A DNA stretch of 33,995 bases from Terriglobia bacterium (GTDB lineage: Bacteria > Acidobacteriota > Terriglobia > Terriglobales > Acidobacteriaceae): NCBI GenBank assembly GCA_020073105.1, contig JAIQFW010000023.1, forward strand, positions 1-33,995. Direction: 5' to 3'. The translations under genes were made by a program, and so were the position numbers. This document shows positions 1 through 33,995 of this stretch, piece by piece; position 1 is the stretch's first letter, and every line of letters starts with the position of its first letter. The notes below the pieces were generated by a model. It did not search any database. It had not been told where the DNA came from and worked only from the letters and a program-made list of their open reading frames with translations.

Positions 1-117
1 ATAATACCGTGACGCTCCGCGAAAACCGATCATCGGATTTTCTTCGTCCAGTTCAAATTCCCTGCCGCCAAGCAGATTGGCGTATTCATTGGATTTAAAA
101 TCACTCATGCGCACAAT
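1..117 (-). pseudogene. ppsA: 5'-truncated phosphoenolpyruvate synthase fragment
   Basis: The reverse strand encodes 39 residues that match the conserved segment of PEP synthase at the start of its C-terminal PEP-utilising barrel: [18 protein letters not shown] followed by [16 protein letters not shown]. In full-length enzymes (about 800 residues) this lies far from the N-terminus, so some 550 residues should precede it. Here only about 210 bases separate it from the stop of hpt, and the sequence upstream of residue IVR is not PEP synthase-like. In the neighbouring frame a natural-looking peptide ([20 protein letters not shown]) ends in a stop overlapping the start of the match. The fragment is therefore probably a decayed remnant, or the end of a rearrangement or assembly join. 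It runs off the left edge, so how much C-terminus remains is unknown. Confidence 0.6.
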
Positions 118-123
118 GGCGTG

Positions 124-327
124 GTGTTGACCACGTCTGCCACTTCGAGAAGAAGCGGTTCGACCTTGGATTGAAGATCGGGTTGAGTGTCCACCATCTC
201 CACGAGCTCTATGATACCAGTCGTTCCGGCGGGCTCGGGTTATGGCAAGCGAGAAAAACCGGCATCGCAGCGGTAGTTTGGGTGCTCGTCGTCCCGCAGC
301 CGCGACCATTTTCGCCCTGCTTGGCGA
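124..327. other. intergenic stretch, no confident gene
   Basis: This stretch lies between the hpt stop and the PEP synthase fragment. No frame gives a recognisable protein. One reverse-strand frame stays open but is arginine-rich and looks like an antisense shadow. Confidence 0.4.
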
Positions 328-882
328 TCAGCCTTCTCTCGGCACGATACAGATATCGGGCAGGTTGCGATATTTTTCGGCGTAGTCAAGACCGTAACCC
401 ACTACGAATTCGTCGGGAATGCTGAAGCCCAGGTAGTCGGCCTCGATGGGCTGCTTCCGCCGCGACGGTTTGTCCAGCAATGCGGCGATGCGCAACGACT
501 TGGGCTGGTGGGCCTGGACAATCTTCTTCAGGTAGGTGAGCGTGAGCCCGGTGTCGAGAATGTCTTCGACCAGGATCACGTTCCGGCCTTGCATGGACTG
601 GTCCATGTCCTTGGTGAGCCGGACCTCGCCGGTCGAGTCCCATCCGCTCTTCAGTTCCTGCGCGGGACTCGGTCGGTTGCCGTAGCTGGAAACACCGATG
701 AAATCGAAAGTCGCGTCAAGCTGGACCTGTCGCGCCAGATCACTGAGGAAAATGGCTGCACCCTTGAGCACGCCCACAAAAATCACCGCTTGGCCGGCAA
801 AGTCGCGCGTAATCTCGCTTCCCATGGCGGCGACACGTTCGGCGATCTGCTCTCGCGAGATGAGAACCTTCAACCCGGTCAT
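328..882 (-). CDS. hpt: hypoxanthine phosphoribosyltransferase
   Basis: This is a purine salvage enzyme that transfers the phosphoribosyl group of PRPP to hypoxanthine or guanine, giving IMP or GMP in the cytosol. The 184 residues fit the usual family length. The PRPP-binding signature VILVEDILDTG is at residues 102-112. The diphosphate-binding LKG is at 39-41, and the C-terminal FVVGYGLDYAEKYRNLP segment is typical of bacterial Hpt. The region SYGNRPSPAQ...VRLTKDMD is the flexible active-site loop. The gene is divergent from the hydrolase that starts at 1004. The ATG at 880-882 is the only start that preserves the N-terminal strand. No operon partner is visible. Confidence 0.93.
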   Translation of the reverse strand: MTGLKVLISREQIAERVAAMGSEITRDFAGQAVIFVGVLKGAAIFLSDLARQVQLDATFDFIGVSSYGNRPSPAQELKSGWDSTGEVRLTKDMDQSMQGRNVILVEDILDTGLTLTYLKKIVQAHQPKSLRIAALLDKPSRRKQPIEADYLGFSIPDEFVVGYGLDYAEKYRNLPDICIVPREG

Positions 883-945
883 GGCGGTTCATATTAAACT
901 AAGCACCGGGCAATTGGCACATAGCATTTCGTTCGCAGGGTTTTT

Positions 946-993
946 GGAGCTAGAAGCCAAAAGCTAGGAGCTAGAAGCCAGAAGCCAGGAGCA
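946..993 (+). repeat. short imperfect tandem repeat (AGCTAGAAGCCA type)
   Basis: An 11-12 base unit (agctagaagcca, agctaggagc, agaagccaggagc) is repeated about four times directly in front of the hydrolase start at 1004. It occupies the leader and leaves only a weak ribosome binding site (aggagc). Confidence 0.6.
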
Positions 994-1003
994 GCTTCCC
1001 CTC

Positions 1004-1702
1004 ATGAAACTCAACGGCATCAAGATCACATGGTTAGGACACGCGACCTTTCGGGTCGAAACTCCCGGCGGGAAGACTCTACTGATTGACCCCTGGGTGA
1101 TGGGCAACCCCAAGTGTCCGGAGAAAGAGAAAGCCATTCGAACGCTGGACGTTATGCTCATCACACACGGACACGGCGACCACATCGGCGATGCGGTGGA
1201 ACTGGGCAAGAAGCACACTCCCAGGGTGGTGGGCATTCCGGAGCTTTGCCATTGGTTGCAGAAGAAAGGGGTGGAGACTGCGGAAATGAACAAGGGTGGT
1301 ACGCAAACCCTCGGCGACATTAAAGTGACGATGGTGCATGCCGACCATTCCTGCGGCATCCAGGATGGCGAACAGATGGTCTATGCCGGGGAGGCCTGCG
1401 GTTACGTGGTGGAATTTGATAACGGCGTGAAAATCTATCATGCTGGCGACACCAATGTGTTCGGGGATATGACAATCATCCGCGAACTATACGCACCGGA
1501 CATCTGCATGCTGCCGATCGGAAATCACTACACCATGAGTCCGCGCGAGGCCGCATATGCCTGCAAACTGCTAGAGCCGAAAATCGTCATCCCCATGCAC
1601 TTCGGCACCTTCCCGGTGCTGACTGGCACCCCCAAGGACCTGCAAAGGCTGGTGCCTGATCTGGAGATCCGGGAGATGAAGCCAGGAGAAACGATTTCGT
1701 AA
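1004..1702 (+). CDS. metal-dependent hydrolase, UPF0173 / beta-lactamase fold
   Basis: This 232-residue protein belongs to the metallo-beta-lactamase superfamily, in the UPF0173 (UlaG-like lactonase) group. The metal-binding signature THGHGDH is at residues 54-60 (His55, His57, Asp59, His60). Further likely ligands are His115 (HADHS), Asp149 (HAGDTN) and His199 (PMHFGTF). The N-terminus ITWLGHATFRVET is the family hallmark strand. There is no signal peptide, so it should be cytosolic. The substrate cannot be told from the sequence; characterised relatives hydrolyse lactones or phosphodiesters. A hairpin repeat follows the stop, before the methyltransferase gene on the same strand. Confidence 0.88.
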   Translation: MKLNGIKITWLGHATFRVETPGGKTLLIDPWVMGNPKCPEKEKAIRTLDVMLITHGHGDHIGDAVELGKKHTPRVVGIPELCHWLQKKGVETAEMNKGGTQTLGDIKVTMVHADHSCGIQDGEQMVYAGEACGYVVEFDNGVKIYHAGDTNVFGDMTIIRELYAPDICMLPIGNHYTMSPREAAYACKLLEPKIVIPMHFGTFPVLTGTPKDLQRLVPDLEIREMKPGETIS

Positions 1703-1707
1703 CTCAC

Positions 1708-1757
1708 GTGGGGACAACCGCCCTTGGCTGTCCAGCCGGGTGGGGCCCGGCAGCGAA
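1708..1757 (+). repeat. dispersed hairpin repeat (copy 1)
   Basis: The core gacaaccgcccttggctgtcc forms a stem of acaaccg with cggctgt type pairing, followed by a cc-ggg-rich tail. A second copy lies at 32,837-32,880 with core acagccgccctcggctgt. Both copies start within about 12 bases of a stop codon. Confidence 0.6.
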
Positions 1758-1770
1758 GGAAGGAACTAGC

Positions 1771-2430
1771 TTGTCAAAATCGAGTCCTAGCTGGCGCATG
1801 GGTGGCATCACCGCTGATGCCGTCGAAGACTATCTTTACTCGATGCTCCCGCCCCGCGACGAAGTTCTTGCGGAGATGGAAGCCGAAGCGGCCAAGCGCG
1901 ACATCGCGATCGTTGGCCCGGTCGTCGGGCGGGTACTGCAGCAACTCGCGCTGATGATTGGTGCCAAGACCGTTTTCGAGATGGGTTCAGCGATCGGATA
2001 TTCCACGATCTGGTGGGCACGCGCCGTGGGTGCGAGTGGCCGTGTCTTCTACACCGACGGAGATCGCAAGAACGCTGCCCAAGCCGAGAAGTATTTCAAG
2101 CGGGCTGGAGTCTCCGACCGGATCAAGATCGGAGTTGGAGACGCGTTGGAACTGCTCTCCGAGCAGAAGCAGGAATTCGACATCATCTTTAACGACGTGG
2201 ATAAAGAAGACTACCCGCGAGTGTTGCGGCTGGCGGTTCCAAGGCTTCGCAAAGGCGGGCTGTTCGTGACCGACAACGTGCTGTGGAGCGGCAAGGTAGC
2301 AGATCCCAAGAACAAAGAAGCTTCGACTAAGGCCATCCTGGAATTCAACCGGCTGTTGTACGGCTCGGCGGACCTGTTCACGACGATCCTGCCAGTGCGG
2401 GATGGAGTGGCGGTGGCAATCAAGAAGTAG
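1771..2430 (+). CDS. SAM-dependent O-methyltransferase
   Basis: This protein resembles the catechol/caffeoyl-CoA O-methyltransferase family (219 residues, Rossmann fold, SAM-dependent, cytosolic). Motif I VFEMGSAIGYSTIWWA is at about 68-83. The acidic residue after beta-2 is in YTDGD (94-98). The metal-binding, catalytic-type segment FNDVDKEDYP is at 140-149, followed by VTDNVLWSG near 167-174. The first ATG in this frame is at 1708, but that would translate the hairpin repeat. I chose the TTG at 1771 because gaaggaac lies at a good distance upstream. The ATG at 1798 is an alternative. The methyl acceptor cannot be predicted. Confidence 0.85.
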   Translation: MSKSSPSWRMGGITADAVEDYLYSMLPPRDEVLAEMEAEAAKRDIAIVGPVVGRVLQQLALMIGAKTVFEMGSAIGYSTIWWARAVGASGRVFYTDGDRKNAAQAEKYFKRAGVSDRIKIGVGDALELLSEQKQEFDIIFNDVDKEDYPRVLRLAVPRLRKGGLFVTDNVLWSGKVADPKNKEASTKAILEFNRLLYGSADLFTTILPVRDGVAVAIKK

Positions 2431-2432
2431 TT

Positions 2433-2966
2433 CTACCCGGGGTTCCGCTCCAGTTGCCGCAGGAGTTTGCGCCCGCGAGCCCTCATCGCGGCTGTTCCTG
2501 TCTTTGTCAGTGTGATCAGCAGCTTGGTGACCTCTGCCATGAGTGCATCATCGCCAATTGCAAGATCAACCAGGGCCTGCATGGCGAAAGTCTTCACAAT
2601 AGAGCTCTGATCGCTCAACTGACGCTGGAGCACCGATACTGCGCGCACGCGGTCTCTCTTCGACAGGCGCAGCCTGGGTACCATTTGAGCCAAGTGCCAG
2701 CGCAGCTCCTGCTGTGTGGCTTGGTCCAGCAACCGGAGCAGCTTCGCCTTGAAAGGTTGCAGCAGTTCGGGTCGGCGCAGCGACACTTTTTCTGCCGCAT
2801 CTGCTGCACGCATCCGAATCAGGAGGTCTGAATCCCACAGGCCCTGCAACAGCTGGGAGAACAGCTCGGGACGCTTAAGGACAAGCGCCACGACCCGGTT
2901 GGACTGGCCAATGGAACGGCGGTCGCCACCCCTCAACTTCTTAAGCAGCATGTTTGACGAAGTCAT
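2433..2966 (-). CDS. HEAT-repeat protein
   Basis: The protein is 177 residues of regular amphipathic helix pairs, for example LLQGLWDSDLLIRMRAADAAEKV, LLRLLDQATQQELRWHLAQMV and LSDQSSIVKTFAMQALVDLA. These are typical of HEAT/armadillo-like scaffolds. No catalytic motif, signal peptide or membrane segment is visible. It probably mediates protein-protein contacts, but the partner is unknown. It is convergent with the methyltransferase (2 bases between stops) and lies downstream of two other minus-strand genes, 15 bases from the next. Confidence 0.7.
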   Translation of the reverse strand: MTSSNMLLKKLRGGDRRSIGQSNRVVALVLKRPELFSQLLQGLWDSDLLIRMRAADAAEKVSLRRPELLQPFKAKLLRLLDQATQQELRWHLAQMVPRLRLSKRDRVRAVSVLQRQLSDQSSIVKTFAMQALVDLAIGDDALMAEVTKLLITLTKTGTAAMRARGRKLLRQLERNPG

Positions 2967-2981
2967 GCTTCACCGGTGAGG

Positions 2982-3470
2982 TTAGTCCCGTCCCAGGATC
3001 GAAAGTTTCCGATTGCCCTTCAACGCCGGGCCCAAGATGTCGAATAGCTTGTGGAGATCCTCTTTCCCGAAGACTTTCATGTTCACTAAGATTTTCGGTT
3101 TCTGACATCCAGAGCGAGGAGTGATCAGCAATCCAAGGGGTGGTCCGAATTTTCTCTCGAAGTCGATTTTGATTTCTGCCAGTTGAATCTCGTCTAAGCC
3201 CAGCGAGCGAACGCCACCAAACAGCGAACGGTAAGAGAGAATGCCATCCGCTACTTTAAGCCTGAAGGCGGCGATCCAGACAATGACGTATGTGAAGACT
3301 GCCGCCACAATCGCAACCGACTGCCAGGCCCCACGTGCAGGCTTTGCCAGTGCCAGCGCTAGGCAGAAAACGAGCAGAAGCCCGAATATCCCGGCGAGGG
3401 CAGCGTAAGTCGAAAGGCAAGCGCGCACGGAGAGCGCTGGGGTCGCCGCCTTGGTTTGAGGAGACTCCAT
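2982..3470 (-). CDS. small membrane protein with PH-like cytosolic domain
   Basis: This 162-residue protein has two predicted membrane helices, at about 20-42 (YAALAGIFGLLLVFCLALAL) and 50-70 (VAIVAAVFTYVIVWIAAF). They are followed by a beta-rich soluble domain (VADGILSYRSLFGGVRSLGL, then IKIDFERKFGPPLGLLITPR). The arrangement of two helices and a strand-rich domain resembles bacterial PH (bPH2-like) proteins, but this is fold-level inference. The end of bshB1 lies 12 bases upstream, so the two are probably cotranscribed. No specific function can be assigned. Confidence 0.6.
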   Translation of the reverse strand: MESPQTKAATPALSVRACLSTYAALAGIFGLLLVFCLALALAKPARGAWQSVAIVAAVFTYVIVWIAAFRLKVADGILSYRSLFGGVRSLGLDEIQLAEIKIDFERKFGPPLGLLITPRSGCQKPKILVNMKVFGKEDLHKLFDILGPALKGNRKLSILGRD

Positions 3471-3482
3471 GCGAGTTGCCGA

Positions 3483-4226
3483 TCAGAGCGACTTCACTGG
3501 AATCATCGTCAGGTCGTCCACCAGTCCGACTTCCTTCTGCAGGAACGGCTCCGCATAAGTCACTCCCCCCAGCGCACCGTAGTACCGCGCCATGGATTCG
3601 ATGCGGGAACGGATCTCCACCTGGGCAGGGAAGAGGTCCTTGCCGGCTTCCTGATCGCTGAACTGCGTCTTGTACGCCATCAGCGACTGGAACCGGGTTT
3701 CGAACTGCTCGGTGATATCGACCACGAACGTCGGGCGAATGTCGTAGTAGAGAGTGGCGTAAATGATCTTGAACGGCCGGTGCGGGGGCAAGGGGTCGTC
3801 GCGCAGGCCCTGCTTGGTCAAGACAACCTTGGTGAGTCCCGCGAGGAAGCACGCTTCATATCCCATGACGGAAGCAGTGTAGTGATCGGGATGTCGGCCC
3901 TGCCAGTAGGGGAGAATGACGACCCGGGGACGCTGGTCCCGGATCACCCGCGCGACTTTCAGGCGGTTCTCCCAGGTGTTTTCCACGCGGCCGTCGGGAA
4001 TGTCGAGCGCAAGCCGCCACGAAACTTGCAGGAGGAGGGCAGCGGCTTCGGCCTCTTTCCGCCGTTCTTCGGCCGTGCCGCGCGTTCCCATCTCACCCTG
4101 GGTGAGATCGAGAATGCCGGTCTGGTGCCCGTGCTGGGCCATTTTGAGCAGCGTGCCCCCGCAGGTTTGCTCTACGTCGTCGCGGTGGGCGGCGATGGCC
4201 AGAATGTCGAGTGGCGGAGTGGGCAT
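3483..4226 (-). CDS. bshB1: bacillithiol biosynthesis deacetylase (BshB1 type)
   Basis: This PIG-L/LmbE-family zinc deacetylase removes acetyl from GlcNAc-malate, the second step of bacillithiol synthesis. The 247 residues fit BshB1. The zinc motif is AHRDDVE at residues 13-19 (His14, Asp17) and the second metal-binding part is GRHPDHYTAS with His112-Pro-Asp-His115. The TLYYDIRPTFVVDIT segment and the QFSDQ motif are typical of the BshB1 clade. The usual AHPDD has arginine in place of proline; the metal ligands themselves are intact. The bshA and bshC partners are not in this window. It seems to lead the minus-strand unit that continues into the PH-like and HEAT genes. Confidence 0.85.
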   Translation of the reverse strand: MPTPPLDILAIAAHRDDVEQTCGGTLLKMAQHGHQTGILDLTQGEMGTRGTAEERRKEAEAAALLLQVSWRLALDIPDGRVENTWENRLKVARVIRDQRPRVVILPYWQGRHPDHYTASVMGYEACFLAGLTKVVLTKQGLRDDPLPPHRPFKIIYATLYYDIRPTFVVDITEQFETRFQSLMAYKTQFSDQEAGKDLFPAQVEIRSRIESMARYYGALGGVTYAEPFLQKEVGLVDDLTMIPVKSL

Positions 4227-4330
4227 GTACTTCGAGTAAGCATATCAAAGTGGCAGCAGTTCAGGGTGGGGATGCCTAAATGAATCAGCGAGATACAGGT
4301 CGTTTCCCTCGTCATAGAGTTGAATATCGA

Positions 4331-4359
4331 TTTACATGTACACGGTACACGTGTATAAT
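4331..4359 (+). promoter_or_regulatory. higBA promoter with overlapping palindromic operators
   Basis: TTTACA at 4331-4336 and TATAAT at 4354-4359 are separated by exactly 17 bases. The palindrome TACATGTA (4333-4340) overlaps the -35 box and TACACGTGTA (4346-4355) overlaps the -10 box. This is a likely binding site for the HigA antitoxin. The expected transcription start falls on or next to the GTG codon at 4366. Confidence 0.8.
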
Positions 4360-4365
4360 GTACCC

Positions 4366-4653
4366 GTGATTAAGTCCTTCGCGGATGAGACAACTCAAGA
4401 CATCTACGAAGGAGAGAATACAAAGGCGGCGAGAAAGATTGATCGCCGGGTTTGGCCGATCGTGTTTCGAAAACTAGATACTCTGAACGCTGCGATCAGT
4501 CTTAACGACTTGAAGAGTCCAGGAAATCAGTTGGAGAAACTGAAAGGAGAATTGGCCGGTTATTGGAGTATTCGAGTGAACGATCAGTACCGTATCATTT
4601 TTCGATTGGAAAATGGGAACGCGCTGAACGTTTCATGTCGCGACATCCATTGA
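4366..4653 (+). CDS. higB: HigB-family toxin (RelE/ParE fold)
   Basis: This is a ribosome-dependent mRNA interferase type toxin of a type II toxin-antitoxin module. From GTG 4366 the protein has 95 residues, matching the compact HigB length. Family features are IKSFADE at the N-terminus, KLDTLNAAISLNDLKSPGN in the middle, and the strand block YWSIRVNDQYRIIFRLENG near the C-terminus, where the basic active-site residues lie. An upstream ATG at 4336 is in frame but sits inside the promoter and cannot be transcribed from it, so GTG 4366 is preferred; it would make the mRNA leaderless. The antitoxin gene starts 17 bases after the stop. Confidence 0.88.
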   Translation: MIKSFADETTQDIYEGENTKAARKIDRRVWPIVFRKLDTLNAAISLNDLKSPGNQLEKLKGELAGYWSIRVNDQYRIIFRLENGNALNVSCRDIH

Positions 4654-4670
4654 CTGACAGGGGAGAGGGC

Positions 4671-4949
4671 ATGAGCTTACCGAAGGGACGCATTGCAACC
4701 CATCCGGGAGAGGTGCTCCTGGAGGAATACATTAAGCCGCTGGGGCTGACGCAGGCGACTCTGGCCAAAGAACTCGGGATTTCGACAAACCGTCTGAATG
4801 AGCTAGTCAGGGAGAAACGAGGGATCACCGCGGACACAGCCCTTCGGCTGGCTCGCCGGTTTAAGACCTCGCCTGAGCTCTGGATGAACCTTCAGTCTGC
4901 TTACGAGCTCACCGCAGCCCGCGCGTCGATGGCCGTCGCCGGCGATTAG
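4671..4949 (+). CDS. higA: HigA-family antitoxin, XRE-type HTH
   Basis: This 92-residue helix-turn-helix protein neutralises HigB and represses the operon. The HTH runs through LTQATLAKELGISTNRLNEL at about 25-44, after the HigA hallmark HPGEVLLEEYIKPLG. The C-terminal RFKTSPELWMNLQSAYEL is also typical. ATG 4671 is preceded by gggagaggg at good spacing. A longer reading from 4563 would overlap higB and is not needed. The gene order toxin then antitoxin is the normal hig order. Confidence 0.9.
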   Translation: MSLPKGRIATHPGEVLLEEYIKPLGLTQATLAKELGISTNRLNELVREKRGITADTALRLARRFKTSPELWMNLQSAYELTAARASMAVAGD

Positions 4950-4975
4950 CCTAGACCAACCAGGACGACTAAAGT

Positions 4976-5305
4976 CTAGTCCAGATTCCCCTGCTCCAAT
5001 ACCACGTTTTCACGCACGATGAGCCGGTGGGCGGCCATCTCCTTCAGCGTTGGCAGAACGCGACTCACGTGCTCATCGGTGTCTACGAAGATGATGATCA
5101 CCGGCAGCTTGCCGCCCGCATCCACCAAATGGGTCGTCTCGACCCGATGCCGTCCTAGGAATCCGGCGACGGCGTGAATGGCTGTGGCAGCGTAGACGTT
5201 TTCCTTCCGCAGGTAGTTAAGGATCTCCACATGCAGCGGCCGGTGATGCCACTGGTCGGCTTCGTTGAGGTAGACGGTGACCTGGACAGCCATTGCGTTT
5301 GGCAT
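4976..5305 (-). CDS. DUF190 family protein
   Basis: This 109-residue small cytosolic protein belongs to DUF190, a PII-like fold family that frequently accompanies CrcB. Visible features are VTVYLNEADQWHHRPLHVEIL and the internal AVAGFLGRH, followed by LPVIIIFVDTDEHV. Its ATG lies one base after the crcB stop, so the two genes are almost certainly translationally coupled under the fluoride riboswitch. It probably modulates or supports fluoride export, but its biochemical role is not established. Confidence 0.85.
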   Translation of the reverse strand: MPNAMAVQVTVYLNEADQWHHRPLHVEILNYLRKENVYAATAIHAVAGFLGRHRVETTHLVDAGGKLPVIIIFVDTDEHVSRVLPTLKEMAAHRLIVRENVVLEQGNLD

Positions 5306-5306
5306 T

Positions 5307-5696
5307 TTATATCACCCTCGCTAGCGCCATACCAGCTAGCACCCCAAGTAAGCACAGAAGGTTGTTGCTGAGGATGTTGGTCCAAAGCAGCAGCCATTGG
5401 CCCTGTTCGAAGTAGGCCATGGTTTCAAAGGCGTAGCTGGAGAACGTGGTGAAAGCGCCGCAAAAGCCGACCACAACCAGCAGGCGCCAGCGTGGATCTG
5501 CCAGTACGCGCTCGCTTGCCCAGATCATGAAAAAGCCGACGACCAGGCTGCCGGTGACGTTGATAACCAGCGTTCCGTATGGAAACACCGGCCCCAAGGC
5601 CTTTACGGCGTAGCGGCTAACGAGGTAGCGAAGATTGGCGCCGGCGATTGCGCCCAGGGAGATGACGAGAAAATCTTGGTTCAGCCAGTTCAGCAC
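5307..5696 (-). CDS. crcB: fluoride ion channel CrcB/Fluc
   Basis: This dual-topology fluoride channel expels F- across the inner membrane as a dimer. The 129 residues form four membrane helices. Family signatures are GAIAGANLRY (16-25), the Asn-containing INVTGSLVVGFF (45-56), and GFCGAFTTFSSYAFE (77-91) with the phenylalanine-box and central Na+-site region. The start is GTG at 5694-5696, preceded by taggag. That ribosome binding site lies inside a hairpin just behind the fluoride aptamer, so translation is probably opened by fluoride. DUF190 follows with one base between. Confidence 0.93.
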   Translation of the reverse strand: MLNWLNQDFLVISLGAIAGANLRYLVSRYAVKALGPVFPYGTLVINVTGSLVVGFFMIWASERVLADPRWRLLVVVGFCGAFTTFSSYAFETMAYFEQGQWLLLWTNILSNNLLCLLGVLAGMALARVI

Positions 5697-5705
5697 GATG
5701 GAGCT

Positions 5706-5726
5706 CTCCTACATAGTTTGTAGGAG
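5706..5726 (-). promoter_or_regulatory. ribosome-binding-site hairpin of the fluoride riboswitch
   Basis: A perfect 7-base inverted repeat (ctcctac / gtaggag, 7-base loop) joins the 3' end of the aptamer to the crcB ribosome binding site. The aptamer's ctcctac can pair either inside the aptamer or with the Shine-Dalgarno region, as expected for translational control. Confidence 0.7.
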
Positions 5727-5784
5727 TTATCAGCCGGGGCCGTTTACTAAGTCGATCCGGGCGGTTGAGGCGAACTCCATCGCC
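5720..5784 (-). promoter_or_regulatory. fluoride riboswitch (crcB motif)
   Basis: The reverse strand starts with GGCGATGGAGTTCGCC and ends with CTGATAACTCCTAC, the two conserved blocks of the crcB-motif fluoride aptamer. A variable stem-loop lies between them. It sits 24 bases upstream of the crcB start on the same strand. Fluoride should stabilise the aptamer and free the ribosome binding site. Confidence 0.9.
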
Positions 5785-5796
5785 GTAATTACTTTT

Positions 5797-5835
5797 ACCA
5801 CAGAGGACACAGGGGAGCACAGAGGAAAGCAGACG
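5797..5835 (+). repeat. dispersed ACCACAGAGGACAC repeat
   Basis: The sequence accacagaggacacagggg then agcacagaggaaa belongs to the same family as 16,144-16,251 and 31,190-31,227. Here it lies between crcB and the prenyltransferase gene. Confidence 0.55.
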
Positions 5836-5861
5836 TTGCGAGCAATGTCTCTACTTCCAAC

Positions 5862-6743
5862 TTACTTCTTCCTCTCTACCAAGAAATGGGCCAACGACTT
5901 CAAGGTCTCAGCCCGAAGCCCAAAGCTCTCCAACGCTTTCAACGCCGTATCCACCAGGGCATCCGCCTTCTTCACCGACTCTTCGATCCCGAACAGAGCC
6001 GGGTACGTGGCCTTTTCGGCCGCCGTGTCTTTTCCTGCGGTCTTGCCCAGTTGCTCGGACGTCTGGGTGACATCGAGCACATCGTCTACGATCTGGAAGG
6101 CCAGTCCGATCGAATGGCCAAACGACCTCAACCGAGAAACGTCGCCGTCGTTTCCGCCTGAATAGAGCCCGCCGCTGACTACACTCGCCGTAATCAAAGC
6201 GGCGGTTTTCGAGCGGTGAATGTACTCCAGCATCTGCAGATCGGGCTTGGTGTGCTCGGCTTCGAGATCGACTACCTGGCCGCCGATCATGCCATCGATC
6301 GTCCCTGTGCCGCGCGCAATCTCTTCGATGATCCGTACTCGCGCCTCTGCCCGGCAGCGCAGCCGGGACAAGACCTCGTAGGCCTGGGTTTGCAACGCGT
6401 CTCCGGCCAAGATTGCGATTGCCTCGCCAAAGGCCTTGTGACACGTGGGCCGTCCGCGGCGCAGGTCGTCGTTGTCCAACGCCGGCAGATCATCATGGAT
6501 CAGCGAATAGGTATGCAGCATTTCGAGGGCGGCACCCAAGTCTTCGATTCCAGCGGGCAGGGAGCCGGCGACCATCCGGCCTGCCTCCATGCACAAGATC
6601 GGCCGCAGGCGTTTACCGCCCGCAAACACGCTATGGCGCATCGCCTTGTGAATCGAGACAGGATGCTGGGTTACTGGCGGCAGCAGCCGTTCCAGCGCCC
6701 CATCGGCCAGAGTGCGGCCTGCTTCCAGGGTGTCCTTGAGCAT
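5862..6743 (-). CDS. ispA: polyprenyl diphosphate synthase (FPP/GGPP synthase type)
   Basis: This enzyme condenses isopentenyl diphosphate with allylic diphosphates to make C15 or C20 precursors for quinones, carotenoids and cell-wall lipid carriers. The 293 residues match bacterial IspA. GGKRLRP is at 42-48. The first aspartate-rich motif is DDLPALDNDDLRRG at 84-97, with the two-residue insertion of bacterial FPP/GGPP synthases. GQVVDLEAE is near 155-163, and the second aspartate motif FQIVDDVLD is at 216-224. The product length (C15 or C20) cannot be fixed from the sequence. It is often encoded next to xseB and dxs; xseB is 635 bases upstream here, with a receiver-like gene between them. 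Confidence 0.9.
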   Translation of the reverse strand: MLKDTLEAGRTLADGALERLLPPVTQHPVSIHKAMRHSVFAGGKRLRPILCMEAGRMVAGSLPAGIEDLGAALEMLHTYSLIHDDLPALDNDDLRRGRPTCHKAFGEAIAILAGDALQTQAYEVLSRLRCRAEARVRIIEEIARGTGTIDGMIGGQVVDLEAEHTKPDLQMLEYIHRSKTAALITASVVSGGLYSGGNDGDVSRLRSFGHSIGLAFQIVDDVLDVTQTSEQLGKTAGKDTAAEKATYPALFGIEESVKKADALVDTALKALESFGLRAETLKSLAHFLVERKK

Positions 6744-6819
6744 GACGGTGAGTATAACAAGGCATGCCGGGCATCTCGGTGACGACGGATTGAGTCTCCC
6801 ACGGGGAATCCGCTCGTCA

Positions 6820-6843
6820 ATAAAAAAGACGCCCGCGGGCGTC
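6820..6843 (-). terminator. intrinsic terminator
   Basis: The perfect palindrome GACGCCCGCGGGCGTC (6828-6843) is followed on the reverse strand by six T residues. It lies 21 bases after the stop of the receiver-like gene and ends its transcript ahead of ispA. Confidence 0.85.
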
Positions 6844-6864
6844 CTTCAAGAATCGCAGAAATTC

Positions 6865-7281
6865 TTACGCGGCGGCGGAATGACTGGCTGAAGCACTTCC
6901 CAACGCAGCCCGCAGGATTCCACGCGTGTCCGAGGAGGGGCAAACATCAACGGCCCCGGCGTTCAACCCTGCTGCCCACATTTCTTCATCAGCGCAGCGA
7001 TGGGTGCAGACGATGCAAGCTCCCGGAAATTCACGAGCCAGGTGTTCCACATCGGAGAGAGAAGCAGTCTCCATGTCCAGAATGGCAATCCCGGCACGTT
7101 GTTTTGCGATACTGGTCCGCAGGTCGCCCAGAGAATGTACCTGCTGGATCGAACGAAATGAGTGGGACAGGGCGGAAACGAGAGACTGCGCGACTCCCGC
7201 ATCGCTCTGGAGGAGGACTACATTGAGCGGTTGCATATCTTCCGTCTCACTTCTACCGCTTGCACGGTGACCTGTGGCCAT
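6865..7281 (-). CDS. stand-alone degenerate receiver-domain protein
   Basis: These 138 residues have the alternating strand-helix pattern of a CheY-like receiver. The phosphoacceptor position is kept (AILDME, Asp69) and the switch Thr93 is in VCTHR. The N-terminal acidic pair is reduced to QSD (25-27), and the conserved Lys-Pro is replaced by Cys-Pro (VDVCPSS, 112-118). Phosphorylation chemistry is therefore doubtful, and it may act as a pseudo-receiver. There is no output domain. The start at 7281 has an aaggg upstream; ATG 7236 (MQPLNVV) would remove 15 residues not needed for the fold. A strong terminator follows the gene. Confidence 0.65.
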   Translation of the reverse strand: MATGHRASGRSETEDMQPLNVVLLQSDAGVAQSLVSALSHSFRSIQQVHSLGDLRTSIAKQRAGIAILDMETASLSDVEHLAREFPGACIVCTHRCADEEMWAAGLNAGAVDVCPSSDTRGILRAALGSASASHSAAA

Positions 7282-7377
7282 GCCAGCCCTTGCAGGCGCA
7301 AGTCGCTGTCACGGGCGTTAATGCTTATGAGCGGCGAGTGACCGGGGCGGCGCGCTTTCAGCCGGACGGGACCTCGG

Positions 7378-7590
7378 TCAAGACTCAAACGACTCAGCCT
7401 GAAGCTTCCCGTTCTGTTTGAGCAGGATTTCGACCTTGCCCTCCGCTTGTTCCAACTCCTTGCGGCAAGTCGCCGAAAGCTGCATGCCTTCCTCGAAAAG
7501 CGTCAGAGACTTCTCCAAGGGCACCTCGCCCTTTTCCAGTTCCTGAACAATCTTTTCCAAACGCTGGAGGCACTCTTCAAACTTGGCCAA
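7378..7590 (-). CDS. xseB: exodeoxyribonuclease VII small subunit
   Basis: This small helical-hairpin subunit of exonuclease VII is cytosolic and binds along the XseA coiled coil. The 70 residues match the family, with the typical FEECLQRLEKIVQELEKG and LEKSLTLFEEGMQLSATC. The basic and acidic heptads continue through LEQAEGKVEIL. The large subunit xseA is not in the window, so here it is separated from its partner. Confidence 0.92.
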   Translation of the reverse strand: MAKFEECLQRLEKIVQELEKGEVPLEKSLTLFEEGMQLSATCRKELEQAEGKVEILLKQNGKLQAESFES

Positions 7591-7677
7591 CGGGATTGCT
7601 CCTGGCGTTATTCTAATCCACTTCTCAGTCAGATGAGTCTACGAAAAATTTGGTTTTAAGGAATATTTGCAAAGATT

Positions 7678-9573
7678 CTATGCCGAAGTGGGACGCGATG
7701 TGCCCAGGGCCTCGAGCACGTCCAGTGCCGAGGCATACCGGCCCAAAGGAGCGCTGATCTGAGCTCCCTGCACCATCTCGCGAACTGCGATCAGCATTTC
7801 GCGGGCTATCGCAACTCCTTCCTCACGAGCCGCCTCCGGACTTTGGGTCCGCGCCATGCGCTCCAAAATGGAGTCTGGAACCGACACCCGCAATTCGTTC
7901 TTCATAAACTCGGCGTTCCGCACGCTCACCAGGGGCCAGATTCCAGCCACAACCGGAATCCGGCAGTCCTCGATGCGACGCAAGAAGTTCTCCAGCAGGC
8001 GAAGATCGAACACCGGTTGCGTCACCACATATTCGGCACCGGCTTCCACCTTGTAGACAAATCGCCGAATCTCTTCCTCCAGGTCGTTGAGTCCCGGGTT
8101 GGCTCCAACACCAATTACGAACGAAGTGCCCGCTCCGATGGGGTTGCCGCCCAGATCCAGGCCACGGTTAAGGTTGTGGACGATGTTTACCAAGCCGATC
8201 GAGTCCACGTCGAACACCGCGGTCGCGTCCGGGTAATTGCCTATCTTGGGCGGATCTCCCGTGATGCAGATCAGGTTGCGAATACCCGTGGCCGCGGCCC
8301 CCAGCAGGTCGGATTGGATCCCCAGCACGTTGCGGTCGCGGCAGGTGTAGTGCAGGATGGTCTCAATCCCCACCTCCTGCTGGATGAGCAACGACAGTGC
8401 CTGGTTACTCATGCGCGCCGAGGCCCGTGGACTATCCGGGATATTGATGGCATCGACCCCCACCGACTTGACGAAACGCGCGCCTTCCACCTCTTTGCGA
8501 ATGTCGGTTCCTTTTGGAGGAACGATCTCAACCATGGTTACGAATTCGCCCCCGGCCAACTTTGCGCCGAGCCGGGAGCGCTTCTCTATGGGTACCGTAG
8601 GGGCCGCGGCCGGTCCCGCCGGACTAACGGCTGGGGCAGGATTGACGCGGGAGCGAGCCTCCCCAACCCGCAGCGCAGCTTTCATCACCCGGATGTGGTC
8701 CGGGGTCGTACCACAGCAACCGCCAACCAACCGGACACCCGCAGCCACAAATTTTCGCGCATAGCTGGCCATATACTCTGGCGAACAGAGGTAGATGTTT
8801 CGCCCTTCAACCGACCGCGGGATGCCGGCATTCGGTTGAGCGGCCAGCGGCCGGCTGGTGAGTGCCCGCATCCGCTCAATGCCCTCGAGCATGGCCACCG
8901 GGCCTACACTGCAATTACAGCCGATCACATCCGGTCCCCATTCCTCCAGCCGAGGGGTGAAGAACTCAGGAGTCGAGCCGTCGAGGCAGTTGCCGTCTTC
9001 GTCGATCGTGACCTGTGCGACCACCGGGATACCGGGATTGACCTCACGTGCCGCCAGGATCGCCTGATGAAGTTCCTCGAGGTAGCCGAAGGTTTCCAGG
9101 ATCAGCAGGTCCACGCCGCCGTCCACCAGCGCTGCAATTTGATCACGAAACGCATTCCGCGCCTCCTGAAACGAGGTCTTGCCCAGCGGTTCAATGCGGA
9201 CACCCAACGGACCAACGGATCCGGCAACCCAGACGTCAAAGCTCTTGGCGGCTTCACGGGCTACATGAGCTCCGGCCAGGTTGATGTCGCGAACTCGGTC
9301 TGCCATGCTATGCCGTGCCAGCCGGAAGGAGTTTCCCCCGAAGGTGTTGGTCTCAATGATCTCCGCGCCGGCTTGCAGGTATTCGTGGTGGATCCCGCGG
9401 ATCAAATCGGGCTGGGAGAGATTCAATTCATCGTAGCAGCGGTTGATGAACATTCCCTTGGCGTAGAGCAGCGTGCCCATGGCGCCATCACACAAGATGG
9501 GCGACTGTTTTATCCGCGCAAGCAAGTCAGAGGCCATTGGTTTGAGAATACAAGATGACCGCTGGTTTTGCAT
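7678..9573 (-). CDS. bifunctional homocysteine S-methyltransferase / methylenetetrahydrofolate reductase
   Basis: This 631-residue fusion couples an N-terminal Met-synthase-like homocysteine-binding module to a C-terminal MTHFR (FAD-dependent reduction of methylene-THF to methyl-THF). Residues 19-305 form the homocysteine methyltransferase barrel: DGAMGTLL (29-36), ETNTFGGNSF (74-83), and the zinc ligands Cys221 (CNCSVGP) and Cys286-Cys287 (GGCCGTTPDH). A Pro/Ala linker (311-328) leads to the MTHFR part (about 337-620), seen in MVEIVPPKGTD, CRDRN, CITGDPPK and EYVVTQPVFD. No cobalamin domain is present. ATG 9537 (MASDLL) is a likely alternative start. The methyl donor of the first domain is not clear from sequence. 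Confidence 0.9.
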   Translation of the reverse strand: MQNQRSSCILKPMASDLLARIKQSPILCDGAMGTLLYAKGMFINRCYDELNLSQPDLIRGIHHEYLQAGAEIIETNTFGGNSFRLARHSMADRVRDINLAGAHVAREAAKSFDVWVAGSVGPLGVRIEPLGKTSFQEARNAFRDQIAALVDGGVDLLILETFGYLEELHQAILAAREVNPGIPVVAQVTIDEDGNCLDGSTPEFFTPRLEEWGPDVIGCNCSVGPVAMLEGIERMRALTSRPLAAQPNAGIPRSVEGRNIYLCSPEYMASYARKFVAAGVRLVGGCCGTTPDHIRVMKAALRVGEARSRVNPAPAVSPAGPAAAPTVPIEKRSRLGAKLAGGEFVTMVEIVPPKGTDIRKEVEGARFVKSVGVDAINIPDSPRASARMSNQALSLLIQQEVGIETILHYTCRDRNVLGIQSDLLGAAATGIRNLICITGDPPKIGNYPDATAVFDVDSIGLVNIVHNLNRGLDLGGNPIGAGTSFVIGVGANPGLNDLEEEIRRFVYKVEAGAEYVVTQPVFDLRLLENFLRRIEDCRIPVVAGIWPLVSVRNAEFMKNELRVSVPDSILERMARTQSPEAAREEGVAIAREMLIAVREMVQGAQISAPLGRYASALDVLEALGTSRPTSA

Positions 9574-9639
9574 CCTGCGTTGCCCAGGGGAGGACTGGCG
9601 TCACGCCCTGTCTATCCGGGCTAGGGACGCCGTTCCTGG

Positions 9640-9651
9640 CTCTGCTATAAT
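9640..9651 (+). promoter_or_regulatory. extended -10 promoter
   Basis: TGCTATAAT (TATAAT at 9646-9651) is an extended -10 element 52 bases ahead of the lipoprotein start. No good -35 box is seen, as is common for extended -10 promoters. Confidence 0.55.
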
Positions 9652-9703
9652 CCCGTTTCTTGCATCTAAATCTCTGTCCCTCCTATTCTTGGGAGTTCCA
9701 GGT

Positions 9704-11005
9704 TTGAAAAGAGCTCTAGTCAGTGGAATTGTGCTCATCGTCGCCAGCGCGGCGTTCGTTTCCTGCGGTTACAATGGCTCCAGCAGTCAGCACAAACTGA
9801 GTGGGGTCAAGTTTCGCGCCCTGGTGTCGAACCCTCTTCTTCCTACCGGCACTGGGACGGTGTCCGCCCTAAATATTGTGAACGCGTCCAAGGATGTGCT
9901 TTCCGCTTCCGCCATCAGTTTGTCAGGAGCGCCACACGCCGGGCTGATGGCAATCTCTCCCAATCTCAAGCTGATAGCTGTCTTCAGTGGTCAGGGGCAG
10001 AATAACTCCATTGCGACAATCGATACCACCACCGAAAGCGCTGCCACCGACAGCAGCGGCAAGGGGACGGTCCCTACTTTCTCCATTCCCGGCGCGACCG
10101 AGAGCATGTTCATTGCGAATGACAACATCACAGCCTACGCCGCTGTGCCCTCGGCTCCGATCGTGGGACAGCCTTCCGGCGCCGTGGTGGTCATGGACTT
10201 GGGAACGGGCACGGTGAAGGCCACGATCCCCGTGACTGGGGCTCACTTCGTCGTCCAGAGCCCGGACGGCAACCATGTCCTGGTATTTAGCGACAACTCG
10301 GACTCGATTACTGTACTGGACACCATCCTGATCGGAACCAGCCAGGATCCACGCACGACTGTAAGCGGGTTCGATCGTCCGGTGTGGGCGATCTTCAGTG
10401 ATGACACTTCAGCCTTCATTTTTAATTGCGGACCGGAATGCGGTGGGACCGCAGCGGGGATTGCCACGTTCGATATAGGAAGTCCAGGCCCCGGCCCGAA
10501 ACTCGCGCTGGGCGGCGCGACTTACGGGTTGCTCGATGGCGCCACGCTGTACGTCGCCGGCACTCCACCGAACACGCCGTGCGGTTCTGGAACCGCAGCC
10601 ACGACCTGCGGGACGCTGAACCTCGTGGACACGAGTTCGATGACGATCACGAACTCCAGCCCAATCATCATTACCGACGGTTATCACGACCGCATGCAGA
10701 TGGGCGCCAATGGACGGCTCTTCATCGGCTCACACAGTTGCACCAACATCAACGTATCGGGCGGCGAAGTGCGCGGCTGCCTGTCGATCTTCAACACCAG
10801 CAATTCCGGGGTAGTGGTTCCGCCCCAGGTCGGCGACGCCACCGGGATCGCGCCCATCCCTGGGCGCAAAGTGGTGTATGTTTGCCAGGGTGGCGTGTTT
10901 CAGATCTTCGACACCACGACCGACCAATTGCTGGTTCAGACCCGGCAGACCGACATCGTAGGGCAATCGACGGATGTCAAGGTAGTAGACCCGCCACCCA
11001 GCTAG
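9704..11005 (+). CDS. lipoprotein with YncE-like beta-propeller
   Basis: This 433-residue exported protein begins at TTG 9704 with a typical lipoprotein signal (KRALVSGIVLIVASAAF then VSCG), so Cys would be lipidated after cleavage. The rest is a series of short beta-rich repeats with SPNLKLIAVFS, SPDGNHVLVFS, DTILIGTS and TLNLVDTSSM. This is the pattern of YncE/NHL-type propellers that bind ligands or proteins outside the cytoplasmic membrane. Longer readings from 9473 would cover the promoter and the adjacent antisense gene and are rejected. A ggag at 9690-9695 precedes the start. It is convergent with the penicillin acylase gene, with three bases between stops. The ligand is unknown. Confidence 0.75.
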   Translation: MKRALVSGIVLIVASAAFVSCGYNGSSSQHKLSGVKFRALVSNPLLPTGTGTVSALNIVNASKDVLSASAISLSGAPHAGLMAISPNLKLIAVFSGQGQNNSIATIDTTTESAATDSSGKGTVPTFSIPGATESMFIANDNITAYAAVPSAPIVGQPSGAVVVMDLGTGTVKATIPVTGAHFVVQSPDGNHVLVFSDNSDSITVLDTILIGTSQDPRTTVSGFDRPVWAIFSDDTSAFIFNCGPECGGTAAGIATFDIGSPGPGPKLALGGATYGLLDGATLYVAGTPPNTPCGSGTAATTCGTLNLVDTSSMTITNSSPIIITDGYHDRMQMGANGRLFIGSHSCTNINVSGGEVRGCLSIFNTSNSGVVVPPQVGDATGIAPIPGRKVVYVCQGGVFQIFDTTTDQLLVQTRQTDIVGQSTDVKVVDPPPS

Positions 11006-11008
11006 TTT

Positions 11009-13489
11009 CTAGCGTCTCGATTTGAGCAAGAGGCGGTGCGCGCTGGCCTTTTCCGCAGCCTCCGGTGAGAACGGCCAAGCGAACGTAAATCCCTTGTACC
11101 AGGCCTCCCATTGGTCGAGGTAATAAGGGCTACCGAAGTTTCCGCTCTCCCCGGTTACAAGGTTCAAAGTAGAGCTGTCCAGATCACCCAGGTCGACGGT
11201 CATTCGCTCCGAAGGTCCCTCGGTCCGTACCACCGCCTTGACGGTGTAGCCGCTGCCGGATTGAGGGTGAATTCCGGGACCGGTCCAGTGGCTCAACAGT
11301 GGGATTCGCCCCAGGACGGGATTCTGGATCTCCACCGGATTGACGGTCCCCCACTTCCAGTCGTTCAGATCTTGAGGCGCCGACGGAAGGGCCACAGTCT
11401 TCTCCACGGCAGCCGCCAGCAGTTCGTCGTAGTTCGAGTAGGCATCTGGCAGCCAACGCTTCCACTGATGTTGCACCACGTTCTCCAGCCACACCGCGCT
11501 CATCATCCAGCGGTAGCTCTTCCAGTTCAGCGACAGCTTGGCCTGCTGCGCATCCGCCGGTGCAGGGCCGAGCTTGGGCTCCAGTAGCAGCTGCATAAGT
11601 CCCTCGCGGGAGCGGACTGCGAGGGTTGGTGCCGCTGAGTCTGCGCTCATGCGGCCGTCCCATTGCCGCAGGATGTTGGCCGCCGCTTTGGCCCGGGCGG
11701 AAGGAGCTTCCGAGTGGTCCACGGCGTACACGAACTTCTCCGCAAAGATACGATCAAGGTCGGAATAGATGTCGGTTTGCAGGTTGAGCATGTCAGCCGC
11801 GGAAAACTTCCTTCCTGATTCCAGCACCCGATAAATGCGGGAGGAGCGCCACGGCGCTTCCCATTCCGCGCTGATGGAGAACGGATATTTGTCAGGAGCA
11901 ATCCGGCTGTTGGCCGTGGCGATGATTCCTGAAGGCGGGTTCAACACGCTGGGCAGTCTTTCAAAGGGAATGTAGCCGGCCCACTCGTGGTCATTGTTGC
12001 TGCCATCCTCCGGCAGACTGCCGTCGCCCGACGCCCTGATGGGAACCTTGCCCGTAGCCTGGTATCCGATATTGCCGTCCACGTCGGCATATACGACGTT
12101 TTGGCCAGGCGCGTCGAATTCAGCAAACGCGCGCTGAAATTCATCCCAGTTGTGGGCCGAATCGACCGCGAAGAAAGGATTTCGGATACCGTCGTAGAGG
12201 GTCCAGCGCAAGGCTAGTTTGCGGGTCTCACCGGGAACGAGGTCGCTGACGATCGGTCCGTGGCGGGTGAGCATAACATCCACCACGCTATCTTCCTTCC
12301 CTTTCACGTGGATGACTTCGCGGCGATGCTCGGGCTTCTTCCATCCCTCCGGCGTGAGATATTGCCCGTCGGCCTTGAACGTCTCTACGTAGACATCCTC
12401 GATGGTCGGGCCGATGTTGGTAAATCCCCAGGCAATGCGTTGATTGTGTCCGACGATCACATAGGGGTATCCCGGCAGCGTGACTCCGGCCACGTCGAAG
12501 TTGCCATTACACAGAATCAGACACCGCAGATGTGCTTGGTACCACAGGTTGGGCATCTGATGTCCGAGGTGCATGTCATTCGACAAGAGCGGCTTGCCTG
12601 ACACGGTGTGGACGCCTGAGACTACCCAATTGTTTGAGCCCAAGACCAAAGGAGGCTCGTCGAAGAACCCGCGGCTGATGATGTACGCGAGGCTGGCGCC
12701 CGGGTAGTTGCCCTGCAGTCTCGCGATCGAGCTATTCCTGTCCGAGTCCTGCTCAGCATCACCGTTCGTGCCCTGATCAAGCGTCGCGCGTGGTACGGTG
12801 GGCGGCCGGTCCCGCCATGAGGAATTCACATAGAGGTCGGCAGTGAGTTCAGGTCCTAGCTTGGCGAGGATTTTTTCCCGCGCGAGGGCGTGGGCCGGAG
12901 TCGTGGTGAGGTCTTCGACCATGTACGCGCCGATCAAGGCTGAATCCTCCGGGGTCCAAGGCTGCGGCGAGTAGTGCAGAGCCCGGAATTCGAGAGGCAA
13001 GCTATCGCGGTGCGAGTCGATGAAGGCATTTACCCCGCGCGCGTAGGCTTCGAAGCGCGAACGATCGTCCGCGGAGGTGATCTCGATGGTCTTGCGCGCG
13101 GCCACGCGTAATCCCAGGATCCTTTGCTGCCGGTCATGCTCCAGCGCATCTGGCCCGACCACTTCGGACAGCTCTCCGGCAGCGAAACGGCGCATGCTAT
13201 CCATCTGAAACAAGCGGTCTTGAGCGGTCACGTACCCTTGAGCAAAAAACAGATCGTGAAAATTGGAGGCCAGAATCGTGGCTCCGCCATGGTTGTCGCG
13301 GGTCACGGTGACCGGAGCTATGAGCCCAGGCGCCAGCACGCTTCCGTCCAGTTGCGGCAAGGCGGCACGAGTTATGGAACAGAGCCAAAGGGCTAGACCC
13401 ACAACAGCCAATAACAACGCGATGAGTGGGTAAGCCAGTACGCGGATGCGACGCTTGGGGCGCAGGTTGAGGGAAGCGGTGGTTGCCAT
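11009..13489 (-). CDS. penicillin acylase family protein (Ntn hydrolase)
   Basis: This 826-residue precursor belongs to the penicillin/acyl-homoserine-lactone acylase family. These proteins mature by self-cleavage into alpha and beta chains in the periplasm and hydrolyse amide bonds. A single membrane or signal helix (ILAYPLIALLLAVVGLALWL-type) lies at about 18-38. The catalytic N-terminal nucleophile is predicted at Ser285 in VLGSNNWVVSG. HGP...DLVPGETRKLALRW and the later DPxNY-type NVVYADVDGNIGYQATGK are family landmarks. The alpha chain would be about residues 40-284. Substrates range from penicillins to AHLs, and none can be assigned here. Confidence 0.9.
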   Translation of the reverse strand: MATTASLNLRPKRRIRVLAYPLIALLLAVVGLALWLCSITRAALPQLDGSVLAPGLIAPVTVTRDNHGGATILASNFHDLFFAQGYVTAQDRLFQMDSMRRFAAGELSEVVGPDALEHDRQQRILGLRVAARKTIEITSADDRSRFEAYARGVNAFIDSHRDSLPLEFRALHYSPQPWTPEDSALIGAYMVEDLTTTPAHALAREKILAKLGPELTADLYVNSSWRDRPPTVPRATLDQGTNGDAEQDSDRNSSIARLQGNYPGASLAYIISRGFFDEPPLVLGSNNWVVSGVHTVSGKPLLSNDMHLGHQMPNLWYQAHLRCLILCNGNFDVAGVTLPGYPYVIVGHNQRIAWGFTNIGPTIEDVYVETFKADGQYLTPEGWKKPEHRREVIHVKGKEDSVVDVMLTRHGPIVSDLVPGETRKLALRWTLYDGIRNPFFAVDSAHNWDEFQRAFAEFDAPGQNVVYADVDGNIGYQATGKVPIRASGDGSLPEDGSNNDHEWAGYIPFERLPSVLNPPSGIIATANSRIAPDKYPFSISAEWEAPWRSSRIYRVLESGRKFSAADMLNLQTDIYSDLDRIFAEKFVYAVDHSEAPSARAKAAANILRQWDGRMSADSAAPTLAVRSREGLMQLLLEPKLGPAPADAQQAKLSLNWKSYRWMMSAVWLENVVQHQWKRWLPDAYSNYDELLAAAVEKTVALPSAPQDLNDWKWGTVNPVEIQNPVLGRIPLLSHWTGPGIHPQSGSGYTVKAVVRTEGPSERMTVDLGDLDSSTLNLVTGESGNFGSPYYLDQWEAWYKGFTFAWPFSPEAAEKASAHRLLLKSRR

Positions 13490-13535
13490 GCAGAAATTCT
13501 GATTCTACCAGCCGGATCACATCTCCGGATGCCGG

Positions 13536-13564
13536 TTGGCACATTTCGTCAAAGCCGTTATTAT
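13536..13564 (+). promoter_or_regulatory. promoter of the Fur-family gene
   Basis: TTGGCA (13536-13541), a 17-base spacer and TATTAT (13559-13564) form a good sigma-70 promoter. It shows that an in-frame TTG at 13536 cannot be the translation start. Confidence 0.7.
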
Positions 13565-13619
13565 CCCAAATACTTGTGGTCTCGCCGCGATCCGGTGGGT
13601 GCCTCACAAGCGCCATCTT

Positions 13620-14120
13620 ATGCTGCAGAAACGCATTGACGACCAACCCAGCATCTCGCGCGAGATGTTGCGCGAGGCGCAGCAGATTCTGCACCAGCAT
13701 CTCAAACGCGTGGGTCTCAAGCACACCGCCCAGCGCGACACCATCTTGCACACCTTTCTGGAAACTCGCGAACACCTCTCCACCAACGAGCTGCACCGGC
13801 TGGTGCAGAAGAAGGACGCCCGCATCGGCTTTACGACCGTGTATCGTACATTGAAGTTGCTGGCAGAGTGCGGCCTGGCGAGTGAAGTGGCCTTCCACGA
13901 TGGCATTGCCCGCTATGAACACCAGTACAATCGCCGCAGCCACCATCACATGGTGTGCACCCAGTGCGGCAGTTCGGTGGAATTCTTTTCGCCAGAAGTG
14001 GATCGTCTGGAGCAAGAGATCGGACGCAAACACCACTACGCCACCACCCGCCATACGTTCCAAATTTATGGTGTATGTGAGGATTGTCGTAAGAAAAGCC
14101 AGCCTCGCCGCTTAGTCTAA
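13620..14120 (+). CDS. Fur-family transcriptional regulator
   Basis: This metal-responsive repressor resembles Fur, PerR or Zur. From ATG 13620 it has 166 residues. The winged-helix DNA-binding region is at about 20-95, with GLKHTAQRDTIL, THLST-like EHLSTNELH and TTVYRTLKLLAECGL (72-86). The dimerisation/metal part has HHHMVCTQCG (108-117), with structural zinc Cys113-Cys116, and GVCEDCRKK (151-159), with Cys153-Cys156. The promoter requires transcription to begin near 13571, so longer readings fail. The paired CxxC pairs imply a structural zinc site. Which metal it senses (Fe, Zn or peroxide) is not decidable here. Its neighbour, an unrelated zinc-ribbon gene, starts 7 bases later. Confidence 0.85.
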   Translation: MLQKRIDDQPSISREMLREAQQILHQHLKRVGLKHTAQRDTILHTFLETREHLSTNELHRLVQKKDARIGFTTVYRTLKLLAECGLASEVAFHDGIARYEHQYNRRSHHHMVCTQCGSSVEFFSPEVDRLEQEIGRKHHYATTRHTFQIYGVCEDCRKKSQPRRLV

Positions 14121-14127
14121 GAGAACT

Positions 14128-14577
14128 ATGCCCATCACCTGCCCGCAATGCAATGCCTCAATGCCCGAGATTGCGGCGTTTTGCCCGGGCTGTGGCCGCA
14201 GGATGATCACCTCGCCGGCGGCGATGGGAACCACCGGCTGGCTCAAAGAGAATGTCGCCGGGGCGCTCGCCTATTTCACGTTCATCCCCGCAATTCTTTT
14301 TCTGCGAATTATGCCGTTCAAGCGTAACCACTTTGTGCGCTTCCATTCTTTCCAATCCATCTTCTTTGCGCTCGCCGCGATCGTGGTTGGAATCGCGATG
14401 CGAGGTCTTTTTTCCATACTCGGCCTGATTCCGTGGCTCGGGTACCTGCTAGCCTGGCTGACGGTTCTCCTGGTCGGGCTGGCATGGGGGATCCTCTGGT
14501 TGGTGATGATCGTCAAGGCCCTGCAGGGCGAGTTGTTCAAACTCCCGCTGATCGGAGACCTGGCGGAGAAGCAGTAA
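14128..14577 (+). CDS. zinc-ribbon membrane protein (DUF4870-like), paralogue 1
   Basis: This 149-residue protein has an N-terminal zinc ribbon (CPQCNASM...FCPGCGRRM, residues 5-25), a short linker, and about three membrane helices. WLKENVAGALAYFTFIPAIL and RFHSFQSIFFALAAI are the same as in the paralogue at 15,684. The C-terminal ELFKLPLIGDLAEKQ is also shared. It starts 7 bases after the Fur-type gene and may be cotranscribed with it. Function is unknown; it resembles DUF4870-type membrane proteins with a fused ribbon. Confidence 0.8.
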   Translation: MPITCPQCNASMPEIAAFCPGCGRRMITSPAAMGTTGWLKENVAGALAYFTFIPAILFLRIMPFKRNHFVRFHSFQSIFFALAAIVVGIAMRGLFSILGLIPWLGYLLAWLTVLLVGLAWGILWLVMIVKALQGELFKLPLIGDLAEKQ

Positions 14578-14900
14578 CGGTGCCGCCTAAGATCCCGGGC
14601 GAGTGCTCTCTCTACCGCGGCTCTCCGCACCCTCCGCGATTTAGGACCTTGTGTTTGCTGAATTCAGTCAAGACCCCGCAACGCAGAGACTGTCGAGACA
14701 GCCGTAGAGTGCGCGAAGGGATTCTCCAGCTGCTGAAATTGATCCACCATCCTGACAAGTGGCAGCTTGCTTTTTGGCGTCTCTTCTGTTAACTTCGCCG
14801 CGACTTTCGCCTTCCCCCAAGAGAATCTGGAACGCATAGAGCTTCACCCGTATCCGGCGCGGGCAGTGATGCAGTGAAATTCCGAGCAGGAGTTGCCGTC
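14578..14900. other. intergenic, no gene seen
   Basis: This 320-base gap holds no protein-like frame. It contains the hairpin ctgtcgagacag (about 14,689-14,700) and a tttaggacc motif resembling the terminal repeat of the 16,144 element. A degenerate repeat remnant is possible. It also provides the leader of the next gene. Confidence 0.4.
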
Positions 14901-15260
14901 ATGCACCGTCTCGAATTGGTTGGGATGCTGTTACTTGCAAACGCTCACGCTGCCGCGCTGCAGCGGGGCAGTGATGCTGCCGGCGCGGCGTCGGCTTGCG
15001 GATGCCTGGGTTTCTTTGGCTTTGTGATCGTTGCCATTATCGCGCTGAATATCGCTCTTCTGGTTTGGGTGGCGCGGGATGCCAAGGCGCGTGGCATGGA
15101 TAGCTCGATCCTTTGGATGATCCTGGTCATGGTCACCGGCCTCATCGGCCTGATCATTTACCTGTGCGTTAGGCCGCAAGGCAACATGGTTCAGTGCGCC
15201 CATTGTGGCAACCGCAGATTGCAGGTGAGCGCGAAATGTCCCCACTGCGGAAATGCCTGA
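14901..15260 (+). CDS. membrane protein with PLDc_N-like segment and C-terminal zinc ribbon
   Basis: This protein has 119 residues from ATG 14,901, preceded by aggag at 8 bases. A signal-like N-terminus is followed by two membrane helices (CLGFFGFVIVAIIALNIALL and SILWMILVMVTGLIGLIIYL). The sequence VARDAKARGMDSSILWMI and the following LIIYLCVRP are typical of the phospholipase-D N-terminal membrane segment. The C-terminus is a zinc ribbon CAHCGNRRLQ...KCPHCGNA. The gene overlaps the yidD-like gene by 25 bases, so they are one transcript. Its biochemical role is unknown. Confidence 0.7.
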   Translation: MHRLELVGMLLLANAHAAALQRGSDAAGAASACGCLGFFGFVIVAIIALNIALLVWVARDAKARGMDSSILWMILVMVTGLIGLIIYLCVRPQGNMVQCAHCGNRRLQVSAKCPHCGNA

Positions 15261-15565
15261 AACATCCCGGGTCTTATCTGCTCCTGCTGAGTCTGCTGGG
15301 TGTCCTGGTGTGTGTGGATGCGCGGCGCCCGCCAGAGTGCCAGATTACCTCACAGGGCTACATTAGAGTCGTCGGCGCGTACCAGCGTGTGGGCAGCCCT
15401 CTGCTCCGTGGATATATTCAGTGCCGTTATCGCCCCACATGTTCGCGCTATTCGGTCGAGGCCGTCCGCAAATACGGAATGGAAAGAGGGATGGTCCTCA
15501 CCGCGAGGCGACTGTGGCGGTGCCGAACCAGCGTGCCGCTCGGCAGCGGAGACGAGGTCCCTTAA
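15236..15565 (+). CDS. yidD: YidD-family membrane protein insertion factor
   Basis: These 109 residues carry the YidD core: GAYQRVGSPLLRGYIQCRY then PTCSRYSVEAVRKYG and a final RRLWRC. The conserved CxxxPTC-S-Y motif and LxRC-like end are visible at about residues 65-100. Characterised YidD proteins are small amphipathic peripheral membrane proteins that help YidC-dependent insertion. Here a hydrophobic leader (SYLLLLSLLGVLVCVDA) precedes the core, which is unusual. The start is ATG 15,236 inside the end of the previous gene. It is far from rnpA/yidC, where yidD normally lies, so this may be a second, divergent copy. Confidence 0.75.
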   Translation: MSPLRKCLKHPGSYLLLLSLLGVLVCVDARRPPECQITSQGYIRVVGAYQRVGSPLLRGYIQCRYRPTCSRYSVEAVRKYGMERGMVLTARRLWRCRTSVPLGSGDEVP

Positions 15566-15683
15566 CGCTTCAAGTTTCCAATTGCGTTAGTGGAGCAACT
15601 CTGTTAAGTTGCGCGAAACTGAAGATCGCGAGCTTGGCAGCGACAGACCGTGCAGCGTTGAATCCAGTTTCAGGGAGGCGTCT

Positions 15684-16127
15684 ATGGCGTTTTGCAGCTC
15701 GTGTGGAGCCCAAATACCGGCCGGAGCCACGACTTGTCCGGCATGCAGTCGCGGAGCGGCCCCGGCAACCGGAACTGCCCCATCCAGCACCGGCGGAATG
15801 ACCGATAACGTGGCCGGCATGCTGGCTTATGTCACGATCGTGCCAGCGATCATCTTTCTTGTGTTAGAACCTTACAACCGCAGCCGATTTGTCCGTTTCC
15901 ATGCTTTCCAGTCCATCTTCTTTGCCGTGGCCTGGACTGTTCTTTGGATTGCCCTGAGCTTCGTCGGTATGATCCCGGTTTTGGGCTGGGCCACGATATT
16001 GATCTGGCCTCTGCTCGGACTTGGCGGTTTGATCCTGTGGATCATCCTTCTTCTTAAGGCAAATCAAGGGCAGATGTTTAAGTTGCCGGTGATCGGCGAC
16101 CTGGCAGAGAAACAAGCCGGCGCGTGA
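15684..16127 (+). CDS. zinc-ribbon membrane protein (DUF4870-like), paralogue 2
   Basis: This protein has 147 residues from ATG 15,684 with agggaggcg upstream. The zinc ribbon CSSCGAQI...CPACSRG (residues 4-24) is followed by three hydrophobic helices and the shared NRSRFVRFHAFQSIFFA and QMFKLPVIGDLAEKQ. It is clearly a paralogue of the gene at 14,128. The two flank the PLDc_N-like and YidD genes, and all four lie on one strand. The longer reading from 15,609 is not supported. Confidence 0.8.
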   Translation: MAFCSSCGAQIPAGATTCPACSRGAAPATGTAPSSTGGMTDNVAGMLAYVTIVPAIIFLVLEPYNRSRFVRFHAFQSIFFAVAWTVLWIALSFVGMIPVLGWATILIWPLLGLGGLILWIILLLKANQGQMFKLPVIGDLAEKQAGA

Positions 16128-16143
16128 GCGCCTGCTGACATTA

Positions 16144-16251
16144 GTGTCCTAACCAACCACAAAGGACACCAAGGAAGCACGAAGGAAGTCCTGAGGGATT
16201 TCACCCTTTGTGTCCCTTCGTGCCCTTTGTGGTTGATGTATTTAGGACACT
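16144..16251. repeat. 108-bp imperfect palindrome with 10-bp terminal inverted repeats (MITE-like)
   Basis: AGTGTCCTAA at 16,144-16,153 is repeated inverted as TTAGGACACT at 16,242-16,251. Inside, accacaaagg and cacgaagg pair with ccttcgtg and cctttgtggtt. It is related to the repeats at 5,797 and 31,190. Confidence 0.7.
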
Positions 16252-16325
16252 GCCCACACCCCTCCCTTTTCCTTCCAGCCTGTTTCCGGTAGTCTGTCTA
16301 ACTCGGATCGAGAGGAGAGCAAGGT

Positions 16326-17300
16326 TTGAAAGTTCGGGTGTTCTACCATGACAAGTGTTTTGACGGGGCCTGTTCGGCGGCGCTGTTCTCCCGTTTCTAC
16401 CGCGAACGCATTCGCAACGACGTGGAGTTCATTTTCTCTGGCCTGTTGCACCGCGCTGGGGCACTGTTCAACGAAAACGACTTCGATGGTGAAGAGAACG
16501 CCATCGTGGACTTCAAGTATTCCAGCTCTCCGAAAATTACTTGGTGGTTTGACCATCACGAGAGCGCGTTCCTGACCCCGGCCGACGCGGCCCATTTTGA
16601 GCAAGACCAGAGCAATCGCAAGTTCTACGATCCCGACTTCAAGTCCTGCACCAGCTTTATCGCCACCGTGGCCGAGCAGCGCTTCGGCTTCAACCCTGCA
16701 CCGGTGGCCGACTTGGTGTACTGGACCGACATCATTGACGGTGCGCTCTATCCCGACGCCCGCACTGCCGTCGAAATGCGGGCCCCGGCGATGAAGCTGA
16801 CGATGGTGATCGAGTCCACTCAAACCTACGGCTTTGTGCCGCAGCTGATCCCGCTGCTGGCAACCAACCCTCTGGGCGAGATTCTCGACGAGCCATTTGT
16901 AGCGTCGCTGTTGCCCCCCCTGCTGGAGCGTCATCAGCATTCCATTGCGATCTTGCGGGAGCGAACCGAACTGAAAGACGGGACGCTATTCTTCGACGTC
17001 ACCGACCATGAACTCGAAGGCTACAACAAGTTCATCCCCTACTACCTGGAGCCAGAATCGATCTACAGCGTGGGCCTAAGCAAAAGCAGCTTCCGGGTCA
17101 AGGTTTCGGTGGGCTCGAACCCTTGGGCCCCCGCGGAGCCCGTGGTCAACTTGGCCAAGGTCTGCGAGCGCTATGGCGGCGGAGGACACGCCCGGGTAGG
17201 CGCGATTTCTTTCGAGGTCACCCAGCAGGATGCCGCAAGGAAAGCTGCCCATGAGATCGTAGAGGAGTTGCGGGCGGCGGTGAGGGGGCAGGGAAGTTAG
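16326..17300 (+). CDS. DHH-family phosphoesterase
   Basis: This 324-residue protein belongs to the DHH/DHHA1 superfamily (NrnA-, RecJ-, PPase-type phosphoesterases). The core motifs are YHDKCFDGACSAAL (7-20, in place of the usual HxDxDG), Asp62 (NAIVDFKY), WFDHHES (74-80) and the DHHA1 glycine signature YGGGGHARVGA (283-293). The start is TTG 16,326 with gaggag 10 bases upstream. Mn2+-dependent phosphodiester or oligonucleotide hydrolysis is the likely activity; the substrate is unknown. The Cys/Lys variation in the first motif is unusual but keeps two acidic positions. Confidence 0.82.
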   Translation: MKVRVFYHDKCFDGACSAALFSRFYRERIRNDVEFIFSGLLHRAGALFNENDFDGEENAIVDFKYSSSPKITWWFDHHESAFLTPADAAHFEQDQSNRKFYDPDFKSCTSFIATVAEQRFGFNPAPVADLVYWTDIIDGALYPDARTAVEMRAPAMKLTMVIESTQTYGFVPQLIPLLATNPLGEILDEPFVASLLPPLLERHQHSIAILRERTELKDGTLFFDVTDHELEGYNKFIPYYLEPESIYSVGLSKSSFRVKVSVGSNPWAPAEPVVNLAKVCERYGGGGHARVGAISFEVTQQDAARKAAHEIVEELRAAVRGQGS

Positions 17301-17490
17301 GTTTGCGCACCGCCGATGACCAGCAAATGCCCTGCCGTGCGAAGCCTACCGGTTCGTGGTATTGTCGGTGATTCTTGCGGCTTCCGGATTAACTTCCCTG
17401 GTGACTACTCCGCAGATACGTGCCCGTATTTTTACCTCCGTGGAACAATTGATGCTGCACCACGGTAGATAATACTGGGCGACACCGAAC

Positions 17491-17997
17491 ATGCACAGCC
17501 ACGCCGAAACCGCGCCCCACAAGCATGACGCTGAGCTGCAGTTGCTTCGCGCCGTTGCCTCCATCGAGCTGACCAAGGGCGTGGTCGTTCTTCTGGCTGC
17601 CTTCGGAGTCCTCTTTGTAGTACATCGCGACCCGTGGGATCTGGCCGATAGTTTGCTCCGGCTCGTGCACGTCAGTCCGGACGGGCATTTTGCGCAAGTC
17701 TTTCTCAACTGGGCGGACACCTTGACCGACGCCAAGCTATGGACGGTCGCCGCCGTAGCTATCGCGTATTCAATGCTCCGCTTCGTTGAGGGCTACGGGT
17801 TGTGGTTCGCGAGGGCCTGGGCAGAATGGATTGCGCTGGTCTCGGGTTCGTTGTATCTGCCTTTTGAAATCTACAAGCTGATTCACCGGCAAAGCGCCTT
17901 GCACATCGCTATCTTGGTCGTGAACCTGGCCATCGTGCTGTACATGGCCTACCTGCTCAAGGTGGGCAGGAGCAACCGCAAAGCACGAGAAGCTTGA
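17491..17997 (+). CDS. DUF2127 membrane protein
   Basis: These 168 residues have four hydrophobic helices (GVVVLLAAFGVLFVV, LWTVAAVAIAYSMLRFVEGY, WAEWIALVSGSLYLPFEIY, LHIAILVVNLAIVLYMAYLL). The pattern RFVEGYGLWFARAWAEW is the recognisable core of DUF2127. The N-terminus is His-rich (MHSHAETAPHKHD), which could bind metal, though this is speculative. It overlaps nothing and has no clear partner. Function unknown. Confidence 0.75.
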   Translation: MHSHAETAPHKHDAELQLLRAVASIELTKGVVVLLAAFGVLFVVHRDPWDLADSLLRLVHVSPDGHFAQVFLNWADTLTDAKLWTVAAVAIAYSMLRFVEGYGLWFARAWAEWIALVSGSLYLPFEIYKLIHRQSALHIAILVVNLAIVLYMAYLLKVGRSNRKAREA

Positions 17998-18001
17998 GTG
18001 C

Positions 18002-18994
18002 TTACGGCAGAGAGTTACCGGCGCTCAGACAAGATGCGGCGCTGCCATCGGCGGAGAACCGGATTTGCCCCGACTCATCGCCGCAGAAAGCCCGCGCTCC
18101 CGAATTCGGTGCAACCGGGACAGCAGTCGCTTTGAAGCTTGAAGCGGGGCTTCCCGTGCACCGCGAGAGAGCAAAGATATAACCATTCTTTTTGCCCGCT
18201 GCAAGCCGCGGATTGATCAGCCTGGCTTGGTGCTCATTGGGCTCGCTCCCACCGCCCATGCCACCCAGATCGGACAAGGAACAGGTGTAGCCCGTTGCCG
18301 GGTACTGTTGAGCGTAAGTTTTCTCGGCAGCCAGAAGCATTTTCATCGAAGCCACCGTCGCAGCGTCGTCGGCACGCGTCCCGTTCCAGGCGCCGTCGTC
18401 CGCGGGCCGGGTCTGGCTTGAGCTGATCGTCGAAGGTTGTGGTCGGCTGGCGATGGCTTTCAAAAGCCCCGGATCGGTTAGCGACACTTGCACGGTTACC
18501 GTGATCTCACTCAGCCGCCAGATGCCCGCCTCTTGCTTCATGGCGAAGACCAATCGCGGAGAGAAGCCGCTGGTCTGGGACTGTCCATCTTTGTACGCGT
18601 GGAATGCCAGCTCGATGTCGTCTTGGCCGGCCTGCAGGTCATCACGCTCGACCGTGATTTCGAACTTGCTGTTCTGGCGGTGGTCCTCGACGAGCAACAA
18701 CGTCGATCCCACCTCGTAAGTTTGCAGTTCCTGGCCATGGGACTGCATCTGGCTGGTCCACATCGAAAGTCCATCGAGCATGGAGTTGCTCGAGCCTGCC
18801 TTATGAAGGGCCGCCCGCAGGGCTTCCGGCAGGTGCTTTTCCAGCGTGCCCGGAGTCTTGCTGAAAAACATCTCGAGCAGCGCTTGCCGTGCCGTCTGCG
18901 GCGCGGCGGGCGGGGCCTGGCACAGTGAAAAAGCAGCACCAATGAAAAGATACAGGGCAACTGACCAGGCAGTTCGAGTGATCGTACGTGTCAT
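18002..18994 (-). CDS. secreted protein with pilin-like C-terminal domain
   Basis: This 330-residue protein has a signal peptide (SVALYLFIGAAFSLCQA, cut after about residue 27). A DUF-like domain of strands and helices follows (30-200), then a Ser/Pro linker. The C-terminal 130 residues contain SMKMLLAAEKTYAQQYPATG, CSLSDLGG and GYIFALSRC, then ARAFCGDESGQIRFSADG. This is the same layout as the C-terminal part of acidobacterial type IV pilin-like proteins, but without the N-terminal prepilin helix. Paired cysteines suggest disulfides. Function is not known; it may present a pilin-like head in the periplasm. A GTGA-N6-TCAC site lies 190 bases upstream. Confidence 0.65.
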   Translation of the reverse strand: MTRTITRTAWSVALYLFIGAAFSLCQAPPAAPQTARQALLEMFFSKTPGTLEKHLPEALRAALHKAGSSNSMLDGLSMWTSQMQSHGQELQTYEVGSTLLLVEDHRQNSKFEITVERDDLQAGQDDIELAFHAYKDGQSQTSGFSPRLVFAMKQEAGIWRLSEITVTVQVSLTDPGLLKAIASRPQPSTISSSQTRPADDGAWNGTRADDAATVASMKMLLAAEKTYAQQYPATGYTCSLSDLGGMGGGSEPNEHQARLINPRLAAGKKNGYIFALSRCTGSPASSFKATAVPVAPNSGARAFCGDESGQIRFSADGSAASCLSAGNSLP

Positions 18995-19183
18995 CGGCAG
19001 ACCTCCGCGGCTGCAAGATCATGGCAGCCGGCCCCGCGATCGCGCCAGTTACAAAGGTGAGTGATTTCGGGCAGGAAAAGGTAACGGCATCCCACGCCTT
19101 CTGCCGTGCGTTTCGGGATGCCGGTTATGAGGTTAGTAGTTCCGAGATGGGGCAATTGTCGATCAGAAGCAAATTGTCGTCAG

Positions 19184-19197
19184 TGACCGCGGTCACA
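19184..19197. promoter_or_regulatory. palindromic CRP/FNR-type site
   Basis: GTGACCGCGGTCAC is a perfect 14-base palindrome and fits GTGA-N6-TCAC. It lies 187 bases upstream of the pilin-like gene and matches two similar sites at 24,693 and 27,463. Confidence 0.55.
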
Positions 19198-19245
19198 TTA
19201 CATTACCGGCCGAAGTCTCCCCTGTGACCGCGATTGTTTTGTCCT

Positions 19246-20835
19246 TCACCGCGAAGGACGCGGGCCCGCCGGGGTAAGGTCCAGGGCCTGACGCATACCC
19301 GCGAATCGAATCTCAAGCAGGGTGCGCGATCCGTCAGCATTCCTTCTGTACATATAAGCATCAACGTCGTACTTGACATCGCGCTTCACCCATCTCCCAC
19401 TGGCGGTCGTTACCGTGGAGTTGTCGTGCACGAACTTCACCACTGCATCACTGACATAGGATTCCCAACTGACCGTGTATTCTCCGACGGGGATCGGCGT
19501 ACCGTTTAGTTTCATCCCGGAACGAAACGTCAAGTCACGGGAGCCCCTCTCGAACGGTCGCGGTTTGAACCCGTACGACACCAGATTCTTGTGCGTTGAC
19601 GTGGCTTCTTCCTCATCTTCGTAAGGGCCCACAAGCACGTGGTAGGAGCCCGACCACAGATGATTTTTCTGAATTGTGCTGGTGGGAAATCCGAGTTGGG
19701 CCAGTTTGTCAGTGGTGTTGTGGGCCTGCCGCTTGTCCTTGTAGCGGCCAACTTCGAAGAACATCTCCGAGGTTGCATCAGCATTGTTAGACTTCGACTC
19801 CTCCGCGTGAACATCCGGGGGAGGGGCCGGTGCCGGGGGTGGAGTCACAGCAAGATTACCGGGAACGCGGCTGAAATCGGGCGCCTTGGCAGTCAGTGGC
19901 ACAGAGACAGCCGGAGGCGCCGCCAAAATCTCCGGAGCGCTAACCGGGGCCGGAGGCTTCGAAGGCGGGTTGCCGGCGACGGTGAAGGCGGACCCGGCGG
20001 GCACGAGGGACACGATCTTTGCCGGCTGAGGTTTTTCGGGCGTTGTCACGGGCGGCGGCAAGATCTTTTCGGCGATGGGAACGGAGGTCGCTGCGGGTGA
20101 CGGCGATCCGGACCGCGGGGACGGTTGTGACACTTGAGCTGCTGGCGATACCGCTTGCGGCGATGGCGACACACCTTGCACTGCCGCCAACGCTGCTTCA
20201 GCGGACGGCACTACTGCGTGCGGCTGAACTTGGGGTTTGGCTGCAAATCGCTCCCCCAAACGGATGAGCGACTCTCCGATCTGGCTGCGGTAAATGGGAA
20301 ACAAAAAAGCCACTGTCACCAGCAGCGAAACCATAAGCCCGGTGACCAAACCTCCGGAGAATCCCCTCAGGCGTATCCGTACTCTTACTTCTGGGAGTGT
20401 GGCAGCAACGGCGGGAGCCTCCGTCGAGATCTTGGCCTCCGGTCGAGTCGCGCTCATTGCCGGGAATGCGCGCGGGGATGAAGCCGGCCGCGCGACCCCC
20501 TCACCAGAGGCTGGTGGAGCTCCCGGTTGGCCCATCCAATTGCGGATGTATTCGCGCGCATCCGCGGACAGGACGGTGAATCGCAACCCTCCCTTTTGCG
20601 TCTCATCCATCCATGCCAGTTCGCCATCGGCGTCGATCCGCCGGTTGTGGTCCCAAAACCAAAAACGGACCTTCTCATTCCGCGGGACAGGGTCGAAGGA
20701 GTGAAAGCAAAGCCCTCCATCCGAGACATTCAACACAATGCCGCCGTTATTCGGCTCGATGTTGATGTAGGCGTATCTTTCCAGCGTTGTGCGGGGAGTT
20801 CGGCGGCGGTCGGGGCCTATCATGGGCAACACCAC
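19246..20835 (-). CDS. PilZ-TM-SPOR fusion protein
   Basis: This 529-residue membrane protein joins a cytosolic PilZ domain to an outer SPOR domain. PilZ spans 1-100: RRRTPR (10-15) and NVSDGGLCF (36-44) carry the c-di-GMP-binding RxxxR and (D/N)xSxxG motifs. One membrane helix is at about 162-182. A long Pro/Ala/Ser linker (185-350) leads to a SPOR domain at about 356-430 (FFEVGRYKDKRQAHNTTDKL, VLVGPYEDEEEA), and a last strand-rich region ends in VGEYTVSWESY. It would couple second-messenger sensing in the cytosol to peptidoglycan binding outside. GTG 20,835 or ATG 20,823 could be the start. Its promoter is visible at 20,955. Confidence 0.8.
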   Translation of the reverse strand: MVLPMIGPDRRRTPRTTLERYAYINIEPNNGGIVLNVSDGGLCFHSFDPVPRNEKVRFWFWDHNRRIDADGELAWMDETQKGGLRFTVLSADAREYIRNWMGQPGAPPASGEGVARPASSPRAFPAMSATRPEAKISTEAPAVAATLPEVRVRIRLRGFSGGLVTGLMVSLLVTVAFLFPIYRSQIGESLIRLGERFAAKPQVQPHAVVPSAEAALAAVQGVSPSPQAVSPAAQVSQPSPRSGSPSPAATSVPIAEKILPPPVTTPEKPQPAKIVSLVPAGSAFTVAGNPPSKPPAPVSAPEILAAPPAVSVPLTAKAPDFSRVPGNLAVTPPPAPAPPPDVHAEESKSNNADATSEMFFEVGRYKDKRQAHNTTDKLAQLGFPTSTIQKNHLWSGSYHVLVGPYEDEEEATSTHKNLVSYGFKPRPFERGSRDLTFRSGMKLNGTPIPVGEYTVSWESYVSDAVVKFVHDNSTVTTASGRWVKRDVKYDVDAYMYRRNADGSRTLLEIRFAGMRQALDLTPAGPRPSR

Positions 20836-20941
20836 TGAAGAAAAAAATTACGAAGTTAAGCGCGCAGCGATTGCGTAGGCCGAAAAAACGCGGACCGATC
20901 TGCGATGGGAGACCGCACACCGGAACCTCCATTTTGCTTTT

Positions 20942-20983
20942 GCGACCGAGCGGTAATATACACCGGTCGCTTCAGCATAACAA
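20942..20983 (-). promoter_or_regulatory. promoter with operator-like inverted repeat
   Basis: On the reverse strand TTGTTA (20,978-20,983), 17 bases and TATATT (20,955-20,960) form a promoter for the PilZ-SPOR gene. The inverted repeat GCGACCG (20,942-20,948) / CGGTCGC (20,964-20,970) straddles the -10 box and may bind a repressor. Confidence 0.55.
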
Positions 20984-21086
20984 TCGGTTTGCACAATTTT
21001 TAGAGCAGCGTGCCTAGCGGGGCACCGGGGCAGTAACACGTTACCCTGATCTGAATACCTGTTCCGCGGAACCTCCGCCGACTCGT

Positions 21087-21114
21087 TTGACGCCCACGTT
21101 ACCCCAAGTACAAT
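21087..21114 (+). promoter_or_regulatory. tRNA promoter
   Basis: TTGACG (21,087-21,092), a 16-base spacer and TACAAT (21,109-21,114) lie just ahead of the tRNA gene at 21,125. Confidence 0.65.
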
Positions 21115-21124
21115 CGAAGCAGGC

Positions 21125-21201
21125 GGCCCCGTAGCTCAGATGGATAGAGCAGCGGTTTCCTAAACCGTTGGTCGGCAGTTCGACTCTGCCCGGGGCCTCC
21201 A
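21125..21201 (+). tRNA. tRNA-Arg (anticodon CCT)
   Basis: A full cloverleaf can be drawn: acceptor GGCCCCG with CGGGGCC, D arm GCTC...GAGC, anticodon stem GCGGT/ACCGT with loop TTCCTAA (anticodon CCT, reading AGG), T stem GGCAG/CTGCC with loop TTCGACT. The discriminator is T, and CCA is encoded in the gene (21,199-21,201). Confidence 0.95.
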
Positions 21202-21364
21202 TCCCATCTCATTGAAGGCGCATGGCACACGACCACTATTCACCAGAGTTGATCGTTGCTGATCCATTGCCGGCATAGCGGGCAAGTGTTCCTGTGACCT
21301 CCAACCTTGCGCTTACATGTCCTGGTGGCACAGATTGGTGATAAATTCCTTTCTCGAGGATTCG

Positions 21365-22159
21365 ATGCACAGCACTCGCTCATTAGCCACGGTTGTAACC
21401 ACGACCGACGGTTCCATCGGAACCATCACCCTTCAGCACGGACCCGTCAACGCTCTGAGCAAACAGTTGATCGATGACATCTGCGCCGCTATGGAGCAGA
21501 TGGACTCAGAAGCGGTCCAGGTAGTGATTCTGCGCGCCGCCCCAGGGGCTAAGGTGTTCTCTGCCGGACACGACGTCAGGGAACTCCCGACCAACGGCCG
21601 CGACCCGTTGACCTACAACGACCCGCTTCGCCAGGCAGTCCGGACCATCGAAAACCATCCCGCCCCGGTCATCGCCATGGTTGAGGGGTCGGTTTGGGGC
21701 GGAGCATGCGAGTTGGTCATGTCCTGTGATCTGGTGATTGCCGCGAAGGACGCGACCTTTGCGCTCACGCCGGCCAAGCTGGGGATTCCTTATAACCTGT
21801 CCGGCACCCTCAATTTCTTGAAGGTGGCCGGCATGCACCTGGTGAAGGAGATGGTGTTTGCGGCACAGCCGGTGACAGCCGATCGGCTGGCGATTTCCGG
21901 AGTGGTCAACCACGTGGTGCCCCGCGGACAGCTCGAACCTTTTACCCTGGCTTTGGCCAGACGGATCGCTGAGACGTCGCCGCTGGTCCACAGAATTGTG
22001 AAGGAAGAACTTCGCGTGTTGGGGAATGCGCACCCGCTCAACCCCGAAGCCTACGAGCGTATTCAGGCCCTGCGGCGCGAGGTCTACGACAGCAATGACT
22101 ACCAGGAAGGGATCAAGGCATTCCTAGAAAAACGCAAGCCCGTGTTCCGCGGGAAGTGA
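21365..22159 (+). CDS. scpB: methylmalonyl-CoA decarboxylase (crotonase family)
   Basis: This crotonase-fold enzyme converts (R)-methylmalonyl-CoA to propionyl-CoA. From ATG 21,365 (gagga upstream) it has 264 residues. It resembles E. coli ScpB/YgfG closely: FSAGHDVRELP (66-75, catalytic-type His69), GRDPLTYNDPLRQ (78-90), MVEGSVWGGA (105-114, oxyanion hole), GIPYNL (140-145, Tyr143) and VVNHVV. The C-terminal EYRRAVYDSxDYQEG pattern (LRREVYDSNDYQEGIKAFLE) is shared too. No methylmalonyl-CoA mutase or CoA-transferase gene is nearby, so it may work with enzymes elsewhere. It ends convergently to the TetR gene, 22 bases apart, so the regulator is probably not in its operon. Confidence 0.88.
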   Translation: MHSTRSLATVVTTTDGSIGTITLQHGPVNALSKQLIDDICAAMEQMDSEAVQVVILRAAPGAKVFSAGHDVRELPTNGRDPLTYNDPLRQAVRTIENHPAPVIAMVEGSVWGGACELVMSCDLVIAAKDATFALTPAKLGIPYNLSGTLNFLKVAGMHLVKEMVFAAQPVTADRLAISGVVNHVVPRGQLEPFTLALARRIAETSPLVHRIVKEELRVLGNAHPLNPEAYERIQALRREVYDSNDYQEGIKAFLEKRKPVFRGK

Positions 22160-22181
22160 AAGCGGCGGCGCTACGACTGCG

Positions 22182-22769
22182 TCACTGAAACGCGCCCGCG
22201 AAGAAGATCTCGGTGAACTGCTGCGCGATCTGCTCTGCGACCAGCCGCCCCTCGGGTTTGTACCACTGGTAAATCCAATTGATCATCCCCAGCAGGGCAA
22301 GCGTGGCGGCGCGGGGCGTGACTGTCCGCTTCGACTGTCTCGCCTGTTGGACCGCCGCAACCAGCTTCTCCACAAATTGCATGTACTCTTTCTTTCGCGC
22401 GTTGATGGGTTTGCGCAGCGATGGAGGCAGCGGGTGGTGTTCATGCAGAAGAACAGTGATTTCACGGTCGCGGAAGCTGAGCACGACATCGACGTGCAAC
22501 CGGATCAAGGCCCGCAGCCCCGCTTCCGGATCGGCGATGGTGCGCACCGGCTTGACCACGCGCTCCTCCGTGATGTCCAGGGCGTGGTTCATGAGATCGA
22601 ACAGGATTTCATCTTTGCTCTGGAAGTGGTGATACAGGCCACCTTTGCTGAGCTTGAGCGCGGCCGCGACATCGTTCATCGAAGTCGCGTCGTATCCCCG
22701 CTGGTAGAACAACCGGGCGGCGGTGCGCAGAATTTCCTGCCGCGAGTCGAGCGTGGTTTCACGCGCCAT
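22182..22769 (-). CDS. TetR-family transcriptional regulator
   Basis: This 195-residue repressor-type protein has an N-terminal DNA-binding three-helix domain (RQEILRTAARLFYQRGYDAT then MNDVAAALKLSKGGLYHHFQ, about 9-50). A C-terminal ligand-binding helix bundle follows, with LSFRDREITVLLHEHHPLP. The SKGGLYHHFQSKDEIL recognition helix resembles regulators of acyl-CoA or steroid metabolism, but the ligand is not assignable. It is convergent to scpB. Start ATG 22,769 is clear. Confidence 0.88.
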   Translation of the reverse strand: MARETTLDSRQEILRTAARLFYQRGYDATSMNDVAAALKLSKGGLYHHFQSKDEILFDLMNHALDITEERVVKPVRTIADPEAGLRALIRLHVDVVLSFRDREITVLLHEHHPLPPSLRKPINARKKEYMQFVEKLVAAVQQARQSKRTVTPRAATLALLGMINWIYQWYKPEGRLVAEQIAQQFTEIFFAGAFQ

Positions 22770-23006
22770 CAGCGGACAGAATATACAGCGCGCGGCAAGA
22801 ATGCCAATCTCCGATTTGCGAGTATTTCAAGGGACGCGACACAGATCGGCGAGCGGCAAGAAAAATGTCGCTGCCGCTTGTCTGTGCATAACGCTGTGCA
22901 AAACTGGTCCGATCGGTTTTTGCCTTCTGTAAGCGGTGACTTCTCAGAGCTTTGCGCTCGCTGCCTTCGTCGTCTTCACGCATCGAGTTTGCACCGAAAA
23001 ATGGCG

Positions 23007-23035
23007 TTGACAATTCGCCGTCGAGTGCTTAGTGT
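23007..23035 (+). promoter_or_regulatory. promoter candidate for the structured RNA
   Basis: A perfect TTGACA (23,007-23,012) is followed after 17 bases by TAGTGT (23,030-23,035). The -10 box is weak (3 of 6). No protein gene on this strand follows closely, but the hairpin-rich region does. Confidence 0.4.
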
Positions 23036-23040
23036 GGCTT

Positions 23041-23265
23041 CCGTCGACGGCCGAAAGGGTTGGCTCAAATAAAATTAGCCGGTCCGAAGTAGGCTGGGTG
23101 AGCGGTTTGGCGGGGCAACCCGTTGGGCACCCAGACCTGAAAAAACCAACGGCTCTGCGAGGGGAAGTTGGGGTTTGGGACTGCGAAAGCAGTGGTCACA
23201 TCGAAGGCTGTGACGGTACGTGCATCCACGCCGTCAGTTCCCTCGCAGGAGCTGGCGGTTAGAGC
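23041..23265 (+). ncRNA. candidate structured non-coding RNA (unassigned)
   Basis: The region folds into nested hairpins on the + strand. Stem A is AGG-CTGGGTG (23,091-23,100) with CACCCAG-A-CCT (23,128-23,138), enclosing CGGG-GCAA-CCCG (23,111-23,122). A long stem B pairs AACC, GCTC and TGCGAGGGGAA (23,144-23,166) with TTCCCTCGCA, GAGC and GGTT (23,238-23,260). It encloses ACTGC-GAAA-GCAGT (23,180-23,193), GTCACA...TGTGAC (23,195-23,214) and GACGG-TA-CGTG-CATC-CACG-CCGTC (23,212-23,235). The last two compete for the same GAC. A further weak hairpin lies at about 23,059-23,083. Two GNRA tetraloops fix the strand. No known class was recognised; a 76-codon open frame over the same bases is not protein-like. 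Confidence 0.55.
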
Positions 23266-23330
23266 ACAACCAATGTCACAGCCTTTTCCTTTTGTCCTGC
23301 AATATCCCTCCAGATCTTACTGATAGAGCA

Positions 23331-23939
23331 TCAAGCCGCTTTGGCCAATACTTGTGAAGCGCTGCCTCTCTTGAGGACGGCCGCCGCCACCAGTCCTGCA
23401 ACCACATACCCAACAAATTCGATGGTCATGTACGCCGCCGTGTAATTGGAAGGGAAGCCGTACCAGTTCCAATAAGGGATGTTGGTCGTAATGGCGGCCA
23501 TGAGGGCGGCAACCACCACGAATCCTAGACGGGACATAAAACTTGTAAGACTGGTCTGAGCCAGCAGGAAGGCCAGGAACAGAGCTTCCAGAAACTCCGT
23601 TAAGAACTCCATCCCCAGCTTACGCGGCGTAATCGATTTCTCCCCTGGCGGGTGGTAGATCAAAACGCCGGACGGGTTGCTGGCCAGCTTCTGATCGTAC
23701 TGCTGCATGGCCGCTCTTTGTTGTTCGTGAGTTGGGTTGGCACCGACGCCCATGCCGGGGAAGAAGTAGAACCCGGTGGCTCCGCCCAACTGAGTCTGCA
23801 TAGCGCTCAGGACGCCCTGCTCGTTGGGGATCTCCTGGACTCCGGTCATGCCCAGTGGCAGAACCATGTGCGCAACGGAAGACCAGAGAAACATCGCAAT
23901 CCCACCCAATACACCCGCGAGTAGAACACGCTTTGCCAT
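23331..23939 (-). CDS. membrane protein of unknown function
   Basis: This protein has 202 residues from ATG 23,939, which has ggagg 5 bases upstream. Four hydrophobic segments are seen: VLLAGVLGGIAMFLWSSVAH near the N-terminus, LEALFLAFLLAQT in the middle, FVVVAALMAAITTNIPYWNW and IEFVGYVVAGLVAAAVL at the end. The middle region has GFYFFPGMG and NPSGVLIYHPPGEK, probably outside the membrane. I do not recognise a family with certainty. No operon partner is evident. Confidence 0.6.
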   Translation of the reverse strand: MAKRVLLAGVLGGIAMFLWSSVAHMVLPLGMTGVQEIPNEQGVLSAMQTQLGGATGFYFFPGMGVGANPTHEQQRAAMQQYDQKLASNPSGVLIYHPPGEKSITPRKLGMEFLTEFLEALFLAFLLAQTSLTSFMSRLGFVVVAALMAAITTNIPYWNWYGFPSNYTAAYMTIEFVGYVVAGLVAAAVLKRGSASQVLAKAA

Positions 23940-24014
23940 AACTGCCTCCTGTCGGTCGGCAATTATGCGGTCAAGCTGCGGGATTTGCAAACCGGTCTTA
24001 TGGCCGGGCCATCG

Positions 24015-24470
24015 TCAGACGGGGAGACCTGGACGCTGTTGCAGAAGCTGCTGGCGCCGCTGGTGCCATTCTTCCGTGGAAAGGATCTTGGGGCCGGCTT
24101 CGATCAACCGCGGCAGCATTTCGAAGACTGCGACCGGGCTCCACTTCGATCCCTGCCGGGTGACAAATCCTCGCCGGTTCAACTCCTGCGCAATAGACGA
24201 ATAGGGGCCATCTTGAATGATCAGTTCCATCATCGTGGTGAGGATTTCCTTCTCTTGCGGGTTCTCCTCCAAGGTGAGGCAGTCGCTGCCTACTCGCAGT
24301 CCGAAGGGTGGGTCTTCGACCACTGGGGGTTGGGCCTGCACGGGTTCAGTCCCGGGTATTTTCCGCTCCCATTCGATGGCAACGGGTGTCCAGCCTTGCC
24401 TTTGAAACTTGTCGATATCTTCAGGGGTAAGCGGACGCAACAGATTCTGCCGGATACGCTCGGTTTGCAT
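24015..24470 (-). CDS. recombinase-type DNA-binding domain protein without catalytic domain
   Basis: This protein has 151 residues from ATG 24,470 (gggaggg 8 bases upstream). The C-terminal half, SSIAQELNRRGFVTRQGSKW then SPVAVFEMLPRLIEAGP, has the look of the Recombinase domain found after the catalytic part of large serine recombinases. The N-terminal part (LRPLTPEDIDKFQRQGWTPV) is not related to resolvase, and no serine active-site motif is present. It is probably a domesticated DNA-binding remnant or regulator. It is divergent from the ferredoxin gene, with a 299-base gap. Confidence 0.65.
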   Translation of the reverse strand: MQTERIRQNLLRPLTPEDIDKFQRQGWTPVAIEWERKIPGTEPVQAQPPVVEDPPFGLRVGSDCLTLEENPQEKEILTTMMELIIQDGPYSSIAQELNRRGFVTRQGSKWSPVAVFEMLPRLIEAGPKILSTEEWHQRRQQLLQQRPGLPV

Positions 24471-24769
24471 AACGAACACCCTCCCGTAGAGGAGCAGACG
24501 TGCACGGCAATCGAAGTGAATCAGCAACGAATTCGCCAAACTGCGGTTGGAATAAGTGTCCTCTTTTCAGTGCTAGAAATTCATGATCGTGGGACGATCT
24601 GTCCGCTTCTGGGACGGGATGTCCAGGATCGGCGATGTGATTTGTTGATTGTATTGGTTCTAAGTTCGTATGACGTTGGACACATCTGCCTCGTGACGCA
24701 CATCACCGCCAAGGGGCCAGACACCCGGATAGGCTGAGGTGGAACTGATTCCCTTAGTGGAGCTTGACC
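24471..24769. other. divergent intergenic region with CRP/FNR-type site
   Basis: This gap between the recombinase-domain gene and the ferredoxin has no gene. It holds GTGACGCACATCAC (24,693-24,706), fitting GTGA-N6-TCAC, 64 bases before the ferredoxin start. Confidence 0.5.
24693..24706 (+). promoter_or_regulatory. CRP/FNR-type site upstream of ferredoxin
   Basis: GTGACGCACATCAC matches GTGA-N6-TCAC. Its position 64 bases before the ATG suits activation of the ferredoxin gene. Confidence 0.5.
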
Positions 24770-25024
24770 ATGGCTTATGTGATTACGGATGCCTGCATCA
24801 AAGACGAACTTTGCGTGGATGTTTGCCCAACCGATTGCATCCATCCCAAGAAAGACGAACCGGGATTCGCGGAAGCGACCCAGCTGTACGTTGATCCGGC
24901 GGGCTGCATCGATTGTGGGGCCTGCGTACCGGTGTGCACCTCGGATTCGATCCATGCTTTGGATGATGTTCCCGAGGAAAAGAAAAATTTCGTGGAGGTC
25001 AACGCGAAGTACTACATGAACTAA
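24770..25024 (+). CDS. 7Fe-type ferredoxin ([3Fe-4S][4Fe-4S])
   Basis: This 84-residue cytosolic electron carrier has cysteines at 9, 15, 19, 23, 46, 49, 52 and 56. By comparison with Azotobacter FdI, Cys9, 15 and 56 fit a [3Fe-4S] site, Cys19, 46, 49 and 52 a [4Fe-4S] site, and Cys23 would be free. ELCVDVCPTDCIHP and GCIDCGACVPVC are the family signatures. ATG 24,770 has ggag at 8 bases. No oxidoreductase partner is adjacent, so the electron donor and acceptor are unknown. A CRP/FNR-type site is 64 bases upstream. Confidence 0.92.
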   Translation: MAYVITDACIKDELCVDVCPTDCIHPKKDEPGFAEATQLYVDPAGCIDCGACVPVCTSDSIHALDDVPEEKKNFVEVNAKYYMN

Positions 25025-25097
25025 GGGTTTCGCGGGGCCGGAGTCAGGCACACCGAAGCAGTGCTGCCCGTCCGTCCAGTTACTCACTGACCTCCAA

Positions 25098-25589
25098 CTA
25101 CGCCTGCCGCAGCAAACTCAGATGAATGTCATCGCCTGACTCCAGCCGGGCCGTGGAGGGTCTGCTTTCGCGGCGCAGCGCGGCGCACAACTCGTCCAAA
25201 ATCACCTGCAGCGAATCAGGGCTTTCCGTGAGCACCCTCCGGATGCTGTCGCGGTGTACGGCCAGTTCGCCGAGTTGCCGCGCACCCCGCGTGTCCGGTT
25301 CCAGAACCACCCGCAGGGTCGTGCTGGTTCCCCATGGGTAGGTGGACAGAGCCTCCACCGTCGTGGCGAAGGGGAAATCCAGACTTCCCGTTGTCATCCA
25401 GTGGATCACCAGTTCTTCCGCATGTGCCGGGCAACAGGCGTGATAGATTCCTTTTCGGCGGGCTATTTCGTCATTCCACTGAAAGACTTTCAGCGTGTCT
25501 TCCCAGTGGCTCTCCGCGATGAGGAACCAGATCTGGCCAGCCGCTTTCTCCTCGCCGCAGATTGTACACAGCTGCAGTGTCTCATCCAT
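25098..25589 (-). CDS. Cys-rich protein of unknown function
   Basis: These 163 residues have an N-terminal CTICGEEKAAG and a second pair in YHACCPAHAEEL, likely one zinc site. The rest is soluble, with no recognised domain: WFLIAESHWEDTLKVF and STYPWGTSTTLRVVLEP are visible strands, and the C-terminus is basic. It follows the zinc-ribbon gene by 26 bases on the same strand and was probably cotranscribed with it. I cannot assign a function. Confidence 0.6.
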   Translation of the reverse strand: MDETLQLCTICGEEKAAGQIWFLIAESHWEDTLKVFQWNDEIARRKGIYHACCPAHAEELVIHWMTTGSLDFPFATTVEALSTYPWGTSTTLRVVLEPDTRGARQLGELAVHRDSIRRVLTESPDSLQVILDELCAALRRESRPSTARLESGDDIHLSLLRQA

Positions 25590-25615
25590 AGAACAACCTT
25601 GACCGTCGCGAAGTG

Positions 25616-25942
25616 CTAGGCCGATTTGGGCAGCGAAGGGCTGTCCACCACGGGGTTGGTTGCAACCTCTGCCGGACGGATCGAGACGGCCGGCATTTTT
25701 CGTGGGGATCCACCCAATGGGACCGTCACCATACCTCGCCCCTTTTCATAGGAGAGGGTCAGCACGGCGGCACATTGGTGGCAAAGCCAATAGTGCTCAA
25801 TGTGGCGTGTGAGCCTGCACTGTCCATCGATGCGACCCAGGCTGGCGAGGTCGACCGCGTCTGTTTCCACCAGAAAGAGTTTGCCTTCGCTGAGTCTCCG
25901 GAAGGGGTTGGCACAGCTCGGATTCGCGCATTTATGAAGCAT
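25616..25942 (-). CDS. small zinc-ribbon protein
   Basis: This 108-residue protein is probably cytosolic. CANPSCANPF (5-14) and LCHQCAAV (53-60) place four cysteines as a zinc site, with GKLFLVETD and HIEHYWLCHQ between. I recall similar short proteins from Acidobacteriota. It lies just upstream of the Cys-rich gene at 25,098, so the two may act together. No function is known. Confidence 0.65.
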   Translation of the reverse strand: MLHKCANPSCANPFRRLSEGKLFLVETDAVDLASLGRIDGQCRLTRHIEHYWLCHQCAAVLTLSYEKGRGMVTVPLGGSPRKMPAVSIRPAEVATNPVVDSPSLPKSA

Positions 25943-26193
25943 GGCTGGGCTCTCCGCACAATTAATCTTCGTTACCTGGAGGACAGCGAGGACTGCACCC
26001 CAGTGGCCAATCCAGCCGCACGCGAGCCGAGCCGGAACCTGTTGAGTTAGTTGCTTTCTCTGCCTTCAACCATTGCATCAACCGGAACCATCTCTGACGA
26101 TGCCCGTCGACGGTGCCGAATACTCGGCAACTTCTTCTGATCACGAGGGCTGAGCTGGGAAGTCCCTGCCTTCAACCGCTATGATGAATCTGT

Positions 26194-27015
26194 ATGGCTA
26201 GGACCGTCTTGATGTGCCCTCCGACTTTCTTCGATGTGCGCGAGCCGAAGAACCCATACATGGGCCTTCCCATCGACCGGGTCAGGGCCCAGCATCAGTG
26301 GGAGAACCTCCGTCGCTCATTGGAGGACTCGGGGTTAAAGGTCGAGCTCATTGATCCCGTGAAGGACCTTGACGATATGGTCTTTGCCGCCAACCAGGTT
26401 TTCGTCGGCGAACGCCCGGCGGTGGGAAAATTCATCGTTCCTAGCCGCATGCGCCACCCCTCCCGCCACAAAGAGGTCTCTTTTTACGTAGATTGGTTTC
26501 GCCGGCGGGGCTATAAGGTCATTGGGCTGGATCTGAAAGGGGAGTATCTGGAAGGACACGGAGACCTGATCTGGCATCCCGACCGGTCGCGCATCTGGGC
26601 AGGTTACGGTTTCCGCTCTACCAGGGGTGGTGTGGAGAGGTTTGCGGCTGCCATGCGGGAGTTAGCTATTCCTGTCACTCTTCTGGAATTGGCGGATTCA
26701 CACTGCTATCACCTGGACACCTGCCTGTGCCCGCTCAACAACGATGCCGCGCTCATTTACCCGGGGGCGTTCTGTGCGGCCGCCCTACAGGCCATTGGTG
26801 AGGGTTTCCAACGCATTCACCAGCTCAGCCGGGAGGAAGCGACGCAATTCATAGGGAACGGGATCGTGGTGAATGGCAAATTCATTACGCCGCGCGTGAC
26901 AGAGAATCTCTCTCACATCCTGGCGCAGGAAGGGCTGACGCCGGTCGTGGTGGAGACTTCCGAATTCGAAAAATCCGGCGGCAGCGTCTTCTGCATGAAG
27001 ACTTTCGTGGACTGA
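26194..27015 (+). CDS. DDAH-like amidinohydrolase (arginine deiminase superfamily)
   Basis: This 273-residue protein has the penta-propeller fold of guanidine-modifying enzymes. Motifs are DMVFAANQVFVGERPAV (61-77), EGHGDLIW (120-127, the acidic substrate-binding residues), CYHLDTCLCPL (171-181, catalytic His173) and the C-terminal GGSVFCMKTF (Cys267, the catalytic thiol). It is most like dimethylarginine dimethylaminohydrolase (to citrulline plus amine) or related arginine-modifying enzymes. The exact substrate is uncertain. No urea, ADI or other arginine-catabolic gene lies nearby, and it stands alone between divergent neighbours. Confidence 0.82.
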   Translation: MARTVLMCPPTFFDVREPKNPYMGLPIDRVRAQHQWENLRRSLEDSGLKVELIDPVKDLDDMVFAANQVFVGERPAVGKFIVPSRMRHPSRHKEVSFYVDWFRRRGYKVIGLDLKGEYLEGHGDLIWHPDRSRIWAGYGFRSTRGGVERFAAAMRELAIPVTLLELADSHCYHLDTCLCPLNNDAALIYPGAFCAAALQAIGEGFQRIHQLSREEATQFIGNGIVVNGKFITPRVTENLSHILAQEGLTPVVVETSEFEKSGGSVFCMKTFVD

Positions 27016-27048
27016 AACTATGGCCCCTACTCTCACCGCCGGATCAAC

Positions 27049-27384
27049 CTACTTCTTTTGCAGTTCGCGAATGTACGACACAATCATCTTGATCTGATCT
27101 GGGGTCATGCCCTTGGTCTCATACGCGTGGCCAGGTTTCTTGCTGGCCCCGCCATTGGCGATGCCGTCGGTCAGATTAGCGTCGGTTGCCTTCTTGGCGT
27201 CGTCGGAAATCAGGCTGGGAATCTTGGCCGCCGGTTTGCCGGCGCCATCCACGCCGTGGCACGCCGCACACTTGGTCCTGTAGATCGTGGCCCCGTCATC
27301 GGCTGCCCAGGAAAGACTTGGGACCAGAATAAAAGCGGCAACCGCTAACATCAGGATGAGTACTGCCAGTCTTGAAGTGTTCAT
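27049..27384 (-). CDS. monohaem class I cytochrome c
   Basis: These 111 residues have a signal peptide (VLILMLAVAAFILVPSLSWA, cut after residue 27) and one CAACH haem site (Cys39, Cys42, His43). The distal methionine is probably Met93 in TKGMTPDQIK. It should be a periplasmic or outer-membrane-side electron carrier matured by the Ccm system. ATG 27,384 is chosen because the longer frame has no signal sequence and the ORF extension is low-complexity arginine-rich. A GTGA-N6-TCAC site lies 78 bases upstream, and the ferredoxin gene at 24,770 has a matching site. Confidence 0.88.
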   Translation of the reverse strand: MNTSRLAVLILMLAVAAFILVPSLSWAADDGATIYRTKCAACHGVDGAGKPAAKIPSLISDDAKKATDANLTDGIANGGASKKPGHAYETKGMTPDQIKMIVSYIRELQKK

Positions 27385-27462
27385 GAAGTGACTTTCGCTC
27401 CTTCTTCGGGTTGGCAAAGATCGCCCCTGAGTGGAGTGTGAGGCAGAGAGGGAAGATCTGCC

Positions 27463-27476
27463 GTGACGCAAGTCAC
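27463..27476. promoter_or_regulatory. CRP/FNR-type site upstream of cytochrome c
   Basis: GTGACGCAAGTCAC is a perfect inverted repeat GTGAC-GCAA-GTCAC, also GTGA-N6-TCAC. It has the same half-sites as the site at 19,184. Confidence 0.5.
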
Positions 27477-27603
27477 CCGATTCCGTGACTGCCGGGTGCG
27501 TGGCTCGGCACATCACCGGTTGACGATCAAGGACAGTCTTCACTCGACGAAAGCCGCTCCAATCCATATCATGAGTTGATCAAGGATCGATTGAGGACCA
27601 ACA

Positions 27604-27846
27604 ATGCCTGAACCGACTTATGAAGAACTAAAAGCCCGATTGGCCGAACTGGAGAAGCAAGGCCCGCGTCGCACCGGCAGTCTGGAATTCCGCGTAAGTG
27701 AAAAAGGTGGGGTGAGCGTGTATGGGTTAGGACGTTTCCCGGTGACGTTGTACTACGAACAATGGACACGCCTGCTGGATGCGGCCGACAAGCTTCACCA
27801 GTTTCTTGACGAAAACAAGTCCAAGCTCAAGCTCAAGGGGCAGTGA
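27604..27846 (+). CDS. conserved small protein of unknown function
   Basis: These 80 residues carry an N-terminal heptad-like helix (YEELKARLAELEKQGPR), a strand pair (EFRVSEKGGVSVYGLGRFPV), a WTRLLDAADK helix and a Lys-rich tail. A ggagga-like element ends at 27,597. The GGVSVYGLGRFPVTLY block looks conserved and may define a small family. No function is known, and the gene stands alone. Confidence 0.6.
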   Translation: MPEPTYEELKARLAELEKQGPRRTGSLEFRVSEKGGVSVYGLGRFPVTLYYEQWTRLLDAADKLHQFLDENKSKLKLKGQ

Positions 27847-27909
27847 ACTTCGTAGGATCGCGCGCCAGAAGCGTCTTTGAATCGTTTCTGCCTCTGGAGC
27901 GAATGTTGT

Positions 27910-27948
27910 CTAGAACAGAAAGCCGGAGCGGACCTTCACCGCTCCGGC
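27910..27948 (-). terminator. intrinsic terminator
   Basis: GCCGGAGCGG (27,922-27,931) pairs with CCGCTCCGGC (27,939-27,948). On the reverse strand TTTCTGTTCT follows, so it ends the transcript of the ABM gene; it may also end the + strand gene at 27,604. Confidence 0.75.
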
Positions 27949-27966
27949 ACGCGTTCTGCTCACTTG

Positions 27967-28290
27967 CTATGCCGCAAGGGCATTGACGAAGTGCTCGCAC
28001 AGCGTGGTCTCGACCGTGTACACCTTCCAGGTGATCGGCGTGGTCAGATAGGGCTGCAGAATCTGCTCGACCTTCGGGAACACCTCACGCTCGTAGCGCT
28101 CCGCGTCCTTCTTCTCCATCCACAGGGTGATGTTGATCACCTTCTCGTTCCTGATCTCCGGGACGAAGGGAAGGAGCTCGAGGAAACCGGGCTGCTTCTT
28201 CAGCATGGGCAGGATTTCGTTCCTGACCGTCTTGACCAGCTCCTCTTTCCTTTCAAACTTCGGTACGAACTCCAAAATACGTGCAAACAT
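27967..28290 (-). CDS. ABM (antibiotic biosynthesis monooxygenase-like) domain protein
   Basis: This protein has 107 residues from ATG 28,290, with ggagga upstream; the longer frame to 28,506 is rejected because its extra N-terminus is low-complexity. A ferredoxin-like alpha-beta fold is suggested by FARILEFVPKFERKEELVKT, GFLELLPFVPEIRNEKVINI and the C-terminal ITWKVYTVETTLCEHFV. Relatives are small dimeric monooxygenases or haem-degrading and quinone-modifying proteins. No active-site residue can be fixed here. A palindrome TGTCA-G-TGACA lies at 28,428-28,438. Confidence 0.7.
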   Translation of the reverse strand: MFARILEFVPKFERKEELVKTVRNEILPMLKKQPGFLELLPFVPEIRNEKVINITLWMEKKDAERYEREVFPKVEQILQPYLTTPITWKVYTVETTLCEHFVNALAA

Positions 28291-28427
28291 AGGGGGAGTC
28301 CTCCTCTCCTTTTCGGGTTGAATTAGGTTGGGTTGAACTTGATCTGAAGCCCGAAGGGTGGCCCTGTCAGCAGCGGGCGATCCCCGAGCCGACCTATCGC
28401 CTGCACGATAGACCCGGGTGGGAGCTT

Positions 28428-28438
28428 TGTCAGTGACA
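28428..28438. repeat. TGTCA-G-TGACA palindrome
   Basis: A perfect 11-base palindrome lies between the ABM gene and the alpha/beta hydrolase. It may be a regulator site, but its spacing to either gene is not diagnostic. Confidence 0.35.
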
Positions 28439-28487
28439 GATGACTGCCTTCGCTGTGACAAGTGCAAGAAAATAAACGTGGTTGTTT

Positions 28488-28509
28488 TGCACCTTGGGTG
28501 ATGCAAATA
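28488..28509. promoter_or_regulatory. inverted repeat upstream of the hydrolase
   Basis: TTTGCACC...TGATGCAAA has 6-base perfect outer arms (TTTGCA / TGCAAA), 30 bases ahead of the alpha/beta hydrolase start. It may be an operator. Confidence 0.35.
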
Positions 28510-28538
28510 GCCTGGCCCGAAGTGAGCGGCTAGACTAG

Positions 28539-29321
28539 GTGTTCATGCCGCCCGACGACATTCTCAAGCTGCCGCCGCCTCCGGCCGACGCCCGCATCCC
28601 CTATGGAACCGATCCCAACCAATTCGGCGACTTGCGTCTACCCAAGCACAACGGCCATTTTCCCGTGGTCATGAATATCCACGGAGGCTACTGGCGCGCG
28701 AAGTATGACCTCGCCCACACCGGACACCTGTGCGCGGCCCTGACGGCGAAGGGAATTGCCACTTGGAATGTCGAATACCGCCGCGTTGGCAACCCGGGGG
28801 GCGGCTGGCCCGGTACCTTCGAAGACGTCCGGAACGCATATCGCTTTGTGACCCAGCTCGCCAAACGCTATAGCCTCGACTCTGCAAAGGTCTTGGCGAT
28901 AGGCCACTCCGCCGGAGGACAACTCGCCCTCTGCCTGGCAGCACACGAGCCCTCCATCAAGCGTGTCATTTCCCTGGCGGGTGTCGTGAACCTGCAGCAA
29001 GCCTGGGAATTGCACCTCAGCGACGACGCCGTCATGGAGTTTCTTGGCGGCAAACCCAGTGAGGTGCCCGAGGATTATCACCAGGCCGATCCGGTCCCCC
29101 TGGCCATCAGTCACAGCACCGTGCAGTGGCTGATTCATGGGACAGGGGACGACGTTGTGCCCTCCTATTTTAGTCGGGACTATGCCGAACGGAAGAAGGA
29201 GCGCGGCGAGGACGCGCACTACTTCGAGATTCCGGCCGCGACTCACTTCGACCTGATCGACCCTCATTCCAACGCCTGGCCGGTGGTGGAAAACACCGTG
29301 CTGCATCTACTGGGCTTCTAG
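28539..29321 (+). CDS. alpha/beta hydrolase
   Basis: This 260-residue serine hydrolase is related to kynurenine formamidase and carboxylesterase-type enzymes. The oxyanion segment NIHGGYW is at 46-52, the nucleophile GHSAGG at 122-127 (Ser124), the acid in GTGDDVVP near 201-208, and the His in ATHFDLID (His236). No signal peptide is seen. The start may be GTG 28,539 or ATG 28,545. The substrate is unknown, and no tryptophan-catabolism neighbour is present. Confidence 0.8.
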   Translation: MFMPPDDILKLPPPPADARIPYGTDPNQFGDLRLPKHNGHFPVVMNIHGGYWRAKYDLAHTGHLCAALTAKGIATWNVEYRRVGNPGGGWPGTFEDVRNAYRFVTQLAKRYSLDSAKVLAIGHSAGGQLALCLAAHEPSIKRVISLAGVVNLQQAWELHLSDDAVMEFLGGKPSEVPEDYHQADPVPLAISHSTVQWLIHGTGDDVVPSYFSRDYAERKKERGEDAHYFEIPAATHFDLIDPHSNAWPVVENTVLHLLGF

Positions 29322-29436
29322 AGCCGGGTTTAGCGGGTGCCAGCCAGGGTGGAGACAGTCGAAACCACCCGGCCTTGGCCGCCATGACTTTAGTAATCTT
29401 CTCGATCATCCCTTCGGACAAGATAATGAAGGAACC

Positions 29437-29787
29437 ATGTCCGAGCAGCGCAAAGCCAAGCGGACAAAGATGGTGCTACCCGTCAAGGTGTCGATTGCGG
29501 GGGTCACCCATCTTGCCCACACTTTTGACTTAACCTACGTTGGGGCCAGGCTCGGCGGGTTGCGCGCCGAGCTAAAACCGGGCCAAATCATCTCGTTACA
29601 ACGCGGCTCCAAGAAGGCTAACTTCAAGGTGGTTTGGGTGCAGCAACTCAGCCCCAGTGAGGTCCAGGCGGGTGTGCAGGCGGTCGAGAAACAAAATAAC
29701 TTCTGGGGAGTGGATCTCTCGGAGACAGACCGGGAAAGCAGAAGCAATGTGGACGCCCTCATGTCCTTGATGGCAACGAAGAAGTAA
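29437..29787 (+). CDS. PilZ-domain protein
   Basis: These 116 residues form a single PilZ domain. RKAKRTKMVLP (about 5-15) supplies the RxxxR element and FDLTYVGARLGGL (30-42) the (D/N)xSxxG-like turn, with Thr in place of Ser. It should bind cyclic di-GMP and act as an adaptor. It is the second PilZ protein in the window, beside the larger membrane fusion at 19,246. It ends convergently to the FabF gene, and the hairpin GCCGC-TGAC-GCGGC (29,799-29,812) separates them. Confidence 0.75.
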   Translation: MSEQRKAKRTKMVLPVKVSIAGVTHLAHTFDLTYVGARLGGLRAELKPGQIISLQRGSKKANFKVVWVQQLSPSEVQAGVQAVEKQNNFWGVDLSETDRESRSNVDALMSLMATKK

Positions 29788-29850
29788 CATCGTTCAGCGC
29801 CGCTGACGCGGCAGCCCGCCCTGAGTATCTTCCGTCTTCGATTCAACCCA

Positions 29851-31107
29851 TCAGGCGCAGTTCCGCAGCACCAACGCCGAGTTCTTCGATCCGAACGCAA
29901 TGCAATTGCAAATTGCGTGTTCGATGGCCTTCCTTCGTCCAATCTCCGGGACATAGTCGAGATCGCACTCCGGATCGGGCTGATCCATATTGATCGTAGG
30001 CGGGATCTGCCCACTTTGCATCGCCACAATCGTTGCTGCAACTCCGGCAGCACCGCACGCACCTTGGGGATGTCCGATCTGCGACTTCAACGCGGACATG
30101 GGCACGTCTCGCGCTTGCTCACCCAATGCCAGCTTTAGGGCGCGCGTTTCGATGCGATCATTCAATTGCGTGGAAGTACCGTGCAAGTTCACGTAATGCA
30201 CATCCGCCGCCGATATCCCCGCCTCTTGCATGGCCAGGCCGATGGCGCGTGCCGGTTCTTCACCACACTCCTGCAGGCGCACGCGATGAAATGCCTCGCA
30301 GGTTGATCCGTACCCGCCGATCTCCGCCAGCATCTTTGCGCCCCGTGCCCGCGCGTGCTCGTATTCCTCCAGCACGAACATCCACGCGCCCTCAGCCAGC
30401 ACGAAACCGTCGCGATCGATGGAGAACGGCCGCGATCCCCTTGCTGGTGCGTGGTTCCAGGAGTCGGTGAGAATCTTCATCAGGATGAAACCCTTGACGA
30501 TGCCCAGCGCGATCGGGGCGTCGGCGCCGCCGCTCAGCACCATGTCCAGCCGCCCGGACTGAATTTGCCGTAGGGAATACCCGAAAGCGTCGGTCGAGGA
30601 GGTGCAGCCGGTTGTCACCACATGGCTGGCGCCGCGCAATCCGAAGCGCACGCTGAGTTCACTGGAAAGTGTTCCCATGACGCCGGTGGGCACGCAGAAC
30701 AGGCTCATCTGCTTGTACTGCTGATGGAAGAACAGCCGGTACTGTTCCTCAGTGAACTCCTGGGCCCCGCCGCCCGATCCTAGGATTACGCCGAAGCGTT
30801 GCTTTTGTGACAGGGGGAGGGAAGAGGTCTCGATCCCGGCCTCGCTCAACGCCTCGGTGCCCGCCGCCAGGGCCAGTGGCAATACACGGGAAACATGTTT
30901 TCGCTCGCGCTTTTCCACCCACGCCAGCTCGTCAAAATCCGGAACCTCCCCGGCGATCTGGACTGGGATTTCGGAGGGATCAAAGCGTGAAATACGACGG
31001 ACTCCGCTGCGACCGTTGAGAACAGACGCGGAAAAAGCCGAGTTGCCCACGCCATTGGGACTGACGACACCCATTCCAGTGATGACGACGCGCCGTTTCG
31101 AGTTCAT
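29851..31107 (-). CDS. fabF: beta-ketoacyl-ACP synthase (FabF type)
   Basis: From ATG 31,107 this condensing enzyme has 418 residues. The thiolase-fold triad is Cys168 (VTTGCTSSTDAFGY), His309 (VNLHGTSTQLND) and His346 (SQIGHPQGACGAAG), with a GMGVVSP N-terminus. It elongates fatty acyl-ACP with malonyl-ACP. The acyl carrier protein and FabD or FabG are not adjacent, and the site SSTDAF replaces the more common AC-S pattern. It may be a paralogue serving a secondary pathway. The start at 31,146 is possible but would need an unusual leader. It is divergent from ubiD. Confidence 0.87.
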   Translation of the reverse strand: MNSKRRVVITGMGVVSPNGVGNSAFSASVLNGRSGVRRISRFDPSEIPVQIAGEVPDFDELAWVEKRERKHVSRVLPLALAAGTEALSEAGIETSSLPLSQKQRFGVILGSGGGAQEFTEEQYRLFFHQQYKQMSLFCVPTGVMGTLSSELSVRFGLRGASHVVTTGCTSSTDAFGYSLRQIQSGRLDMVLSGGADAPIALGIVKGFILMKILTDSWNHAPARGSRPFSIDRDGFVLAEGAWMFVLEEYEHARARGAKMLAEIGGYGSTCEAFHRVRLQECGEEPARAIGLAMQEAGISAADVHYVNLHGTSTQLNDRIETRALKLALGEQARDVPMSALKSQIGHPQGACGAAGVAATIVAMQSGQIPPTINMDQPDPECDLDYVPEIGRRKAIEHAICNCIAFGSKNSALVLRNCA

Positions 31108-31189
31108 AGCGGTTCTAATCCGAATAAGATGCAGTTTAGCAGGCAAATGTCCGGGTCTGGCCTGGCCAATGTCAAAACTTTGTCACCTT

Positions 31190-31227
31190 CCGGCTCTTCT
31201 GTGCCCTCCGCGTCTTCTGTGGTGAAA
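31190..31227 (-). repeat. dispersed ACCACAGAAGACGC repeat
   Basis: The reverse strand reads tcaccacagaagacgcggag then ggcacagaagag. It is related to the repeats at 5,797 and 16,144, and lies in the fabF-ubiD divergent region. Confidence 0.5.
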
Positions 31228-31241
31228 GGCGCCCGCTGCCG

Positions 31242-31247
31242 TATAAT
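31242..31247 (+). promoter_or_regulatory. ubiD -10 box and short leader
   Basis: TATAAT (31,242-31,247) puts a transcription start near 31,254, so the leader is about 15 bases and includes ggagg. No clear -35 is seen; the repeat at 31,190 covers the expected place. Confidence 0.5.
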
Positions 31248-31268
31248 CAACCGTTTCCCGGAGGAACT

Positions 31269-32827
31269 TTGGCCTACGACGATCTGCGTGAATGGATCGC
31301 GGCGCTCGAGCGCGCCGGCGAGTTGAAGAAAGTTCGGACCGAAGTTGATCCCATCCTCGAAATTGCCGAGATCACGGACCGGGTGAGCAAAGGCATAGCT
31401 AGTGGAGGCCGGGCGTCCTCGCCCGGCGGGCAGGCTCTTCTTTTTCAGAACATCAAGGGTCATCCCGGTTCCCAAGTTCTGATCAATCAGTTTGGCTCGG
31501 CTCGGCGCATGAATATGGCACTGGAGGTGAACTCTCTCGATCAAGTCGCCGACCGCATTCGCGCTTTCATGGACGTGAAGTCCCCTCAAGGTTTTCTCGA
31601 CAAAGTGAAGATGTTGCCCATGCTCGCAGAAATGGGAAAGTTCTTCCCCAAGACGGTCTCCACCGGCCCATGTAAGGAGGTTATCAAACGTGACAATTTC
31701 TCCTTGCTGGATTTCCCCATCCTGCAATGTTGGCCGAAAGACGCTGGACGGTTTATTACCCTGCCCTGCGTGGTCACTCGCGATCCCAAGACCGGCAAGC
31801 GCAACGTCGGCATGTATCGGATGCAGGTGTACGACGAGCGCACAGCCGGTATGCCGAGGCTCTACGCAGGGCCTCTGTAGAGACGTTGCTTGGCAACGTC
31901 TCGGAGACGCAGCAAGCTGCGTCTCTACGGGTCGATGTGATGGCTCGCACGTCGGGGGGATCCGAGTTACCCGAGGGAACTCTGCCCGGTGGCAAGATGG
32001 AAGTCGCCGTCGCCATCGGAACTGACCCGGCCATCACGTTCTCCGCCATCGTTCCCGCCCCGCCGGATGTCGAAGAGTATCTGATCGCCGGATTCCTTCG
32101 GGAGAAGCCAGTGGAATTAGTGAAGTGCGAGACCGTGGATCTCGAAGTTCCAGCCGGCACGGAGATCGTTCTCGAAGGCCACGTCCACCTCGATGAACTC
32201 CGCAGCGAAGGCCCTTTCGGCGATCACACTGGTTTCTACTCGCTGGAAGACCTCTACCCGGTATTTCATGTCAGCTGCATCACGCACCGCAAAGACCCGA
32301 TCTACGCCACGACCATCGTGGGCAAGCCGCCGATGGAAGACGGCTGGATGGGAAAAGCGGTGGAGCGCATTTTCCTGCCGTTGATAAGGCTTACTATCCC
32401 CGAACTGGTGGATATCAATCTCCCAATCGAGGGTGTTTTTCACAACCTGATCATCGTCTCAATCAGGAAGTCTTATCCCGGCCAGGCCCGCAAAGTGATG
32501 AACGCCATCTGGTCGTTGGGCCAGGCCATGTTTACCAAATGCATTATCGTGGTCGACGAAGACGTGAATGTACAGGACGTCGGCGAAGTCACGCTGAAGG
32601 TTCTCAACCACATTGACCCGGAACGCGACATCCAGTTCATGCTCGGTCCGGTCGATTCGCTTGACCACGCCTCTCGCCTGCCGAACTACGGCTCGAAGAT
32701 GGGTATCGATGCTACTCGTAAATGGTCCGCCGAGGGCTTCTCCCGTCCTTGGCCCGACGAAATCCTGATGGACGAGAAGACCAAGGCGCTGGTGGACAAG
32801 AAGTGGAAAGAGTTGGGGCTGGAATAA
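31269..32827 (+). pseudogene. ubiD: UbiD-family decarboxylase, interrupted by tandem palindromes
   Basis: UbiD enzymes decarboxylate aromatic or alpha,beta-unsaturated acids with prenylated FMN. Residues 1-200 (frame of TTG 31,269, ggagg upstream) reach NVGMYRMQVYDERTAGM, then a stop at 31,878. The family next needs HWQ and about 25 more residues, which are missing. The second frame resumes at VDVMARTSGG and continues GGKMEVAVAIGTDPA, PPDVEEYLIAGFL, GPFGDHTGFYSLEDLYPVFH and SLDHASRLPNYGSKMGIDATRKW to 32,827. The join needs a two-base frame change and contains the hairpins at 31,855-31,928. Both halves are well preserved, so loss may be recent, or this could be a sequencing or assembly artefact. 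Confidence 0.75.
31855..31928. repeat. three tandem palindromes inside ubiD
   Basis: GAGGC...GCCTC (31,856-31,876), GAGACGTTGC-TTG-GCAACGTCTC (31,880-31,902) and GAGACGCAGC-AA-GCTGCGTCTC (31,904-31,925) follow each other. Outer arms GTAGAGACG and CGTCTCTAC (31,877-31,928) also match. Confidence 0.75.
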
Positions 32828-32836
32828 AGCACGCAG

Positions 32837-32880
32837 GAACAGCCGCCCTCGGCTGTCCGGCGGAACGAAGCCCCGCAGTG
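32837..32880 (+). repeat. dispersed hairpin repeat (copy 2)
   Basis: Core acagccgccctcggctgt (stem acagccg / cggctgt, 4-base loop) lies 11 bases after the ubiD stop. It is similar to the copy at 1,708, also after a stop codon. Confidence 0.6.
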
Positions 32881-32934
32881 CCTTGGGATAGCGCATAATG
32901 TACGTGGAGCGAGAGGACTAGATCGCGATGACGA

Positions 32935-33995
32935 ATGTTTAGGCTTCGGTTTCTGGTGCTTGCCGGGCTGCTCACGATTGCGCAACTCTCAGCGCAAACA
33001 CCTGCCACCCCTCGGATTCAGGCGAACTCCAATCGTACGCCAGCCGGAACGATGGAGAATGGCATTCTGACCCTCCACCTGGTGTTGCAGCAAGCTGATT
33101 GGTATCCCGAGGCCGACACCGGCCCCAGCATGAAAGTTTATGCGTTCGGCGAGGAGGGCAAGGCCCCGCAAGTGCCCGGTCCGCTGATTCGTGTTCCTGA
33201 GCGCACGGAAGTCCGCGTCACCCTGCGCAACCTGTTGCCGAATGCAGCCGTTGTATACGGTTTGCACCAGCATCCCGGCGACGCCAAAGATGTTGTTCAG
33301 GTTGCCCCCGGGGAAGTTCGGGAGCTGAGTTTCCACGCCGGCACGCCCGGGACCTACCAGTACTGGGCGCGAGCAGGTGGACCTGTAGTCAAGGACCGAC
33401 CGTTTCGCGAGGACAGCCAGCTGGCGGGCGCGCTCGTCATCGACGCGCCGGGATCTGTGCCTGACGATCGCGTGTTCGTGATCGGGAACTGGCGCAGCCA
33501 GGCAGAGCGGGCGCTTTCTCAGGACGTTCCAGTGATTAATGGCAAGTCCTGGCCTTACACCGAGCGCTTGAGTTACAACGCGGGCGAAGCCGTCCGCTGG
33601 CGGTGGATCAACGCTAGCGATGGGCCGCACCCTATGCACCTGCACGGTTCCTATTACCGCGTCGACAGTGTGGGTGATGGCGAGCGTGATACTCAATTCA
33701 CACCCGAGAACCAAGCGATGGTTGTCACTCGCGGCATGGTTGCCGGTTCGACGATGACTACATTCTGGGTTCCGCCCGCGGGACGATGGGTCTTCCACTG
33801 CCACATCCTTAAGCACTTCTTGCCCGAAAGTACGGTGGCGGGTGCGATGGGAATGCCCGAGCACAGCTCGAATCACATGGCCGGCCTGGTTCTCGGTATC
33901 ACGGTAGCGGGCAAACGTCCTCCACCCACCTCTCACGGCGAGCTGCGAAAACTTCGATTGCTGGTCCGCCAGCGCCCGGCGCAGAACGGTTTAGC
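32935..33995 (+). CDS. multicopper oxidase-like protein (3' end outside window)
   Basis: An exported cupredoxin protein begins at ATG 32,935 with a signal peptide (FLVLAGLLTIAQLSA) and stays open to the right edge, 353 residues here. The middle and C-terminal signatures are GPHPMHLHGSYY (copper-binding HPMHLHG) and GRWVFHCHILKHF (HCHxxxH), both with intact ligands. In the first cupredoxin the usual HWHG and HxH ligands are replaced by GLHQHPGD and TYQYWARA. So the trinuclear centre may be incomplete, which suggests a variant enzyme. NHMAGLVLGI follows. No ribosome binding site is strong. The gene is 107 bases after ubiD and may share little regulation. Confidence 0.78.
   Translation, partial: MFRLRFLVLAGLLTIAQLSAQTPATPRIQANSNRTPAGTMENGILTLHLVLQQADWYPEADTGPSMKVYAFGEEGKAPQVPGPLIRVPERTEVRVTLRNLLPNAAVVYGLHQHPGDAKDVVQVAPGEVRELSFHAGTPGTYQYWARAGGPVVKDRPFREDSQLAGALVIDAPGSVPDDRVFVIGNWRSQAERALSQDVPVINGKSWPYTERLSYNAGEAVRWRWINASDGPHPMHLHGSYYRVDSVGDGERDTQFTPENQAMVVTRGMVAGSTMTTFWVPPAGRWVFHCHILKHFLPESTVAGAMGMPEHSSNHMAGLVLGITVAGKRPPPTSHGELRKLRLLVRQRPAQNGL

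Follow-up and report, generated by a model that had tools for sequence, protein, structure and literature searches.

A conserved structured RNA gene of the Terriglobales and a neighbouring RNase HI paralogue as its candidate partner

The stretch of DNA analysed here (the window, 33,995 nt of contig JAIQFW010000023.1 from a Terriglobia bacterium) contains a gap of 561 bases between the start of a TetR-family gene (22769) and the next gene (23331-23990, minus strand), and no convincing open reading frame was found in it. The original prediction placed an undescribed structured RNA on the plus strand of this gap, at 23041-23265, and suggested that its inner hairpins could form a two-state switch. 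The question is thus whether the gap holds an RNA gene and, if so, what its product might do.

The elements named in that prediction are present in the window: the hairpin CGGG-GCAA-CCCG at 23111-23122, the hairpin ACTGC-GAAA-GCAGT at 23180-23193 and TTGACA at 23007. The predicted end lies too early, since the unit runs to about 23294 and includes a terminator stem, GGCTGTGAC/GTCACAGCC, with a T-rich tail that had been missed. In an alignment of copies with their flanks, conservation has sharp borders: it covers TTGCACC..AAA..GGC.TTGACA, a 17-nt spacer and TAnnnT, restarts at CGTCGACGG and ends after the T-run that lies 3' of the terminator stem. As a sigma-70 type promoter (TTGACA-17-TAGTGT, directly 5' of the RNA start), an RNA of about 252 nt and an intrinsic terminator all lie within these borders, the unit appears to be a complete gene, 23041-23294. 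We infer that the RNA begins at CGTCGACGG (marked CGUCGACGG) and ends at the terminator U-tract. A simple promoter scan missed both signals, TAGTGT failing its -10 rule and the loop enclosed by the terminator being long. The features of the locus are as follows (X is the RNase HI-like protein described below).

22182-22769, minus strand: divergent TetR-family gene (Pfam TetR_N, TetR_C_24), located where other copies have the X gene
22883-22903, plus strand: tandem upstream element TGTGCATAA-N3-TGTGCAAAA, lying about 146 and 158 nt 5' of the RNA start
22989-23006, plus strand: conserved block TTGCACCgAAAAn..GGC immediately 5' of the -35 box, seen when 33 copies were aligned together with their flanks
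23007-23012, plus strand: -35 box TTGACA
23030-23035, plus strand: -10 box TAGTGT after the 17-nt spacer, read from the sequence and from the conserved TAnnnT of the alignment
23041-23294, plus strand: non-coding RNA gene of about 252 nt (homologues by blastn, covariance model and nhmmer; alignment A3)
23048-23096, plus strand: P1 stem 23048-23052/23092-23096 with inner stem 23057-23064/23078-23085; pairs 11-58, 12-57, 22-45 and 19-48 covary (E<0.05)
23098-23199, plus strand: multi-branched domain closed by 23098-23103/23194-23199, 98.1% of cells paired
23105-23128, plus strand: hairpin with a GNRA tetraloop (GCAA in the window), several pairs of which covary
23131-23178, plus strand: hairpin arm CCAGACC/GGTTTGG with a conserved A-rich internal loop and the end loop UGCGAG (23156-23161)
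23180-23193, plus strand: hairpin ACTGC-GAAA-GCAGT, GAAA in 125 of 131 copies; pair 157-166 covaries (E 2e-4)
23203-23294, plus strand: 3' domain, with the stem 23203-23214/23275-23286 (99.4% paired) around the hairpin 23230-23259, then the T-rich tail
23242-23247, plus strand: loop CUCGCA, putative kissing partner of UGCGAG at 23156-23161, 98.5% of cells paired

The RNA fold comprises three domains, two GNRA hairpins and one complementary loop pair. The plus strand of 23041-23265 folds at -99.6 kcal/mol (z -3.7), a stability reached by none of 200 dinucleotide shuffles, and the minus strand is weaker (z -2.0, with 4 of 200 shuffles as stable). Among 131 distinct full-length copies (alignment A3), 95.8% of the cells over the 85 pairs of the named structure are paired. 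Double changes occur at 56 pairs and in 624 cells; shuffles give 180 such cells and slid controls no more than 169. Covariation was assessed with our own R-scape-like procedure, which uses a tree, a Fitch-based null and a G statistic with APC, was restricted to the structure and was run with 150 simulations. Against this phylogeny-aware null, 16 of the 85 pairs covary at E<0.05, and none do in six slid structures; the 12 top-ranked of about 31,000 column pairs all lie within the structure. A stricter all-pairs version with 12 simulations left two significant pairs, both in the structure. The opposite pattern, an open reading frame kept by synonymous changes, was looked for and is absent: at most 30 of the 131 copies are stop-free in any one frame, and at most three on the plus strand. 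The protein-coding reading was rejected, as the frames are not conserved. With homologues, compensatory changes, a conserved promoter and terminator, and no match in Rfam, the predicted undescribed RNA is well supported, and 23041-23294 is, as judged from sequence comparison, almost certainly a real non-coding RNA gene.

Every one of the 131 copies has a GNRA sequence in the first hairpin loop (GCAA, GCGA, GTGA, GTAA or GAAA, with four common versions), and the conservation of this loop together with that of the GAAA loop suggests tertiary docking. Another element of the original prediction, a long stem with arms TGCGAGGGGAA and TTCCCTCGCA, can be found from 23156 and 23238, and its core TGCGAGG/CCTCGCA is kept with all seven pairs in 113 of 130 copies. 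Its extensions fared differently: GCTC/GAGC is partially conserved (45 of 72), while GGAA/TTCC and AACC/GGTT are kept in only 1 of 129 and 4 of 131. A kissing interaction between the loops UGCGAG and CUCGCA is favoured over a continuous stem because each segment is part of a hairpin loop, and both of these hairpins have covarying stems: pair 128-137, which closes the UGCGAG hairpin, covaries with E 0.007, and pair 218-235 in the stem of the second loop hairpin has undergone 36 double changes. The two loops are exactly complementary in 114 of 131 copies, and in one copy (L069) both loop sequences are changed and still pair, which is one compensated double change. Complementarity thus speaks well for the kissing loop and covariation weakly, since the loops hardly vary.

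A search of the blastn type with 23000-23300 revealed five copies in the source genome (78-100% identity) and copies in 23 of the first 100 relatives, all of the same family and with up to five per genome. A covariance model (R1) was positive in 90 of 250 sampled genomes of this Terriglobales family. Outside the family, a class-wide sample of 299 genomes gave only two positives, both of them matches on small contigs, and a phylum-wide sample of 346 genomes gave none. Scanning 84,980 species genomes with a sequence pattern gave at least 115 stretches; the titles among the matches listed were those of Acidobacteriota MAGs (Terriglobales, Acidobacteriaceae, Ca. Sulfotelmatobacter and one Ca. Acidiferrum), the exceptions among them being one Verrucomicrobia (L143) and one Xanthobacteraceae (L190) MAG, both with short contigs. 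These two contigs in unrelated bins are probably binning errors, or may have been acquired by horizontal transfer. Viral contigs and phage and plasmid records contained no match to the RNA.

Several copies are incomplete or arranged in an unusual way. The fifth copy of the source genome (L034, G000:C247:1833-2088) has neither the promoter nor the 5'-most 17 nt of the RNA, though the remainder is kept, and is probably decaying. Five others (L071, L140, L143, L182 and L186) carry clean internal deletions of 40-130 nt, with whole hairpins gone, and may be pseudogenes or minimal variants. At L054, L104 and L150 the RNA occurs in tandem, the copies being spaced by about 425-540 nt and differing individually in sequence. 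Assemblies break at or beside the RNA in G042 (contigs C292, C306, C23 and C24), G189 (C48) and G269 (C175), and the number of copies is therefore underestimated in draft genomes.

In open reading frame clustering around 39 loci, a single gene recurred close to the RNA; it lies on the opposite strand and starts about 250 nt upstream. Its product, X, has about 133 aa, matches the RNase H domains PF13456 and PF00075 above cut-off and gives a phmmer E of 1e-18; the family assignment of X rests on such profile matches, a single-sequence AlphaFold model having a pLDDT of 41. Divergent X lies upstream of 93 of the 134 unique copies that have at least 800 nt of upstream sequence. Nearly all genomes tested also encode a housekeeping RNase HI that is 41-51% identical to X, and RNA-free genomes of the family have this enzyme alone. 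X is therefore predicted to be a second, dedicated RNase HI, in a clade separate from the housekeeping enzyme. X was present in 82 of the 250 family genomes, the RNA in 90 and both in 80, counts that are not phylogenetically independent. The two genomes with X only (G189 and G269) have it at the very end of a contig, as expected because a repeated RNA would break the assembly there. As for RNA-only cases, G004 and G011 contain a more divergent X (52-54%), some others have the RNA, or a fragment of X, at a contig edge, and genus g32 (G158, G175 and G272) combines a divergent RNA with the housekeeping enzyme alone. Two copies in this genus (L092 and L093) represent a divergent 259-nt RNA downstream of a sugar-transporter-like gene, in a genome without X, and carry a perfect CRP-type site.

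The catalytic residues of X were compared with the D-E-D-D set. The first three acids are kept (D in 85/85, E in 85/85 and D in 84/85), and the fourth is Asn in 78 of 78 X proteins versus Asp in 26 of 26 housekeeping proteins. Both Cys of CRSPRLYSLNWTCRKLA are likewise invariant in 78 of 78 X proteins, with Val and Ala at these positions in housekeeping RNase HI. Residue N121 of X aligns gaplessly with D125 of RNase HI from Sulfolobus tokodaii (Sto-RNase HI), a residue whose change, according to a review (PMC9719913), greatly affected dsRNA cleavage by that enzyme and not its RNase H activity. By its domain, X belongs with the type 1 RNases H of the RVT_3 group, such as LC11-RNase H1 (3U3G), the Rv2228c domain (3HST) and Sto-RNase HI (2EHG), and it differs from these in the Asn at the fourth acid, the two invariant Cys and the linkage to the RNA.

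TTGAC occurs at -33/-34 in 92 of the 93 X-linked copies, and TGTGNAWAA at -135 to -160 in 68 of them; at 8 or more of 9 matches, the latter is found in 75 of 93, compared with 2 of 930 shuffles. In the whole genome of the window (G000), the composite TGTGNA-N6-TGTGNAWAA has two sites, both at RNA copies (22883 in the window, and C218), and in G045 and G014 its sole site is at the RNA. The composite is read as a dedicated upstream element of the RNA gene and a putative binding site. Eight X-unlinked copies from several genera lack the TTGAC -35 box and instead have TGTGAN6TCACA with 9-10 of 10 matches at -47 to -49, centred near -40/-41 (the criterion being near -41.5), and none of the 93 X-linked copies has such a site. 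A CRP-type promoter, comparable to CRP class II promoters, is predicted for these eight copies.

The window copy is itself an X-unlinked paralogue in which promoter, upstream element, fold and terminator have all been kept. In the tree it is closest to L170 (support 0.90), a copy that also adjoins a TetR gene, 77% identical to that of the window, in the same TetR-RNA arrangement. The position thus seems conserved and the window copy is probably functional.

The best explanation of these data, to which we give a probability of about 0.55, is that the RNA acts in trans as a structured component or controller of an RNase H-like ribonucleoprotein with X. The separate parts of this proposal are of unequal standing: action in trans is very probable, a functional partnership of RNA and X in some form is somewhat probable, and direct binding of the RNA by X is possible, though it falls a little short of even odds. 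The RNA and X would act together as follows. X has kept D, E and D and has Asn as the fourth acid; since Asn replaces an acid that is important for dsRNA and matters little for hybrid cutting in Sto-RNase HI, X might be able to bind a helical RNA and leave it intact. On this view the two would make up a ribonucleoprotein, or the RNA would regulate the access of X to RNA/DNA hybrids, and extra RNA copies, some of them under the CRP-type promoter, could supply RNA under other conditions. More tentative is the specific notion of an RNA-controlled RNase H, in which the large structured RNA would serve X as partner or guide, X being a small RNase H-like protein that lacks the residue linked to dsRNA cutting and keeps those for hybrid cutting. 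The partnership is favoured by the near confinement of X to RNA-bearing genomes (80 of 82) and by the tight linkage of the main copy. Against it stand the X-free genomes with divergent RNA (G158, G175 and G272) and the window copy without an adjoining X, which show that the RNA is able to persist apart from X; moreover, divergent neighbours may be inherited together without any interaction.

The strongest competitor is a minority possibility of some weight, in which the RNA is a trans-acting regulator independent of X, either sequestering a protein like 6S/CsrB or base-pairing, and X is a co-regulated linked neighbour. The RNA paralogues would then respond to different regulators, which agrees with their differing promoters (TGTGAN6TCACA in eight X-unlinked copies, none in 93 linked ones) and with RNA lacking X in G158/G175; however, X branches as a clade of its own, has invariant residues specific to its lineage and is hardly ever present in the absence of the RNA, and no known protein-binding repeat was identified in the RNA. 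The same asymmetry, X practically never without RNA and RNA occurring without X, would suit an inhibitor RNA loosely of the type III toxin-antitoxin kind, with X as a harmful nuclease that the RNA keeps in check. In type III systems the antitoxin is a tandem-repeat RNA located upstream of the toxin and co-transcribed with it. Here, in contrast, the genes are divergent with separate promoters, the RNA has no tandem repeats, the synteny is stable family-wide and plasmid and phage records gave no match, which makes an inhibitor improbable. An RNase H next to an RNA also recalls ColE1 RNA II, and the RNA could be a replication or R-loop element, acting as a primer or giving rise to RNA/DNA hybrids that X would process; an upstream 9-mer, TGTGGAAAA, indeed resembles a DnaA box. 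Yet the RNA ends at an intrinsic terminator, its copies lie at many chromosomal places, and the composite element is confined to RNA loci, unlike a DnaA site. Within about 1.5 kb of dnaA, TGTGNAWAA is absent in five of six genomes and has one site in the sixth, and a replication role is considered quite improbable.

Two further readings are weaker still. A dispersed mobile or decaying repeat, MITE-like or retroposed, would account for up to five copies per genome, for near-identical and tandem copies in some genomes and for the 5'-truncated and internally deleted ones. It is strongly disfavoured because of the covariation, as promoter, fold and terminator persist alongside compensatory changes and the main copy has a fixed locus; the window region has no terminal inverted repeats, and no phage, viral or plasmid record matched. 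The lowest probability of all is assigned to a cis-acting two-state switch or riboswitch, the function suggested by the original prediction from two alternative hairpins in the window sequence. These alternatives are not conserved: GTCACA/TGTGAC is full in 15 of 129 copies and GACGG/CCGTC in 83 of 129, while the terminator stem, which uses the same bases, has all nine pairs in 126 of 131 and shows covariation at pairs 186-279 and 188-277. With the competing hairpins weakly conserved and the terminator nearly invariant, the switch is unsupported; a conserved same-orientation downstream gene cluster is also lacking among about 39 loci, which makes a cis-regulatory switch unlikely. An OMEGA RNA (IscB/TnpB) or a retron ncRNA was considered and rejected, RNase HI being the only recurrent close neighbour recognised.

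As to known RNA families, a search of the RNA region against Rfam 15 gave no match at the gathering threshold and, at E<=10, two matches that fell well short of the cut-off, the better one with E 0.54. HEARO and other Rfam families did not match, nor did Acido-1 (RF01686) and Acido-Lenti-1 (RF01687), which are likewise candidate non-coding RNAs of Acidobacteria and which the original prediction had named for comparison. A literature search found no description of the RNA. Soil-1 and Solibacter-1, candidate RNAs of soil metagenomes or Solibacter, were reported in 2010 without an Rfam accession (PMC2864571), and Soil-1 was found only in soil (Weinberg 2010, PMC2864571). The new RNA may be identical with the Soil-1 motif, which, like Solibacter-1, is known here by description only. 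By itself the RNA would be a new orphan non-coding RNA family. The RNA-X system was rated as unlike any known kind. It resembles OLE RNA of Firmicutes in being a long, complex, conserved stand-alone RNA with an adjacent conserved protein gene and an unexplained role, but the present RNA has 252 nt rather than about 600 nt, has an RNase HI paralogue as its partner, occurs in several copies per genome and, unlike OLE RNA, lacks Rfam similarity. With 6S RNA and global regulatory RNAs it shares a stand-alone gene, a strong promoter and a terminator; 6S RNA, in contrast, is one long bulged hairpin, whereas the new RNA is multi-domain with GNRA and kissing loops, multicopy and of narrow taxonomic range.

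Few large, highly conserved non-coding RNAs lie outside Rfam, and such RNAs have often opened the way to new ribozymes or ribonucleoproteins. The present one, found in several copies in uncultured Acidobacteria of soil and peat, comes with a concrete candidate for a protein partner, so its function is directly testable, and the paralogues with CRP-type promoters offer a regulatory entry point. If a dedicated RNase H paralogue is indeed tied to this structured RNA, non-coding RNA and RNA/DNA-hybrid metabolism would be connected in a new way.

Two other RNAs were recognised elsewhere in the window: a fluoride riboswitch aptamer (RF01734) at 5714-5793 on the minus strand, with 51 bits against a cut-off of 34, and a tRNA-Arg (CCT) gene at 21125-21201 on the plus strand, which also matches the Rfam tRNA family.
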